Assembly: GCF_000012505.1 (NCBI RefSeq)
Contig: NC_007513.1
Span: 1,612,001-1,676,000 of the forward strand
Direction of reading: 5' to 3'
DNA: 64,000 bases
DNA from: Synechococcus sp. CC9902
Lineage (GTDB): Bacteria > Cyanobacteriota > Cyanobacteriia > PCC-6307 > Cyanobiaceae
Position numbers and translations under genes: made by a program. The notes below the pieces were generated by a model, which worked only from the letters and a program-made list of their open reading frames with translations, made no database searches and had not been told where the DNA came from. This document shows positions 1-64,000 of this stretch, piece after piece (the stretch's first letter is position 1; the number at the start of each line of letters is the position of its first letter).

Positions 1-398
1 TCAAGATGAGCCCGAATCCCTCTGAGCTCCTCAAGAATGGCTCCCAGCATTTGTTGCGTGGCTGTTGAGGGTGAATTCAAAACCTCAACCGTGACCTCCT
101 TAATCCGAAGAACATCCTTGGCAAAACGAGCAACCTCGTTGGGATGAAAATAAAGAGGATCTTTTTGATCGCTCCGATACTCGGGATTGAGCTTGCGAGG
201 GTTAAAAGGAGGGTTGAGATTTCGGGGGTCTGTGTTGGTGTAGCGATACACCGAAGCCCGGGAACGATTCAAAGACTTCTGAACGTCATCGATGCCAACA
301 AGAGCATCAGATTGCGCGGAGACGATGGGGGTTTCCATCGAGATATCAACTGATTGTTGAACTTGTGAGGCCACACTTTCAACAGATCGAGGAAACAT
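1..398 (-). CDS. Conserved hypothetical protein with HTH-like segment, C-terminus cut by window edge
   Basis: The frame stays open from an ATG at 398 to the left edge, about 132 residues, with no stop seen. A segment near residues 35-60 (VGIDDVQKSLNRSRASVYRY) resembles a helix-turn-helix followed by a conserved NPPF-x-PRKLNPEYRSD stretch. A later part reads like a short coiled region (QQMLGAILEELRGIRAHL). I infer a small DNA-binding or resolvase-like cyanobacterial protein, but the family is not certain. An alternative ATG lies at 338; neither start has a clear ribosome binding site. It is divergent from proS. Confidence 0.6.
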   Translation of the reverse strand, partial: MFPRSVESVASQVQQSVDISMETPIVSAQSDALVGIDDVQKSLNRSRASVYRYTNTDPRNLNPPFNPRKLNPEYRSDQKDPLYFHPNEVARFAKDVLRIKEVTVEVLNSPSTATQQMLGAILEELRGIRAHL

Positions 399-544
399 TG
401 AGGTCCGCGCGCTATAGCTTGATGGCTCGGACGGTAGCAGTTGAGACTCAGGTCGTACAGGGGTATCCAAGAGAAACGGACACTTCCGGCAGCGGCACCA
501 GATCAAGCCGGTGATAGCTTCCAAAACTCTTTGAACTCTTTCCC

Positions 545-2326
545 ATGCGCGTCTCCCGCCTGTTGCTGGTGACGCTCCGGGATGTGCCAGCAGAAGCAGA
601 GATTGCCTCACACCAATTGCTCTTACGCGGGGGATACATCCGCAGGATTGGGTCAGGTATCTATGGATACCTTCCGTTGATGTGGAAGGTGATCCAACGG
701 ATTACTGCCATTGTTCGAGACGAACTCAACACCGCCGGGGCCCAAGAAACTCTCCTTCCTCAGCTACATCCCGCTGAACTGTGGCAACGCAGTGGCCGAT
801 GGCAGGGCTACACCGCCGGAGAGGGGATCATGTTTCACCTTGAAGACCGACAGGGGAGAGAACTGGGACTGGGGCCAACCCACGAAGAAGTCGTGACCAG
901 TCTCGCTGGGGAGCTGTTGCAGTCCTACAAACAGCTGCCGGTGAATCTGTACCAAGTCCAAACCAAATTTCGGGATGAAATTCGCCCCCGTTTTGGGCTC
1001 ATGCGTGGGCGTGAATTCATCATGAAAGATGCCTACTCGTTTCATGCCAACGAGGCCGATCTCCAGAACACTTATCTGGAGATGGATCAGGCCTATCGAC
1101 GCATTTTTGAACGCTGTGGCTTGGCAGCGGTTCCCGTTGATGCCGATAGCGGTGCCATCGGAGGCGCTGCGTCTCAAGAGTTCATGGTCACCGCCGATGC
1201 AGGCGAAGACCTGATCTTGTTGAGCGACGACGGCACCTATGCCGCCAACCAAGAAAAGGCCATCTCGACTCCTTCCAAGGCGATCCCCCTCGAAGGGGCC
1301 TCAATGGAGCTGATCAGCACTCCAGATGAGACCAGCATCGACGTGCTTTGCCGCTCCCATGGCTGGCATCAAAGCCAACTGATCAAAGTTTTACTGTTCA
1401 TCGCCCGCTTGGACGACGGCGTTGAACAGCCCCTCCTCATCAGCCTGCGAGGGGATCAAGACCTCAACGAGGTGAAACTGATCAATGCGGTGGGGCGCCT
1501 ATCAGGGCAAGAGGTCTTGGACTGCCGTCCAATCCAGACTGAAGACCTAAACAAACAGGGCATTGACACCATTCCCCTCGGCTTTATCGGACCGGATCTA
1601 GACGATGGCGTGCTGCGCTCAGCACGCAGTTGGACGAAACAATTTCTGCGTTGCACCGACAGCACAGCCGCAGCCATGGATCGCATGGTCTGTGGGGCAA
1701 ATCAACCCGATCAGCACCGCCTCTATGCCACGTGGGCCGATCTCGGTGGAGCACCCAAAAGCCTCGACCTGCGCAAGGCCAGAGCCGGTGAAGCCTGTGT
1801 TCACAATCCCGAGGCTCATCTCATCGAGAAGAGAGGCATCGAGGTGGGACACATTTTTCAACTGGGACGAAAGTATTCCGAAGCCATGGACAGCCGCTTC
1901 ACCAACGAAGCCGGCAAGACCGAACACTTTTGGATGGGCTGCTACGGCATTGGAATTTCACGGCTAGCCCAAGCAGCCGTTGAACAGCACCACGACGACG
2001 CTGGCATCTGCTGGCCCGCCGCGATTGCCCCCTATGAAGCGATTGTTGTGGTGGCCAACATGCAGGATCAAACGCAGGCCGAACTGGGCGAGTCTCTTTA
2101 CAAGCAATTGCTTGCTGCTGGGGTGGATGCTCTATTCGATGACCGCAAGGAACGGGCTGGCGTGAAGTTCAAAGATGCCGATCTCATCGGTATTCCCTGG
2201 CGCGTTGTTGTCGGTCGTGATGCAAGCGACGGGGTCGTTGAGCTGGTCGAGCGTGCCAACCGTGCGGTGCAGAAGTTGCCCCATGCAGATGCTCTGAAAG
2301 AGCTCCTCCGCACACTGCGCCCTTAA
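545..2326 (+). CDS. proS: Proline--tRNA ligase (ProRS)
   Basis: Class II aminoacyl-tRNA synthetase that charges tRNA-Pro with proline in the cytoplasm. The 593-residue length fits the bacterial type carrying an editing insertion. Motif 1 region includes RRIGSGIYGYLPL; motif 2 lies around FRDEIRPRFGLMRGREFIMKDAYSFH; motif 3 is WMGCYGIGISRL near residue 465. Residues about 230-390 form the YbaK-like insertion that clears mischarged Ala-tRNA-Pro. An anticodon-binding domain closes the protein. The ATG at 545 starts just before the conserved RVSRLLLVTLRDVPAEAE stretch. psb27 follows 24 bp later in the same direction. Confidence 0.97.
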   Translation: MRVSRLLLVTLRDVPAEAEIASHQLLLRGGYIRRIGSGIYGYLPLMWKVIQRITAIVRDELNTAGAQETLLPQLHPAELWQRSGRWQGYTAGEGIMFHLEDRQGRELGLGPTHEEVVTSLAGELLQSYKQLPVNLYQVQTKFRDEIRPRFGLMRGREFIMKDAYSFHANEADLQNTYLEMDQAYRRIFERCGLAAVPVDADSGAIGGAASQEFMVTADAGEDLILLSDDGTYAANQEKAISTPSKAIPLEGASMELISTPDETSIDVLCRSHGWHQSQLIKVLLFIARLDDGVEQPLLISLRGDQDLNEVKLINAVGRLSGQEVLDCRPIQTEDLNKQGIDTIPLGFIGPDLDDGVLRSARSWTKQFLRCTDSTAAAMDRMVCGANQPDQHRLYATWADLGGAPKSLDLRKARAGEACVHNPEAHLIEKRGIEVGHIFQLGRKYSEAMDSRFTNEAGKTEHFWMGCYGIGISRLAQAAVEQHHDDAGICWPAAIAPYEAIVVVANMQDQTQAELGESLYKQLLAAGVDALFDDRKERAGVKFKDADLIGIPWRVVVGRDASDGVVELVERANRAVQKLPHADALKELLRTLRP

Positions 2327-2350
2327 AGTTCGACAACTTTCAACAGTGTC

Positions 2351-2776
2351 ATGCTCTCAGCACTGGCTCGCCTGTTCAAACCCCTGTCGCGGGCAGCTGT
2401 CGCCCTGGGATTGGGTCTGTGTTTACTGCTAACCGCTTGCAGTGGCGACCCAGATGCTCGCCTGACAGGCAACTACGCCGATGACACGATCTCGGTGGCC
2501 CAGACGATTCTCGAGGTGATCGATATCCCCCAGGACGATCCCAGCCATGCACAAGCGGAGAGCGATGCACGCTCGTTGATTACCGACTACGTGTCGCGTT
2601 ATCGCCCCCAGCCGCGCGTGAACGGTCTGAGCTCCTTCACAACGATGCAAACGGCCCTTAACTCCCTCGCTGGCCATTACGCCAATTATGCGAATCGCCC
2701 CCTGCCAGAGGCTTTACACGATCGTCTGGCCAAGGAATTGAACAAGGCTCAAAAAGCAGTTGTTCGCGGAACCTGA
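2351..2776 (+). CDS. psb27: Photosystem II assembly lipoprotein Psb27
   Basis: Lumenal lipoprotein that binds CP43 during photosystem II assembly and repair. The 141-residue protein has an N-terminal signal peptide ending in a lipobox (LLLTAC, Cys about 30). It also has the family hallmarks LTGNYADDT, SRYRPQPRVNGLSSFTTMQTALNSL and GHYANY. The predicted fold is a four-helix bundle. It lies 24 bp after proS and upstream of purA in the same direction; co-transcription with proS is plausible but unproven. Confidence 0.95.
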   Translation: MLSALARLFKPLSRAAVALGLGLCLLLTACSGDPDARLTGNYADDTISVAQTILEVIDIPQDDPSHAQAESDARSLITDYVSRYRPQPRVNGLSSFTTMQTALNSLAGHYANYANRPLPEALHDRLAKELNKAQKAVVRGT

Positions 2777-2861
2777 TCCCACAAAAGACAACAACTTTTG
2801 ACGTAGGGACACTGGATCTGAAATACTCGCGGATTGTGCAGATCTGCGGCTTCGGGCCGCC

Positions 2862-4181
2862 GTGTCCTTGGCCAATGTTGTCGTCATCGGCGCTCAATGG
2901 GGTGACGAAGGAAAAGGAAAGATCACTGATCTCCTGAGCCGCTCCGCCGATGTGGTGGTGCGATATCAGGGAGGGGTGAACGCAGGGCACACGATCGTCG
3001 TCGACGGACGTGTGCTCAAACTTCATCTCATTCCCTCCGGAATCCTTTACCCAGACACCATCTGTCTGATCGGACCAGGAACGGTGGTGGATCCCAAGGT
3101 GATGCTTGGCGAGTTGGACATGCTGCTCGCTAACGACATCGATATTTCAGGGCTTCGACTGGCGTCGTCGGCCCACGTGACCATGCCGTACCACCGCCTG
3201 CTTGATCTGGCGATGGAAAAACAGCGCGGCGACCGCCGAATCGGCACCACGGGGCGAGGCATAGGCCCCACCTATGCCGACAAATCACAGCGCAGCGGGA
3301 TCCGTGTAATTGATCTGCTGGATGAGCAGCGACTCCGCAACCGACTGGAAGGCCCACTCACTGAAAAAAATGAGCTCTTAGAAAAGATCTACGGCATCGA
3401 ACCCCTCGATGGAGAAGCCGTCATCCAGGAATACCTGGGGTACGGCCAGCGGCTCTCCAAACACGTTGTGGATTGCACGCGCGCCATTCACAGCGCAGCA
3501 AAAGCTCGTAAAAATATTTTGTTTGAAGGTGCCCAGGGCACGTTGTTGGACCTCGACCACGGCACATACCCGTACGTCACCTCGTCCAATCCGGTTTCGG
3601 GCGGAGCTTGCATTGGAGCGGGCGTCGGCCCCACCCTGATCGACCGTGTCATTGGTGTCGCCAAGGCCTATACGACTCGGGTGGGCGAAGGACCTTTCCC
3701 GACTGAACTCAGCGGGAGCCTGAATGACCAGCTCACCGAGCGGGGGGGGGAATTCGGCACCACCACCGGTCGCCGGCGCCGCTGCGGTTGGTTCGATGGT
3801 GTCATCGGCCGTTATGCCGTTCAAGTGAACGGTCTCGACTGTCTTGCGATCACCAAGCTCGATGTGCTCGACGAAATGGATGAGATTCAGGTGTGCGTGG
3901 CCTATGAACTCGACGGTGAACGAATCGAGTACTTCCCAAGCAGCTCCGATGATTTCGCCCGCTGCAAACCCATTTTTGAAACAATGAAGGGTTGGCAATG
4001 CTCCACGGAAGAATGCCGAAAGCTTGAGGATCTGCCGAAAGCGGCGATGGACTACCTGCGCTTTCTCGCTGATCTCATGGAGGTCCCGATCGCCATCGTG
4101 TCCCTTGGGGCGAGCCGAGATCAAACGATTGTGGTGGAAGATCCAATCCATGGTCCAAAGCGAGCCCTCCTAAGCGCTTAA
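2862..4181 (+). CDS. purA: Adenylosuccinate synthetase
   Basis: Catalyses GTP-dependent ligation of IMP and aspartate to adenylosuccinate, the first committed step to AMP. The N-terminal GQxGDEGKGK-type phosphate loop ([11 protein letters not shown], residues 9-19) and NAGHTIV follow a GTG start at 2862. Other family signatures are [33 protein letters not shown] and [11 protein letters not shown]. The length of 439 residues is close to the usual 430. A PfkB-family sugar or nucleoside kinase follows 40 bp later, a context fitting purine metabolism. Confidence 0.97.
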
Positions 4182-4221
4182 CGGCCGACCGCCATACTTC
4201 GGAGCGACAAGCGCTCTGGTC

Positions 4222-5235
4222 ATGGCCTCCGACGTCCGATTCCCCAAAACTTGCAGTCTTGATGTCGTCGGCATCGGCAATGCCATCGTTGATGTGCTTG
4301 TTCAAACCGACGACGCGTTCCTGACGCAGCACAGCCTGCAAAAAGGCGGCATGACGCTCATTGATGAACAACAGGCAGAAGCCCTGTACACCGCCAGTGG
4401 CCCTGGACTGGAGACCTCCGGTGGATCGGTCGCCAACACGATGGTGGGAATCGCCCAACTGGGAGGCCGAGCCGGCTTCATCGGACGCGTTAAAGACGAT
4501 CAACTGGGGGGAATTTTTAGCCACGACATTCGGGCCGTCGGCGCTCGCTTTGACACTCCAGCCGCCACCACTGGTGCCACAACGGCCCGTTGCCTCATCT
4601 ACGTCACCCCTGATGCAGAGCGGACGATGTGCACCTTCCTTGGAGCCTCAACCCAGCTCGAACCGAACGATCTCGATCTCTCGATGGTGAGCGACACCAA
4701 AGTCCTCTACCTCGAGGGTTATCTCTGGGATAGTCCCGCAGCGAAGCGCGCCTTTATCGCAGCAGCAGAGGCATGCCGTGCTGCGAATGGACAGGTGGCC
4801 TTGTCCCTCTCCGATGGCTTTTGCGTGGATCGTCACCGTGACAGCTTTCTCGACCTCGTAAATGGTCATGTCGATGTTCTGTTCGCGAACGAAGTTGAAA
4901 TCAAGTCGCTGTATCAAACCGACGACTTCGATGCAGCCCTCGAGAGCGTGCGCGGCAGTTGCAGCGTGATCGCGATCACCCGCGGCAGTCAGGGTTCTGT
5001 CGTCATGAGCGGCGACCAACGCTGGGACATTGGAATCGTGGGTCTCGGAGAGCTCATCGACACCACCGGTGCCGGAGACCTCTATGCCGGTGGCTTCCTG
5101 CACGGCTACACCCAAGGGGAGTCCCTGGAGCGCTGCGGCAAGCTCGGCGCTATTTGCGCGGGGCAGATCGTGACGCAATTGGGAGCTCGCCCTCAGGTTT
5201 CGCTCCAAGAGCTAGTTAGCACCCATCTGAGCTGA
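4222..5235 (+). CDS. PfkB-family carbohydrate/nucleoside kinase (adenosine kinase-like)
   Basis: Ribokinase-fold kinase of 337 residues. It has the N-terminal GIGNAIVDVLV strand, the substrate-binding GGSVANTMVGIAQLGG segment (about 75-90) and the C-terminal PfkB signature DTTGAGDLYAGGFLHG (about 280-295) with the catalytic Asp in GAGD. Closest in style to adenosine kinase-like members common in cyanobacteria; the exact substrate cannot be fixed from sequence. It follows purA, which suggests purine nucleoside salvage. Its last 20 bp overlap the convergent cutA. Confidence 0.88.
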   Translation: MASDVRFPKTCSLDVVGIGNAIVDVLVQTDDAFLTQHSLQKGGMTLIDEQQAEALYTASGPGLETSGGSVANTMVGIAQLGGRAGFIGRVKDDQLGGIFSHDIRAVGARFDTPAATTGATTARCLIYVTPDAERTMCTFLGASTQLEPNDLDLSMVSDTKVLYLEGYLWDSPAAKRAFIAAAEACRAANGQVALSLSDGFCVDRHRDSFLDLVNGHVDVLFANEVEIKSLYQTDDFDAALESVRGSCSVIAITRGSQGSVVMSGDQRWDIGIVGLGELIDTTGAGDLYAGGFLHGYTQGESLERCGKLGAICAGQIVTQLGARPQVSLQELVSTHLS

Positions 5236-5548
5236 GAAGCTCCATCGCCCAGCGTCCATAGGCCGGTGAAGCCGTCGCCGGCCAACACAACCACTCGGGG
5301 GTGTCGTAGCTGTGCAACTCCCCAAGCACTTGCTGAAGCCTCTCGAGGCAATCAGCCGTGGTTTTCATCAGAAGTTGCACCTCACCATCCATCTGGATCT
5401 CGCCCTCCCAGTGATAGAGAGCTTGGGTGGTTTGCAGGCTCACACAGGCCACAAGCCGACGTTCGAGAAGCGAACGGGCTAGTGCTTTAGCTCGCTGGGC
5501 ATCACCCTCCGTGGTGAGCACCAACATCAAAGAATTCGACTCAGCCAT
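5216..5548 (-). CDS. cutA: Divalent cation tolerance protein CutA1
   Basis: Small trimeric ferredoxin-like protein of 110 residues, historically linked to copper tolerance; its biochemical role is unsettled. Family features visible are VLTTEGDAQRAKALARSLLERRLVACV near the N-terminus, YHWEGEIQ in the middle and ELHSYDTPEWL near residue 80. The ATG at 5548 overlaps the stop of upstream cobK by 8 bp on the same strand, so the two are probably co-translated. The 3' end overlaps the convergent PfkB-family gene by 20 bp. Confidence 0.92.
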   Translation of the reverse strand: MAESNSLMLVLTTEGDAQRAKALARSLLERRLVACVSLQTTQALYHWEGEIQMDGEVQLLMKTTADCLERLQQVLGELHSYDTPEWLCWPATASPAYGRWAMELLSSDGC

Positions 5549-6335
5549 GGTCGACCCATTTCAGAAAGGCGGCTTCTCCAACAACAGTGTCCACACCTGA
5601 TGGTGGAGGTGGTCGCCTGAGCAGCAACAAGGTCAACCGCTGCTCTTCCGCAATCCGACGCCATAGACGTTCTGTCATGCCACCGGACTGACGGCAGACC
5701 ACTGCTGTAATTCCCCAGCGCCGGCACAACGCCCGCTCAACTTGACCAGGTGGTTCCCCCTGCGACGGTCGCACCACCGCCAGGTGATCAGGGGGCAATC
5801 CAGCAGCCAAAGCCGAACGCAAACCCAACCGCGTGGGCATGGCACGGGCAAACAGATCACCCCCTGCCAAGCGAGCAGAAGCCGCGATCTCAGCCAGATG
5901 ACGTCCACCAACGGCTAACAACAGTCGCTGCCCTGAGAGGGCCATCCTCGATAAATCTGCACCGGTTTGGAGCAGATGGGTCGCAGCATGGCCCTCCTCC
6001 CACGGGCGCTCAAACCGCAACAGCGGTTGCTGCGCGGCTAAGCACGCCTCAACCAAGTCTTGGCTGATCTTGGTTGCGAATGGGTGGGTGGCATCGACCA
6101 CCCAGTGAAGCGTTGCTTGACGCTTCAGTTCTTCCGCGATTCCCCGCACACCCCCGAGGGCACCAATGGCCATGCTCTCCACCGCCAACCCCCTGTAAGC
6201 CTCCGCTGCCGCAGGACTCACAACACTCACCCTCACCCGCCAATTGCGCTGAAGCAGAGCACTGGTTAGGCGTGGACCATCGCCGGTTCCGGCCAGCAAC
6301 CAGACACGAGGCTGGTCAAGAGGAGGGTCGTGCAT
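5541..6335 (-). CDS. cobK: Precorrin-6A reductase (CobK/CbiJ family)
   Basis: NAD(P)H-dependent reduction of the corrin macrocycle in cobalamin synthesis. About 264 residues from an ATG at 6335, chosen because the nucleotide-binding start VWLLAGTGDGPRL begins just after it; the longer open frame upstream runs into the ssb region and looks noncoding. Family motifs include WVVDATHPFA (about 85-94), LLRFERPW and the C-terminal VVCRQSGGMTERLWRR. It is divergent from ssb and upstream of cutA. A second B12 gene, cobM, sits far away at 58.1 kb. Confidence 0.88.
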   Translation of the reverse strand: MHDPPLDQPRVWLLAGTGDGPRLTSALLQRNWRVRVSVVSPAAAEAYRGLAVESMAIGALGGVRGIAEELKRQATLHWVVDATHPFATKISQDLVEACLAAQQPLLRFERPWEEGHAATHLLQTGADLSRMALSGQRLLLAVGGRHLAEIAASARLAGGDLFARAMPTRLGLRSALAAGLPPDHLAVVRPSQGEPPGQVERALCRRWGITAVVCRQSGGMTERLWRRIAEEQRLTLLLLRRPPPPSGVDTVVGEAAFLKWVDHG

Positions 6336-6364
6336 CAGGATGTGCGCCGAAGACAGAAGCAGCC

Positions 6365-6871
6365 ATGAACCATTGCGTGCTCGAGGTCGAGGTGATCGAC
6401 GCGCCGACGGTTCGATACACCCAAGACAATCAGACCCCCATTGCCGAGATGTCGGTGCGATTCGATCCTCTGCGCGATGGAGATCCTCCAAGCGAATTGA
6501 AGGTGGTGGGCTGGGGCAACCTGGCCCAGGAGTTGCAAAATCGCGTTCAAGTGGGCCAACGGCTTTTGATTGAAGGGCGTCTGCGCATGAACACCGTTCC
6601 GCGCGGCGATGGCATGAAGGAAAAACGTGCCGAGTTCACTCTGGCCCGCCTACATCCGGTCGGTGCGTCCCCCACCACTTCATCAACGGCCACGTCATCA
6701 ACAGTCAATTCATCAACCCAAGGATCGCCGACGCCCAGTGGTTCGGCCCGGCCTGAGCGTCCGACCCCCACCAAAGCTGCGCCCGCTGCCACTCCACAAC
6801 GGAGCGAACCTGAACCAACGAGCTGGAATGCGGCTCCGCTTGTGCCCGATACGGACGACATTCCCTTCTAA
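6365..6871 (+). CDS. ssb: Single-stranded DNA-binding protein
   Basis: OB-fold protein that coats single-stranded DNA during replication and repair. The ATG at 6365 precedes NHCVLEVEVIDAPTVRYT; the OB domain covers residues 1-100 (GDPPSELKVVGWGNLAQEL, RLLIEGRLRM). A low-complexity Ser/Thr/Pro linker follows, then the acidic tip TDDIPF that recruits partner proteins. Total 168 residues. It is divergent from cobK with only 29 bp between start codons, so the promoters must share or overlap that short gap. Confidence 0.93.
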   Translation: MNHCVLEVEVIDAPTVRYTQDNQTPIAEMSVRFDPLRDGDPPSELKVVGWGNLAQELQNRVQVGQRLLIEGRLRMNTVPRGDGMKEKRAEFTLARLHPVGASPTTSSTATSSTVNSSTQGSPTPSGSARPERPTPTKAAPAATPQRSEPEPTSWNAAPLVPDTDDIPF

Positions 6872-6877
6872 AGCCCT

Positions 6878-7126
6878 TCAGCGACTGGCGTCTTCATGAA
6901 GTTCCGTGGCTCGAATAATCATTTGTCCCAACTCCCGTTCCAGAGCGGCTAAATCAAGTCGTAGATCAGGCCAACGGCCACCATCAATTTGTTGCAGCAA
7001 CCAACTGCGATCCCCATCCAATTGTTGGAGGAGTTCCTGTATCTCAGATGACGGGGACTGGGACACGGATACGGAGTCTTTGATGAGGTCCCATCCTGGT
7101 CGCCAGCCAGTCACAATGGCGACCAC
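6878..7126 (-). CDS. Hypothetical small protein
   Basis: An 82-residue frame starting at a GTG, convergent with ssb (6 bp gap) and almost back-to-back with the DUF2854 gene (3 bp between starts). The protein is helical in character with heptad-like leucines (IQELLQQLDGDRSWLLQQI, LDLAALERELGQMIIRATEL). No family recognised. It fills an otherwise empty slot in a dense region, which supports it being real. A later GTG at 7114 is also possible. Confidence 0.6.
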   Translation of the reverse strand: MVAIVTGWRPGWDLIKDSVSVSQSPSSEIQELLQQLDGDRSWLLQQIDGGRWPDLRLDLAALERELGQMIIRATELHEDASR

Positions 7127-7129
7127 CCA

Positions 7130-7681
7130 GTGGCATCCATGAAGGATTACTTCTCCCCAGGCAGCTTGATTACGGTCGCCGGTGGTGCGCTCACAGTGGT
7201 TGGTGCCATCGCTTACACGACAGGCAGCGCCAATCTCAGCCTGCCGACGATTTTCTATGGAATTCCAATTTTGCTTGGGGGATTGGCGCTGAAATCTTCC
7301 GAATTACCCCCAGCCATGAGGATCACCCCGGTGGAAACCCTCCGGAGTCAGCGAGAGGCAGCCGATCCAGAACTTGGAAAATTAGTTAACGACGTCACAC
7401 GGTGGCGCTACGGGCAAAAAGCACATCTCGAATCATCCCTGGAGGCCCTCAAGCTGTGGGACGACGACAACCCCCCTCAACTTGAGGAGATTGAAGAACT
7501 CGACACCCAAGACGGGTACGGCCTTCGGATGCGCTTTCAGTTGGGAGCGGTTTCCCTTGAACGCTGGACTGAACGGGAGGCGCGATTGGGCCGTTTCTTC
7601 GCAAAAGGACTGCGGGCTGAAATCAAAGATCTCGGGGGTGACCAATTAGATCTCTTGCTATTGCCTGTTCAGGCCACCTAG
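7130..7681 (+). CDS. DUF2854-like membrane protein
   Basis: A 183-residue protein with two N-terminal transmembrane helices (about residues 12-30 and 38-55) followed by a soluble domain rich in charged residues. The segment IPILLGGLALKSSELPP and the region TRWRYGQKAHLESSLEALKLW match my memory of the DUF2854 family of cyanobacteria and plastids, whose function is unknown. Start GTG 7130; an ATG at 7139 (MKDYFSPGSL) is equally possible. argB begins 3 bp after its stop, suggesting one transcript. Confidence 0.8.
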   Translation: MASMKDYFSPGSLITVAGGALTVVGAIAYTTGSANLSLPTIFYGIPILLGGLALKSSELPPAMRITPVETLRSQREAADPELGKLVNDVTRWRYGQKAHLESSLEALKLWDDDNPPQLEEIEELDTQDGYGLRMRFQLGAVSLERWTEREARLGRFFAKGLRAEIKDLGGDQLDLLLLPVQAT

Positions 7682-7684
7682 TTG

Positions 7685-8590
7685 ATGAATGATCTAAGCC
7701 ATACCGCAAATGACGCCCTACGCGTTTCTGTGCTGAGTGAGGCCCTGCCCTACATCCAGCGCTTCGCAGGACGTCGGATTGTGATCAAGTACGGCGGTGC
7801 TGCCATGGCCCACGCCGAACTAAGGGCTGCTGTTTTTCGCGACATCGCTCTTCTCGCTTGTGTCGGCGTTCAACCAGTCGTGGTTCATGGTGGTGGACCG
7901 GAAATTAATCAATGGCTGAAACGGCTTCAAATCCCGGCAGAATTTCGAGACGGCTTACGCGTCACAGATGCCGACACCATGGATGTGGTGGAGATGGTGT
8001 TAGTGGGTCGCGTGAATAAGCAAATCGTGAATGGGTTGAACCAATTGGGCGCGCGGGCCGTAGGCCTCAGTGGGAGCGATGGTGGCTTGGTGGAAGCCCG
8101 TCCATGGGGTGACGGCAGCCATGGGCTGGTGGGAGATGTCGCCCGTATCAACCCAGATGTTCTGGAGCCATTGCTCAACAAGGGGTACGTACCCGTGATT
8201 TCAAGTGTTGCAGCAACGCCTAGCGATGGCCGAGCCCACAACATCAATGCCGACACGGTGGCGGGAGAACTAGCCGCATCACTCCAAGCAGAAAAATTGA
8301 TCCTGCTCACCGACACCCCTGGAATTCTTCGGGATCGGAATGATCCTGAATCGTTAATTCGCAAGCTCCGTTTGTCGGAAGCGCGTCAGCTCATCGAAGA
8401 CGAGGTGGTTGCAGGAGGGATGACACCAAAGACAGAGTGCTGCATTCGGGCCTTAGCCCAAGGGGTCGCTGCCGCCCACATCCTGGATGGACGTGTTCCC
8501 CATGCCCTGTTGCTGGAAGTGTTTACCGATGCGGGGATCGGAACCATGGTTGTGGGCCGCGAAAACCATTCCAGCGAGGCAGACAATTAG
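7685..8590 (+). CDS. argB: Acetylglutamate kinase
   Basis: Phosphorylates N-acetylglutamate, the controlled step of arginine synthesis; in cyanobacteria it is typically the target of PII. The amino-acid kinase fold shows VIKYGGAAM (phosphate loop), [15 protein letters not shown], and the C-terminal [15 protein letters not shown] and [13 protein letters not shown] stretches. The protein is 301 residues from ATG 7685; a TTG one codon upstream is less likely. An N-terminal helix ([13 protein letters not shown]) typical of arginine-sensitive hexameric enzymes is present. It lies 3 bp after the DUF2854 gene. Confidence 0.96.
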
Positions 8591-8614
8591 TCAGCCTTGA
8601 GCGAACAACAGCAG

Positions 8615-8788
8615 CTAAGCGTCAGCGTCACGGTTCTGCTTTTGCTCAACCTGCTCCGAACTGATCGTGTTGCCTTCACCGCTTCGAGCGCAGCCACCGG
8701 CCACGGCCATGTTGGAAAACGCGGCAAGCACCATCAGAGCAATCACAACGGTGCCGCCAAAAAAGGCGATGTTTGGATGACGCTTCAT
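8615..8788 (-). CDS. Small membrane protein, 57 residues
   Basis: An unbroken frame from ATG 8788 to TAG at 8615, convergent with argB. Short cytosolic start MKRHPN, then one hydrophobic helix from residue 7 to about 30 (FFGGTVVIALMVLAAFSNMA), then a polar tail with a Cys and many Gln, Glu and Asp (EQVEQKQNRDADA). It looks like a single-span protein or one with an uncleaved signal anchor. No family recognised. It fills the gap after argB and the hydrophobic profile makes chance unlikely. Confidence 0.6.
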   Translation of the reverse strand: MKRHPNIAFFGGTVVIALMVLAAFSNMAVAGGCARSGEGNTISSEQVEQKQNRDADA

Positions 8789-8815
8789 CGAGTTAAGCCA
8801 TTCACGATTGAAAAG

Positions 8816-9061
8816 CTATCGAGATCTGAGCTTCCACCGTGGGCATCCACTGGCCTCTGGGCCAAAGGTGGCAGCTTCCCGTGAGGTGGTCGATCGCGAT
8901 CTTTGACACAACCCAACTCCTCCATGCCAAACCAAGCGGTCCATAAACTGCTCTAAAAGCTGACTTAGAGGCGATGCTCGCCGACCGAGAAAGTCACGGG
9001 GGCTGCTACCTGCGGAACAAAGCGTGACGAGTGAACGACCGCCCCTCAATCTCCGTGCCAT
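8816..9061 (-). CDS. Possible small hypothetical protein
   Basis: An 81-residue frame in the gap between two genes. The middle (PLSQLLEQFMDRLVWHGGVGL) and tail (FGPEASGCPRWKLRSR) look protein-like. The best ATG, however, overlaps the divergent DUF3153 gene by 38 bp, so the true start may be internal. No family recognised. It may be noncoding. Confidence 0.35.
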   Translation of the reverse strand: MARRLRGGRSLVTLCSAGSSPRDFLGRRASPLSQLLEQFMDRLVWHGGVGLCQRSRSTTSREAATFGPEASGCPRWKLRSR

Positions 9062-10085
9062 TGATGCCCACTTGGAGCGTGGGGACTATGGCCAAGCCCT
9101 AGAGCTGCTCACCCCCCTGGCTGACATGCACCCGATCTCAACACCAGAGGGGTCACAGGTGCGTTTCCTAATGATCACCTCCTGGATGGGTCAAGGCCAA
9201 GATGAACAGGCCTTGACCATGGCCCGCGCTTTGAGCCGAAGCGGGGATGTGGACAAGCGTCAACAGGGCAAACAGCTGGTCGCCATTCTCGATGCCCCCA
9301 GCCTCGAGCGTCCCGACAGCTGGACCATGCGACTGCCTGCGATTGAGGTCACCGCAACAGGTGGATCTTCTCCAGCCGTCAGTAGCCAACGCCGCTCCAG
9401 AAAACCCAAACCTCCACCGCCACCACCAACCGGTCCCACACGGGCTCCAGCCGTTGGATTTGCCGTTGTCGTCATCGCCGTGCTGGCCGGCCTCACCCTT
9501 TTACTGAGCGGATGCGTTCGGATTGATGCCGATGTGGAACTCACCGGGCCAGACCGCATGGAACTCATTTGGCAGGTGCAGAGCATCAACGACCAGCCGA
9601 TGCCGTGGCAGACAAAATTTGAACAAAATTTGAAACGCGAGTTACCTCGACTCCATATCGAGCATCCAAGTCCCGGCCGTCAACGCATCACCCCTGGAGT
9701 TCAATCGTCACGCGACTTGAACCTGCTGTTGCAAACCATGGTGACCCTGGCTGGACGGAGCGCTGGGGTTGAGCCGCTACCGCCGCCGGAGTTCAACCTC
9801 GTGGAACGCAATTGGCTGGTCGGAGTCGAACAACACCTTCGCCTCAATCTCGATCTCCGTCATCTCCCCGACATCCCAGGGCTAGAGGTCAATCTGCGGC
9901 TCGACCATGGCCAGCTTCAGCACACCATCCACAGCGGTGAGCAAGTCGAGCTCGAACAATCCAGCTGGCGGTGGAGCCCCCTTGGTCTCGGCAGCTTGTT
10001 GATTCTGGTGTTGATGGGCTGCAGCCTTCTCTTGCAAGGTGTTCGCCGCAAGTTGGGTTTCGGATTTCCCGAACTTCCCGCCTAA
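9024..10085 (+). CDS. DUF3153-like membrane protein with N-terminal helical extension
   Basis: A 353-residue protein from a GTG start. Residues 8-95 form paired helices like a tetratricopeptide fragment (HLERGDYGQALELLTPL). A Pro/Arg-rich linker holds seven prolines in a row at about 130-135. A transmembrane helix at about 144-163 ends in LLSGC, which resembles a lipobox (Cys 164). The rest is an extracytoplasmic domain (VRIDADVELTGPDRMELIWQ) and a C-terminal anchor at about 325-342. The later part matches my memory of DUF3153 proteins, normally lipoproteins starting at the signal. It ends one base before convergent priA. Confidence 0.78.
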   Translation: MTSERPPLNLRAIDAHLERGDYGQALELLTPLADMHPISTPEGSQVRFLMITSWMGQGQDEQALTMARALSRSGDVDKRQQGKQLVAILDAPSLERPDSWTMRLPAIEVTATGGSSPAVSSQRRSRKPKPPPPPPTGPTRAPAVGFAVVVIAVLAGLTLLLSGCVRIDADVELTGPDRMELIWQVQSINDQPMPWQTKFEQNLKRELPRLHIEHPSPGRQRITPGVQSSRDLNLLLQTMVTLAGRSAGVEPLPPPEFNLVERNWLVGVEQHLRLNLDLRHLPDIPGLEVNLRLDHGQLQHTIHSGEQVELEQSSWRWSPLGLGSLLILVLMGCSLLLQGVRRKLGFGFPELPA

Positions 10086-12353
10086 TCAAAGCTGCTGTGG
10101 ATCCGGGTCGACAGAGAGTGCAACGCCGCGGGGCAATGCCTCCCAAAGAGCCTGACCCGGCGGGAGAGGTAGGGCAGAGCCCACCGGACCATGCAAAAGA
10201 AGTTGCCAACGGCTTCGACCAGCGACTCGCGCGACCGGTGCAGGCGCAGGCCCCAACAACCACCAATTTTGCTTTTGACAGAGGGGCTTCAGCCGTTCCG
10301 CAAGAACCGATGCAGCTGTGGCTGTCGCACTGGCTGATTCTCCAGACAAGCGCAACAGACAAGCGCGACTAAAGGGGACCAGGCCCGCCTCGCGGCGCAG
10401 CTCAATCTCTTGAGCCAAAAACAGTTCATATCGGCCATCCACCAGGTGTTGAATCACCGGATGCTCCGGGGAGTAGGTCTGCACCAACACCTGCCCTGGC
10501 TTCTCCCCTCGGCCGGCACGGCCTGCTAACTGAAGAAGCAGTTGAAGGGCCTGTTCTCCAGCACGAAGATCGGGACGATGCAGCAGTCCATCGGCAGCCA
10601 AAACGGCCGCCAAGGTGACCCGAGGCAAGTCCATACCCTTGGCGAGCATCTGCGTTCCAATCAGCACATCCGCCTCGCCAGACGCAAAACGATCCAACAA
10701 GCGGCGATGTCCATCGCGCCCACCGGTGGAATCACGATCGAACCTCAGTAATCGCAGGCCTTCAAGCTCTTCAGCAAGGAGCTCCAACACCCGCTGCGTC
10801 CCAGCACCGAACGGCTTGAATGCTGTTGATCCGCAGTGGCTGCAACGGGTCTCCATCGATTCACGGTGATCACACCAATGGCATCGCAGCCACTGCTTTC
10901 CCCCCTGACCTCGGTGGACCGTTAAGGCCACGTCGCAGTGGGGACACTGAACCACTTCTCCACAACTGCGACAGCCAAGGAACGGGCTGTAGCCCCGTCG
11001 CGGAACGAGCACCACGGCCTGCTCACCCTGCTCAGGAAGCGCCGCCAGACGCTCCATCAAAGGGCGACTCACCAATCGCTTATGACCATCGGCCAGTTCA
11101 TGGCGCATATCGACCACATGCACCGGGGGTAGATCCTGCTTTGAAATTCGTTCCTTGAGTCGCGCGAGGCGTAAGGGCCCGCCGGGCTGACAGCTCAACC
11201 AACTCTCGACAGAAGGGGTTGCACTCCCCAACACCAACCGTGCGCCATGCCGAACAACCCGGTCCATGGCCAAGTCACGGGCGTGATAACAGGGCATCGG
11301 TGATTCCTGCTTGTAGGAACTGTCGTGCTCTTCATCGAGGACCACGAGCCCGAGGGGGGCTAGTGGCATGAAGATGGCAGAACGGGTCCCCACCACGACG
11401 AGGGGTTGATCCGGATCCAGACAACGGCGCCACCCGCGCACCTTTTCACTGTCACGACATCCGCTGTGATATTCCACAACCCTGGACCCAAACCGACGGC
11501 GGCAACGGTCGACCAATTGGGGGATGAGGCCAATCTCGGGGGTGAGCAGCAATACGTGCCTGCCCTTGGCCAGTTCATCGGCAGCCAGCTGCAGATAGAC
11601 CTCGGTTTTGCCTGAGCCCGTTACACCCCAAAGCAATAAGCCAGCCCCCTTTGGCAAAGCCTGATAAACCTCAATCGCGTCTGCCTGCTCCGGCTTGAGG
11701 GATTGCGGCAGCTCCAGCGGATCCGAGCTTCGCGCTACTTCACCATTCCAACGTCGCTGCGTCCGCTCAACCCGACCGTTCCGCTCGAGAGGGCGGAGCA
11801 ACCCAGCCCCGAATCCAGCAGCTTCAAGATCTTTCTGCCAAGCACCTCCACCACCCTCAGACAACCAATCCAAAAGCTCTTGCTGCCGGGGCGTGGGCTG
11901 ATGTTCAACATCGGTCGACTCAAGACACTGCACCCACCACAACTGTCGAGCCCCTGCGAGTCCAACACTGCGCGCTTGCCCTAGCCACCCAGACGGGAGA
12001 GCCGCTTTCAGCATGCGAAAGGAACTGAGATGACACCGCAACGCCACCTGCTCCAGCCAGCGACTCCAAGAGGGGTCAACCGCAGCCTTTTGAAGCAAGG
12101 CTTCCACGGGCTGCAAACCCTCGATGGAAGAGGAGTCCAACGCACGCTCGGAGACGACCAATCCATTCATCGACCGCCCACGCAGGCGGACGCGAACAAG
12201 ATCACCGGATTGAAGCCCTAGCTCTGTGCTCGCGAGATAGCTAAACGAACGCCCTTCTCGACCAGCCTCCAACCAAACGTCAACCAGCCTCTGGGGTTGC
12301 AAAGGCAACTTGCAAACTTCGAAAGACTTCATTAAAATATTGAGGTTGGCCAT
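10086..12353 (-). CDS. priA: Primosomal replication protein N' (PriA helicase)
   Basis: 3'-5' DNA helicase that restarts stalled forks. Helicase motifs are GVTGSGKTEVYLQL (Walker A), LDEEHDSSYKQE (DEEH box) and GTQMLAKGMDLPRVTL, with the late arginine motif AGRAGRGEKPGQ. A zinc-binding insertion with eight cysteines in CxxC pairs (CRSCGEVVQCPHC, CHWC, CSHCGS) lies around residues 455-510. About 755 residues. Start chosen at ATG 12353; a TTG at 12362 and an ATG at 12332 are alternatives. The gene abuts the convergent DUF3153 gene. Confidence 0.95.
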   Translation of the reverse strand: MANLNILMKSFEVCKLPLQPQRLVDVWLEAGREGRSFSYLASTELGLQSGDLVRVRLRGRSMNGLVVSERALDSSSIEGLQPVEALLQKAAVDPSWSRWLEQVALRCHLSSFRMLKAALPSGWLGQARSVGLAGARQLWWVQCLESTDVEHQPTPRQQELLDWLSEGGGGAWQKDLEAAGFGAGLLRPLERNGRVERTQRRWNGEVARSSDPLELPQSLKPEQADAIEVYQALPKGAGLLLWGVTGSGKTEVYLQLAADELAKGRHVLLLTPEIGLIPQLVDRCRRRFGSRVVEYHSGCRDSEKVRGWRRCLDPDQPLVVVGTRSAIFMPLAPLGLVVLDEEHDSSYKQESPMPCYHARDLAMDRVVRHGARLVLGSATPSVESWLSCQPGGPLRLARLKERISKQDLPPVHVVDMRHELADGHKRLVSRPLMERLAALPEQGEQAVVLVPRRGYSPFLGCRSCGEVVQCPHCDVALTVHRGQGGKQWLRCHWCDHRESMETRCSHCGSTAFKPFGAGTQRVLELLAEELEGLRLLRFDRDSTGGRDGHRRLLDRFASGEADVLIGTQMLAKGMDLPRVTLAAVLAADGLLHRPDLRAGEQALQLLLQLAGRAGRGEKPGQVLVQTYSPEHPVIQHLVDGRYELFLAQEIELRREAGLVPFSRACLLRLSGESASATATAASVLAERLKPLCQKQNWWLLGPAPAPVARVAGRSRWQLLLHGPVGSALPLPPGQALWEALPRGVALSVDPDPQQL

Positions 12354-12530
12354 GGAAGCCAACGCTGCGCTCGATCCAGCGGGAAGACATGAAGTCTTGG
12401 AATTAGAGCATCGCTCTAAACCTCAAGACCAGTCTGAGACCACCCCGGACAGCTCAGCACAAATGTGTGTACCACTCGCTTGGCGATCACACCAAACACC
12501 ATCTCATTTACTCCCGTTAATCCTCCAAAT

Positions 12531-12599
12531 AATCGGAGCGTTGACGGTCTTCCGATTGGCTTACCCCCCACTTTCGTAGAAGACCGCTACCAAAGCGGT
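12531..12599. promoter_or_regulatory. Two inverted repeats upstream of rpoD
   Basis: In the 292-bp gap between divergent priA and rpoD, AATCGGA (12531-12537) pairs with TCCGATT (12551-12557). A second repeat, ACCGCT (12583-12588), pairs with AGCGGT (12594-12599) over a 5-nt loop. The second hairpin ends 46 bp before the rpoD ATG and would fall in its leader if transcription starts upstream. They may be operator sites or leader RNA structure; a function is not shown. Nothing else recognisable was found in the gap. Confidence 0.35.
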
Positions 12600-12645
12600 A
12601 TCAAGACACGTCCCTGTCGCTTCCTTACCCGCACTCACTACACCT

Positions 12646-14001
<1,356 letters not shown>

Positions 14002-14090
14002 GTAGAAAGCCAACTGCTCAGTGCGTCTTTAGTCGCTTGTAAAAAGGTGCAAGGGAAATGAGACGCCCATCTCAGATGAAATAGAACGAG

Positions 14091-14115
14091 CCTCAGCGTT
14101 GAGCTGGGGTTTTTC
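14091..14115 (+). terminator. Rho-independent-like terminator of rpoD
   Basis: CCTCAGC (14091-14097) pairs with GCTGGGG (14103-14109; one G-T pair) over a 5-nt loop, followed by five T. It lies 90 bp after the rpoD stop, before a convergent gene. Confidence 0.7.
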
Positions 14116-14158
14116 TTTGATCGGAAATTGATCGCCCCAATAACAGCATCAAAATCAT

Positions 14159-14623
14159 TTAATCCAACGTTTGATTGGCATCCACGCTTTCGGTGAATTC
14201 CTGGAAGGCCCGTTTCAGTCGTTCCACCGGGGTCTCCTCGAGGGGGCACTCCTGATTCGTGGATTCGGCATAGGCCTGAATCAACAAAGGATCCGGGTCC
14301 AACACAGATGCAACCGCCGATTTGAACAACACCACATTGCTTTGGGTGGTGAGACCCAACAGATAGGGATGCAAACTCCAATCAGACTCTTGTGAGGAGC
14401 TTCGCCGAACCAAGCGAGGCCGTATGAGCTGATACGCATGGTCGCCATCCCGGTCGGTGGTGTTCCTGAGACGAGCCATCAACACTTCTCCACTGGAAAG
14501 AAGCAACAAGCGAATGCGCCCTTCAGACATCAGTGGCAACAACGCTTCTTGAGCGGAGCTATCACTCGGTCCCTGACCAAGAACGCCGACTTGGCGCACT
14601 CCGTTCACCACTGGACCTGGCAT
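14159..14623 (-). CDS. Conserved hypothetical protein
   Basis: A 154-residue frame convergent with rpoD. The protein reads as soluble, with a beta-rich middle (GRIRLLLLSSGEVLMARLRN, SDWSLHPYLLGLTTQSNVVLF) and an acidic helical tail (PVERLKRAFQEFTESVD). No enzyme motif or membrane span is visible and I do not recognise a family. An internal ATG at about 14530 (MSEGRIRLLL) could be the true start. The upstream region contains a 13-bp palindrome shared with divergent hemC. Confidence 0.65.
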   Translation of the reverse strand: MPGPVVNGVRQVGVLGQGPSDSSAQEALLPLMSEGRIRLLLLSSGEVLMARLRNTTDRDGDHAYQLIRPRLVRRSSSQESDWSLHPYLLGLTTQSNVVLFKSAVASVLDPDPLLIQAYAESTNQECPLEETPVERLKRAFQEFTESVDANQTLD

Positions 14624-14658
14624 CGCACAGCCGAATACTTTGCAAATGTTAAGCGTTG

Positions 14659-14671
14659 TTCACAATGTGAA
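14659..14671. promoter_or_regulatory. 13-bp perfect palindrome in the hemC divergent promoter region
   Basis: TTCACA-A-TGTGAA is an exact inverted repeat in the 121-bp gap between hemC and the divergent hypothetical gene. Its position about 75 bp before the hemC ATG would suit a regulator binding site. No matching regulator is identified. Confidence 0.4.
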
Positions 14672-14744
14672 TCACGCATTCCCTTCACAAAGGCTATTTC
14701 GAAGCGCTCGACTGCGTAGTCTTGGCGGCTGACTCGCCGAATTC

Positions 14745-15698
14745 ATGGCCCTCACCGAACTGCGCATCGCTTCACGACGCAGCCAGCTGGCCATGGTGCA
14801 AACCAACTGGGTCAAAGCGGAACTGGAAAAGGCTCACCCAGGCCTGACGATCACGGTGGAAGCGATGGCCACCCAGGGCGACAAGATTCTCGACGTTGCC
14901 CTGGCCAAAATTGGCGACAAAGGGCTGTTCACGAAGGAACTCGAGGCCCAAATGCTTGTTGGGCGTGCGGATATCGCTGTTCATTCCTTAAAAGACCTAC
15001 CGACCAATCTCCCTGAGGGGCTAATGCTCGGTTGCATCACCGAACGGGAAGATCCCGCCGATGCCCTGGTGCTGCACGCCAAAAACAAACATCTCAATCT
15101 TGCGACACTCCCCGAAGGAGCTGTGGTGGGCACCAGCTCACTCCGGCGCCTTGCCCAGTTGAGGCATCACTATCCCCACCTGGAGTTCAAGGACGTCCGC
15201 GGCAACGTGATTACCCGTCTGGAGAAACTCGACAGCGGTGCGTATGACTGCCTAATCCTTGCCGCGGCTGGCCTGGGTCGACTCGGCTTTGCAGATCGCA
15301 TCGACCAATCCATTCCTGGGGATATTTCTCTCCATGCCGTGGGACAAGGCGCCCTGGGGATCGAATGCGTTGAAAACCAGCCAGACGTGATGGAGATCAT
15401 CAAAGTGCTCGAGCATGGGCCCACGTCCCAGCGCTGCCTCGCCGAACGCGCCTTCCTCCGTGAACTGGAAGGAGGCTGTCAGGTGCCCATTGGTGTGAAC
15501 ACACGCTTCGAGGGCGACCAATTAATCCTCACAGGCATGGTGGCCAGCCTCGACGGGAAGCGCTTGATCCGAGAGCAGGCATCAGGCCCCTCCACCGACC
15601 CCGAATCGATTGGTCTTGAGCTGGCGGCAACGCTAAAGGGGCTTGGAGCTGGCGAGATTCTCAAGGAGATCTTCGACGCCGTCCGCCCCGAGGCCTAA
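14745..15698 (+). CDS. hemC: Porphobilinogen deaminase (hydroxymethylbilane synthase)
   Basis: Polymerises four porphobilinogen units into hydroxymethylbilane, upstream of chlorophyll, haem and bilins. The 317-residue enzyme starts with [15 protein letters not shown], has KDLPT (83-87), the arginine-rich [12 protein letters not shown] (129-140), and the cofactor-attachment loop [10 protein letters not shown]. Cys 245 is the dipyrromethane anchor. The ATG at 14745 is well placed. A second tetrapyrrole gene, hemL, lies at 32.9 kb. No co-directional neighbour follows within 200 bp. Confidence 0.96.
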
Positions 15699-15917
15699 GC
15701 CAACCACAGCCCAACAATGGGCCCAACATTGCCAATAAGTCTGGCGAGTGATGCCCGTTGCGAGCAGGGCAGGCCTGCAATCGTGATGCAATATTGAGAT
15801 TATTTGGATCTAAAAATGGTCAGAAATAGGATTCAATAGACTCAATAAATTGCAACCAGAGCAAACTTTTCAGAAAGCCAATCAATAGAACGACGATTGA
15901 AAAATTGAAAGCCAATT

Positions 15918-16874
15918 ATGTTTCTTTCCCACACCACACCCGACCAAGCCCTCCAGGTGGCGGCATCTGTCGCTGGAGCATGTCGACTAAATGGACGCTG
16001 GTGCTCAGAATTTCAACCGTATTTTTTAAATCTGATCTTCCGAGAACTTCTCGATATCAACATTGATTTCCACAAGATCAATGCCATTGATGTCGACCAA
16101 GCCCAGGCTATTTTCCAAGGAAACATTCAACGTCGTGAACTGATTGAGCTCCTAGTGCTCACGGAAATGATGCTGAGTCCCATCCCGGAGGAGCTCGAAC
16201 GCTCCCTGGAGCATTGGGCGCAGCAGCTCAACGTTCATGATCGAGCGCTAACTCTGGCGAGGGATGTTGCCGGACAAGCTCGGGCTCAGGCCCAAAGCGA
16301 CTTTTATCGACTGTTTTGGATGGGAGAAGAAGACCGTGAGCAACAAGGATTCGAAGAACTGCTCAAGCAACACGGACCCCAGGCATGGACATTCACGGTG
16401 GAAGAAAATCCCGACTTAGCAACACAGTGGCGATCACTCGCCCAACTGCCAGAGGGCACGCTCGGTGCAGCAGTTTGGGCCCACTATCAAAACCATGGCT
16501 TCCAGACCCCTGGAGAATTGGGAGGAGCGAATGCTGCACTGGCCCATCACGATTGGCTGCATGTGCTGGGGAACTACGACGTCACGGTGATTGGAGAAGT
16601 GGAGAACGCCGCCTTCGGCGCCGCAAGCAGCAACAAACCTGGTGCCACCCTTTGGTTCCTTGGCGTGATGGCGATGTACGAAGGTGGGCTGTTCGACAGT
16701 GTTGTGGCGGGTAGCCATCCACATCAAATCTCCGCACCCGGTATGGCCGAACGGGTCGCCCATGCCTTACGCCGCGGCCGCCAATGCCAGCAAGACCTCC
16801 TTGCCATCGATTACTTCACCGTGGCGGATCAACCTCTCATCAAGCTTCAACAAAACTGGGGTATCAAAGACTGA
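15918..16874 (+). CDS. TerB-like / Coq4-like two-part protein
   Basis: A 318-residue protein. Residues about 8-125 are all-helical and resemble a TerB-type domain (VAASVAGACRLNGRW, RRELIELLVLTEMMLSPIPEEL). Residues about 180-310 resemble Coq4: H211-D212-x2-H215 is followed by exactly eleven residues and E227, the spacing I recall for the Coq4 metal site. The sequence after it (VENAAFGAASS) also fits. Coq4 acts in quinone synthesis; cyanobacteria make plastoquinone, so the substrate here is unknown. Preceded by a 219-bp AT-rich gap and convergent with the transpeptidase gene, 11 bp apart. Confidence 0.7.
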   Translation: MFLSHTTPDQALQVAASVAGACRLNGRWCSEFQPYFLNLIFRELLDINIDFHKINAIDVDQAQAIFQGNIQRRELIELLVLTEMMLSPIPEELERSLEHWAQQLNVHDRALTLARDVAGQARAQAQSDFYRLFWMGEEDREQQGFEELLKQHGPQAWTFTVEENPDLATQWRSLAQLPEGTLGAAVWAHYQNHGFQTPGELGGANAALAHHDWLHVLGNYDVTVIGEVENAAFGAASSNKPGATLWFLGVMAMYEGGLFDSVVAGSHPHQISAPGMAERVAHALRRGRQCQQDLLAIDYFTVADQPLIKLQQNWGIKD

Positions 16875-16885
16875 AGAAACCGATC

Positions 16886-17386
16886 TCAGCCTCGGATTTC
16901 CAAGGTTGTCCCCACGTCAACGAGGTCAAACAATTGGCGAACGTGAACATTCAGCATGCGAACGCAACCCAAACTGACGGCAGCACGGGTCTTCACCCAA
17001 TGGGGCCAGGGAGTTCCATGGATTCCGAATTCACCGCGACCGTTGCGATGGAAGGCCAAATAACGATCACCGATCGGACTTGTTGGACCGCTCAGTTCCT
17101 TGCGCTGTCCAGACTTTTTTGAAACGTAAATGGGGTCAATTTTTTTCGTGAGAATCGAGAACTCCCCCTGAGGCGTTGGGGTCTTGGGGTCACCAATCGC
17201 CACCGGCCAGGAGCCACGCATCCGACCATCCAGCACCACGCTGATTTCACGGCGCTGCAGATCCAAAAGAATGCGCGATGGCAACGAGGTATTCAAGGCC
17301 AGTTCCTCCGCCCTGACCGGGACTGCCATCGCAAGTGCAGCAGCCATGACGGGAAACACACACGACGCAAGCCGCATAAGACGCAT
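16886..17386 (-). CDS. L,D-transpeptidase (YkuD-family) precursor
   Basis: Secreted peptidoglycan cross-linking enzyme of about 166 residues. A signal peptide covers residues 1-26 from ATG 17386 (hydrophobic VFPVMAAALAMAVPVRA). The YkuD domain begins at ILLDLQRREISVVLDG and includes TPTPQGEFSI and FGIHGTPWPH. The catalytic stretch is SLGCVRM, where the usual SHGC histidine is Leu, a variant seen in some members; the nucleophile Cys is kept. Upstream TTG 17404 is a weaker start. Confidence 0.9.
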   Translation of the reverse strand: MRLMRLASCVFPVMAAALAMAVPVRAEELALNTSLPSRILLDLQRREISVVLDGRMRGSWPVAIGDPKTPTPQGEFSILTKKIDPIYVSKKSGQRKELSGPTSPIGDRYLAFHRNGRGEFGIHGTPWPHWVKTRAAVSLGCVRMLNVHVRQLFDLVDVGTTLEIRG

Positions 17387-17549
17387 AAGTCCTGCTGGTC
17401 TCAAATGTATTCACGGCGCATCAAAGAAGCCTCAAAATGAGGTCTGGCAAACAAACTCTTCAGAATCTCTTTGTCTCGCAGATGAGACACAAGAGCCGGG
17501 TTTCAACGCTGTTTGAGCTGGCGGTACCCTGCCCACACGCTGTAGAGCC

Positions 17550-18428
17550 GTGTTGTCCAGTACGACGATCGCCACGAAAAAGCCATCCTTGCTATGCGGT
17601 GAAGCCTTAGCCCAAGCCGTTGCCAGCATCAGCTTTCCGTTTTCTGAGGTTGTACGCAGCCGGCGCAGCTTTATCGCCGCAGCCTGGGCCCTGCGTCGCC
17701 ACGGGATCATCTGCCTGCGCGGTGCCGCTTCAAATCAAGACTTGACGTCGATCCGAGATGAGATTGACAACTTATTAGGGAACATTGAAGCAAACGACCT
17801 ATCCAACCTCCAGGACATTGCATACCTCAATCTTCCTAACAATCGCGTTTTAAAGGGATACAACAACTTCCGAGATGCGGACCGTCCTGTCATTAATTAC
17901 CGTGTGAAACGACCGGACGGACGGACGGGAAGTGATGCAGGAATGATCGACATATTTCACCCTGAACGACTTTCAATTAACTTAGAAAAGAAGATCCAAA
18001 ATTGCTTGCACGAAAGATTAATTCAGAGACTATTACTAGTTAGTAGTCTAAACCAAATGAGGGTAAAGTGCCGTAATTTATACTTAAATCAAGGGGTCCA
18101 AGACACACGGAGCTATCACTGCGATGGCCGCTCCTTGAAATTCAAATCATTCGTTTACATCAGCGATGTCAATGAACTTGATGATGGTCCCTATTGCTAT
18201 GTGAAAGGGTCCCATCGCCGACGACGCATGTGGTGGCGCAGTGCAACCTTTAACAAAAAAAATAAACTCGGTCCCTTTGAATTCAGCCAACTTGAAGGTG
18301 CCGAAGCGATCTCTCTTTTCGCGAAAGCTGGCGACATGGTTCTCTCCTCTCAAAAAGGAGCCCATTGCGGCCATCCCCAGCATCCGGAAGCAAAACGCAC
18401 AGTTTTGGTGAATATGTATCAGCGTTAA
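17550..18428 (+). CDS. Phytanoyl-CoA dioxygenase (PhyH)-family protein
   Basis: Likely Fe(II)/2-oxoglutarate-dependent oxygenase, 292 residues from GTG 17550 (start uncertain; an internal start is possible). The metal triad is visible as H190-C-D192 (SYHCDGRSLKF) with a distal His at 272 or 275 (KGAHCGHPQHP), and the oxoglutarate-binding Arg is R283 (AKRTVLVNMYQR). The jelly-roll strand DDGPYCYVKGSHRRR fits. The substrate is unknown. The middle of the gene (about 17.8-18.1 kb) is visibly richer in A/T than its neighbours, which could point to acquisition. Convergent with ppa. Confidence 0.8.
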   Translation: MLSSTTIATKKPSLLCGEALAQAVASISFPFSEVVRSRRSFIAAAWALRRHGIICLRGAASNQDLTSIRDEIDNLLGNIEANDLSNLQDIAYLNLPNNRVLKGYNNFRDADRPVINYRVKRPDGRTGSDAGMIDIFHPERLSINLEKKIQNCLHERLIQRLLLVSSLNQMRVKCRNLYLNQGVQDTRSYHCDGRSLKFKSFVYISDVNELDDGPYCYVKGSHRRRRMWWRSATFNKKNKLGPFEFSQLEGAEAISLFAKAGDMVLSSQKGAHCGHPQHPEAKRTVLVNMYQR

Positions 18429-18437
18429 ACAATAAAA

Positions 18438-18463
18438 AAAGGCGAGGTAACCCTCGCCTTTGA
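18438..18463 (-). terminator. Terminator between PhyH gene and ppa
   Basis: A 10-bp perfect stem, AAAGGCGAGG (18438-18447) with CCTCGCCTTT (18452-18461), and a TAAC loop. Read on the minus strand it is followed by seven T, so it ends ppa strongly; it may also serve the convergent PhyH gene. Confidence 0.85.
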
Positions 18464-18481
18464 ATGAATAGCCTGAAAACG

Positions 18482-19069
18482 TTAGTCGACGAGCTTGGGG
18501 TCGATTTCAGCCATATAACGAGCCTCACAACTCTTGATAATTTCCACGGCCTTTTCAGTACCAAAGAAACCATTCACAGTGCAAGTACCAGGCTTTTTGA
18601 GATCCTTGTAGTGCTCCCAGTAATAGGTGGTTTCTTTTTTCCAATGAGCGCCTAGATCTTCAAAGCTCTTGATGTGATCCATACGCTTGTCATCCGCCAA
18701 AACAGCGATCACCTTGTCGTCAACCTCACCACCATCGTCGAACGTCATCACACCAATGATGCGAGCCTCCACGATTGATCCTGGGACGAGCGGCTCAGTC
18801 ACATTGACAATCTCGATGTCAAGGGGATCACCATCTTCATCCCATGTACGGGGGATGCATCCGTAGGCAAACGGGTACGAGAGGGAGGAATAGCCGACAC
18901 GATCTAGCTTGAGGTGGCCAGTTTCAGTGATCAGCTCGTACTTATTAATCGTGTTGGAGTTCAGCTCCACGATCGTGTTGAGGCGAAGCTCGGCTTCATC
19001 AGCGAATGCGGGCAGCACATGCAACAGATTGGGCATGCTGCGGCTCGGAGCCTGGTCGAGGTTGGCCAT
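18482..19069 (-). CDS. ppa: Inorganic pyrophosphatase
   Basis: Hydrolyses pyrophosphate and so drives biosynthetic reactions. Family I soluble enzyme of 195 residues from ATG 19069; a TTG nine bases upstream is less likely. Active-site signature DEDGDPLDIEIV (near 80-91) carries three metal-binding Asp; KYEL, LSYPFAYGCIPRT and DDKVIAV also match. The C-terminal part (HIKSFEDLGAHWKKETTYYWEHYKDL) is typical. A strong terminator follows. Confidence 0.96.
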   Translation of the reverse strand: MANLDQAPSRSMPNLLHVLPAFADEAELRLNTIVELNSNTINKYELITETGHLKLDRVGYSSLSYPFAYGCIPRTWDEDGDPLDIEIVNVTEPLVPGSIVEARIIGVMTFDDGGEVDDKVIAVLADDKRMDHIKSFEDLGAHWKKETTYYWEHYKDLKKPGTCTVNGFFGTEKAVEIIKSCEARYMAEIDPKLVD

Positions 19070-19191
19070 GCAAGGCAAAGAACAGCGCCCGGGATCCTAC
19101 GGGGCAACATCGAATCATCCCAAATTTCCAGCAAAATAAACGATTAAGTGCTGATATTTTCACGATATTGACACAGACTTGCCCTCAGCAA

Positions 19192-20697
19192 TTACGCAGC
19201 GCTTAGCGCTGCAAGCTTGCCCTCGAGATACGTCAGAAACGATCCAGCGTCGAGCCGGCGACCCGTAACCCGTTCCACCAACTGCTCTGCATTGACGGAG
19301 CGACCCAAGGGATGCACATGCTCGCGAAGCCAGGCGAGCAGAGGGCTCACATCACCGCGAGCGACATGATCCTCAGGAGCACCAATCGCCTCAACCATCG
19401 CTTCACTGATCTGAGCGCTGATCAGATGCCCCAAGAGATAGGAAGGGAAATAACCAAAGAGCCCTTCACTCCAGTGCACATCCTGCAGACAGCCCTCTGC
19501 ATCATTCTCAGGGGTCACACCAAGAAGTTCGCTGTAGCGCCGGTTCCATTCATTCGGCAAATCACTCACCGCCAAACCACCCTCTAATAGGGCGATCTCG
19601 AGCTCCGTTCGAATGAGAATGTGCAATCCATAGCTGAGCTCATCGGCTTCTACACGATTCAGCCCCGGCGAGAGTGGATTCATGGCATGCCAGAGATCCC
19701 GAGGTGCTTGGAGCGGCGCACCCGCTTCAACAAAACGCTCACACCACTGCTCTGAAAAGGCAAAGCTTCGCGCCACGCGGTTCTCCCAAAACAACGACTG
19801 GCTTTCATGAACCGCCATCGATGTGGCTTGGCCCACCGGCCATGCAAACCACTGGTGGCTTTGATTTGGCAGACCCTGTTCGTACAGGGAATGTCCCCAT
19901 TCATGCGCCGTAGCGAGAAAACAGGACAAGGGCTGGCCCGAGACCACGCGCGTCGTAATGCGGTAGTCCGAGGGGCCAAGGGTGATCGAAAACGGATGGG
20001 GAGAACGGGCCAGACAGGTGGAGTTCGGATCACGCCCCCAGCTCATCAACAGTTGGTCACACAGAGACTGCTGCGCATCTTCTGATAACTCCCAAGACGC
20101 CGAGCGAGAACGGGGCGGTGCCGCCACCTCTGCAACCAATTGAGGAAGGCGCTCTCTCAACGGCGCAAACAACTGCATCAGCCGATCCAATGTGAGATCT
20201 GGCTCAAAGGGTTGCGCCAACGTTTCCCAACAGGAGCGTGGCTCAGCCAATTGACGCGCCTGTTCTTGACGGAGGTCGATCAACGTTTGCAAGGCCGGTG
20301 CAAACAAGCTGAAATCTGAGTCTTGGCGTGCCTGTTGCCAGCGGCTGTAGCCATCGGCTTTGGCCGTAGCCAAGGCGCTCACCAAGGCTGGATCAAGCGA
20401 TTGCTGGCGGTGGAGATCCTGCTCCAACAGATCAAGGTTGCGTCCTTGTTCACGACAGCGCTCACCAACAGACCATGTTTGACGCGCTTCCGCGATGAGC
20501 TCGGCATAGGCAGGCGAACTTTGCCTGGCATGCAACTGGCTTGCCAAAAGGGTCAGCTGCTCCCCACGCCAGGCTGATCCGCTCCTGGGCATTCGTGTGT
20601 TCTGGTCCCAATAAAGCGTGCTTTGGATACTCCCCGTTAGGGCAGTCTCTCGGATATGAGCACCAAGCTTGTCCCAGGCTGTGATCAGGTCTGACAC
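19192..20697 (-). CDS. M32-family metallocarboxypeptidase (carboxypeptidase Taq type)
   Basis: Zinc carboxypeptidase of 501 residues. The zinc site is HEWGH in TAHEWGHSLYEQGLP with a downstream Glu in HESQSLFWENRVARS, the two hallmarks of family M32. Other typical stretches are DQNTRMPRSGSAWRGEQL, PHPFSITLGPSDYRITTR and YLLGHLISAQI. GTG start at 20697. It removes C-terminal residues from peptides, probably in protein turnover. DoxX follows upstream on the same strand after a 70-bp gap. Confidence 0.93.
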   Translation of the reverse strand: MSDLITAWDKLGAHIRETALTGSIQSTLYWDQNTRMPRSGSAWRGEQLTLLASQLHARQSSPAYAELIAEARQTWSVGERCREQGRNLDLLEQDLHRQQSLDPALVSALATAKADGYSRWQQARQDSDFSLFAPALQTLIDLRQEQARQLAEPRSCWETLAQPFEPDLTLDRLMQLFAPLRERLPQLVAEVAAPPRSRSASWELSEDAQQSLCDQLLMSWGRDPNSTCLARSPHPFSITLGPSDYRITTRVVSGQPLSCFLATAHEWGHSLYEQGLPNQSHQWFAWPVGQATSMAVHESQSLFWENRVARSFAFSEQWCERFVEAGAPLQAPRDLWHAMNPLSPGLNRVEADELSYGLHILIRTELEIALLEGGLAVSDLPNEWNRRYSELLGVTPENDAEGCLQDVHWSEGLFGYFPSYLLGHLISAQISEAMVEAIGAPEDHVARGDVSPLLAWLREHVHPLGRSVNAEQLVERVTGRRLDAGSFLTYLEGKLAALSAA

Positions 20698-20767
20698 TGG
20701 GCCCCGAAAACTTTGACCATCATGACGATTGGAGCGCGTGCTCTGACGGAAAAGGAGACCATCCCAA

Positions 20768-21178
20768 TCAGCGGCGTCTTGCTCTTAAGGAGCGGAAACT
20801 AGGCACAGAGCCACCAGTCGAGCGCGTAATCGCCAAGATCAACGCTCCAATCACCGCCAGATTGGGGAATAGATGCGGGAGATCAAGGGGGTTGGTGTGA
20901 AAGATCAGGGTTGTAGGAACAAGAAAAATCAATAACAACGAAGCACCAAGAATCGTGTTGTTCCCAAAAACCAAGAGAGCAGAGCCAACAATCAAAACCA
21001 CGATGGCTCCAATCAAAAGTGCACTCGCCAGCGGCTCTGGAATTCCTTTGGATGCGATGAATGAGGCAGTCCCAGAAAAGTTGCCAATTTTTCCAGGCAA
21101 CGCGTTCACGAACAGTGCAGCGATACAAATGCGACCCAGACGATCAAGAGCCCTCGAAAAACTGATGGAACGGTTCAA
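20768..21178 (-). CDS. DoxX-family membrane protein
   Basis: A 136-residue integral membrane protein with four predicted helices (about 14-32, 48-70, 76-92, 100-118). The DoxX pattern is visible: R-x-x-IAALFVNALPGKIGNF near the start, then G(I)PEPLASALLIGAIVVLIVGSALLVFG. DoxX relatives are linked to quinone or thiosulfate redox steps in some organisms, but no specific role can be assigned here. It lies between the M32 peptidase and the DCC thiol protein on the same strand. Confidence 0.82.
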   Translation of the reverse strand: MNRSISFSRALDRLGRICIAALFVNALPGKIGNFSGTASFIASKGIPEPLASALLIGAIVVLIVGSALLVFGNNTILGASLLLIFLVPTTLIFHTNPLDLPHLFPNLAVIGALILAITRSTGGSVPSFRSLRARRR

Positions 21179-21336
21179 AAGAGTCGACGTAGGGGTTGAA
21201 GGTTTGGTAGCCGATCCGAACCCTTCGTGCCACTCGTGAGCGCCTTGTTCAAAGCCGAGGTCTTAACCCAGGCATCAACAAAAAATAATGCTCAATTTGT
21301 CCCATCGAAGATGACGTCACTAACTAAATTTAATTT

Positions 21337-21384
21337 GGGGAAATCGCTCAGAAGCAAAGCATTTTGTCGATGCTTCTTTTCCCC
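21337..21384 (-). terminator. Nested stem-loop after the DCC-protein gene
   Basis: An inner perfect stem AGAAGCA (21350-21356) with TGCTTCT (21371-21377) sits inside an outer perfect stem GGGGAAA (21337-21343) with TTTCCCC (21378-21384), with a 6-nt bulge on one side. It begins 9 bp after the stop of the minus-strand DCC gene. The following sequence is A/T rich without a clean T run, so it may be a terminator, a stability element or another RNA structure. The rest of the 215-bp gap shows nothing. Confidence 0.45.
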
Positions 21385-21393
21385 ATTTCTCGA

Positions 21394-21798
21394 TCAGAGA
21401 ACGCAACGGTCTCCGCAAAGAGTGTCCAAATCCGACCGACCTGTCCATTGCAGTCGCCTTGACGCCCAAAACCCATAGGCAAGGTTGGCCAAGGGAGCAA
21501 CGAAAGGCCAGCGGGTGGGGGCATACAACCAGCCCAATCCAATGAGGCGGTAGGCCTCTCGAAACACCGCGACGTCTTGGAGCACATCCCCATTCGACTT
21601 CAAGGCATGGATCCGCCCCATTGCCATCCGATAACTGATATCTGCATAAGCAGTGGGGTCGTAATCCGACGCGTCGATATCGACAAATGCAATGCGGTGA
21701 TGGCGGTCACGCCCGCGTAGGAAGCGAACCTCTCGGACGCATAAGGGGCATCCACCGTCGAATAGCAATGTGAGGTCCGGCTGATCAGAACGGGACAT
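21394..21798 (-). CDS. DCC-family thiol-disulfide oxidoreductase-like protein (DUF393)
   Basis: A 134-residue protein named for the DxxCxxC motif, here D-GGCPLC in LLFDGGCPLCVREVRFL near the N-terminus. It continues with FVDIDASDYDP and GRIHAL, and with a conserved GWLYAPTRWPFVAPLANLAYG segment. Role inferred as redox or thiol exchange; no substrate is known. Start ATG 21798 chosen because the motif follows within 20 residues; a longer frame upstream overlaps the neighbouring promoter region. Divergent from the YjbQ gene. Confidence 0.88.
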   Translation of the reverse strand: MSRSDQPDLTLLFDGGCPLCVREVRFLRGRDRHHRIAFVDIDASDYDPTAYADISYRMAMGRIHALKSNGDVLQDVAVFREAYRLIGLGWLYAPTRWPFVAPLANLAYGFWASRRLQWTGRSDLDTLCGDRCVL

Positions 21799-21928
21799 GT
21801 TGAGAACACAATGCCTTCCCACGTTGGCCGAAAGTTGAGGACAACCGTGACCACCGATCTTGGGAGCGGTGCCGCGAGGGCAGAACCATTCCAAACTTCA
21901 ACGATGTTGTCGTCATCAGGCCACACCA

Positions 21929-22516
21929 ATGCCCCTCCGCCAGGTTCTGCATCAATTGGACCTATCGACCCCAGGCCGAGGCTTCACCCGTATCGATCGA
22001 ACATTGAATGCATGGCTGCGTACCACTGGATTACATCAAGGTGTGCTGCATCTCACATGCCTCCATACAAGCGCCAGCCTCACCATTAATGAGAATGCGG
22101 ATCCTCGGGTTCTTCAAGACCTCGAGGCTTGGATGGCGGATGTGGTGCCCGAAAGTCGTCCATACGTCCATAACGACGAAGGTGCCGATGACATGCCAGC
22201 CCACATCCGCACCGCCCTGACGAGCCAAACCTTGAACTTGAGTGTTCAAGGCGGTCGTCTTGTTTTGGGAACTTGGCAGGCCGTTTACCTATGGGAGCAC
22301 CGCAGTGCCCCCCATCAACGAACGGTGGCGTGTCACTTAATGGGGGAAGAACGACCCCTTGAAAAGGAAACTCTTCGGATTAACGAAGCCATTCAATCCC
22401 GCCACGACGCCGAAGCTTGGGCGAGCGATGGAGGGGTGGAAACCGAGGTGGACTTTCTTGTTGACCGTCTGCATGACCTCGCAGACAAACCAAGCCAGGA
22501 TGGGCATTCCCACTGA
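21929..22516 (+). CDS. YjbQ/UPF0047-family protein with C-terminal extension
   Basis: A 195-residue protein whose first 145 residues match the YjbQ fold, described as having weak thiamine-phosphate synthase activity. Signatures are [37 protein letters not shown] and [16 protein letters not shown]. Family members usually stop soon after this last segment; here about 50 more residues continue, with an acidic tail ([23 protein letters not shown]). Start ATG 21929 precedes [10 protein letters not shown]. It is 7 bp upstream of the pterin dehydratase gene, so probably one operon. Confidence 0.88.
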
Positions 22517-22523
22517 TTCGACG

Positions 22524-22814
22524 ATGACAACACAACGACTGAATCAGAATCAAATCGAGGCCTTGCTAAGCCAGCTGCCGCAGTGGACAGTGACCGATAC
22601 GTGCCTTCAACGCCAATTGGTCTTTAAGAACTTCGTTGAGGCGTTCGGCTTCATGACCCAAGTGGCCCTGCTAGCAGAAGCACGCAATCACCATCCAAAT
22701 TGGAGCAACGTCTACAACCGAGTGACGATCGAGCTCACCACCCACGACCTTGGCGGACTCAGCAGCCTTGATGAGGAGCTGGCCTCTGCAATCGACGATC
22801 TGCTGCCAGCATGA
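22524..22814 (+). CDS. phhB: Pterin-4a-carbinolamine dehydratase (PhhB/DCoH)
   Basis: Recycles the 4a-hydroxy pterin cofactor; in bacteria some members also act in folate or molybdopterin-related metabolism. A 96-residue protein from ATG 22524 with the catalytic histidine cluster [28 protein letters not shown], typical of the family, and the N-terminal LPQWTV. Located between YjbQ and a CobW-type GTPase gene, with 7 and 19 bp gaps, suggesting a single transcript. The gene cluster couples pterin and metal handling. Confidence 0.92.
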
Positions 22815-22833
22815 GCTCAGAACAGCTTGCGTT

Positions 22834-23883
22834 ATGACCACAGCCCCTGCCCCAGCCGGGGTTCCCGTCACCATCCTCAGTGGCTTTCTTGGTGCAGGTA
22901 AAACCACTCTGCTGAATCACATCCTGAGCAATCAGCAGGGCGTCAAAACAGCAGTGCTCGTCAACGAATTTGGCGAGATCGGTATCGACAATGACCTAGT
23001 GGTGACCACTGGTGAAGACATGGTCGAGTTGAGCAATGGATGCGTCTGTTGCTCAATCAACGGTGAGCTGATGGAAGCCGTCGAGCGAATCATGGATCGT
23101 CCGGATCCGATGGATTACATCGTGGTTGAAACCACGGGGTTAGCGGATCCCCTACCCGTGGCCATGACCTTTTTGGGGAGTGAACTTCGCGATCAAACCC
23201 GCCTCGACTCGATCATTACTCTGATCGATGCTGAAAATTTTGACGATGCAGTGCTCGCCACAGAAGTAGGGCGGTCTCAGGTGATCTATGGAGATATTTT
23301 GCTTCTAAACAAGTGCGATTTAGTTTCAGAGGATCGCCTCCAAAGCGTCGAACAACAATTGCGCGATGTCAAAAATGATGCACGCATTTTGCGCTCCGTT
23401 AAAGGAGATGTGCCTCTACCGCTGATGCTGAGCGTCGGCCTTTTTGAATCGGACAAGGTCGTCGGATCCGACTCCAAGACCACCAGCCAAGACTCTGATC
23501 ACGACCACAGCCATGGGCACGACCACAGCCATGGGCACGACCACAGCCATGGGCACGACCATGCCGATCATCTGGAAATCGAGGGATTCACATCTCTATC
23601 GTTCAAAAGCGAAGGCCCATTTGCTCTGCGGAAATTTCAGAATTTCCTCGACAATCAGATGCCGCAAGAAGTGTTCAGGGCGAAGGGCATTCTTTGGTTC
23701 AACGAAAGCGAGAAGCGCCACGTCTTCCACCTCGCTGGCAAACGTTTTTCCATTGACGACTCCGAATGGACCGGTGATCGAAAAAATCAACTCGTGTTGA
23801 TCGGCCGAGACCTCGACCACGACCAGTTGCGCCAACAATTGCAGGCGTGTGTCGCCAAAGATGCTGGAAAGGGTTTTTCCTGA
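22834..23883 (+). CDS. CobW/COG0523-family GTPase, histidine-rich metallochaperone
   Basis: G3E GTPase of 349 residues from ATG 22834. Walker A is GFLGAGKTT (17-25), the metal-binding CVCC is residues 70-73, ETTGLADP is the switch region, and NKCD supplies guanine specificity. A flexible stretch around residues 220-250 holds HDHSHGH repeats that would bind Zn or other divalent metals, followed by the CobW C-terminal domain. Likely inserts zinc into a client protein; the target is unknown, but the adjacent pterin dehydratase is suggestive. Start excludes an upstream frame that overlaps phhB. Confidence 0.9.
   Translation: MTTAPAPAGVPVTILSGFLGAGKTTLLNHILSNQQGVKTAVLVNEFGEIGIDNDLVVTTGEDMVELSNGCVCCSINGELMEAVERIMDRPDPMDYIVVETTGLADPLPVAMTFLGSELRDQTRLDSIITLIDAENFDDAVLATEVGRSQVIYGDILLLNKCDLVSEDRLQSVEQQLRDVKNDARILRSVKGDVPLPLMLSVGLFESDKVVGSDSKTTSQDSDHDHSHGHDHSHGHDHSHGHDHADHLEIEGFTSLSFKSEGPFALRKFQNFLDNQMPQEVFRAKGILWFNESEKRHVFHLAGKRFSIDDSEWTGDRKNQLVLIGRDLDHDQLRQQLQACVAKDAGKGFS
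23503..23556 (+). repeat. Three 18-bp tandem copies encoding HDHSHG units
   Basis: The unit GACCACAGCCATGGGCAC is repeated three times with no mismatch, inside the CobW-family gene. Each unit adds one six-residue metal-binding block, so copy number change would alter the number of His ligands without shifting frame. Confidence 0.95.
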
Positions 23884-23920
23884 ACAGGCAAGAGTCAAAA
23901 AAGCCGACTAACGTGCGCGC

Positions 23921-24082
23921 ATGCAAGACACCTTGATGGCTGAGCCCTTCGTCCTTGTTTCACTCCTGTTAATCACAAGTTTTCTGTTGTGGCTTCTGGC
24001 CGACTCAGACGATGACAACAGTGGTGGCGGCTTAAGACAGCCTGTTTTGGTTCCAATTCCAGTCCGTCGTAACCAGCACTAA
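23921..24082 (+). CDS. Small membrane protein, 53 residues
   Basis: An ATG-to-TAA frame 37 bp after the CobW-family gene on the same strand. Residues 8-27 are a clean hydrophobic helix (PFVLVSLLLITSFLLWLLA), followed by acidic DSDDDN, a glycine run and a basic tail (VRRNQH). Single-span topology. A strong terminator lies 28 bp after the stop, which fits the end of an operon and supports expression. Not recognised as a known family. Confidence 0.65.
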   Translation: MQDTLMAEPFVLVSLLLITSFLLWLLADSDDDNSGGGLRQPVLVPIPVRRNQH

Positions 24083-24110
24083 TCCGCCAATTCTGAGCAG
24101 TTCAGAATTT

Positions 24111-24135
24111 CCCCACATTCGTGGGGCTTTTTTTT
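24111..24135 (+). terminator. Rho-independent terminator
   Basis: CCCCAC-ATTC-GTGGGG is a perfect 6-bp stem (24111-24126) followed by C and eight T. A smaller inverted repeat, TTCTGA/TCAGAA, lies just upstream (24091-24107). It closes the YjbQ-PhhB-CobW-small-protein run. The remaining 147 bp before the next ATG show nothing further. Confidence 0.9.
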
Positions 24136-24282
24136 ATCCATGTCGGCGAAGCGCAGCGGGTCAAGCCAAACCACTCGCCAAGCCTGAGCAGGGGCCGAGC
24201 CAACGTCCGCCGAATCGGATGAGATGAGCAACGCAGCCGAATTCGCCCCTAGAGATCCCGACCGAAGAACTCTTCAAAAGCC

Positions 24283-25803
24283 ATGAGCCGGAAAGTACTG
24301 GCTGGATTAGCCGCCGCCCTCGCCTTACTAGCGATTTGGCCACTGTTCAACCTCATCGCAGAAGGGCTGCAGGGGCTGTTCAACGGGCTAGGCAGCCTCG
24401 GACCTGATGGAGGCCGTCAAATCCGAGGAACCCTGTCCCTGCTCCTCGGAAGCGCTCTCGTTGGCACCGTTATTGGCACAGCTAACGGCTGGCTGCTGAT
24501 CAACTGCCGCTTCCCAGGACGGCGATGGCTCCGCATTGCGCAGCTGATCCCATTAGCCACACCGGCTTATCTCCTCTCAGCCACCTTGGTCGACCTCGGA
24601 AGTCGCCAGGGTTGGCGCATCCATGGGCTCGGCTGGGGCGTGGTCGTCATGGCACTGGCGACCTACCCCTATGTCTTTCTCCTCAGCACCGAAAGCTTTG
24701 CCATGAGTGGACGGCGGCAGCTGGAGGCCTGTCGGAGTTTGGGGGTGGGGCCTTGGGCTGCATTCCGGAGGGTTGCACTTCCCATCGCCATACCCGCGAT
24801 CGGCGCTGGCGTGGCCTTGATGGGAATGGAAATTGTGAATGAGCTGGGTGCCGTTCAACTGCTGGGCATCCCAAGCCTCTCTGCGGGGATTCTTGAAGCC
24901 TGGCAAGCCGATGGCAATCCCACGGGTGCGATCAGCCTTGCGCTCATCACCCTGGTCATTGTGCTGAGTCTTGTGATGGGGGAGCGGCGACTGCGCCGAC
25001 GCAGCCGCCGCTGGAGTGACGGCGTTGCCGGTGGCGATGCCACGGCATGGCCCTTGAAAGGGGTTCGTGCCCTAACCGCCCAATTACTCGCAGTCATTCC
25101 TCCGGTCCTGAGCCTCGGGACTCCTCTGTTTTGGGTCGTCACCAATTTGGATCAACTCCAAACCAACTTCACCAACGACCTACTCCAGCTCAGCCTGCGC
25201 AGCCTGTTTCTTGCTTTAGCCGCGGCCATTCTTGCCGTCGGCGCAGCGGTATTGCTGGCCATTGCCAAACGCTGGAGCACTGCACCCTGGTTGCGCAGCC
25301 TGACGTTTCTGGCAGGCATGGGCTACGCCATCCCAGGCACAGTTTTGGCGCTCGCTCTTCTCCTCACTGGAGCACCCTGGCAAATCGCACCTCTCGCCTT
25401 ATTGCTGTGGGGCTACAGCGATCGCTTTTTAGCCGTCGCCAAAAGCGGCCTTGATGCAGCTTTGGAACGCATTAGTCCCAACCTTGATGAGGCCGCCACA
25501 GGAATGGGCTTCGATTGGCATCAAGTGCTCCGACGCATTCATTTACCGCTTCTGCGCGGACCCATGACCGTTGGACTCCTCTTGGTCTTTGTCGACACGA
25601 TCAAGGAGCTACCGCTCACCTTTGCGTTGCGCCCCTTTGACTTCGACACCCTTTCGGTAAGGGTTTATCAATACGCGAGCGACGAGCGTTTGGCAGAAGC
25701 ACTGCTCCCTGCCCTGATGATCCTGGTCTTAGGACTCATTGCGGCAATGGCCCTGGTACCCACCCTTGATCAAAGCTCCAACAGGAGATCCATTCAGGAT
25801 TAA
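24283..25803 (+). CDS. futB: Iron(III) ABC transporter permease (FutB/SfuB type)
   Basis: Inner-membrane permease of 506 residues made of two fused binding-protein-dependent transport domains, each with about six helices. The EAA loops are visible: EACRSLGVGPWAAFRRVALPIA in the first half and EAATGMGFDWHQVLRRIHLPLLRGP in the second, the contact sites for the ATPase. The two-domain fusion is the form used by ferric iron transporters in cyanobacteria. No ATPase or binding protein gene is adjacent, so these partners lie elsewhere. Convergent with the UPF0104 gene, overlapping 4 bp. Confidence 0.87.
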   Translation: MSRKVLAGLAAALALLAIWPLFNLIAEGLQGLFNGLGSLGPDGGRQIRGTLSLLLGSALVGTVIGTANGWLLINCRFPGRRWLRIAQLIPLATPAYLLSATLVDLGSRQGWRIHGLGWGVVVMALATYPYVFLLSTESFAMSGRRQLEACRSLGVGPWAAFRRVALPIAIPAIGAGVALMGMEIVNELGAVQLLGIPSLSAGILEAWQADGNPTGAISLALITLVIVLSLVMGERRLRRRSRRWSDGVAGGDATAWPLKGVRALTAQLLAVIPPVLSLGTPLFWVVTNLDQLQTNFTNDLLQLSLRSLFLALAAAILAVGAAVLLAIAKRWSTAPWLRSLTFLAGMGYAIPGTVLALALLLTGAPWQIAPLALLLWGYSDRFLAVAKSGLDAALERISPNLDEAATGMGFDWHQVLRRIHLPLLRGPMTVGLLLVFVDTIKELPLTFALRPFDFDTLSVRVYQYASDERLAEALLPALMILVLGLIAAMALVPTLDQSSNRRSIQD

Positions 25804-26711
25804 GTCCGCCGGCCAAGCCATTCAACGATCTGGCGGTCGGCACGGAACGATCCAACCGCCAAGACATCAGCCAACGTCGAAATCAGTCGATAACTGAGCA
25901 CCACCGCCAATAGCGGAGCTTCAGCCACAGCTCCGCCAAGTCGCAGCAACAGAGTGGCTTCAAAAACACCCAACCCACCGGGAGCACCCGGCACAACCAA
26001 ACCAACGGCGTAGGCCAAGCCAAAGGCTGCGAGCCATTGCGAAGGCACGGGCTGGGATAAATCAAAAGCCTGAACACAACAATAGAAACCAGAAAAGCGA
26101 CACAGCACAAACATCAGTTCAGCGGCAAAAGGCGACCAGGGATATCCCTTGCGGCCACTGCCCTCAACCTCCAGTGGGCGATCGCCAGCCGTCTGAAGCT
26201 GCGTCGCCTTCGATCGCTCTAACCGCTGCAGGATTGGCTCTCGCCAGCGGGGTAATAGCAGCAACGCCGGGATGGGAGCCAACAAAACCAGACCGTTCTG
26301 CCATCCACCGCCCATCAGCATCAGCAGAGATGCCGCCACAATCAGCAGGGGATCAAGGATGACCCCGGCCAAAGCTGGCCCCCCTCCCAAAGAGGGTCGA
26401 AGTGCACGCACACGCTCCACAAGGTGCCAAATGCCCCCGGGCAAATATTTCAGCAGGTTGCTGCGTACAAACAACGGCACCACTGCAAGGTCGTCGGGCA
26501 CAGAACCAAGCCACCCCAACACCACGCGCCAGGCCAAGCCATTCATCAAGATGCTTAGCCAGGTGATCCCTAGCCCAAGCACCAGCCACCACCAGCCTTG
26601 GTTGTCCAAGCTCTGCTGGCGCAATTGTGCACTCTGCTGAACGAGAGCCACACCAATAAAGGCAAGGCTCGCCAGGGTGATCCACAACTTTGGCGACCGC
26701 CATTGGCCCAT
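25800..26711 (-). CDS. UPF0104-like integral membrane protein (AglD/MprF flippase-domain type)
   Basis: A 303-residue protein with about eight transmembrane helices. Signature stretches are FVRSNLLKYLPGGIWHLVERVRAL and the glycine-rich LAYAVGLVVPGAPGGLGVFEATLLLRL, shared with lysylphosphatidylglycerol synthase flippase domains. No aminoacyl transfer domain is present. ATG 26711 overlaps the larC stop by one base (TGATG), so translation is likely coupled. A longer reading frame upstream overlaps larC and was not used. Confidence 0.85.
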   Translation of the reverse strand: MGQWRSPKLWITLASLAFIGVALVQQSAQLRQQSLDNQGWWWLVLGLGITWLSILMNGLAWRVVLGWLGSVPDDLAVVPLFVRSNLLKYLPGGIWHLVERVRALRPSLGGGPALAGVILDPLLIVAASLLMLMGGGWQNGLVLLAPIPALLLLPRWREPILQRLERSKATQLQTAGDRPLEVEGSGRKGYPWSPFAAELMFVLCRFSGFYCCVQAFDLSQPVPSQWLAAFGLAYAVGLVVPGAPGGLGVFEATLLLRLGGAVAEAPLLAVVLSYRLISTLADVLAVGSFRADRQIVEWLGRRT

Positions 26712-27952
26712 CACCAACTCCAGTCCGCATCGCTGATGAATGGAGCCGCTACCGCCGCCATCCGCAGCTCCGCCACAGAACACCCGGTGCGACGACTCAT
26801 CAACTCCAAATCATCGGCCTCGGGTTTCACTGTGAAACGACCATCAGGCCGCTTGACCTGCTTGGCGGGAAGCATGCCCCAAGGCGTATCAAGCAATCCG
26901 ATCCGGCGTGGGAGCAACCAGCGGCCCTGAAGGCGTTCCCGCACACCAATGCTGGTGCCAGCGTTGAACCACACCTGCCGCACCCGTTCTGCCAGATCCG
27001 GCTCCATTAGGGCGATCACCCCATGGCCAGATCGTCCCTTTTTCATCACCAACGGGTGGGCTGCCACATCAACGGCTCCTGCCTCCCGCAGCCGTTCTAA
27101 GAGCAAGGCCAGATCCTCTGGCGTGGCGTCATCGAGCCATGCCTCCTGAACGACGAGGGGCTGCCATCGCGGAATATCCCTTAGTTCTTGATCGGCAAGT
27201 TCTGGATCGGCAAGTTCTGGATCGTCGGTGCCAAGCAGCAGCCGCACCAAATTGGGGCGATCCAACTCACGGTGTCCTAGGCCAATACCCACCATCGCTG
27301 GCGTGATTCGGGCTGGAGGCACGAAGCCATCAGCCCAAACGGCCATTAAGGCCAGACCTGTGGGAGTCACCAGCTCCCCCTCAGGGACATGGGGACTCTG
27401 GAGGAGCGGAACATGGTGACGGCGGGCAAGCTCCAACACAGCTGGCACCGGCACAGGGAGAAGGCCGTGGGCTGTCCGAACCGTGCCTCGTCCAGCGGGC
27501 AGAGGAGAACAACAAATCCGTGAAGGATTGAGCTGGTGAAGCGCCGCACAAACCCCCACCACATCCACAAGGGCATCGACAGCACCCACCTCATGGAAAT
27601 GCACAGACTCGATGGACGAGCCGTGCACAGTTGATTCAGCTTCAGCGAGGGCTGTAAACACTGCCACGACTCGATCTTTTAAAGCAGTTGAGAGAGGCGC
27701 CTCAACAATTTGCTGTCGAATATCAGCCCAGTGACGATGGGGAGGTTGGCTTTCCAATCCCGTCACGCTGACCCGCTGCCCGCGCAGACCGCCACTGCGG
27801 GCCTCTACGACATCAATGCGATAAGTCCCAGCCAGGCCCAAGCTGTTGAGCGGCTCCTCGATCGCCGAGATCGGAACACCAAGGTCGAGAAGACCTGCAA
27901 GGAGCATGTCTCCCGCCAAGCCGGTGGGGGCATCGACCCAAAGCGTGGTCAT
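26711..27952 (-). CDS. larC: LarC-type nickel pincer cofactor protein (DUF111)
   Basis: CTP-dependent nickel insertase family, 413 residues. N-terminal block DAPTGLAGDMLLAGLLDLG, then VHFHEVGAVDALVDVVG and PHVPEGELVTPTGLAL, and a C-terminal ferredoxin-like region with MKKGRSGHGV. Elsewhere LarC completes the nickel-pincer cofactor of lactate racemase with LarB and LarE; no larB or larE gene is in this window. It overlaps both neighbours (4 bp upstream, 1 bp downstream). An internal acidic repeat (ELADP, ELADQ) lies near residue 250. Confidence 0.9.
   Translation of the reverse strand: MTTLWVDAPTGLAGDMLLAGLLDLGVPISAIEEPLNSLGLAGTYRIDVVEARSGGLRGQRVSVTGLESQPPHRHWADIRQQIVEAPLSTALKDRVVAVFTALAEAESTVHGSSIESVHFHEVGAVDALVDVVGVCAALHQLNPSRICCSPLPAGRGTVRTAHGLLPVPVPAVLELARRHHVPLLQSPHVPEGELVTPTGLALMAVWADGFVPPARITPAMVGIGLGHRELDRPNLVRLLLGTDDPELADPELADQELRDIPRWQPLVVQEAWLDDATPEDLALLLERLREAGAVDVAAHPLVMKKGRSGHGVIALMEPDLAERVRQVWFNAGTSIGVRERLQGRWLLPRRIGLLDTPWGMLPAKQVKRPDGRFTVKPEADDLELMSRRTGCSVAELRMAAVAAPFISDADWSW
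27190..27219. repeat. Two 15-bp direct repeats in larC
   Basis: GATCGGCAAGTTCTG occurs twice back to back, encoding the ELADP/ELADQ duplication in an acidic linker of LarC. Looks like a slippage product that keeps frame. Confidence 0.85.
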
Positions 27953-28596
27953 CTCGCCAGGCGTGGGGCGGTCTCCAACAGAGCTGTCGCCTGTTGGTCA
28001 AGTTCAACGCGCTGGTCACGTAACTGCTGCTCGATCTCGCGACGGGCGCGGCGTTGCTCCCGTTGCGCTGTGTTGGCGTCATGACCGGACATTCCCCAGA
28101 GACGGGCCAGGAGAGCCCGATCATCAGCGCCACCGCGGGCTTTACCGAACACCAACTTTTCTGCGGCAATACCCGCTTGAAGGACTCGACTCCAGCGACG
28201 CAAATCCTCGAGGGTCATTCGCACGCTTTCAGGAACTACAAATTCAGTGGCGCCGTTACTCGCCAACCCTGCCTGGACGCAAGCGAGCGTTCCAACCAAG
28301 ACCCTCTGTACGGGCAAAGCCTCGGTTTCGGCAATTAAGAGATGTCCCGCTTCATGCACCGCAATTCGGCGCAAGCGCTCCTGCCCGCCGGGCAGGGCTT
28401 CCGCCAAGATATGTCCCCCCATACCTTGCCAACTCGCTGCATCAACGCTGAAGGCGATCAGGCCGCCAAGCACGAACACAACAATCCAGGCAGACGACAC
28501 GCCCATCGCAGGGCCGAAGGCACCAAGACCAGTAATCCCTGCCACGACCAAACCGGCCCGCAAGGTGCTGGTTGAGCCCTGACCCTGTTCTGCCAT
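27949..28596 (-). CDS. FtsH-like zinc peptidase-domain protein without AAA ATPase
   Basis: A 215-residue protein with two N-terminal transmembrane helices (about 14-33 and 35-55) and a soluble part. This part holds the metal signature HEAGH (RIAVHEAGHLLIAETEALP), then GIAAEKLVFGKARGGADDRALL, which matches the M41 peptidase helices of FtsH. The ATPase domain is absent. The C-terminus is a long charged helix (REQRRARREIEQQLRDQRVEL). Possibly a membrane protease or an inactive FtsHi-like partner. The downstream Asp usually expected as third ligand may be in GADD, not certain. Overlaps larC by 4 bp. Confidence 0.8.
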   Translation of the reverse strand: MAEQGQGSTSTLRAGLVVAGITGLGAFGPAMGVSSAWIVVFVLGGLIAFSVDAASWQGMGGHILAEALPGGQERLRRIAVHEAGHLLIAETEALPVQRVLVGTLACVQAGLASNGATEFVVPESVRMTLEDLRRWSRVLQAGIAAEKLVFGKARGGADDRALLARLWGMSGHDANTAQREQRRARREIEQQLRDQRVELDQQATALLETAPRLAR

Positions 28597-29216
28597 TAAT
28601 GATTACTGCGGGTGGTAGCCGCTCCACGACCACCCTTCGATTTACCGCCGCGGGTTGGCATCGGTGCGATCACCTCATGCTGCTCTAAGTGAAGTTCTTG
28701 CCCCTGACGACGAAGGTCGAGACTCACGAAATGACGCAGGTGCTCGAGGGGAAGTTCACCCTTAACCGACACCTTGAACGGCAGTGGACGTTTGCCATCG
28801 GGACGCGGGAGCTGCCGCACTTTGACCACCATCTCGCCGGTTTCAGGCTTGGTGTAAATCAACTCCCCGCGAATAGAGAAGTAGTCGTCACCTTGCGGGA
28901 GCGTGTCATCCACATCGTTTTGATCAGGAGAGAGGGTGCTCGGCTCCCAAACACCAGCGATCTGGAGGTGAAGATGTTCGCTATCGCGACAACGGGGATA
29001 CACCACCCACAGATGGGGGTGGTCCATGGCGAGATGCCGGCGCATCAGGGTTAAAACCCTGCCAAGCACAACGGTTTCAAGTTCAAGGCCACTGGAGTCC
29101 GTCAGCACGCCACGCGTGACCTGGTCGGGGTCTGTCGGGGTGTAAGTGCCACGAACTAGACCGATGGCCCGGAACTGCAACGGTTCGGTGACCGGGGGAA
29201 TCGGATGGGCGCGCAT
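28596..29216 (-). CDS. Conserved hypothetical protein
   Basis: A 206-residue soluble protein, first gene of a run coupled with the HEAGH protein (TAATG overlap at 28596), LarC and UPF0104. N-terminal part begins FRAIGLVRGTYTPTD; the middle shows YPRCRDSEHLHLQIAGVWEP and GDDYFSIRGELIYTKPETGEMVVKV; the tail is basic and glycine-rich (PTRGGKSKGGRGAA). No enzymatic motif seen. I recognise it only as a likely conserved cyanobacterial protein of unknown role. Confidence 0.75.
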   Translation of the reverse strand: MRAHPIPPVTEPLQFRAIGLVRGTYTPTDPDQVTRGVLTDSSGLELETVVLGRVLTLMRRHLAMDHPHLWVVYPRCRDSEHLHLQIAGVWEPSTLSPDQNDVDDTLPQGDDYFSIRGELIYTKPETGEMVVKVRQLPRPDGKRPLPFKVSVKGELPLEHLRHFVSLDLRRQGQELHLEQHEVIAPMPTRGGKSKGGRGAATTRSNH

Positions 29217-29306
29217 TGAGCTGGTCCGGGCGGAGCAAGAAATCCGTGTGGTGACTGTAGCCAGCTCTCAGCAATCGCCTCAGACTGGCGACGCTGATCA
29301 AGGTCC

Positions 29307-30116
29307 ATGCCGCACCCAAAAAGGATGCTCCTGCTGGGCCTCTCCCTTGTCGGCGCTTCATTTTTGGGCTGGAGCCTTGCCGCATCGCTCAGCAGCCAAA
29401 CCTCTGCAATCACCAATCGGACGGATGACGATCTCCAGGCAGAGCAGCTCCTCGATCGCCTCGAAGCGCAGGGTGAGCTAGCGCCAAACACCCGCCGCAC
29501 CCTGCTCGAACGCCTCCTTGCCCAAGGTCGTTTTGAGGACGCTTTACGAGTGCTCCAGCCTTGGCGTGCGGAGCAACCTCGTTCCCTCAAGCTCGCCCTA
29601 CTGAGTGCCGATCTTCAACGACTCACTGGCGATACCGATGGGGCGCTGAGCGAACTCAAGCAACTCCTGCCCTTGCATCCACTCGATGCCGAAGTTCTGC
29701 AGTTGCTGTTGTTAGTGGAGCAAACCAATGGCAATGAAAAGCAAGCGCTGAAAGATCTTCAAAAACGCTTCAACAGCCAACAACCTGGAATCCGCTTAGA
29801 GCTGGGCTTGTTACTCGCCGATGCGCAACGCCAAGGGGGGCAGCCCCAGGCAGCTGCAGATCTGTATCGCCAACTTGCCAACGAATCTCCTTCTGACATC
29901 CGCCCTCCACTCGCCCTGGCGTTATTGAAACGCGACGAAGGAAAGGTTGAGCATGTGCAAGCGCTCCTTCACGAGGCACGGCAACAACAAACAGCCAACG
30001 GTGACAACACCGACTTGATCGACCAACTGGCGGTGAGCTGGGGATTGGATGCTGCCCGTCTGCACTCAGCAAAGTCGACAATCCCAACGCCTATGGCTGC
30101 TGCTGATAGGCCTTGA
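29307..30116 (+). CDS. Tetratricopeptide-repeat membrane-anchored protein
   Basis: A 269-residue protein with an N-terminal signal anchor (residues 7-27, MLLLGLSLVGASFLGWSL). Helical pairs typical of TPR units follow: RTLLERLLAQGRFEDALRVLQ, LLSADLQRLTGDTDGALSELK, LELGLLLADAQRQGGQPQAAADLY. Likely a periplasmic or lumenal scaffold for protein-protein contacts. Start ATG 29307. Its last 26 bp overlap the convergent small secreted protein gene. Confidence 0.8.
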   Translation: MPHPKRMLLLGLSLVGASFLGWSLAASLSSQTSAITNRTDDDLQAEQLLDRLEAQGELAPNTRRTLLERLLAQGRFEDALRVLQPWRAEQPRSLKLALLSADLQRLTGDTDGALSELKQLLPLHPLDAEVLQLLLLVEQTNGNEKQALKDLQKRFNSQQPGIRLELGLLLADAQRQGGQPQAAADLYRQLANESPSDIRPPLALALLKRDEGKVEHVQALLHEARQQQTANGDNTDLIDQLAVSWGLDAARLHSAKSTIPTPMAAADRP

Positions 30117-30369
30117 GTGCGTCATCCACTGCGTCTGATGGGGCTGTGGCATCGTCCATTGCACCAGACCTGCGGATGCGGTTGAGGAGGTCCATCGGGT
30201 TGGTCGCATCGAGCACACTGCCACCAGCGGATCCAGCGGAATCCGGGCTGTAAATCTGACGCTCCTGGGGCGTCTCATAGGCACTCCCCATCTGAGCGAC
30301 GGCCGGGCAACTGACAACAGGTAACAGAGCAACGATGGCCAACAGAGGCACCGCACAACGGCGAGACAT
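30091..30369 (-). CDS. Small secreted or lipoprotein-like hypothetical
   Basis: A 92-residue protein from ATG 30369 (TTG 30375 possible). An N-terminal signal (PLLAIVALLPVVSC) ends in a possible lipobox VVSC or a signal-peptidase site after PAVAQ. The mature part is Ser/Ala/Asp-rich (DATNPMDLLNRIRRSGAMDDA, DALKAYQQ) and probably short and helical. No family recognised. Starts divergently from xth, 53 bp apart, and converges on the TPR gene. Confidence 0.65.
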   Translation of the reverse strand: MSRRCAVPLLAIVALLPVVSCPAVAQMGSAYETPQERQIYSPDSAGSAGGSVLDATNPMDLLNRIRRSGAMDDATAPSDAVDDALKAYQQQP

Positions 30370-30422
30370 ACGCAAATTGGGGGTTGGCGGATGCTAAGCG
30401 TCAAGTTCATTGCCAAGCAGCC

Positions 30423-31271
30423 ATGCGGATCGCAACCTGGAATGTGAATTCAGTGCGATCACGCCTGGATCAAGTGCTGAGCTGGCTTGAGCAAGCTCAA
30501 CCGGATTTGCTGTGCCTGCAGGAAACCAAAGTGGATGACCCACTGTTTCCCTTACAAGCCTTTGAAGCCAAAGGATGGCGGGTCCACTTCCATGGTCAAA
30601 AGTCTTACAACGGCGTGGCACTGGTGAGTCGTGCCCCCCTCGATGACGTGCGCTGCGGATTCGTTGGAGAACTCGATAAGGATCCGGAAGCGTTTGAACT
30701 GGGAGAGCAAAAGCGCGTCATCAGCGCATTAATTGATGGGGTTCGCGTTGTAAACCTCTATGTGCCCAATGGCTCCAGCCTGACGTCTGACAAATATCCC
30801 TACAAACTCAAGTGGTTGCGCTGCCTCAAGCGCTATCTAGAGCAACCCTTGCAACGGGGTGAGCCGCTATGTGTCGTTGGGGATTTCAACATCGCTCTTG
30901 AGGCGAGGGATATGCATGATCCCGATCGACTCAGTGGCGGGATCATGGCCAGCGATCCCGAACGTGAAGCGCTGCAAATGGCCCTCGAAAGCGGCCTACA
31001 GGATGTCTTTCGTGTTTTCGAGCCGGATGGAGGTCATTGGAGTTGGTGGGACTACCGCACCGGCGCATGGGATCGAGACCGCGGCTGGCGGATTGATCAC
31101 ATTTATCTCTGCGACGAGTTGTTGGGGTTGGCCCGCAGCTGCGTGATCCACAAACAAGTACGCGGCAATGAAAAACCCAGCGATCACGCACCCGTGAGTG
31201 TTGATTTGGATTGGCCACCAAGCGACGACGATGAGAGCGGAGATAACGAAACCGATGACCTGCTGTTTTGA
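30423..31271 (+). CDS. xth: Exodeoxyribonuclease III / AP endonuclease
   Basis: DNA repair enzyme that cleaves at abasic sites and has 3'-5' exonuclease activity. The 282-residue protein starts MRIATWNVNSVRSRL (ATG 30423) and has LLCLQETKVDD, SYNGVALVSR, GDFNIALEARD and the catalytic C-terminal SDHAPVSVDLDW. It also has WRIDHIYL. Full length for the family. Ends 1 bp before convergent glcD. Confidence 0.94.
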   Translation: MRIATWNVNSVRSRLDQVLSWLEQAQPDLLCLQETKVDDPLFPLQAFEAKGWRVHFHGQKSYNGVALVSRAPLDDVRCGFVGELDKDPEAFELGEQKRVISALIDGVRVVNLYVPNGSSLTSDKYPYKLKWLRCLKRYLEQPLQRGEPLCVVGDFNIALEARDMHDPDRLSGGIMASDPEREALQMALESGLQDVFRVFEPDGGHWSWWDYRTGAWDRDRGWRIDHIYLCDELLGLARSCVIHKQVRGNEKPSDHAPVSVDLDWPPSDDDESGDNETDDLLF

Positions 31272-31272
31272 G

Positions 31273-32724
31273 TCAAAACAACTCGACAGTGGACTGAAGC
31301 GTCACCGAACGCTTCGCGGATTCACCGCACGTGCGTGGGGTAGGAAGAACCTTGCCAGGGTTCGCTCGATTATCAGGGTCAAATGCGCGTCGCAATAACC
31401 CCATGGTCTGCAGGTCCTCTGGAGCAAACATCCAATCGAGATAACAGCGTTTGTCTGCTCCGACACCGTGCTCGCCGCTAATGCTTCCCCCTACAGCAAG
31501 ACACTCTTTCAAAATTGCTGCACCAAGATCCTTCACCCGCTGTTCGGCATTGGGCTCTGCAGCGGAATAGAGGATCAGCGGATGCAAATTGCCATCACCC
31601 GCATGGAACACATTGGCCACGGGAAGTCCATGCTCCTGGCTGAGACGTTCGATCGCCGCCAAAACCAACGGAAGGCTGCTTCGGGGGACGACACCGTCCT
31701 GCACGTAATACGTGGGAGTGATTTTCCCCACCGCTGAAAAGGCGGATTTGCGCCCTTTCCAAAGCACCGCACATTCCGTGGGATCTTCTGCTCGACGCAG
31801 TCCGCGGGCCCCAGCCCCACGGCACAGCTGTTCAGCCCTTTGAGCGGAAGCCTGAACCTCCGCTTCCTGGCCATCCAGTTCGATCAACAGCACCGCCGCC
31901 GCATCCCTTGGGTATTCGTCGTATCCGAAGAAATCATTCACCGCATTGATGGTGACGTTGTCCATAATTTCCATTCCTGCTGGCAGCAAACCCGCTGCTG
32001 TAACAGCCCGGACCGCTTCACCCGCAGACTCCATCGTTTCGAAATCAGCGAGCAGCACGTTGACGCATTCCGGCGCTCGCAACAGACGAAGAGTGATTGC
32101 GGTGGCAATTCCAAGCGTGCCCTCACTCCCGATGAAGGCGCCGCGCAAATCCAGCTCCTGAGACTCGGCCAAACCATTACCAAGCTGGGTGACGCTGCCA
32201 TCGGGAAGCACCACTTCCAAACCAAGCACGTGATTGCTGGTGACCCCGTACTTGAGGCAGTGCACACCGCCAGAATTCTCGGCCACGTTGCCCCCAATAC
32301 TGCAGACCACCTGGCTGGAAGGATCCGGCGCGTAATAGAAACCATCGCCAGCGACAGCCCTGGTTACCCAGCTGTTAATCACCCCGGGTTGCACGGTGAC
32401 GCGGTGGTTTGCCAAATCCAGTTCAAGCACGTTGCGCATGCGGCTCGTGACCACGAGCAGTGCTTCCTCATCCACCAAAGCCCCTCCCGACAGACCCGTT
32501 CCACTACCCCGCGCCACAAAAGGAATGCTGTGGGCGTCGCAACAACGAAGAACAGCAGCGACTTGCTCCGTTGTTTCCGGCAACACCGCCAAGGGTGGAC
32601 ATTGGCGCTCCAGCGTCAAACCATCACAGTCGTAACTCAGTAACTCTTGACGTTTCGAAACGACCCCGCGGGCGGGGAGTAGACGGCGGAGATCCCTCTC
32701 CAGAGCAGCCCAGTCGTAGGACAT
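31273..32724 (-). CDS. glcD: Glycolate oxidase/dehydrogenase subunit GlcD
   Basis: FAD-dependent oxidation of glycolate in photorespiration, 483 residues from ATG 32724. FAD-binding segment: PFVARGSGTGLSGGAL, DPSSQVVCSIGGNVAENSGG, CLKYGVTSNHVLGLEVVLPDG. The C-terminal domain ends with FHAGDGNLHPLILY and ISGEHGVGADKRCYL, whose Gly-His-rich stretches line the flavin. The gene is divergent from hemL. Partners GlcE and GlcF are not in the window. Confidence 0.93.
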   Translation of the reverse strand: MSYDWAALERDLRRLLPARGVVSKRQELLSYDCDGLTLERQCPPLAVLPETTEQVAAVLRCCDAHSIPFVARGSGTGLSGGALVDEEALLVVTSRMRNVLELDLANHRVTVQPGVINSWVTRAVAGDGFYYAPDPSSQVVCSIGGNVAENSGGVHCLKYGVTSNHVLGLEVVLPDGSVTQLGNGLAESQELDLRGAFIGSEGTLGIATAITLRLLRAPECVNVLLADFETMESAGEAVRAVTAAGLLPAGMEIMDNVTINAVNDFFGYDEYPRDAAAVLLIELDGQEAEVQASAQRAEQLCRGAGARGLRRAEDPTECAVLWKGRKSAFSAVGKITPTYYVQDGVVPRSSLPLVLAAIERLSQEHGLPVANVFHAGDGNLHPLILYSAAEPNAEQRVKDLGAAILKECLAVGGSISGEHGVGADKRCYLDWMFAPEDLQTMGLLRRAFDPDNRANPGKVLPTPRTCGESAKRSVTLQSTVELF

Positions 32725-32861
32725 GTCATCCCCCTAGATGGGTGAACGATAGGCAGGTCGAACGGGCAATCTGCCGCGATTGGGACACAGAACAGACGCA
32801 TGTGGACGTTCTTGGGTCAGGATGATGCACGGTTTGCATTTGCCTCTTGGCGTCGGTTCCT

Positions 32862-34163
32862 GTGACAACACCTACGTTGAACACCAGCCGCTCCCAGGCC
32901 ATCTTCGGCGCAGCGCAGGGCCTGATGCCCGGTGGAGTGAGCTCTCCAGTGCGCGCGTTTAAGTCTGTGGGTGGTCAGCCGATCGTGTTCGATCGGGTCA
33001 AGGGTCCCTATGCCTGGGATGTCGATGGGAATAAATACATCGATTACATCGGTAGCTGGGGGCCCGCCATCTGTGGCCATGCCCACCCGGAAGTGATTAG
33101 CGCGCTCCAGGAAGCGATCGAAAAGGGCACCAGCTTTGGGGCCCCCTGCGCCCTTGAAAACACTCTGGCGGAAATGGTGATCGACGCTGTTCCCAGCGTC
33201 GAGATGGTCCGCTTTGTGAACAGCGGCACCGAAGCTTGCATGGCTGTGCTTCGCCTCATGCGCGCCTTCACTGGGCGCGACAAGGTGATCAAGTTCGAAG
33301 GCTGCTATCACGGCCATGCCGACATGTTTTTGGTGAAGGCAGGGTCCGGCGTCGCCACCCTTGGACTTCCCGATTCACCTGGGGTTCCTCGCAGCACCAC
33401 AGCCAACACCCTGACGGCGCCCTACAACGATCTTGAGGCCGTGAAAGCTCTGTTCGCAGAGAACCCAGATGCCATCTCTGGCGTGATCCTCGAGCCCATT
33501 GTTGGAAATGCTGGATTCATTCAGCCCGAGCCAGGCTTCCTTGAGGGTTTGCGAGAACTCACCAAAGAAAATGGTGCGCTACTCGTGTTTGATGAAGTGA
33601 TGACTGGATTCCGCATCAGCTATGGCGGAGCCCAAGCGCACTTCGGCGTCACACCAGATCTCACCACCATGGGGAAAGTGATCGGAGGCGGTCTTCCAGT
33701 TGGAGCATATGGCGGAAGGGCAGACATCATGCAGATGGTGTCCCCAGCTGGGCCGATGTATCAAGCCGGCACCTTGAGCGGAAACCCACTAGCGATGACC
33801 GCGGGCATCAAGACCCTCGAATTGCTGAAACAACCTGGGACTTACGAGAAGCTTGCGGCCACGACTGAACGGTTGATTTCTGGCATCAAAACTGCCGCTG
33901 GCGAAGCCGGTTTCCCCATCACGGGTGGCAGCGTCAGCGCCATGTTTGGCTTCTTTCTTTGCGAAGGTCCTGTTCGCAACTTTGAGGAAGCCAAGGCCAC
34001 AGATTCGGAGCGTTTCGGCAGGCTGCATCGCGCCATGCTTGAGCGTGGCGTTTATCTCGCGCCCTCTGCATATGAAGCCGGTTTCACATCATTGGCCCAT
34101 TCCGATGCAGACATCGAAGCAACGATTAACGCCTTCCGCGAGAGCTTTGCCGTTATCGGTTAG
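32862..34163 (+). CDS. hemL: Glutamate-1-semialdehyde 2,1-aminomutase
   Basis: PLP enzyme that makes 5-aminolevulinate in the C5 pathway, feeding chlorophyll and haem. Matching stretches are [58 protein letters not shown] and the lysine-bearing [18 protein letters not shown], in which the Lys forms the Schiff base. GTG 32862 (433 residues) is preferred to an upstream TTG at 32847. Divergent from glcD. Confidence 0.96.
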
Positions 34164-34179
34164 GCCTCAAACTTAATCA

Positions 34180-34692
34180 TTGCAGGCATCAATTCCACCA
34201 GTTCCTCCCGCTTTGATCTGCACGATCCAAGCGGTTCAAAGCAGCTGGCTAAAAACGCCCATTCAGGCCGTTCGCCAGCTTGAATATCAAAGCTTCCGCG
34301 TGATTCATGCTCCGGATTCAACTGAGAAACAAAACGCGGAGCGAAAAGTAAAAGTAGAACCAAGGACAGTGATTGATAGCCGGCTCACAATCCTGGCTGA
34401 AAACTTTCAATCATTAGAACGCTGGCAACCGAGAGCCATGGGATATGGACAGCTCAATTACACGTGGTCATTCAAGGCTCCATTGGGCTTCGTGGCAAAA
34501 CCACATCCCGGCAAAACTTCAAACACAATGAATACAACAACCATTCACGTTGAAGGCAGTTTAAAAATCAACCCACAACTGCAATTTGAATTGCACAATC
34601 TATCAACATTGAGACAGGACACATCAAGCGATTTGATCAACAGATTGGATGAACAAGCCAAGGGAAGCTGCATTCCTCAATCACGATCTTAA
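34180..34692 (+). CDS. Hypothetical protein
   Basis: A 170-residue frame with TTG start, right after hemL on the same strand. The composition is polar with a mid-section containing YTWSFKAPLGFVAKPHPGK and a Thr/Asn-rich tail. No membrane span, motif or family recognised. It is visibly more A/T rich than its neighbour. A later GTG near 34.3 kb could be the true start. Confidence 0.5.
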   Translation: MQASIPPVPPALICTIQAVQSSWLKTPIQAVRQLEYQSFRVIHAPDSTEKQNAERKVKVEPRTVIDSRLTILAENFQSLERWQPRAMGYGQLNYTWSFKAPLGFVAKPHPGKTSNTMNTTTIHVEGSLKINPQLQFELHNLSTLRQDTSSDLINRLDEQAKGSCIPQSRS

Positions 34693-34739
34693 TTGCGCCA
34701 AGAAAATAATATTTTCAACAACAAACTCCTTTTATCTCT

Positions 34740-35207
34740 TCATGCAATTGGATGCACCCAACGCACAAGCGCCTTGCCAGGGCTAGCGATATCCGTAATA
34801 TTTTCATAGACAAAATCTTGCCAACCAATCTCTGGCAATCCGGCAAAGAGCATCAGATTGAGTGGGAACTCCTCAGAGTCGGTACAACGACGAAAATCAT
34901 CACGAAACAGAAAAATTGGTTTACCTAAAGCCATGGCAGCACCCAGTTCCACCATGACGCCCTCATCAGGAGGTGTTCCATTCACGATCGCAAATAGGGC
35001 ATCTGCATCACGAACATCCTGAAGATCTTTTTGTGCAACGCGATAAGCCCAGCCAGGTTCTGCAAAATCAATCTGGCCATTGCGCGTGAAAGGCTCCCAA
35101 ACCTCTAATCCAAGCGCAGTTAATGCATCAACAAATTCAGGAAGCAACAGGCGTTTCCACTGCTCAGAAAAGCCATAGGGCGAGGCCAGATAAATGGTGC
35201 GGCGCAT
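34740..35207 (-). CDS. Nucleoside 2-deoxyribosyltransferase family protein
   Basis: A 155-residue protein with the family's N-terminal TIYLASPYGFSEQWKR and the catalytic/base region DADALFAIVNGTPPDEGVMVELGAAMALGKPIFLFRDDF. In this family the Glu of VELGAA-type motifs attacks the deoxyribose; E103-like residue seen here. Known members swap bases on deoxyribonucleosides or hydrolyse them. Overall length is standard. It is downstream of the phosphoribosyltransferase gene, 4 bp apart, so the pair likely forms an operon in base salvage. Confidence 0.86.
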   Translation of the reverse strand: MRRTIYLASPYGFSEQWKRLLLPEFVDALTALGLEVWEPFTRNGQIDFAEPGWAYRVAQKDLQDVRDADALFAIVNGTPPDEGVMVELGAAMALGKPIFLFRDDFRRCTDSEEFPLNLMLFAGLPEIGWQDFVYENITDIASPGKALVRWVHPIA

Positions 35208-35211
35208 CTAG

Positions 35212-35607
35212 TTAGGAATCAAGACGAGATTGGCGATAGTGGCTTTCATCAGCAATCGCTTTTGCGGCATTTTCCCAAGGGAACAAAAGCCACTCAGAAC
35301 TCAAGGTCACCTCAGCGGCATCCCACCATTGGGGCGGAGATTTGCTGATCCAAACGGCATAGGTGGCCTGAGGCCATTGAAGCCGAAGCCCTTGCAAGGT
35401 CCGTCCAGTCTCAAAGACATCATCGACGATTAAACAGTGGTTATCGGGTTCCATTAACAGGGGAAGTCCTAAGGCATGACTCAGCCCTACGGCCAAACAA
35501 AGACCACCCCGAGGGATACCAAACACACCGTTCAGGGATCGACCGCTATATCGCTCTGTAAGGACTTGAACGCAGGCATCAAAATCAGCCCAATTGAGTT
35601 GCTTCAT
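35212..35607 (-). CDS. Phosphoribosyltransferase-domain protein
   Basis: A 131-residue protein with the PRPP-binding loop CLIVDDVFETGRTL near residue 70 and an N-terminal GIPRGGLCLAVGLSHALGLPLL. Shares the fold of purine and pyrimidine phosphoribosyltransferases, with a short hood; substrate unknown. Start ATG 35607 chosen over ATG 35646, which overlaps the divergent gene at 35645. The neighbouring deoxyribosyltransferase gene starts 4 bp later, indicating a shared transcript. Confidence 0.82.
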   Translation of the reverse strand: MKQLNWADFDACVQVLTERYSGRSLNGVFGIPRGGLCLAVGLSHALGLPLLMEPDNHCLIVDDVFETGRTLQGLRLQWPQATYAVWISKSPPQWWDAAEVTLSSEWLLFPWENAAKAIADESHYRQSRLDS

Positions 35608-35644
35608 GCCGTGAGAATGGCATTTCAACGCTTGATCAGCATCC

Positions 35645-35908
35645 ATGATTCAAGAGATTCCTCCCCAAGAGCAGATGCGCAAGTGGTTTCGTAGTCACCT
35701 GCTGTCGCGCGACGTTGAGCTTCAGGAGCTGTATGAGCTCGAGCAGGGTGATCTAGACCTTCTCATGGCAGAAACCGCAGAGATCCGCTCCGATGCTGAA
35801 AACCGGTCCCGCAGCCATGGACGCTGGTGCACAGCTGGCTATGTGCTCGAACTTTCCAGGATCATTGATCAACGCAGGGCGTCTGAGAGATCATTCGATA
35901 GGCGGTAA
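35645..35908 (+). CDS. Conserved hypothetical protein, small
   Basis: An 87-residue helical, charged protein starting MIQEIPPQEQMRKWFRSHLLSRDVE-like sequence; the segment ELYELEQGDLDLLMAETAEI and HGRWCTAGYVLELSRI look conserved, but I do not know the family. The start is divergent with the phosphoribosyltransferase gene and the stop precedes the glycosyltransferase gene by 16 bp. Confidence 0.65.
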   Translation: MIQEIPPQEQMRKWFRSHLLSRDVELQELYELEQGDLDLLMAETAEIRSDAENRSRSHGRWCTAGYVLELSRIIDQRRASERSFDRR

Positions 35909-35924
35909 TGCCTTAAACGATCGA

Positions 35925-36929
35925 TCAATCTGGCAAGACATAACAATCAATCCCCACCCTATTGAGCAATCGAGAAGGCCAAGACTGGCGAATTTTGTAA
36001 TCGGATCTCAATTGACGCAACACTCTTTTCTGGTAACTAATTTTACTTGGCTTATCGGCCAGAATTTTCTCTATATCCTTGATTTGATTATGAATAGAAC
36101 GCTTGCGGAAGACTCCATAAATACTGTTAATGCTCTGCTTTAATTCAGCCTTGACTGAACTCAAATCAACGGACATCTGTTCACGCAACCGATTTAACAT
36201 CACTTGATCGGTTGATACGGCATAAGGATCTTTTTGCTCAGGCAAATGATCAAGAACTCTCAACAAGAATGCAACCCTGGCATGCCTACTTGGGAAAGCA
36301 GCCAATTGGTGCGCAGTAGGCCCTTCTCCAAGAGCGACAGTCTTTCGACCAGTACTTTGTGCCAATGTTCGCTTCACGACGCCGCCCTCCTTCAGCATGA
36401 GATCGTCCAAACCACGCAGATAGTAATGATGGATCGGGAAGGCCAAGCCCTCGCTCAAACCCAAACAGCGCCCACGCCCCCTTGTCCCTGAACGATGCAA
36501 ACCGAGACCCGTCAATGAGCGCGTATGCATCACAGACTTAATTTGAGGAAAATCAAAAAACCGCTTCACACCTGATTCAAAGCCTGAATCTGAGAGAGTG
36601 GCAGTCATTCTCCAAGGCATCGCCAACGACTGAAATGCCTCCTCTTGAATGAACGGGAGGAGATCGGGATGCAAATATTCATCAGCATCAATCACAGCCA
36701 CATAGTCTTCTTTAATCAATCCACGAACAGCACCAATCTTCTGCCCTTCAACCTCGGTAAAACTCAACTTATTTCGGGACAAAATCTCACGACATAGGGG
36801 TGCACCCCCTGGAGCAATCACGGGATAAAACTGGTCGATACCGATCGATCGGTGATGATCGATAAACGATTGCAGGTAAGGGGCCTCACCATCGAACACA
36901 CGAACAACAATGGCGCAACTCTTAGCCAC
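35925..36929 (-). CDS. Glycosyltransferase, GT92/DUF23 or family-2-like
   Basis: A 334-residue cytosolic protein. Motifs typical of glycosyltransferases that act on acceptor glycans: APYLQSFIDHHRSIGIDQF near residue 20, DYVAVIDADEYLHP (DxD-type D-A-D near 80) and IHHYYLRGLDDLMLKEG near 175. The C-terminal half is helical and lysine-rich. Likely builds a surface or extracellular polysaccharide; donor and acceptor unknown. The gene sits in a visibly A/T-rich region, which is common for glycosyltransferases of island origin. Confidence 0.75.
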   Translation of the reverse strand: MAKSCAIVVRVFDGEAPYLQSFIDHHRSIGIDQFYPVIAPGGAPLCREILSRNKLSFTEVEGQKIGAVRGLIKEDYVAVIDADEYLHPDLLPFIQEEAFQSLAMPWRMTATLSDSGFESGVKRFFDFPQIKSVMHTRSLTGLGLHRSGTRGRGRCLGLSEGLAFPIHHYYLRGLDDLMLKEGGVVKRTLAQSTGRKTVALGEGPTAHQLAAFPSRHARVAFLLRVLDHLPEQKDPYAVSTDQVMLNRLREQMSVDLSSVKAELKQSINSIYGVFRKRSIHNQIKDIEKILADKPSKISYQKRVLRQLRSDYKIRQSWPSRLLNRVGIDCYVLPD

Positions 36930-37282
36930 TTCAGCTAGCTATTGAATAAAAATCTAACACGGAGATTGATGCGCTTAGCCGCAGCAAAGAAGTCATACAC
37001 AAGGAGCCAGCACATATCTCCTCTATGGAGTCAGGAGAGACAACAGAACAAATGGTGATGGCAATAAATAGATTTTCAAAAAAGATGCTGCGAATTTAGT
37101 TTTCCTCCAGAATATGCATCGTTTCCAGCATATAAACTTAAAACTATGATCAAAAAGCAAGATCATCTGACGACACATTAACGAATACAAGCATTTCTAC
37201 TTAGCCCCCTTCATCCAAAAGAGCAACATTTTGCAGCCCAGGTTAAGTACCTAGTGCGTTCTTGATCAAAGGGGTGTATGAC
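36930..37282. other. AT-rich intergenic stretch without a supported gene
   Basis: 353 bp upstream of the glycosyltransferase gene. Two tiny frames (29 and 24 codons) were found but neither has a convincing ribosome site or composition. No tRNA, terminator or repeat was identified. It would hold the promoter of the minus-strand glycosyltransferase gene and of the small gene at 37283. Confidence 0.5.
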
Positions 37283-37450
37283 ATGAAAAGTGATCCCGGA
37301 GCAGTGATGAAAGCACTTTTTCAATGGTGGGGCGATGCATTTGCCCATGCAATGGGTGCAGTCGACTTGGATGAAAAGCGTCAAGTACCACCACCGATTG
37401 GTGTTCAGCCTTTTCGCGATATCCCTCTCAAGCATCGCCACCATGACTGA
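37283..37450 (+). CDS. Small hypothetical protein, 55 residues
   Basis: ATG 37283 is preceded by AAAGGGG 9 bp upstream, a good Shine-Dalgarno for this genome. The protein has a hydrophobic/aromatic start (MKALFQWWGDAFAHAMGAV), then a charged and Pro-rich tail (DEKRQVPPPIGVQPFRDIPL) and a His-rich end (KHRHHD). It is soluble or peripheral in character. No family is recognised. Confidence 0.6.
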   Translation: MKSDPGAVMKALFQWWGDAFAHAMGAVDLDEKRQVPPPIGVQPFRDIPLKHRHHD

Positions 37451-37610
37451 GGGTTTAACCCAATAGCGCACCAAAGCGGGTTAGATATGCTGACTAATTT
37501 GAATTGCATATCTTCCCGCGTAAACCAATCATTGGGCGGTTATCCGCGCCCTCAATAACCAAGGCTGAACAGTTGCCGCCCATAGATTTCTTGAAATACT
37601 TTTAAAAAGC

Positions 37611-37844
37611 ATGTCTGACGACAACCAAACCAATCAGGGCTGTGGCGGCAAAAAGAAAGCCATGCTGGCTTATGGGATCGTTCAAATTTCAGCCACAGTT
37701 GTATCGGCCATTTCCCTCGCAGCAATTGCACTAACCCTTTGCCCACTCAAGCAGCAAAGCAGTGCTTTCAATGGATGCGTCACAGAAATGATCGCCCAAG
37801 GCGAGTCGAACGCGCAAGCCGTTCGATACTGCAATGGAGGCTAA
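37611..37844 (+). CDS. Small single-span membrane protein with Cys motif
   Basis: A 77-residue protein: Gly/Lys-rich start with CGGKKK, a helix at about residues 18-43 (LAYGIVQISATVVSAISLAA), then a Cys-containing tail CPLKQQ...C...YCNGG. Three cysteines lie after the helix (residues 44, 56, 74), which could form disulfides if exported. The ending AVRYCNGG feels like a conserved motif, but the family is unknown. Followed by a possible terminator. Confidence 0.7.
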   Translation: MSDDNQTNQGCGGKKKAMLAYGIVQISATVVSAISLAAIALTLCPLKQQSSAFNGCVTEMIAQGESNAQAVRYCNGG

Positions 37845-37876
37845 TTCAAGTTCACAGTAAATTGGCCAAAGAAATG

Positions 37877-37904
37877 GTGTGGGCCATAAAGCCCCCCTTT
37901 TTTT
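37877..37904 (+). terminator. Possible terminator after the small Cys-motif gene
   Basis: A short G/C stem (GGGC with GCCC, loop CATAAA) is followed by CC and a run of seven T. The stem is weak, so confidence is moderate. The remaining 109 bp before convergent yajQ shows nothing. Confidence 0.45.
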
Positions 37905-38013
37905 ATATCAATTAAACAATGTCAAAGTTAATTTCTCAGACTGAAGATGAAGACACACCGTAAAGACTGATCAATCAACTTTCAGCTCTTCCAATAAAAT
38001 TTTTGACAAAGAA

Positions 38014-38511
38014 TTAGCGATAATTTTCAAACTGCAACGGCACATCCAATTCATCTTCTTTGCTCTTCACTAATTGAATTGCTGCCTGAAGATCATCCTT
38101 ACTTTTCCCTGTGATTCGAACACTCTCACCCTGAATCGCAACAGTTACTTTTTTGAGTTCATCTCTCACGATTTTACTTAATTTCTTAGCGATTTCTTGG
38201 CTCAGTCCCTTCCGCAGCTTCACCACCTGCTGAATGCGGTTTCCTCCAACCGACTCCGGTGTCTGAAAATCAAAAATTTTCAACGAAAGATTCCGTTTCG
38301 TCGCTTTCGCGCGCAACACATCTTCAACGGCCTGGAGCGTCATGTCACTGGCTGTCGTAATCACCATCTCGGTTTCCTCCAGCACAATCTCGGTTTTGGA
38401 ATCCTTCAAGTCGTAGCGGGTAGAAACGTCCCGACGCACCTGATCAAGGGTGTTCACCAGCTCCTGTCGGTCGAAATCAGAAACGACATCGAAAGAGGAA
38501 GTACTGGCCAT
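38014..38511 (-). CDS. YajQ-family nucleotide-binding protein (UPF0234)
   Basis: A 165-residue protein of two ferredoxin-like domains. Opening ASTSSFDVVSDFDRQELVNTLDQ, then RYDLKDSKTEIVLEE, and the C-terminal VRITGKSKDDLQAAIQLVKSKEDELDVPLQFENYR are all family hallmarks. Some members bind cyclic di-GMP and affect transcription or virulence in other bacteria; the role here is unknown. ATG 38511. Divergent from the MAPEG gene. Confidence 0.93.
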   Translation of the reverse strand: MASTSSFDVVSDFDRQELVNTLDQVRRDVSTRYDLKDSKTEIVLEETEMVITTASDMTLQAVEDVLRAKATKRNLSLKIFDFQTPESVGGNRIQQVVKLRKGLSQEIAKKLSKIVRDELKKVTVAIQGESVRITGKSKDDLQAAIQLVKSKEDELDVPLQFENYR

Positions 38512-38567
38512 AGCGCACGGTCACTGCTGATCACAGCTTAGAAAAGGCCAGGAACTGAGCCCACACC

Positions 38568-39020
38568 ATGTCGCTGCTGCAACTTTTCACAGCTACGAAC
38601 GCAACGCCCTATGCCTGGTCTTTGGTGTTGGCAGGTGGGAGCGTGATCGCCAGCATCATTCCTCTGGGCGCAGCTCGTTCAGCATCCAATTTCGAAATGA
38701 AAGACATGGCCGCACCACGCGCCATGTTCGATCGCTTCCCAGCTTGGGGGAAGCGGGCCAGTTGGGCTCATCAGAACAGCTTCGAAGCCTTCACCCTCCA
38801 CGCTCCCGCCGCCTTACTGGCTTTGATTGCCGTTGAGCACTCGGGTCCACTGCCAGCGGCGGCTGTCGTAGCAGCGTTTGCCCATCCAGCATTTCGATTT
38901 GCCTACATCGCAGCCTATGTGGGCAATGTGCCCCCCGCTCGCGGGCTTTGTTGGGCCAGCGGCCTCCTATGCAGTGGAATCCTCTACAGCGAAGGGCTTA
39001 AGGCTTTTTTGGGCAGCTAA
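38568..39020 (+). CDS. MAPEG-family membrane protein
   Basis: A 150-residue integral membrane protein with four helices. The MAPEG pattern is seen in ASWAHQNSFEAFTLHAPAALLAL (glutathione-binding-like region, ~60-90) and FRFAYIAAYVGNVPPARGLCWASG near the C-terminus. Relatives handle glutathione or eicosanoids in eukaryotes; the bacterial role is unknown. It abuts the minus-strand DprA-like gene (0 bp gap). Confidence 0.88.
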   Translation: MSLLQLFTATNATPYAWSLVLAGGSVIASIIPLGAARSASNFEMKDMAAPRAMFDRFPAWGKRASWAHQNSFEAFTLHAPAALLALIAVEHSGPLPAAAVVAAFAHPAFRFAYIAAYVGNVPPARGLCWASGLLCSGILYSEGLKAFLGS

Positions 39021-39539
39021 TCAATCGAAGTACAGCAAGCTGACCACCTTGCCCATATCTTCCGCTGTTCGCGCACTCGCCAACAACGTTTCACTGTCAT
39101 GAAATGCCAAGCAAATCAGCTGATCACATCGGCTAATAATTTCTTGGTTGCAAAGACTGCTGGCCATCGGAAGGGGCAGTTCATCCTGTTCGGGCTTTTC
39201 AACCAGGTGTAAAACCCGTTCGAGCAGGTCTCGAATTTCAACAGCTTGACGATCCAAGCTCTGGGGCAACAGCACCGTGAGCTGGGACGGATCGACCTCC
39301 AACACCCCGCGGATGACAGCTGCGTTCACCCCCTGGGAGCCAGATGTAATCAGCGAATGGCCCTCCTGAACGAGAGAGCGGGCGACAAGCTCAACCAAAT
39401 GAATCGCAACCACCGGCACATGTCTGCTGCCGAGGATGGCGATTCGCCGCTTTCCTTTGTCCTGTAACAGCGCTAGTTCTTGCGCCAGCGTGTCGACCCG
39501 ATCAAGGGACGGCAGATCCAATGACTGACCCAACGACAT
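39021..39539 (-). CDS. DprA/Rossmann-like nucleotide-binding protein
   Basis: A 172-residue protein from ATG 39539. The central fold RRIAILGSRHVPVVAIHLVELVARSLVQEGHSLITSGSQGVNAAVIRG matches the DprA Rossmann-like core, with GSR and TSGSQGVN equivalent to the DprA GSR and GGAxGID loops. The winged-helix domain of DprA is missing. It could be a short DprA-like or LOG-like protein. No enzyme claim is made. It is 30 bp downstream of the DRTGG-domain gene on the same strand. Confidence 0.72.
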   Translation of the reverse strand: MSLGQSLDLPSLDRVDTLAQELALLQDKGKRRIAILGSRHVPVVAIHLVELVARSLVQEGHSLITSGSQGVNAAVIRGVLEVDPSQLTVLLPQSLDRQAVEIRDLLERVLHLVEKPEQDELPLPMASSLCNQEIISRCDQLICLAFHDSETLLASARTAEDMGKVVSLLYFD

Positions 39540-39569
39540 CCCGCCGATATCACTGGAAGCTAGCAACCA

Positions 39570-40667
39570 TTAGACGTTCTGGACTTTCAAGTTCAGAGCA
39601 GCGAACAGTCGGTCGAGATGGCAGTGCTCTTCCACAAGTCGAAAGGCGTAGGTGGCCTTCACTGCTTCGTGCAAGCGCACATGGCCAAAGGCCTGCTCAA
39701 TCACTTCAACCGTGGCCAAGGTGTCGTGCTCAACCTTTAAAAGTGGAACATCCAGTTCTTCCGCACGACTAATCAACTGGGGCAAGGGCTCTCCCGCGCC
39801 CGTCAAGATCAAACATTGTGTTGACGCCTCCAAAGCCGCCAACTGAATATCCGTCCGATCGGCACCGGTGACCACCGCCATATTTCGACGTCGACGGAAG
39901 AACTCCATTGCAGAGTTCACGTTCATCGCGCCAATGCTCAGGGTTTCAACCAAAAGCTCTTGGCGGTCCTGGCAACAAATCACCCGTGCCTCCAAACGCC
40001 GCACCAGCTCTCCCACCGTGACGCTGCGCAACAGCGGTGACCTCGGCATCACGCCAAACACCGTGAGGCCAAGATTCTCAAGCGTGGGAACAACTTGGCG
40101 TTCCAAGCTATCGACCTCTTCAGGCGTCACAGCATTCAGAACAACACCGACAAGGTGATCTCCAAGGGACTGTTTCGCAGCGAGGAGGGGCTCCACGCTG
40201 CGGCTGTCTTGCCACAAATGCACCAGCACAACCTTGGCTTCCAGCCCCTCGGCAAGTTGCGGAAGACTCAAGCCATACAGAAGGCCTTCGTTCAAGCTTC
40301 CGGCACCCTCTAGGAGGGTCAGTCCATCGTGATCATTCACCTGCTGCCGAAGTTGGTCAAACCCCTCTCCGGCGTCCAACTGCCCAAGTCCCAGACGACT
40401 CGTCGCCGTTGTCGGGGACAACAGATGCAGAGACGACATCAAACGATCAGCCTCAAATCCGAGGGTCTCGCCAACAAACCGCACATCGTCATCAATGAGC
40501 GGTTGCGGCAACGGCCCTTGATTGGGATCCCAGTCCAAGCTGGTGGCAAGGGGCTTACCGAATTGAATCGAATGACCGGACTGATTGAGCTGCTGAGCAA
40601 TACCCAAAACAAGAGCGGACTTTCCGCTGAACGGTTCGCATGATCCGATCAGCAAAGTCGTTCCCAT
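39570..40667 (-). CDS. BioD-like P-loop plus DRTGG-domain protein (Pta N-terminal type)
   Basis: A 365-residue protein from ATG 40667. Residues 1-200 form a BioD/CobQ-like P-loop fold, with IGSCEPFSGKSALVLGIAQQL as the Walker A. Residues about 205-320 hold a DRTGG domain (VGELVRRLEARVICCQDRQELLVETLSIGAMNVNSAM), the arrangement seen at the N-terminus of long phosphotransacetylases. The catalytic acyltransferase is absent. This fits a stand-alone regulatory protein of unknown target. Confidence 0.8.
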   Translation of the reverse strand: MGTTLLIGSCEPFSGKSALVLGIAQQLNQSGHSIQFGKPLATSLDWDPNQGPLPQPLIDDDVRFVGETLGFEADRLMSSLHLLSPTTATSRLGLGQLDAGEGFDQLRQQVNDHDGLTLLEGAGSLNEGLLYGLSLPQLAEGLEAKVVLVHLWQDSRSVEPLLAAKQSLGDHLVGVVLNAVTPEEVDSLERQVVPTLENLGLTVFGVMPRSPLLRSVTVGELVRRLEARVICCQDRQELLVETLSIGAMNVNSAMEFFRRRRNMAVVTGADRTDIQLAALEASTQCLILTGAGEPLPQLISRAEELDVPLLKVEHDTLATVEVIEQAFGHVRLHEAVKATYAFRLVEEHCHLDRLFAALNLKVQNV

Positions 40668-40693
40668 GAACCGCACTTCAGTCGTCGATGAAT

Positions 40694-41125
40694 CTAGGCG
40701 TCTGCAACCTCATCGTTCTGCTCCACAAGCACCCAAGACCAAAAAGCATCTGGAAGATCAGGTTTTGTGCCAACGAATGCTGAACAATCCATAAGCCAAG
40801 ACACCAATTGATGCGTCGGAAGACTGAACTGTCGAGAAGCATCCTGTTGCGTCGGAAAAAAGATCTGGCACTGGATCACATCCAACGGTGCCCGTTCATC
40901 GCTCCAGCTAAGAACAAATTCATGGCCATCAGCCCCTGCCACAGGCCTGCACCCATCGAGGCGTCGACCTTGCAGGAGCTTCAACGCATCCCGTAACGCG
41001 TCTGAGCGGGCCAATCCTCCGCAATAGGGCGCAAAAAGCACCTGTAAGGCGTCGTCAGACAAGACGCAACGGGCCCGTGAATCCACTTCAAGGATGCCGC
41101 AAGCTGGAGGAATGGACCAGCTCAA
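40694..41125 (-). CDS. Conserved hypothetical protein
   Basis: A 143-residue soluble frame with TTG start; an alternative GTG at 41086 would avoid overlapping the divergent SDR gene by 14 bp. Conserved-looking stretches include RCVLSDDALQVLFAPYCGGLARS and SLPTHQLVSWLMDCSAFVG. No family recognised. It may be transcribed with the two genes to its left. Confidence 0.6.
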   Translation of the reverse strand: MSWSIPPACGILEVDSRARCVLSDDALQVLFAPYCGGLARSDALRDALKLLQGRRLDGCRPVAGADGHEFVLSWSDERAPLDVIQCQIFFPTQQDASRQFSLPTHQLVSWLMDCSAFVGTKPDLPDAFWSWVLVEQNDEVADA

Positions 41126-41843
41126 ACCGACGACGTATCAAAACCGCTGCATCGGCATTACCGGTGCCAGCGGCACCCTCGGCGGTGCCCTGACACGCTC
41201 TTTTCGTGCCCGTGGTGCTGAAGTTATTGGCCTGACCCATAGCTCACCACCCCAGATCAAAGACGACGAGGGGCCCCACCGATGGATCTCCTGGCAATGT
41301 GGCGACGAGAGCGCCCTTGATGGTGACTTGGCACAGCTCGATGTTCTTGTGCTGAATCACGGCATCAATCCAAAAGGCGGTCAGAGCCTTGAAGACGTGA
41401 ACCGAGCGTTAGAGATCAATGCACTGAGCAGTTGGCGCCTCTTGCAGCGCTACGAGGAGATCAGTCGCTGCAAGGCCCGAGACACGCCGATGGAGATTTG
41501 GATCAACACATCAGAAGCAGAAATCCAACCTGCAGTGAGTCCTGTTTATGAGATCTCCAAACGTTTATTGGGCGAATTGGTGAGCTTGCGGGGAGCCACG
41601 CGGCCTGCGGCCGAACGCCAACGATTGGTGATCCGAAAACTGGTCTTAGGTCCATTCCGATCGGATCTCAACCCAATCGGAATCATGAATGCCAATTGGG
41701 TGGCCAATCAGGTTCTCAACCAAGCCAGCTGGGGGCTGAGACTGATCATCGTGACGCCGAATCCCTTGACCTATCTCCTAATGCCCATCACCGAGCTGGG
41801 GAGGCGGATTTACAGCCAACTCCTCAATCGCCGCGATCGGTAA
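41112..41843 (+). CDS. Short-chain dehydrogenase/reductase-like protein
   Basis: A 243-residue NAD(P)-binding protein. N-terminal dinucleotide loop [21 protein letters not shown]; the mid-section [11 protein letters not shown] is the NAG(G)-like strand; the catalytic tyrosine-lysine appears as Y-EISK in [15 protein letters not shown]. Start ATG 41112 is preceded by a good GGAGG. The C-terminal section has two hydrophobic stretches ([22 protein letters not shown]), possibly membrane associating. Substrate unknown. Overlaps map by 20 bp at the 3' end. Confidence 0.8.
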
Positions 41844-42669
41844 GGATTTCGCAACCATCACTGGTAACCAAAACAGTGTGTTCCCACTGCGCGGAGAGTG
41901 CACCGTCCCGCGTGACCACGGTCCAACGGTCCCGCAACGTCCGGCAGCCTTTGCTCCCCGCATTCAGGATCGGTTCAATCGCCAAGGTCATCCCGGGGCG
42001 AAGCGTCACATTGGGCAACTCGTCAGTACGAAAATTGAACACTGACGGTTCTTCATGGAGATTGCGACCGACGCCATGACCGGTGTAATCCTCAACGACA
42101 CTGAAACCATTGGCTTTGACGTGGTCTTCGACGGCTCCTGCGATGTCGAGGAGAGTATTGCCTGCTTTCACCTGTCCGATGCCAGCCATCAGCGACTCGC
42201 GAGCAACACGACTCAAGGTTTGGGCTTCCTTCGATACATCGCCGACACAAACGGTGATGCAACTATCCCCGTGATACCCCTCGAAATAGGCACCGGTATC
42301 CACTTTGAGGAGATCGCCTCGGTGAATCACACGCTTCGAACTGGGGATGCCATGGACAACCTCGTTGTTAATACTGGCGCAGATGCTTGCTGGAAAGCCG
42401 TGATAACCCTTGAAGCTGGGGGTCGCTCCCATTTCGCGGATGCGGCGTTCAGCAAATGCATCAAGGTCTCCGGTGGTTTGCCCTGGCTCCACCATGGCCA
42501 TCACCTCTCGGAGCACAGTGGCCACGATTTTGCTGGCCTGGCGCATGATCTTGACTTCGCGGGCAGACTTGATTTCAACCCCGCGACGTTTCTGAATTCG
42601 TGGTCCGGTCGCAGTGGTTTGTCCCTGAGCTGCCTGAGTCGTGGCCAGCAGATCGGCGAAAAGATTCAT
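41824..42669 (-). CDS. map: Methionine aminopeptidase
   Basis: Removes initiator Met from nascent proteins; 281 residues from ATG 42669 (TTG 42681 is a weaker choice). Metal and substrate residues lie in [22 protein letters not shown] (two Asp and nearby His), [17 protein letters not shown] (His), [10 protein letters not shown] (Glu) and [21 protein letters not shown] (Glu). The type I length plus a 35-residue N-terminal extension is seen. Convergent with the SDR gene. Confidence 0.94.
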
Positions 42670-42722
42670 TTGTCTGCTCAATATCCGTCACGCTATCAAC
42701 GGCTTGCGGTTGGGTGTAGGTC

Positions 42723-43007
42723 ATGACGTTGCTTGTGCGCGTGCGCGAACTCCACCAACGCATCGCTCCGTTTGTCCTATTGCCGTTATTCGTCACTGTT
42801 TGCTCTGGCGTTGGCTACCGCCTAGCCCGCGACTGGTTTGGAGCCAGTCGAGAACAGGTGCACTGGTTAATGACCCTGCATGAAGGGGAGTGGTTGGGAC
42901 CAACCCTCGAACCCGTGGTGGTGCTGATGAATGCCGTCGGCCTGCTTTGGATGCTGATCACCGGCCTCGCACTTTTGATCGAGCGTTGGCGACGACAGGT
43001 ACACTGA
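42723..43007 (+). CDS. Small PepSY-associated-type membrane protein
   Basis: A 94-residue protein with two helices (about 14-32 and 66-86). The segment CSGVGYRLARDWFGASREQVHWLMTLHEGEW resembles the extracytoplasmic PepSY TM fragment, with the pattern HxxLMTxHEGEW. Likely cytoplasmic membrane; role not known. Divergent from map (54 bp) and 27 bp upstream of rplS in the same direction. Confidence 0.75.
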   Translation: MTLLVRVRELHQRIAPFVLLPLFVTVCSGVGYRLARDWFGASREQVHWLMTLHEGEWLGPTLEPVVVLMNAVGLLWMLITGLALLIERWRRQVH

Positions 43008-43034
43008 TTCTTTGGCGATATACGCGGAGCTGGG

Positions 43035-43487
43035 ATGGCGGCCGACCAGAAGGACACCACGGTGACCGAAGAGAGCACTCAACAAGAAACCGTGGCGACC
43101 AAGGCAAAGCCTGCGGCAGCTTCGAAGAAGCTTTGTGCTGAAGAGCTCATACGCGAGTTTGAGAGCGCTCAGCAGAAAACTGATCTCCCAGAGATTTATG
43201 TCGGAGACACAGTTCGTGTCGGCGTCAGGATCAGTGAAGGGAACCGGGAGCGCGTCCAGCCCTACGAAGGGGTCGTGATTTCCAAACGCCACGGTGGAAT
43301 GAATCAAACGATCACCGTTCGTCGCATTTTCCAAGGCATCGGCGTTGAACGGGTGTTTATGGTCCACAGCCCGCAAGTTGCCAACATCAAGGTTGAACGG
43401 CGCGGTAAAGTACGAAGGGCGAAGCTTTTTTATCTGCGGGAACGGGTGGGCAAGGCCACCCGCGTGAAGCAGCGCTTCGATCGCTGA
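43035..43487 (+). CDS. rplS: 50S ribosomal protein L19
   Basis: Large-subunit protein at the 30S-50S interface. The L19 core starts near residue 45 with [25 protein letters not shown] and continues [33 protein letters not shown] and [19 protein letters not shown]. The first 40 residues are an Ala/Lys/Thr-rich extension (150 residues in total against 115 for the usual bacterial protein). ATG 43035. Followed by a perfect hairpin and the tRNA-Trp gene. Confidence 0.97.
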
Positions 43488-43512
43488 GGTTTCGACCTCG
43501 TTCAATCCAGTC

Positions 43513-43530
43513 GCCAACATCAATGTTGGC
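43513..43530 (+). terminator. 8-bp perfect hairpin between rplS and tRNA-Trp
   Basis: GCCAACAT-CA-ATGTTGGC is an exact inverted repeat with a 2-nt loop 25 bp after the rplS stop. No T run follows, so it may be a processing or stability element rather than a Rho-independent terminator. Confidence 0.5.
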
Positions 43531-43548
43531 TGAGGGGTTCATCGCCTT

Positions 43549-43621
43549 GCGCCGTTAGTTCAGTTGGTAGAACGCAGGTCTCCAAAACCTGATGTCGGGG
43601 GTTCAAGTCCTCCACGGCGCG
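43549..43621 (+). tRNA. trnW: tRNA-Trp (anticodon CCA)
   Basis: Acceptor GCGCCGT (43549-43555) pairs fully with ACGGCGC (43614-43620), with discriminator G. The anticodon stem CAGGT/ACCTG encloses loop CTCCAAA with CCA at 43582-43584, and the T loop is TTCAAGT. The 3' CCA is not encoded. It precedes PSHCP. Confidence 0.97.
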
Positions 43622-43657
43622 TCCGATGACCCCTCGTGCAGTTTCTTGAGTCTCAGC

Positions 43658-43846
43658 ATGGAGTTGGATCTTCAACCTGGTGATGTTGTGAAGGTGTTGG
43701 AGTCAGCCGCTCTTGGTTGGGTCCGCGCCCGCGTCATCCGCGTCAAATCTGGTGGCCGTGTGGTCGTGCAAAGCGACCAAGGTCGTGAATTCACCGCCCG
43801 CGGCAACCAGGTTCGTCTAATTGAGCCCGCTGGATTCCGTCCCTGA
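43658..43846 (+). CDS. Picocyanobacterial hyper-conserved protein (PSHCP), Tudor-like RNA-binding
   Basis: A 62-residue protein from ATG 43658. The pattern GDVVKVLESAALGWVRARVIRV and RVVVQSDQGREFTARGNQVRLIEP gives a five-strand small barrel, in keeping with the Tudor-like fold reported for PSHCP. From memory, that protein is nearly invariant across Prochlorococcus and marine Synechococcus and binds RNA, possibly tRNA. Length and tRNA/gltX context match. It lies 36 bp after tRNA-Trp and is followed by a terminator, tRNA-Asp and gltX. Confidence 0.85.
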   Translation: MELDLQPGDVVKVLESAALGWVRARVIRVKSGGRVVVQSDQGREFTARGNQVRLIEPAGFRP

Positions 43847-43893
43847 CGACGTCCAATTGACTTGAGCATTGTGTCGTCCTGACACTGTCCAAC

Positions 43894-43925
43894 ACCCCGA
43901 TGGTTTTTCCATTGGGGTATTTCTG
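43894..43925 (+). terminator. Terminator after PSHCP
   Basis: ACCCCGATGG pairs with CCATTGGGGT over a five-T loop (10 bp including one G-T pair). A short T-rich stretch (ATTTCT) follows. It lies 47 bp after the PSHCP stop. The remaining 187 bp before tRNA-Asp show nothing else. Confidence 0.65.
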
Positions 43926-44112
43926 TTGGGATCGATCGCGAGTGAGGGAGTTTGTCGCTCCACCTCTCTTGAGACCCTTCAAGCTGAATTCAGCACAACC
44001 TCTCCTATCGAGTTGTTGACGGAGGGCAGGGCGGCAGTTGATACTGGCTTTGTCGCCACGCGACACAGGCCAGGTTCCTTCAAGCGCGTCTTGAACGAAT
44101 CAAATCAAGCCT

Positions 44113-44186
44113 GGGACCGTAGTTCAATCGGTTAGAGCACCGCCCTGTCACGGCGGAAGTTGCGGGTTCGAATCCCGTCGGTCCCG
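44113..44186 (+). tRNA. trnD: tRNA-Asp (anticodon GTC)
   Basis: Acceptor GGGACCG pairs with CGGTCCC; the anticodon stem CCGCC/GGCGG encloses CTGTCAC with GTC at 44147-44149; discriminator G73 is an Asp identity element. The 3' CCA is not encoded. It precedes gltX by 22 bp. Confidence 0.97.
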
Positions 44187-44208
44187 TTTTTAATTTCTCG
44201 ATGCGGCA

Positions 44209-45642
44209 ATGGTGCGCGTTCGTCTGGCCCCCAGCCCAACGGGCACGTTGCACATCGGCACAGCACGAACTGCTGTTTTCAATTGGCTTTATGCCAAAAG
44301 CCAAAACGGAGACTTTTTGCTCCGCATCGAAGACACCGATAAGGAACGATCCAAACCGGAATTCACCCAAAACATTCTTGAAGGCCTCCAATGGCTAGGA
44401 ATCGACTGGGCTGAAGACCCAGTAATTCAAAGCGAACGGGTCGCGCAACATCGCGATGCCATTCGGGCACTGCTCGAGAAAGGTCTGGCCTATCGCTGTT
44501 ACGCCAACGAATCTGAGCTGGCGACCATGCGTGATGCACAAAAGGCATCCAACCAGCCTCCTCGTTACGACAACCGTCACCGAAATCTCACCAAAGAGCA
44601 GGAGACCGCATACCAAGCCGAAGGTCGGGATGCTGTGATCCGGTTTCGCATCGATGACGATGCAGATATTCACTGGAATGACCTGGTGCGCGGAACGATG
44701 CGTTGGCGGGGTGGTGATCTTGGTGGCGACATGGTGGTCGCCAGACGCGCTCCTGCCGATCAGATCGGTGACCCCCTTTACAACCTTGTGGTTGTGGTGG
44801 ACGACGCCGCTATGGAGATCACCCATGTGATTCGTGGTGAAGACCACATTGCCAACACTGCGAAGCAGCTTCTGCTGTATGAGGCCCTTGGCCTGCCGTC
44901 GCCAACCTTTGCCCATGCACCACTGATCCTCAATGCAGATGGCAAGAAGCTGTCAAAACGTGATGGCGTCACGTCCATCAACGAGTTCCGCTCAATGGGA
45001 TATACAGCCGAGGCGATTGCGAACTACATGACCTTGCTGGGCTGGTCGGTACCTGAGGGAATGGAGGAGCGCTTCACGCTGAGGGAGGCGGCCGATCAAT
45101 TCAGCTTTGATCGAGTGAACAAAGCCGGTGCACGATTTGACTGGGACAAGCTGAATTGGTTGAACGCCCAAGTGCTCCATAGCTGGAGCTCGGCTCAACT
45201 CCTAGACGTGCTTCGTCCTCTTTGGCTCAAGAACGGCTGGACTATCCCCAATGACAACGGCTGGGCACTGGAGCTTTGTGAATTGCTTGGCCCATCTCTG
45301 ACGCTGCTGAACGACGGCCTCGACCAAGCTGCGCCATTTTTTGAATGTCCAGATCTGGAGGACGACGGGCTCAAGCAGCTTCAGAGTGAAGGAGCGAAGG
45401 CCGCCATTAGTCATCTGATCGATGCGCTCCAAGCGGAGCGATGGATGGGAACTGATTTCGACCAGGCCCAAACACTGCTCGGCGATGCGGCGAAAGCTGC
45501 TGGGGTAAAAAAAGGCGTGATGATGAAATCGCTGCGCGCAGCACTTCTCGGTCGTTTGCAGGGCCCTGACCTTCTCACCACTTGGTCGCTACTGGCAAAA
45601 AACAGCGACGACTTACCCCGCCTTCAGCGCTGCCTCAGCTGA
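44209..45642 (+). CDS. gltX: Glutamate--tRNA ligase
   Basis: Class I aminoacyl-tRNA synthetase, 477 residues from ATG 44209, charging tRNA-Glu; in cyanobacteria the product also feeds tetrapyrrole synthesis. The HIGH motif is in [16 protein letters not shown] and the KMSKS-type loop is KKLSKRDG near residue 245. Other marks: [34 protein letters not shown]. It is preceded by tRNA-Asp and PSHCP. The 3' end overlaps the convergent antiporter by 30 bp. Confidence 0.97.
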
Positions 45643-46857
45643 TTCCTCCTCGCCGGGCTCTGAATCCTGTTGGATCAACCCCAGCATCCGCGCCAAAGGC
45701 TGGGCGGTCAGCCCCTGCAAGCCCACAGTCATCAAAATCGTCAGGAACACCAAGCCCTGCAGGCGGCCGGCTCCAAGAATGCCGGCTTGTTCCAAACGAA
45801 TAGAGAACAACGAGGCCACTGAAGCCGTAACGATGCCGCGGGGTGCGAGCCAACCAAGGAACAAGCGTTGCTGGAGGTCCAATGGCAACCCAATCGTGGC
45901 AACACCAACGCCGATAGGCCTCACCACAAACATCAACGTGAGAACACAAAGAATTCCGCCCCAGCCCAAAGGACTGAGCTCAGCCCAAGACACATCCGCC
46001 GCCAGTAAGGGAAAGAGCATCGTGATCGACAACTGCGCCAGCTCTTGAATCAAACGTTCAAATTCAGCTGTGTAAAAGCCAGGTCGACGACCCACAACGA
46101 TTCCTGCCGCAACGGACGCGGGCAATGCTGATTCCGGCAACAGCCATTCACTGACGCCGTACATCAGAAACAGCATCCCCAAGCTCAATTGCAAGGGCAA
46201 ACCTGAGGATTGCTCAGGTTTGAGGCGACGCAACACCTCCGAGAGCAGCCAACCCACTCCCGCTCCAAATAAAACTCCACCACCAAGCCGCGACAGCAAA
46301 CCAATCGCCAGCTCCCTCCAGCCATGAAGGTTGCCGAGCACTAACTCCAGCAAAAGCAACGCAAGAACCGCCCCAATCGGCTCTAACAGCAGACCTTCGG
46401 CCTCCAGCACATCCCCCAGGGGAGCGGCCAAGCGGATTTGGCGCACCAACGGGGTGACCACGGTTGGGCCTGTGGCCAAAACAATCGCACTGAACACAGC
46501 CGCCACCGACCAACTCAGACCCGCTAGCCAATGGGCCGCCAGCAAGCCGCCACCAAGCGAGATCAGCAACCGCAAAACAGCAATGCGCTGAACGGTTGCC
46601 TTAATCGTGTCGCCCGGAAGACGGAGGTTCATTCCCCCGTCGAACAGCACAAGGCTGACCAGTAATCCCACGATCGTCCCAAGGCCTGGGCCGAGATCGA
46701 GGGGTTCGACAAGCCCCAGTCCAGACCGCCCAATCAAGAGGCCTGAAAGCAACAGCAAAACCACCCCAGGCAATCCGGAAAAGGCCGCCACCAAACGCGC
46801 CGCGGCCCCGGAGAACACGGTGATTCCCCACAGCAGACCTAGCCGCTCAGGCGTCAT
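45613..46857 (-). CDS. Monovalent cation:proton antiporter (CPA1, NhaP-like)
   Basis: A 414-residue protein with about 12 transmembrane helices in the NhaP/KefB fold. The central [13 protein letters not shown], the [20 protein letters not shown] (the ATDP-type ion-binding region, here TGPT) and [19 protein letters not shown] are recognisable. The usual Asp-Asp pair of CPA1 proteins is not obvious at TGPT. Likely Na+/H+ or K+/H+ exchange in pH or salt homeostasis. The N-terminal 11 bp overlap the upstream small gene. Confidence 0.85.
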
Positions 46858-47092
46858 CGACTGCCGAAAACTGTGGTTCTACCTGAACACCAATCACCGC
46901 CTGCGGACGTACAACGAGGTATTCCCCATCCAGGTCGGTCATCGGGACATTCACAAAGCCCCCCTGAGTCTCCGCGTTAACAACCCCCTGATGCCACTCC
47001 TGAAAAGTTTCTAATTTTGGGAAGAACACTCGTTCGGTCTGCCCTCCCACGAGGTGGAGATGCACGGCATAGCGACGGGGGGTGCGAGGCAT
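46847..47092 (-). CDS. Conserved hypothetical protein, small
   Basis: An 81-residue protein from ATG 47092 (TTG at 47107 also possible and would couple to the upstream stop). Beta-rich: RRYAVHLHLVGGQTERVFFPKLETFQEWHQGVV and VPMTDLDGEYLVVRPQAVIGV. No family known to me. It lies between DUF1643 and the antiporter with overlaps on both sides, so it is probably part of that operon. Confidence 0.68.
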   Translation of the reverse strand: MPRTPRRYAVHLHLVGGQTERVFFPKLETFQEWHQGVVNAETQGGFVNVPMTDLDGEYLVVRPQAVIGVQVEPQFSAVDDA

Positions 47093-47103
47093 CAGCGCAG
47101 ACG

Positions 47104-47718
47104 TCAATCCGTAGTAATTGATTCAGGATGGCGGATTGCTCTGGTCTCTGCCCAATGAAAGGGGCTCAGGGTCGATTGCCTTGGGGCATAGAGCGGATGC
47201 CGAGGTTCACCCGTTTGCGTCAACGCCAAGCTGAGGGGGCCTTTGGCGTTTGGGCAGTGCACTTGGCGTTGCCGTCTCAACGGTTGAAGCGTATGAAGAA
47301 CATCGCGGGCACGGGGGCCGCGGCCACCGCTCATGCCCCAGCCACACCACAAATCCATCTGGGGATCACGGGCCCAACGCTCAAAACAGACCTGAAGAAC
47401 CTTGTCATTTTCGACTCCTACCGGATCACTGGCGCGCTGCAGGGCAGATGGATGGGGAGAAATTCGCGCAAACAAATTGACCACCAGTAACTCTTGATAT
47501 CCCCACGACTTCGCGAATGCCTGAAGTCTCCTCAGGGTGGGGTCGTCCCGCTCTCCGTCAGCTCGGGAAGGATTCAATCCAATAAACAACAGAAGTCCCA
47601 AGCCAAACGTCCACTGACGATGCAACCACCAGCGGTACTGACGGTTGTCACTGAAGCTGGCGTTAGACGCCGAGATGACGTCTGCAGAGGTCGAGGATGC
47701 GCGCACTTGCCTGCCCAT
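47104..47718 (-). CDS. DUF1643-family protein
   Basis: A 204-residue soluble protein. The core RWWLHRQWTFGLGLLLFIGLNPSRADGERDDPTLRRLQAF and the following WGYQELLVVNLFARISPHPSAL match DUF1643, whose function is not established. Start ATG 47718 is 56 bp inside wecB; an ATG at 47754 or a GTG at 47706 are alternatives, all overlapping wecB, so the real start is unsure. On the same strand as wecB and the antiporter. Confidence 0.8.
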   Translation of the reverse strand: MGRQVRASSTSADVISASNASFSDNRQYRWWLHRQWTFGLGLLLFIGLNPSRADGERDDPTLRRLQAFAKSWGYQELLVVNLFARISPHPSALQRASDPVGVENDKVLQVCFERWARDPQMDLWCGWGMSGGRGPRARDVLHTLQPLRRQRQVHCPNAKGPLSLALTQTGEPRHPLYAPRQSTLSPFHWAETRAIRHPESITTD

Positions 47719-48775
47719 CTCCAAAAGGGTTGACCGCTCGGGACATCGATTCATAGGCCTCCGAATCCCCCAAAAGACGGGAGGCTTCCTCCAAGATGTC
47801 AGCCGGATCCGTACCCACTAACCGTGCCGTACCGGCATCCACCGCTTCTGGGCGCTCGGTGGTTCGACGCAGCACCAGCACTGGTTTACCGAGGGCCGGC
47901 GCTTCTTCTTGAAGTCCACCGGAGTCGGTGAGTAAGAGCGTGCACCCCTTCATGGCCGCCACGAGGCGGTCGTAATCAAGCGGCTCGGTTAAGACAACCC
48001 TCGGATGATCCCCCAACAAGGCTTTCAAGGGGTCTCGCACCGTGGGATTGCGATGCAATGGGAGCAGGAGAGCGGTGTCAGGGAAACGATCCAAGACCAG
48101 TCGAATACCCGATGCGATGTCTCCCAAACGATCTCCCCAATTTTCACGTCGGTGAACCGTGGCCAAAATCACGCGCTGGGATGTCCAATCGAGCCCCTCA
48201 AAATGCACCTCAGGAGCTTTTTCCGCCATCAACAGCAGCGCATCAATCACGGTGTTTCCTGTCACCGAAAGGTCTCCGACAACCCCTGAGGCACGGAGAT
48301 TCTGCTCAGCCTTGAGGGTCGGAGCAAAATGCAATGTGGCGATCTGAGATAACAAGCGTCGATTGGCTTCCTCGGGGAACGGATCCAAGAGGTTGTCGGT
48401 GCGCAAACCCGCCTCCACATGACCCACCGGAATTTGCTCATAAAACGCCGCCAAACCGGCCGCAAACGCCGTAGTCGTGTCCCCTTGAACCAGAACAATC
48501 TGTGGGGGGAAATCATGAAAATCATCCCGCAAACCTTGCAACGCAGCGCAGGTGACGTGAGTCAATGTTTGGCGTGGTGCCATCAAGTTGAGATCCCTGT
48601 CGGCTTGCAATCCGAAAAGATCCATCACCTGGGTGACCATTTCACGGTGCTGACCCGTCAACACAACTCGGGTCGTTATGGCCTCACACGCTTGAAACGT
48701 GCGGATCACGGGAGCGAGTTTGATCGCCTCAGGACGCGTCCCTAAAACGATGGTGACGCGGGGCTGATCGGCCAT
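47663..48775 (-). CDS. wecB: UDP-N-acetylglucosamine 2-epimerase (non-hydrolysing)
   Basis: Interconverts UDP-GlcNAc and UDP-ManNAc for surface polysaccharide synthesis. The 370-residue protein starts VTIVLGTRPEAIKLAPVI, followed by LVQGDTTTAFA, PVGHVEAGLRTDN and LLTDSGGLQEEAPALGKPVLVLR, all catalytic or UDP-binding features of the family. ATG 48775. Divergent from the pilT-like gene. Its 3' end overlaps DUF1643 on the same strand. Confidence 0.94.
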   Translation of the reverse strand: MADQPRVTIVLGTRPEAIKLAPVIRTFQACEAITTRVVLTGQHREMVTQVMDLFGLQADRDLNLMAPRQTLTHVTCAALQGLRDDFHDFPPQIVLVQGDTTTAFAAGLAAFYEQIPVGHVEAGLRTDNLLDPFPEEANRRLLSQIATLHFAPTLKAEQNLRASGVVGDLSVTGNTVIDALLLMAEKAPEVHFEGLDWTSQRVILATVHRRENWGDRLGDIASGIRLVLDRFPDTALLLPLHRNPTVRDPLKALLGDHPRVVLTEPLDYDRLVAAMKGCTLLLTDSGGLQEEAPALGKPVLVLRRTTERPEAVDAGTARLVGTDPADILEEASRLLGDSEAYESMSRAVNPFGDGQASARILDLCRRHLGV

Positions 48776-48889
48776 GAAGTCCGCACGTATAGACGGATCC
48801 TACGGGCGTTCAGGAATCGAAGACCTCCATCAATCACTTGCCAGCAGACACATCGGAACGATCCTGGAATTACATCGTCTCGATGATCG

Positions 48890-50008
48890 TTGGATCAGCC
48901 GGTCTTTCCCCCCAGCTTTCCGCCGCGCACAGCCGGCACCTCAGCCAGTACCCCATCTCCAACAACGCCCTCACCGGAGGTGCGGGGGGGAACAGGCTCC
49001 CTATCCCTGGAAGCCATCCTGCGCACCGCCCATGACGCAGGACATTCGGATGTCCATCTTGGTGTGGGGGAGCGTCCACGCTTTCGCGCGCGTGGCGAGA
49101 TTCAAACCACCGATTGGCCCGCCACCGATGACAGGGTGTTTCAAGGATGGCTCCGTGAAATTCTCTCTCCGCAGCAAATCGATTCGTTTTATCGCGACAA
49201 AGAACTCGACAGCGCCTTTGCCTTTCCCTTCGTGCGCGTGCGGATCAATTTGCTCGACTCATTGCGTGGCCCAGCGATGGTGCTGAGGCTCATCCCTCAA
49301 ACCATCCTCAGCTTGGAGCAGCTCAACCTTCCAGAGGTTCTCAAGGATCTGGCAGCCCGCCCCAAAGGACTCGTTCTAATTACAGGGCCGACTGGGTCTG
49401 GGAAAAGCACAACCTTGGCCGCGATGATCGATTGGATCAACCGCAATAAAACCTGCCACATCCTCACCATCGAAGATCCGGTGGAATTTGTGCATGAAAG
49501 TCAAAAGTCCCTGATTCGTCACCGCGAAGTGGGTTTAAACACCCTGAAGTTCCATCACGCCTTACGAGCAGCCCTGCGGGAAGATCCAGATGTGATCTTG
49601 GTGGGAGAAATCCGAGACCAGGAGACCCTCTCAACAGCGCTTGAAGCAGCTCAAACCGGTCACCTGGTATTCGGAACGTTGCACACCAATTCGGCGGTCA
49701 AAACCGTCGAACGGGTGCTCGGAATGTATGCACCTGACGAACAACCCAGCGTCCGCCGATCACTCTCTGAATCCTTATTAGGTGTCATTTCTCAGGGGTT
49801 GATTCGCACCAACGACGAGAAGCGCGCTGCTTATCAAAAATCCTCGTCAACACAGATGCCTGCCGGGATTACATCCAGCGAGGCTCCCTGGACGAGGTCG
49901 AGGAAATCATGGCGCGTAGCAGCTTCGATGGAATGGTCACATCGAATCAATCGCTTCAAGCGCTTGTCGAAACGGGACGGGTCGAATCAGAACAGGCAAT
50001 TGCCGTGA
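48890..50008 (+). CDS. pilT: PilT-family retraction ATPase, frameshifted near the C-terminus
   Basis: Hexameric type IV pilus retraction motor. Walker A GPTGSGKS (166-173), Asp box TIEDPVEFVHES, Walker B DVILVGEIRD (234-243) and GTLHTNSAVKTVERVLGMY are intact. After residue about 316, where the A5 run at 49836-49840 lies, the normal ending is lost and about 55 unrelated residues follow. The normal ending (KILVNTDACRDYIQRGSLDEVEEIM) is found one base away in the next frame. Adding one A restores it. Start TTG 48890 is uncertain; the conserved domain begins near residue 38. Type IV pilus partners are not in the window. Confidence 0.85.
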   Translation: MDQPVFPPSFPPRTAGTSASTPSPTTPSPEVRGGTGSLSLEAILRTAHDAGHSDVHLGVGERPRFRARGEIQTTDWPATDDRVFQGWLREILSPQQIDSFYRDKELDSAFAFPFVRVRINLLDSLRGPAMVLRLIPQTILSLEQLNLPEVLKDLAARPKGLVLITGPTGSGKSTTLAAMIDWINRNKTCHILTIEDPVEFVHESQKSLIRHREVGLNTLKFHHALRAALREDPDVILVGEIRDQETLSTALEAAQTGHLVFGTLHTNSAVKTVERVLGMYAPDEQPSVRRSLSESLLGVISQGLIRTNDEKRAAYQKSSSTQMPAGITSSEAPWTRSRKSWRVAASMEWSHRINRFKRLSKRDGSNQNRQLP

Positions 50009-50055
50009 GCTTGAGGCCCAGTGAGCTGGCCCAAGCCCTACGCGGCAGAGATTAA
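49841..50055 (+). pseudogene. Out-of-frame C-terminal part of pilT
   Basis: In the +1 frame relative to the main gene, this segment reads ILVNTDACRDYIQRGSLDEVEE-like sequence followed by MARSSFDGMVTSNQSLQALVETG and ends at TAA 50053-50055 with RPSELAQALRGRD, a typical PilT tail. It is separated from the main frame by a single-base loss in the A run at 49836-49840. It could be true inactivation, programmed shifting or an assembly error. Confidence 0.75.
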
Positions 50056-50241
50056 TCAGCCGGCGTTGAACACTCTCGAGACCAGCACCACGGCCAGTCC
50101 TGCCGACAAACCGATCATGGCGAGACGACCATTCCAAATCTCCGCCTGAGGGGTGAAGCCACGCTTCCACTCGTTGAGTTCAGCCGATCCCACGGGTTCA
50201 GGGGTCTGAATTGCTGTTTTTTGCCCGGACTGGTCTGCCAT
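50056..50241 (-). CDS. hli: High-light-inducible protein (one-helix HLIP)
   Basis: A 61-residue relative of chlorophyll-binding light-harvesting proteins that protects photosystem assembly under stress. The conserved stretch EIWNGRLAMIGLSAGLAVVLVSRVF carries the ExxNGRxAM chlorophyll-binding helix, with Asn-Arg conserved. N-terminal part is soluble (MADQSGQKTA). Its stop touches the end of the pilT fragment at 50055/50056; it is upstream of convergent pilT and downstream of tsaD on the same strand (37 bp). Confidence 0.93.
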   Translation of the reverse strand: MADQSGQKTAIQTPEPVGSAELNEWKRGFTPQAEIWNGRLAMIGLSAGLAVVLVSRVFNAG

Positions 50242-50278
50242 GCCTCCCCTTTTTTGTGTGCCACCTTACGGGCATTTT

Positions 50279-51352
50279 TCAAAAGGCAGGTGAAGCGTCG
50301 TAAAGCGCATCAGCCCGTTCCAACGGCCAACGAGCTGCAACTCCTGTTTCATCGCTTGACGACAGCACCCCTCGGCTCAAACGGTTGAGCGCTGCCGCTC
50401 CAATCATGGCGGCGTTATCGGTGCAATAAGCAAGAGGAGCAATCGATATGGCAACACCATGCTGCTTGCCCTGTTTCGCCATCAGCAGTCGTAGGCGCTG
50501 ATTCGCAGCGACACCACCCACCATCACAAGCTGCGTGAGGTTGTGATCAAGGGCACAACGGATGGCGCGTTCCACCAAAACATCTGCCACCACCTGCTCA
50601 AAACTGGCCGCAAGATCAGCCAGAGGCAGATCACCCCCAGAGCTTTGGCATGACTCAACAGTGCGCAGCATGGCTGTCTTCAAGCCACTGAACGAAAAGT
50701 CATACGGATGAAACCCGCCGCCGCGCAGTGAGATCCGTCCTTTCGGGAGTGAAAAACGCTTGGCATTCCCCGAAACAGCGATGGCCTGGATTGCGGGACC
50801 ACCCGGATAGCCAAGACCCAGCAATCGAGCCACCTTGTCAAATGCTTCACCAGCGGCGTCGTCATGGCTTCGGCCGAGTCGTTCCATTTCCCCATTCAGA
50901 CCAACACGAATCAGCTCGGTGTGGCCACCACTCACCAACAGAACCAAATAAGGAGGAGCGGGTGCTTGCTCACCCAGCGCGGCTGATGCCAAATGCCCCT
51001 CGAGGTGATGAATTCCCAGAAAAGGCACCTGATGCAAGGCCGCAAGGGTGCGACCTGTCACCGAGGCCACCATCAAGGCGCCTGCAAGGCCAGGCGCAAC
51101 GGTCGCTGCGACCGCATTCAATTCAGAAATCGAAAGCGCAGATTCCCGCAAAACCTCCTGCACTAATGCGGGCAAGGCCTCTACATGCCGACGCGAGGCA
51201 ATCTCTGGAACAACCCCACCCCAGAGGGCATGTTCCTCCACTTGTGACGCAATTCGAGACGCCAAAACCTCAACGCTGCCATCGGCTTTGTGTCGCACAA
51301 CGGCAGCGGCTGACTCGTCACAACTTGTTTCGAGGGCGAGCACTGTTTGCAT
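50279..51352 (-). CDS. tsaD: tRNA N6-threonylcarbamoyladenosine synthase subunit TsaD
   Basis: Forms the universal t6A modification of ANN-decoding tRNAs. ASKHA fold of 357 residues from ATG 51352 (TTG 51361 rejected). It opens [16 protein letters not shown]; the metal-binding pair is HLEGH in [54 protein letters not shown] and [11 protein letters not shown] are family hallmarks. Divergent from psaF. The gene was formerly called gcp. Confidence 0.95.
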
Positions 51353-51429
51353 TGTGGTCAAGGCCCTCCCGTAATGTCCGCAAGAGACATCCTGCCTTTC
51401 ACCGGGCAGTTAAAAACAGGAATCGTCCG

Positions 51430-51906
51430 ATGCGTCGTCTTTTAGCCGTTGTGCTTTCGACCCTCCTGGTGTTCGGCTTCGCCCCCGTCGCAAAGGCGGA
51501 TGTGGCCGGCTTAACCCCGTGCGCTGAAAGCGCACGCTTCCAGCAACGCGCTTCTGCTGCCTCAACACCCCAGGCGATAGCCCGGTTTGAGATGTACAGC
51601 CAAGCGGTTTGCGGAGAAGATGGTTTGCCCCATCTCATCGTTGATGGCCGCTGGAGCCACGCCGGTGACTTCGTCCTTCCCGGGATCATGTTCCTCTACA
51701 TCAATGGATGTATCGGCTGGGCTGGTCGCGAATATCTCAAAGCTACCCGCGGTAAGAACGCAGCTATGAATGAGATCCAAATCGATCTCAGCATCGCGTT
51801 TAAAAGCCTTTTGGCAGCCGCTAGCTGGCCCCTGGCAGCCTTCGGCGAATTGACCAGCGGAAAACTGACGGAAGACGACGCCAAAGTGACCGTCTCCCCG
51901 CGCTGA
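51430..51906 (+). CDS. psaF: Photosystem I reaction centre subunit III (PsaF)
   Basis: Plastocyanin/cytochrome c6 docking subunit of photosystem I. The 158-residue precursor from ATG 51430 has a signal peptide to about residue 23 (VVLSTLLVFGFAPVAKA), a lumenal part with CAESARFQQRASAAS, and a transmembrane helix near LPGIMFLYINGCIGWAGREYL. SD-like AGGA is 9 bp upstream. psaJ follows 30 bp later, as usual for cyanobacteria. Confidence 0.96.
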   Translation: MRRLLAVVLSTLLVFGFAPVAKADVAGLTPCAESARFQQRASAASTPQAIARFEMYSQAVCGEDGLPHLIVDGRWSHAGDFVLPGIMFLYINGCIGWAGREYLKATRGKNAAMNEIQIDLSIAFKSLLAAASWPLAAFGELTSGKLTEDDAKVTVSPR

Positions 51907-51936
51907 TCCACTGCCCACTCACCATCGTCGGTACCC

Positions 51937-52053
51937 ATGAAAAAATTTCTCACCACCGCACCAGTTGTTGCAGCGATTTGGTTCACAGCCACAGCTGGAA
52001 TCCTGATCGAATGGAACCGCTTTTTCCCTGATCTTCTCTTCCACCCGATGTAA
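51937..52053 (+). CDS. psaJ: Photosystem I subunit IX (PsaJ)
   Basis: A 38-residue single-span subunit that stabilises Psa[22 protein letters not shown] is followed by [14 protein letters not shown], typical of PsaJ. It sits 30 bp after psaF, with a terminator 32 bp after its stop, so psaFJ forms a complete operon. Confidence 0.96.
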
Positions 52054-52084
52054 TGCGTTCTGAACGCATCACAACCGCCTAAAT

Positions 52085-52112
52085 GCCCCCTCTTCAGAAG
52101 GGGGCTTTTTTT
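52085..52112 (+). terminator. Terminator of the psaFJ operon
   Basis: GCCCCCT (52085-52091) pairs with AGGGGGC (52099-52105) over a 7-nt loop, followed by seven T. Confidence 0.9.
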
Positions 52113-52136
52113 GTGGCTGAGGCCTCGAAACGTTGA

Positions 52137-52700
52137 TTAAGGAGCCTGCAGTTGCATGTGCGTCTCGAGCTGTTTCAACGCCTGATCAAGATCGTCGTTG
52201 ACCACTACCGCATCAAATTCGTTCTGGGCATTGAGCTCCTCACGGGCTCGGGCAAGTCGACGCTGAATCGCATCCTCCGTGTCGGTCCCCCGACCTCGAA
52301 TCCGCCGCTCTAATTCCGCAAAGCTGGGGGGAGCAAGAAATACTTGAAACGCATCAGGAAAGCTGGTGCGCACCTGTCGGGCACCCTCCAACTCAATTTC
52401 TAAAAGCACAGGCCGACCAGCCGCGAGATGCTCCTCCACAGGATCGCGAGGTGTGCCATAGCAATTGCTGGCGAACTCAGCCCATTCGAGCAATCCTCCC
52501 GCCGCTACAAGCGCATCAAAGGTGTCGCGAGGGTGAAAGAAATAACTCACCCCCTCTTCTTCCCCCGCGCGCGGCTGCCGGGTTGTTGCTGAAACAGAGA
52601 GCCAAATTTCAGGATGTTGATCCAGCAATCGCTTCACCAACGTTCCCTTGCCCACGCCGCTCGGTCCTGTAAGCACGGTGAGCCTGCCGTTGTGTGCCAT
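52137..52700 (-). CDS. gmk: Guanylate kinase
   Basis: Converts GMP to GDP with ATP. The 187-residue protein from ATG 52700 has the P-loop [12 protein letters not shown] at 8-19, then [21 protein letters not shown], which binds GMP, and [17 protein letters not shown]. The upstream open frame to 52736 was not used because the family begins at the loop. Convergent with psaFJ. Confidence 0.95.
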
Positions 52701-52777
52701 CCGGAGAACTACGTGAGCAAGCAGAGTAGGAAGCATCCCACTGCCACTTGGTGATAGCGACGGCCAGCCTTCAACCG

Positions 52778-54439
52778 ATGGATCTCACAACCCTGCGGGC
52801 GGTGCTGTGGGATCTGCGCGGCCGTGTTCTTCCCAGTCGTTTCGAGAAAGCACAACAACCCAGCCCAGGCACCATTCAGTTGGGCTTTCGCAGCCTTGAA
52901 GGCATGGTGTGGCTTGAACTGAGTTGGCAAGCAGACTCACCCCGCCTCACAGAAGTCAATCCCCCACCTAGAGAAGGTTCGGGCAGCACCTTGGCGCAAC
53001 AACTCCAACACAGCTTGCGCCAGTTAGCCCTTGTGAAGCTCCACCAAGAAGGGTTCGAGCGCGTGGTGGAATTTCAGTTCGCACCCCGACCGGGAGAGCC
53101 CATTCAACGGGTGCTGGTTTTGGAACTCATGGGTCGCCACAGCAATTTGCTGTTGCTGGATGAGCAAAGACGCGTTGTCGCTCCCGGACGACAGGTGCGC
53201 GACCATCAATCCAGGGTTCGTCCGATCAGCACAGGCGACGCTTACTGCCCACCGCCGCCGCTTCAGGGACATCGACCGGACAAAACGGAGCGATTCGAGC
53301 GTTGGAAAGAGCGACTGAGCTTGATTCCGATCCCGCTCAAGAAAGCTCTTCAACAGACTTATCAAGGGATTAGTCCCGCATTGGCCACTCAACTGGCCGG
53401 AAGTTGGCTGGCAACCTCTGTGGATCAGCTGGAGGATGAACAATGGCAAACCCTTCATCGCCGCTGGTGTCGATGGCTGGAGCAGCTGGAGAGCGAAACG
53501 TTTGATCTCCAAACCAATCCCAATGGGAGCTATCGCGTATGGGGAGAGGGTCCAGCAGCGTCAACGCATGATTCGCTAGCCCTTGGCCTAGGCAAGCTTT
53601 ATCAAGAACGGCTCGGGCAACGCGTCTTAGCCAAAGCCCAAGAGGAACTACGTCAAAAAATCGAGCGCTGGCGCTCAAAAGAAGAATCTGAGTTGAACGA
53701 TCAACAGCAGCGACTCAAGGCCACCGAAAACCATGCCGAGATTCAGCAACAAGCTGATGCCCTTCTCTGTCTGCAGCACCCCAACCGAGATCAGATCAGC
53801 GAGGCACAAAAGCTCTACAAACGCGCCCGCAAATTGCGACGATCCGTCGCAATCCTGAATGAACGAATCGATCACCACCAACAACGCCTCGCTCTCATTC
53901 ACGGCAGCGAAGGCTTCATCGAGGAACAACTCGAAGCGATGTGGCAAGACGACCTGGCTCGAAAAATCGGTTTACAGGAACTTCAACGGGAACTCGACGA
54001 CCTCCTCTCGCCAGGGGAGCATCCCCAATCGAAACGTCGACAAAAACAGAACCAGCCCCAACCCCTGGAGCTCACAAGCCCCAGTGGCATTTTGGTTCAA
54101 GTGGGACGCAATCATCGACAGAACGACTGGATCAGCTTGCGTCAGGCTCGCAGCGGCGACCTTTGGTTCCATGCCCAGGAATGTCCGGGAAGTCATGTCG
54201 TACTTAAAAGCTCCAACGCTCTGGCGGATGAGGACGACCTTCAACTCGCGACGGATCTGGCGGCCTACTTCAGTCGAGCACGGGGGAACTCCATCGCTTC
54301 GGTGGTGATGGTTCCAACCGATCAGCTGCAGAGGATTGCTGGTGCCGGACCCGGCACCGTTCGCCATGGATCCGGCGAAATTCGCTGGGGACATCCGCAA
54401 CGCATAAAGCAACGCCTCTTTCCCCCTAGCTTGGTTTGA
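52778..54439 (+). CDS. rqcH: RqcH/NFACT-family protein (fibronectin-binding A domain)
   Basis: Ribosome quality control factor family, 553 residues. The NFACT-N domain opens [25 protein letters not shown] and has [19 protein letters not shown] long coiled coil occupies residues about 290-400 ([21 protein letters not shown]). The NFACT-R domain is [28 protein letters not shown]. Position of the functional DR pair appears as ER (FERVVEFQF), where Glu replaces the Asp I recall. Start ATG 52778 chosen; GTG 52748 is also open. Divergent from gmk. Confidence 0.85.
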
Positions 54440-54477
54440 AAGACGGGCTGACTTGAACCTTCGCCCCTCCCGCGTCC

Positions 54478-55281
54478 GTGCCTGAACGCCTCGACGGTCC
54501 CCCAGCCCTTCAACCCCCTCCGCCGATCCGCATTGGTCGAGGGCCAGACGATGCCGACCTACCCCATGAGGTGGAAATGCCTCTCATGGAGCATTTGGAA
54601 GAACTGCGCGGACGGGTTCTCAAGAGTTTGCTGGCCGTGGTCATCGGAGCAGCGCTTTGTCTAGTCGGTGTGAAACCCCTGGTTCGCCTGCTGGAAGCAC
54701 CAGCAAAGGGAATTCACTTCCTGCAACTCGCGCCTGGGGAGTTCCTGTTCGTCTCGTTGAAAGTGGCTGGCTATGCCGGCCTCACCCTGGCCTTGCCCTA
54801 CGTGCTGTTCCAGTTATTGGCATTTGTGCTGCCAGGTCTCACTGTGCGGGAACGGCGCTTAATCGCTCCGGCCGTTGCTGGCTCAGCCGTGTTGTTTTTA
54901 GTTGGTCTCACCTTTGCCTGGTGGGCCCTGGTTCCAGCGGCACTGAACTTCTTGGTGAGCTACGGGGCTGACGTGGTGGAACCGCTTTGGTCGATTGAGC
55001 GTTACCTGGATTTCGTTTTACTGCTGATGTTGGCCACAGGACTGGCCTTTCAACTGCCAGTGCTGCAGCTCCTTCTTGGCGTTCTTGGACTCGTCCGCTG
55101 GCGTTCGATGCTCGGGGCTTGGCGCTGGGTCGTACTGGGTTCAGCACTGGCGGGAGCGGTGCTCACCCCATCCACCGACCCGATCACCATGTTGCTGTTG
55201 GCCAGTGCAATCACGGGACTTTTTGTTGTGGGAGTCGGGCTTGTCGCCTTGACCGAACAACTCAAACCAGAAACTCCTTGA
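54478..55281 (+). CDS. tatC: Twin-arginine translocase subunit TatC
   Basis: Membrane receptor for folded proteins carrying twin-arginine signals, such as the Rieske protein encoded nearby. The 267-residue protein from GTG 54478 has six helices, the N-terminal MPLMEHLEELRGRVLKSLL, LRLLEAPAKGIHFLQLAPGEFL and the Pro-rich loop motif PYVLFQLLAFVLPGLTVRERR. The first 35 residues are Pro-rich. It overlaps the convergent DUF3067 gene by 20 bp. Confidence 0.95.
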   Translation: MPERLDGPPALQPPPPIRIGRGPDDADLPHEVEMPLMEHLEELRGRVLKSLLAVVIGAALCLVGVKPLVRLLEAPAKGIHFLQLAPGEFLFVSLKVAGYAGLTLALPYVLFQLLAFVLPGLTVRERRLIAPAVAGSAVLFLVGLTFAWWALVPAALNFLVSYGADVVEPLWSIERYLDFVLLLMLATGLAFQLPVLQLLLGVLGLVRWRSMLGAWRWVVLGSALAGAVLTPSTDPITMLLLASAITGLFVVGVGLVALTEQLKPETP

Positions 55282-55690
55282 GCAAACTCTCCGCCTCAGG
55301 CCCTTCGACCTGCAATTGAAGGCTTAAAGCTTTGCCAAGACGTGGTTTATCGCGCGTTGTTAGGAGCCAATTGCGCACTTCACCCGCCAAACCAAGACGA
55401 TTCACAACATCCAGTACTTCTGCCAAGTGGTCTCGATAGCTGTTTTCGTCCATTGGGAAGGACTGTTGCTCCAAATACGCCCACATCACGTGCAGGTAGA
55501 GACGGCCACGGCGAACCACTAGCTGAAGGTCGTAAGTCGCCCGCCAGCGCTGGCGAAGACAGCCAATCACCTCCTCCACTCCGAGGGGTTCAGCAGCGGA
55601 AGAAGGGCGCAGATCAAGCACAAAAGCCTTGCCGGAGAACGGTAGGGGAGGCCAGTCGTTGCAAAGCGTGACAAGCCATTCTGCGTCCAT
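55262..55690 (-). CDS. DUF3067-like conserved protein
   Basis: A 142-residue soluble protein. The stretch RQRWRATYDLQLVVRRGRLYLHVMWAYLEQQSFP and ENSYRDHLAEVLDVVNRLG match my memory of DUF3067, found in cyanobacteria and plastids with no assigned role. Start ATG 55690; a TTG at 55702 is possible. It lies between tatC (convergent, 20 bp overlap) and petC (divergent, 35 bp). Confidence 0.75.
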   Translation of the reverse strand: MDAEWLVTLCNDWPPLPFSGKAFVLDLRPSSAAEPLGVEEVIGCLRQRWRATYDLQLVVRRGRLYLHVMWAYLEQQSFPMDENSYRDHLAEVLDVVNRLGLAGEVRNWLLTTRDKPRLGKALSLQLQVEGPEAESLLKEFLV

Positions 55691-55725
55691 AATGATCGCC
55701 AACCCGTGCTGGATGAACGTCCGCC

Positions 55726-56262
55726 ATGACCCAAATTCCCTCGAGCGATGTGCCCGGAATGGGTCGTCGTCAGTTCATGAATCTCCTGACGTTCGGATCC
55801 GTGACTGGTGTCGCCCTGGGAGCTCTCTACCCAGTGGCTCGATACTTTATTCCGCCTAAAGCCGCTGGTAGCGGTGGCGGCACAACAGCCAAAGACGAGC
55901 TGGGCAATGTCGTAACAGCTACTGGCTGGCTCTCCACCCATCCAGAAGGCGATCGCAGCCTGGTTCAAGGCCTCAAAGGTGATCCCACCTACCTGATCGT
56001 TGAAGGTGCTGACGCCATCGGCAGCTACGGCATCAATGCCATCTGCACCCACCTGGGTTGTGTGGTGCCTTGGAACAGTGGCGCCAACAAGTTCATGTGT
56101 CCTTGCCATGGCAGTCAGTACGACGCCACCGGCAAGGTTGTTCGCGGCCCTGCCCCGCTCTCCCTCGCACTGGCCAATGTCAGCGTTGAAGACGACAACG
56201 TCTTCGTCAGTGAGTGGTCTGAGACCGACTTCCGCACCGGCGACAAGCCCTGGTGGGCCTGA
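55726..56262 (+). CDS. petC: Rieske iron-sulfur protein of cytochrome b6f
   Basis: Transfers electrons from plastoquinol to cytochrome f. The 178-residue protein from ATG 55726 has one N-terminal helix preceded by the twin-arginine-like [12 protein letters not shown]. The 2Fe-2S ligands are C107-x-H109 (CTHLGC) and C125/H128 (CPCHGS); the disulfide is between C112 and C127. petA follows 40 bp later, the standard petCA operon. Confidence 0.97.
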
Positions 56263-56302
56263 TCTCCTCCCTCCACCGCCTGCACTCTCCCCTCCCCGTT
56301 CC

Positions 56303-57238
56303 ATGCGTCGCCATCTCTCCCTTGTTCTCGGTTCGCTGGTTATCGGCCTAGCCCTGCTAATTGCCCCAGGCGCAAGCTGGGCTTATCCGTTCTGGGCCCA
56401 GCAGAACTACGACAGTCCCAGAGAAGCCACTGGCAAAATTGTTTGCGCGAACTGCCACATCGCCAAAAAGCTCACCCAAGCTGAAGTACCTCAGTCGGTG
56501 CTCCCGGACAGCGTTTTTACCGCAAGCGTGAAAGTTCCCTACGAAGAGGGAATCAAGGAAATTGGTGCGGATGGCAGCGAAGTCCAACTTCAAGTTGGTG
56601 CCGTCGTGATGCTTCCCGATGGCTTCACCTTGGCCCCTCAAGACCGCTGGACGGATGAAATTAAGGAGGAAACCGAAGGGGTTTATTTCACTCAGTACAG
56701 CGACGAACAGCCCAACATCCTTCTGGTGGGTCCCATCCCTGGCGATCAAAACCAAGAAATCGTTTTCCCTGTTCTCTCGCCTGATCCCGCCACCGACAGC
56801 AACATCCACTTTGGTAAATACCAAATCCATGTGGGTGGAAACCGTGGCCGCGGCCAGGTTTATCCAACCGGTGAAAAGAGCAACAACACCGTCTTCACAG
56901 CTCCTGCCGAAGGCAAAGTTGCGTCAATCGATGCCGGTGACAACGGCGCCAGTGTCGTCACCATCCAGGCTGCTGATGGCACCAGTACAAGCGAAACCAT
57001 CCCAGTTGGTCCCCAGCTGCTGGTGAATGTGGGCGACAGCGTGGCAGCTGGTGATGCCATCACCAACGATCCAAACGTGGGTGGATTCGGCCAGGTGGAC
57101 GCTGAGATTGTTCTCCAGAATCCTGTTCGCATCTACGGCTTACTCGCCTTCTTCGCCGCGGTTGCCATCGCACAAATCATGCTGGTGCTGAAGAAGCGGC
57201 AAATTGAAAAAGTGCAAGCCGCTGAAGGCAACTTCTAA
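56303..57238 (+). CDS. petA: Apocytochrome f
   Basis: c-type cytochrome of the b6f complex, 311 residues from ATG 56303. A signal peptide ends at ...ASWA, so mature Tyr28 supplies the axial haem ligand, and C48-A-N-C51-H52 binds haem covalently. A C-terminal helix ([20 protein letters not shown]) anchors it. The open frame upstream of the start is antisense-shifted overlap with petC and is ignored. It lies 5 bp before lgt. Confidence 0.97.
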
Positions 57239-57243
57239 GCCAA

Positions 57244-58086
57244 ATGTTTGCTTCTCCTGGGCCCGAGCTGTTTCAGTTCGGGCCTTTTGTTTTGCGTTGG
57301 TATGGGCTGCTGATTGCAGCAGCTGTCTTGATTGGGCTCAACCTCTCAAGCTCACTCGCACAACAGCGCAAGCTTGAAAACGGGCTAATCAGCGATCTAC
57401 TCCCATTACTTGTTCTGTTCTCCGTGATTGGAGCACGGATCTATTACGTTGCCTTTGAGTGGCATAACTATGCAGCCACGCCCCTAAAGGCGCTCGCAAT
57501 TTGGGAAGGTGGCATCGCAATTCACGGCGCCTTAATTGCTGGAACTCTCACGCTGATTCTGTTCTGCCGATGGCGTCAACAATCCTTTTGGGATGTGCTT
57601 GATGTTCTTGTTCCCTCCGTGGCCCTCGGACAATCCATTGGGCGCTGGGGCAACTTTTTCAACTCAGAGGCCTTCGGAATCCCAACAGACCTACCGTGGA
57701 AACTCTTCATTCCAGAACAAAATAGACCAATAATTTATGTCAATCAAGAATTTTTTCACCCAACCTTCTTATACGAATCGCTCTGGAATCTTGCCCTATT
57801 TATTATCTTAATCCTTCTTTTTCGCTGGGGATCTAAGCATCTCAACAAGCTTCCTGCCGGTGCAATGAGCTGTATTTACTTGATGGGGTACAGCCTGGGA
57901 CGGGTTTGGATTGAAGGCCTACGCATCGACTCGCTTTGCATTGGAGCTCTTCCACCAGCTTGTGAAGGCGGTCTCCGCATCGCTCAACTCATGAGTGGAG
58001 TCATGGCTCTTGCAGGAAGCCTTGGCCTTTGGTGGCTCTATGGCCGGAAGAAACCCTTACCAGATCCAGGCTTTCGACCCAACTGA
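57244..58086 (+). CDS. lgt: Phosphatidylglycerol:prolipoprotein diacylglyceryl transferase
   Basis: Adds a diacylglyceryl group to the lipobox cysteine of prelipoproteins. The 280-residue membrane protein has seven helices. The signature [13 protein letters not shown] (near 135-147), HGALIAG and the C-terminal [20 protein letters not shown] match. The middle of the gene (about 57.7-57.85 kb) is more A/T rich than its surroundings. It follows petA by 5 bp and precedes cobM by 32 bp. Confidence 0.94.
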
Positions 58087-58118
58087 AGCCAAGCTCATAG
58101 CTTGCATCCATCATCCCC

Positions 58119-58874
58119 ATGCATCCCGTCAGTTTCGTTGGAGCCGGCCCAGGAGCTTCGGATCTTTTGACCCTGCGGGCAGCAGATCGCTTGCGGTCTG
58201 CTGATGTTTTGATCTGGACGGATTCGCTCGTTTGCCCTGGGATCCCCAAACTTGCCCCGGACGGATGCGAAAAGATCCGAACCAGCACGATGACCTTGGA
58301 GGACGTAATCCCGCTTCTCGTTGAAAGACACAAGAGCGGGAAACGGGTCGTCCGACTTCATGACGGCGATACAGCCCTCTACAGCGCAATCAATGAACAG
58401 ATTTGCGCCCTGACAGACCACAACATCCCGGTGGAGGTGGTGCCTGGCATCAGCGCTTATCAAGCAGCAGCCGCAGGCCTAGCGAGCGAACTCACGATTC
58501 CAGGAATCGTGCAAACCATCGTTCTGGGGAGAGCCGGTGGGCGCACCGGTGTTCCAGACAGCGAAGAGTTGGATCGACTTGCCGCCCTAAAGGCCAGCCT
58601 TTGCCTTTATCTCAGCGCTCGCCACGTGGACGAGGTACAAACCACGCTGCTGAAACACTATCCAGCAGACACCCCTGTGGCGGTGGGGCATCGCGTGAGC
58701 TGGCCTGATGAATTGCTGTCTGTCATCTCCCTTGAGGAGATGGCAGCATTCACTCAAGAACATGCGTTGATACGTACAACGCTGTACTTGGTGAGCCCGG
58801 CACTGGCTCGAGGCCCCCAACGTTCACGCCTCTATTCACCCGACCACGATCATCTGTTTAGGCCGAGTTCCTAA
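58119..58874 (+). CDS. cobM: Precorrin-4 C11-methyltransferase
   Basis: SAM-dependent methylation in cobalamin synthesis. The 251-residue protein starts SFVGAGPGASDLLTLRAADRL, the tetrapyrrole methylase loop, then RLHDGDTALYSAINEQI and VVPGISAYQAAAAGLASELTIPG and YLSARHVDEV, all CobM/CbiF marks. ATG 58119. Same direction as lgt. Another B12 gene, cobK, is at 5.5 kb. Confidence 0.92.
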   Translation: MHPVSFVGAGPGASDLLTLRAADRLRSADVLIWTDSLVCPGIPKLAPDGCEKIRTSTMTLEDVIPLLVERHKSGKRVVRLHDGDTALYSAINEQICALTDHNIPVEVVPGISAYQAAAAGLASELTIPGIVQTIVLGRAGGRTGVPDSEELDRLAALKASLCLYLSARHVDEVQTTLLKHYPADTPVAVGHRVSWPDELLSVISLEEMAAFTQEHALIRTTLYLVSPALARGPQRSRLYSPDHDHLFRPSS

Positions 58875-58903
58875 CTACGCAGTGGTTTAAGATTCGATCG
58901 TGC

Positions 58904-58975
<72 letters not shown>

Positions 58976-59071
58976 TATTTCATGGACGCTTCTTTCTGTG
59001 TCTAACTAAAAAACGCGTGTCATTTTAGAAAAAATTAGTAAAATAATTTTATTGATTGATGCAATTACTGC

Positions 59072-59893
59072 ATGGACGTTTCGACGCCCAATAACAATCA
59101 AGAGTCAAACTCAGGTTTACTCTTTGTTGGACAACAGCTTTCTGAACGTCGTCTTGCCAAAGGGCTGAGTCAAGAGCAACTAGCTGATCGAATGCACTTG
59201 GGCATCGAACAACTAGCCGCGCTGGAATCTGGTGATCGGGACAAACTTCCTGAGCTTGTCTTTATCAAAGCCATGGTGAGGCGGCTCAGTACTCATTTAG
59301 AGCTTGATGCTGATGCCCTCGTCGCCTCACTCGGATCTCTTTCGGACAGCGGCGGGGCAAAGGAGCGAGTGTCGCCCGCAAAAAGACCGAATTCTCTTCC
59401 CCCTCAACCACCCTCTCGACCTGAGAGCGAGGTCATTTGGACTTGGCTTGTCCTGGTTGGGGCCGCAGCGCTCGGGGCTTTGGCATGGGTCCAACGGCCG
59501 GCGCTACTTGAGCTCATCCAGCAACCCCAATCCAATTCAGTCATCGCCCCCGCCAAGACAGCGACCAGCCCGGAACAGAGCCTCACCACACTCACAACTG
59601 CGCCCAAAGACGCTCCTGTTCCTTCAAGTATCAGCGAAGAAGAACTCCCCAACTCAGGTCCGATCACGCTCAGCAGCAAAGAGCCCAGCTGGATCGCACT
59701 ACGCCGTCAGGGAACAATCGAGTTTGAGGGAATCTTGGAAGGCGAACGAATGATCGAAGGTCCTGACGAGGTTGAGATCTATGCAGGACGTCCTGACTTA
59801 GTGATGGTGTCGGTTGCCAATGGTGACTCAAGGGTTCTGGGAACCATCAGCGAGATCCAGTGGATGCCCCTTAACCCTGAACGCTCACGCTGA
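59072..59893 (+). CDS. RodZ-like helix-turn-helix membrane protein
   Basis: A 273-residue protein: an N-terminal HTH (QQLSERRLAKGLSQEQLADRMHLGIEQLAALESG), a single transmembrane helix at about residues 124-143 (VIWTWLVLVGAAALGALAWV) and an extracytoplasmic part. This ends in a DUF4115-like domain (SWIALRRQGTIEFEGILEGERMIEGPDEVEIYAGRPDLV). Such proteins link the cytoskeleton or DNA to the envelope. The upstream 96 bp are A/T rich and may hold its promoter. Its last 23 bp overlap ppx. Confidence 0.83.
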   Translation: MDVSTPNNNQESNSGLLFVGQQLSERRLAKGLSQEQLADRMHLGIEQLAALESGDRDKLPELVFIKAMVRRLSTHLELDADALVASLGSLSDSGGAKERVSPAKRPNSLPPQPPSRPESEVIWTWLVLVGAAALGALAWVQRPALLELIQQPQSNSVIAPAKTATSPEQSLTTLTTAPKDAPVPSSISEEELPNSGPITLSSKEPSWIALRRQGTIEFEGILEGERMIEGPDEVEIYAGRPDLVMVSVANGDSRVLGTISEIQWMPLNPERSR

Positions 59894-61517
59894 GATCAAC
59901 ACCCGAGGCTTCCTGCACTGTTTCAGCACAACTTTCCAAACTCCACTGTTCCAAACTCAAATCTCGATTGGAGCGATCAGGAACGAGCTCGATCCGAAGC
60001 TGATGTTGAGATGCCTCCACACTTAGGGACATCACGACTGGTTCGGGACGACGATCAATCGCCGATGCAAGTCTCAACAACAACGACATCTCACCAACAC
60101 ATTTTCGATTTTCTCGGGTTATCAAGGCCTGCCATGACTCATGGCGTTTTTTAGGCAAGCTGCGCCGGTGGTAGCGCGCAATGGCGGCCACCATCAAATG
60201 TTCGGCTTCGGAATAACCCAGTAGCTCTCCGTGGCGAATGAGGTACCAAGAATGCTTGTGATAGGCGCTGAGATTGATGTGCTGACCACAGGTATGCAGC
60301 ATCGACGCTGCCCACAACAGCTCCCGACCTTGGCCATCATCTTGATGGATCACGCCTTTCGTCTTGTCATAAAGGGTGAGGGCATGGGAGGCGACCTTCT
60401 CAGCCCGTTCTTGATTGACAGCAAACCGCTGCACCTGATGAATCACCGTCCGTTGACGGATGCTGCTCTGGAAACTGAACCGGTCTTCCAGCAGACCCTG
60501 GCGCAACATCCAATCCACAATCAGACCCTCGCGCAGGGCCCTCTCGCTGAGCACAAGGCCGTCGACGGCCAACATCTTCATCGTGGTTTGCAAAATCAAT
60601 GCACCCGGAACAATGATTTCGGCGCGGCGATCATTAATGGCAGAGATCTCCCGCCGCTGCGCCGGAGTCATGACGACCAACCGTTCGACAACCCGGTCCA
60701 GACGAGAGCGAGACACCTTGTAACCGTGGAATTTGAGCGGCGGACGGTCGTCCTCACCAGCAGCGAGGGCACCAATCGCCATCGCCGTCCCGCTGGTGGC
60801 CACCAAAACAGGTTTTTCGCCAGATTTGATGCGACGAAGAACCTTGTCGACGGCAGGTTCTAGGGAACCCTGAATGAACGCTTGCAGAAAGGAGCGTCGC
60901 TGCGGAGACAACGGCTCCTCCTTGATGAAATCCCGTTGGAGGCGCACCGCACCCACCCGGGTACTGGTCAACGCACGGGCATCTCGGCTATCCGCCAAGA
61001 TCAGTTCCGTAGAGCCACCGCCGATGTCCAGGAGTAGGTGCGGCCTGTCTCCGAACGACATCCCCGAGAGCACGCCGAGATAGATCAATCGAGCTTCCTC
61101 GGGCCCACTGACCAGATCCACTTCTATTCCCAACTCATCCTTGATGCTCTGAAGGAAATCGCGCCCATTAGGGGCTTCCCTTACAGCACTTGTGGCGGCC
61201 GTGACTACCTGTTCAACTTGATGACTGTTGGCTAAATCAAGGAAGCGACGCAGCGTTTTAAAGCCACGTTCCATCGCAGCCGCCGACAATTCTCCCGTCT
61301 CTGGGTCGCGCTCTCCTAGACGAGTCGTGGACTTTTCCGCCTGAATGATGCTGAAGGTGCCAAGGGCTGGATCAACGGAGGCCACCAACAAATGCGTCGA
61401 ATTGGTGCCGATATCAATCGCACCAACCCGCCTCAGTCCTCCAGACTTGAGCCCACGGGACAACGTCAATCCCTGAACGTCTCCAGATGTCAGATCAGCG
61501 GTCTCAGCTTCCGACAT
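59871..61517 (-). CDS. ppx: Exopolyphosphatase / guanosine pentaphosphatase (Ppx/GppA)
   Basis: Releases phosphate from polyphosphate. 548 residues from ATG 61517. ASKHA fold: VGAIDIGTNSTHLLVASVD, TSAVREAPNGRDFL, GPEEARLIYLGVL, LLDIGGGSTELILAD. The C-terminal half is an HD-type domain with AASMLHTCGQHINLSAYHKHSWYLI. Full length for the two-domain type. Convergent with the RodZ-like gene and divergent from the UbiA gene. Confidence 0.94.
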   Translation of the reverse strand: MSEAETADLTSGDVQGLTLSRGLKSGGLRRVGAIDIGTNSTHLLVASVDPALGTFSIIQAEKSTTRLGERDPETGELSAAAMERGFKTLRRFLDLANSHQVEQVVTAATSAVREAPNGRDFLQSIKDELGIEVDLVSGPEEARLIYLGVLSGMSFGDRPHLLLDIGGGSTELILADSRDARALTSTRVGAVRLQRDFIKEEPLSPQRRSFLQAFIQGSLEPAVDKVLRRIKSGEKPVLVATSGTAMAIGALAAGEDDRPPLKFHGYKVSRSRLDRVVERLVVMTPAQRREISAINDRRAEIIVPGALILQTTMKMLAVDGLVLSERALREGLIVDWMLRQGLLEDRFSFQSSIRQRTVIHQVQRFAVNQERAEKVASHALTLYDKTKGVIHQDDGQGRELLWAASMLHTCGQHINLSAYHKHSWYLIRHGELLGYSEAEHLMVAAIARYHRRSLPKKRHESWQALITRENRKCVGEMSLLLRLASAIDRRPEPVVMSLSVEASQHQLRIELVPDRSNRDLSLEQWSLESCAETVQEASGVDLSVSVQG

Positions 61518-61604
61518 CAACGACGCTGGCCTGACATGGCTCCACTTTGGCACTGGTTCCAAAGGCCATCAGTCCATGACTCGCGTTTTTAAATCTCTTT
61601 CACT

Positions 61605-62495
61605 GTGAATAGCAGCATCCCCAGCCTCCGCCCCTGGATCGAATTACTCCGCTGGAACAAACCATCGGGGCGACTCATTTTGTTGATCCCTGCTGGGTGG
61701 TCTCTCTGGCTCACGCCGTCTGCTCCCCCCAGTGCCTCATTGGTTGGAGTGATTTTGGTGGGAGGGCTTGCGGTGAGTGGAGCAGGCTGCATCGCCAACG
61801 ATCTTTGGGACCAAGGGTTCGATCGTCAGGTGGAACGAACCCAAGGTCGACCGCTTGCACGTGGAGCCCTGCAACGACCCCAGGCGTTATGTCTTTTACT
61901 TGTGCTGCTTCTCGTCAGCCTGGGGGTGGTCCTGAGCCTGTCCGATGAGAGTCGGGGCCTGTGCTTGGGCTTGGCGGTCGCCGCCTTACCGCCCATTCTT
62001 TTGTACCCGTCTGCCAAACGCTGGTTTGCCTTCCCCCAGGCCGTTCTTGCCCTGTGCTGGGGATTTGCAGTGCTGATCCCATGGGCTGCTGCAGAAGGGC
62101 AACTGAGCTGGAATCCAGCGCTGATCAGTTGCTGGATCGCAACCCTGCTATGGACCTTTGGATTCGACACGGTTTATGCCATGGCGGATCGAAGAGATGA
62201 TGCCCAAATCGGCCTACGCAGCAGCGCCCTGAGCCTTGGGGAGTCCGCGACGTCAGTCGTTCGGATTTGTTATGCGCTCACCTGTTTTTCCATGGCCATC
62301 GCAGCCACAACGGCCCAAGTCGCCGCTCCGTTTTGGCCCTTTTGGCTCATGGCCACGGTCTTGATGCAAGTCAGTTGCTCACCCCTAACGCGAGAAAAAG
62401 CATCGATGGTGCTATTTGCCCGTCATTTCAGTCGGCAGGTCCAAGTGGGAAGTTTGTTATTGATCGGGCTGTGCCTGGCAAGGGCTTGGACCTGA
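61605..62495 (+). CDS. ubiA: 4-hydroxybenzoate polyprenyltransferase (UbiA family)
   Basis: Membrane prenyltransferase, 296 residues from GTG 61605, expected to attach a solanesyl chain to 4-hydroxybenzoate in plastoquinone synthesis. The two aspartate motifs are NDLWDQGFDRQVERTQGRPLA and DTVYAMADRRDD; eight or nine helices are visible. It overlaps the S66 peptidase gene by one base (TGATG), so the two are probably translated together. Confidence 0.92.
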   Translation: MNSSIPSLRPWIELLRWNKPSGRLILLIPAGWSLWLTPSAPPSASLVGVILVGGLAVSGAGCIANDLWDQGFDRQVERTQGRPLARGALQRPQALCLLLVLLLVSLGVVLSLSDESRGLCLGLAVAALPPILLYPSAKRWFAFPQAVLALCWGFAVLIPWAAAEGQLSWNPALISCWIATLLWTFGFDTVYAMADRRDDAQIGLRSSALSLGESATSVVRICYALTCFSMAIAATTAQVAAPFWPFWLMATVLMQVSCSPLTREKASMVLFARHFSRQVQVGSLLLIGLCLARAWT

Positions 62496-63406
62496 TGGCC
62501 AATCTCCAGCCGGCATCACCGTTGAGACCTGGCGATGCTGTGTCTTGCGTGGCGGCCAGTTCTGCCTTGAGCGGCGATGGGCGGTTGAACGAGGGGATCC
62601 AAATCCTCGAAAGCTGGGGCCTAAGCGTGCATCCACAAGCTTTAAGCGAACGCCGCTGGGGTTACCTCGCAGGAAATGATCAAGAGCGACGGGCCGATTT
62701 AGAACCGAAAGCGCAGACGGCCTTGTTGGCCTGTGCCCGCGGTGGATGGGGGGCGGCACGGTTGCTCGAAGAGAAGATTGCATGGAAACCGGGATGGCTG
62801 CTGGGCTTCTCGGACGTCACGGCACTACTCCTAGCGAGGTTGGCCGCTGGCTTCGCAGGAGGCGTCCACGGTCCACTACTCACCACGCTTGCGGCGGAAC
62901 CGAAATGGAGTCAAGAACGCTTACGGAGACTTCTATTCGGCGAAGCCATCCCTGATCTTCATGGCCGGGCCACAGGGGGCGCACAAGCGTCAGGGCCCTT
63001 AATTGTGGCGAATCTCACGGTGGCGACGCACCTTTTAGGCAGCACACATTTCCCAAACCTTCACAACGCCATTCTGATTTTTGAAGACGTTGGCGAAGCG
63101 CCATATCGCATCGATCGCATGTTGACCCAATGGCGGTTATGCGGGGCCTTGGATGAAATTGCAGGACTGGGCTTTGGACATTTTGAAGGCTGCGACGACG
63201 ACGCAACCAACGATCCAGACGACCAAGCACCGCCTCGGCGTTTCAGCCTGAATCAAGTGCTGGACGAACGCACAGCCGACCTCGGCATTCCAAGGGTTTT
63301 TGATCTCCCCGTGGGCCACCGATGCGGCAATGCAGCTCTTCCCTTAGGTGCTGAAGCTCACCTGGATGGCGAGGCAGGGCGACTCAGGGTGTCGTCCTTG
63401 AACTGA
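62495..63406 (+). CDS. ldcA: LD-carboxypeptidase / S66-family serine peptidase
   Basis: A 303-residue enzyme of family S66 (LdcA/MccF type). The catalytic Ser lies in [13 protein letters not shown]; the catalytic Glu in [17 protein letters not shown]; and the His in [17 protein letters not shown] 62495 overlaps the UbiA stop. Cleaves L,D-bonds in murein recycling or acts on acyl-nucleotide antibiotics, not distinguished here. Ends 23 bp inside convergent ispD. Confidence 0.9.
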
Positions 63407-64000
63407 GAACTGCTTCAGCCACCGTGAGATCAAAGGGGGTGGTCACCTTGATGTTCGAAGGGCCAGCATCCAGCACCTGCACCGACCAGCCCAAACGCTC
63501 AAAGAGCGATGCATCGTCCGTCACGCTCCACCCCTCCGCTTGAGCTCTCACATGACCCTGACGAAGCTGCTCCACCTCAAACCCTTGCGGAGTTTGTGCA
63601 GCCCAAAGCTCAGCACGATCAGGCGTGTCACGGATCATGCCGTGTTCATCCACCCGCTTAATGGTGTCGGTCACTGGGGTTGCAGCAATCAATGCCGCCC
63701 CAGCCTCCACAGCCACGGCACACCGATCAAAAAGGTCTGGTTGAACCAAACACCTGGCACCGTCATGAATCAGCACATGGCGTGCCCCCTCTGGCAGTCC
63801 GGCCAGACCCCGCAGCACGGATTCCTGGCGGGTCGCCCCCCCTTGAATCCAAACCAAAGGTTTCTTCACTGAGCCAAGAGCATCCAGGATCTCGGCTCGA
63901 TCGATGTCCTGGCCAACGATTCCAATCCAACTAATTTCAGTGGCCGTCAACGCTGCATCCACTGTCCAAGCGATCAAAGGCCGCCCCAAAAGAGGCAACA
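63384..64000 (-). CDS. ispD: 2-C-methyl-D-erythritol 4-phosphate cytidylyltransferase, N-terminus cut by window edge
   Basis: Third step of the MEP isoprenoid pathway: joins MEP to CMP. About 205 residues are visible; the N-terminal nucleotide-binding loop lies beyond the right edge, so the first visible codons (LPLLGRPLI) are internal. Retained marks are [61 protein letters not shown] and [20 protein letters not shown]. Convergent with ldcA. Confidence 0.92.

Follow-up and report, generated by a model that had tools for sequence, protein, structure and literature searches.

A cyanobacterial protein joining a TerB-fold half to a Coq4-like half with a conserved metal-site motif in Synechococcus sp. 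CC9902

The locus and its coding evidence

The window, a stretch of 64,000 nucleotides from the genome of Synechococcus sp. CC9902, carries a gene whose product is made up of a TerB-fold N-terminal half and a Coq4-like C-terminal half (Table 1). The host genome is a single contig of 2,234,828 bases and is 99.97% complete. The gene starts with an ATG, which just three codons separate from the in-frame stop upstream. Comparison with a 93%-identical copy in another genome (G278) gave a dN of 0.036, a dS of 0.398 and a ratio of 0.089, with dN higher in the N-terminal half (0.056) than in the C-terminal half (0.023). Judged by these substitution rates, the gene is under purifying selection. A scan for promoters and terminators returned zero sites of either kind, and NCBIfam held no match for the protein. 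Zero families among the PADLOC defence models matched it at E values up to 1, and a role in anti-phage defence was rejected.

Table 1. Features of the fusion gene and its surroundings (positions in the window)
Feature	Position	Strand	Evidence or remark
Apparent remnant, 5' end of PhyH-like gene (intact in G278)	15717..15754	+	Shuffle-tested alignment
TerB-Coq4 fusion protein ORF	15918..16874	+	318 aa, stop included in coordinates; dN/dS 0.089 vs G278
TerB-fold N-terminal half, residues 1-125	15918..16292	+	hhalign 97.8%; isolated model matches 2ou3
Arg131, between the two halves	16308..16310	+	45/45 relatives
Coq4-like C-terminal half, residues 161-318	16398..16871	+	Pfam Coq4 below cut-off; hhalign 99.0%; 6e12 Z 11.2
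Metal-site motif H211-D212-x-x-H215-x11-E227	16548..16598	+	Kept in 45/45 relatives
Neighbouring PhyH-family dioxygenase gene (context only)	17550..18428	+	PF05721 24.9 bits, cut-off 22; synteny

Relatives, invariant residues and trees

A family search covered 61 genomes, seven of which gave a match. The resulting alignment (A1) holds 12 proteins from six genomes, the window's included, the broken match of the seventh (L007) having been excluded. These proteins align end to end, and their invariant residues include H211, D212, H215, E227, Y220 and G183. At E values up to 1 Pfam recognized Coq4 in 12/12 of them and TerB in 4/12 (best TerB 0.0026), while among three further relatives scanned L101 had no Pfam match at that threshold. 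The loci that we examined contained 54 ORFs of the family; removal of three duplicates and six fragments or single-domain Coq4 hits left 45 relatives, among which L071 and L073 are cut at contig ends.

The preliminary description had taken H211, D212, H215 and E227 to be the signature of Coq4. Both the residues and their spacing are right: the numbering was verified, eleven residues separate H215 from E227, and the HDxxHx11E motif is kept, together with Arg131, in 45 of 45 relatives (Gly183 in 44). Within the window the pattern is unique (six frames, open segments of at least 60 aa), and it was present in 26 of 20,000 shuffles of the fusion protein.

When the 45 fused proteins were placed in a tree together with 17 proteins of the ordinary Coq4 kind, a single branch (100/100) set them apart as a separate clade, and the addition of seven short proteins of the Nostocaceae type gave three groups. 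A single fusion followed by expansion would be the simplest reading of these trees, which are unrooted, do not include Alr8543 and drew from the program a warning of long branches.

The Coq4-like half

The Pfam Coq4 model (PF05019) matches residues 210–317 with an E value of 2.3e-4 and 21.0 bits, and does not reach its cut-off of 22.9 bits. Profile comparison by hhalign of the C-terminal half with the 17 ordinary Coq4 proteins gave a probability of 99.0%. The likeness to Coq4 proposed from the motif is thus borne out by profile search, although under the cut-off.

A whole-chain AlphaFold model built with 12 sequences (pLDDT 88.5, pTM 0.88) is almost entirely helical. In Foldseek its hits below 0.001 consisted of three Coq4 chains only, 6e12 among them (6.2e-5), and VIA-align ranked 6e12 first (Z 11.2, rmsd 5.3, 167 residues aligned), followed by 3msq (10.7), 2ou3 (9.6) and the next structure at 5.7. 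Since helical bundles may reach such Z values by chance, equal weight was given to the hhalign comparisons of the two halves. A search of the PDB with the A1 profile returned Alr8543 (6e12) at 7e-10, 3msq at 6e-7 and the TerB structure 2ou3 at 0.11. The structural match to 6e12 starts near residue 101 of the fusion protein. Structure prediction had been proposed as a check on the earlier reading, and it yields a Coq4-like fold and no different one.

Alr8543 of Nostoc sp. PCC 7120 (PDB 6e12) and Npun02000094 (3msq), both of PF05019, share the fold of the C-terminal half and the HDxxH-x11-E motif; unlike the fusion protein they are without a TerB half. Animal and yeast COQ4, whose four metal residues and spacing are identical to those of the fusion protein, likewise have no TerB half, and differ further in that they serve ubiquinone synthesis.

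The TerB-fold half

That the N-terminal half looks TerB-like had also been suggested beforehand. Against two cyanobacterial TerB proteins (L058, which matches PF05099 at 1.7e-9, and L062) it reached an hhalign probability of 97.8%. A model of residues 1–131 in isolation (pLDDT 84.3) was ranked TerB-first by VIA-align, with 2ou3 of Nostoc punctiforme at Z 10.9 (rmsd 4.3, 129 residues aligned), 2h5n at 8.5 and the next structure at 4.6. Foldseek did not give this ranking: the isolated half had no hit below 0.001, and the match of the whole chain to 2ou3 was weak (E 3.6, probability 0.57). On the hhalign and VIA-align results the TerB-like assignment holds. Pfam TerB (PF05099) had no match in the window protein at E values up to 10; a whole-genome TerB search returned a different protein and not the window's. 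The claim that TerB is foreign to ordinary Coq4 held, as the N-terminal half compared with the 17 ordinary Coq4 proteins scored just 0.2%.

An acidic Asp-Gly motif is typical of TerB and is seen in L058 and L062. In the window protein, unlike TerB/COG3793, it is replaced by Leu86-Ser87; of the 45 relatives, 8 retain it. The protein L058 carries a Mo-nitro_C domain besides its TerB region.

With respect to TerB, then, the window protein has the fold and the profile similarity but neither a Pfam match nor the Asp-Gly motif, and with respect to Coq4 it has the motif and the fold but falls below the Pfam cut-off and groups apart in the tree. Since it passes neither Pfam cut-off we file it outside both families, in a clade of fused proteins that is related to both but belongs to neither.

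No published description of a TerB-Coq4 fusion was found in titles, abstract openings and some passages, a body of literature that leaves out most subscription journals and all preprints. Both domains are known; their union in one family, and the spread of that family, are undescribed as far as this search reaches.

Distribution

The survey took in 386 cyanobacterial genomes with a completeness of 90% or more. Matches covering both halves occur in 20, of which 18 belong to the family of the window's organism and the others are G120 and G291. Any match to the A1 profile was found in 140 of the 386, many through one half only; matches to the N-terminal half alone, of the size of L058 and L062, are frequent among them. 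Several genomes carry at least two or three copies of the fusion family, numbers which are lower bounds, at most five candidates having been scored per genome. In the window's own genus 7 of 20 genomes gave a match, some of them divergent, as did 5 of the 10 near-complete ones.

When one genome per species was scanned by pattern (84,980 species), the close subfamily turned up at 11 loci, nine of which are in records of Synechococcus, Cyanobium or another cyanobacterium and two on contigs labelled Methylocystaceae. The latter (L066 and L071) are 6 kb long with a GC content of 41%, which is low for Methylocystaceae, and their other genes look proteobacterial; cross-phylum transfer and mis-binning are both possible. 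An L,D-transpeptidase-like gene lies near the fusion gene in the two contigs (Pfam was run on L066). Spread by plasmid, phage or virus was considered and rejected, tblastn having given no match in plasmids or phages and a pattern-led scan of viral contigs none either.

Genomic setting

Nineteen loci of the genus were compared between hemC and the L,D-transpeptidase gene. The two lie 7–137 bases apart in 16 of 16 other loci in which the distance is measurable (in G278 and L132 it is not); in the window they lie 1,194 bases apart, and the fusion gene occupies the gap. In G278 hemC is followed by an intact PhyH-like gene, with the fusion gene next. Upstream of the window's copy we found what is apparently the remnant of this PhyH-like gene, corresponding to about its first dozen codons (alignment score 160; the highest among 100 shuffled spacers was 129). 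PhyH was accordingly rejected as an obligatory partner, being intact beside the fusion gene in G278 but decayed in the window. The window has a separate PhyH gene after its L,D-transpeptidase gene, and so do 12 of the 17 other loci of the genus in which the fusion gene is missing from this place.

The hemC/L,D-transpeptidase/pyrophosphatase region (14745–19078 in the window) hosts two TerB-Coq4 subfamilies in different genomes. In L080, L094 and L100 the other subfamily is represented by copies lying one gene further along, and L086 and L111 hold broken ones. The fusion gene comes and goes at this region.

No fixed operon around the fusion gene was seen in the loci examined. Nor was there a recurring partner: no Pfam family matched more than two of the 110 neighbouring ORFs scanned (of 168 listed), these being simple longest-ORF calls that may miss genes in GC-rich genomes. 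In L067 (12624–13394) and L093 (5531–6250) a gene for a TerC membrane protein stands at three genes' distance from the fusion gene; these two loci have neighbour genes in common and are therefore not independent cases. The host genome has one TerC match, far from the fusion gene. A peroxiredoxin gene adjoins the copy in L069. Arrays of leader peptide genes, which we take to be Nif11-type and prochlorosin-like, are found no more than a few kilobases away from the fusion gene in L089 and L093.

Possible function

Most probably the protein is accessory and serves a small client other than plastoquinone, either as a metal-dependent enzyme or by binding lipid, and its TerB half would be a docking module. 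The explanation we favour, while rating it at somewhat less than an even chance, is an accessory protein of TerB fold and Coq4-like half whose metal site would carry out a COQ4-like decarboxylation outside core plastoquinone synthesis. By analogy with Alr8543 and COQ4, the residues H211, D212, H215 and E227 would coordinate a divalent metal (Zn or Mg) next to a hydrophobic pocket. The site might then act on a small lipid-like or phenolic carboxylate, for which decarboxylation of the COQ4 kind would be the simplest reaction. Docking of the enzyme to a membrane or protein partner would fall to the TerB domain, a TerC-type membrane protein being one candidate. Since the Asp-Gly of TerB is lost in the window protein, docking seems likelier than ion sensing.

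The four metal residues correspond to H142, D143, H146 and E158 of COQ4. Passages of one paper describe Zn-dependent C1 decarboxylation without hydroxylation by a reconstructed animal COQ4, and no product from its double mutants H142A-H146A and D143A-E158A (PMC7615680). For human cells, passages of a review cite one study in which COQ4 carries out a single oxidative decarboxylation at C1 (PMC11495197). Alr8543 is described in part of another report as having two Mg ions at the HDxxH-x11-E motif and oleic acid bound (PMC9774615), and a TerB-TerC complex is mentioned in a passage of PMC11003894. Against the accessory decarboxylase it may be said that COQ4 chemistry is reported for animal COQ4, and that bacterial Coq4-like proteins could be non-catalytic. 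The lack of a recurring operon partner, the Coq4 score under the cut-off, the missing Pfam TerB match and the blank Pfam result of L101 weigh on the same side, and docking on TerC is suggested by analogy, its gene lying at a distance in the host genome.

A bolder form of the proposal is a new family of TerB-docked metal-dependent decarboxylases, derived from one fusion and expanded in the Synechococcus/Cyanobium group, which would make or modify a prenylated-phenol or quinone-like lipid in organisms that have no ubiquinone; as a whole we consider this unlikely. To our knowledge cyanobacteria lack ubiquinone, so that the clade keeps four catalytic-type residues in organisms without it, and the Coq4 metal site is here separated from ubiquinone. 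Were the protein active, it would show Coq4 chemistry outside coenzyme Q and offer a fresh model of a human disease enzyme that is itself poorly understood.

The non-catalytic alternative, which we hold to be rather unlikely, is a lipid-binding or scaffold protein that carries or presents an isoprenoid or fatty acid and whose metal site serves to stabilise its fold. The oleic acid in Alr8543 would fit such a role (passages of PMC9774615), as would the earlier view of COQ4 as a scaffold (passages of PMC9774615 and PMC8969065) and the several paralogs per genome in varied surroundings. However, all four metal residues are invariant across a deep clade (45/45), and animal COQ4 is reported, in the passages of PMC7615680 mentioned above, to be catalytic in vitro.

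Another candidate role is that of a tailoring enzyme of specialised metabolism encoded in genomic islands, for example in prochlorosin or polyketide clusters. Synechococcus MITS9509 is described as having a Coq4 gene within a prochlorosin/polyketide cluster (PMC10783134), and in a plant a COQ4-like gene shows co-expression with the shikonin genes (PMC8969065), two cases which place Coq4 relatives near specialised metabolism. The leader genes of L089 and L093 point the same way. But precursor clusters were present in 2 of the 51 loci examined, a few of which duplicate one another, and the window's copy is flanked by housekeeping genes, which makes this role quite improbable.

We are equally doubtful of participation in a Ter-type response to membrane or oxidative stress, in which the Coq4 domain would be a lipid or metal sensor. 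The TerB fold of the N-terminal half, the TerC genes of L067 and L093 and the peroxiredoxin gene of L069 would agree with it; on the other side stand the replacement of Asp-Gly described above, the non-independence of L067 and L093, and the lack of a ter operon in the loci examined.

Plastoquinone had been offered in the preliminary description as a possible client. The protein would then be the C1 decarboxylase of the plastoquinone pathway, or its helper, acting on solanesyl-hydroxybenzoate. In the synthesis of coenzyme Q, COQ4 works at the corresponding C1 step, and a cyanobacterial 4-hydroxybenzoate solanesyltransferase serves plastoquinone synthesis (passages of PMC5159609). A core gene would be present in every maker, yet both halves were matched in 20/386 genomes, PF05019 was matched in 55 of 244 cyanobacterial genomes (by a search which misses the window protein), and within the genus 7/20 genomes had a match (5/10 near-complete); neither the fusion nor PF05019 was found in the ten listed small genomes of the same family (g17 and g39). 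Given the patchy occurrence of the gene, its absence from complete cyanobacterial genomes and the UbiD gene of the host, a core role in plastoquinone synthesis is very unlikely; to judge by its distribution, the fusion gene is apparently not needed for it. Coq4 as a stand-in for UbiD was rejected as well, at least five UbiD-less genomes (G017, G111, G116, G168 and G177) not being among those listed with Coq4. One of these, G017 (1.7 Mb, 100% complete), has neither a UbiD nor a Coq4-family match, which leaves no evident enzyme for its plastoquinone decarboxylation step.

Short Coq4-like proteins

The short Coq4-like proteins of Nostocaceae type (about 173 aa; L054–L061 without L058) resemble the fusion protein in having HDxxHx11E in 7/7, and differ from it in having no TerB half and in forming their own clade (91/94). 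In six of the seven loci (L054, L055, L056, L057, L059 and L060) the gene is flanked by an LTXXQ/Spy-like gene on one side and an AhpC/TSA peroxiredoxin-like gene on the other, as assigned by Pfam for the neighbours in L054 and by likeness for the others. This conserved setting suggests a link of the short form to oxidative stress.
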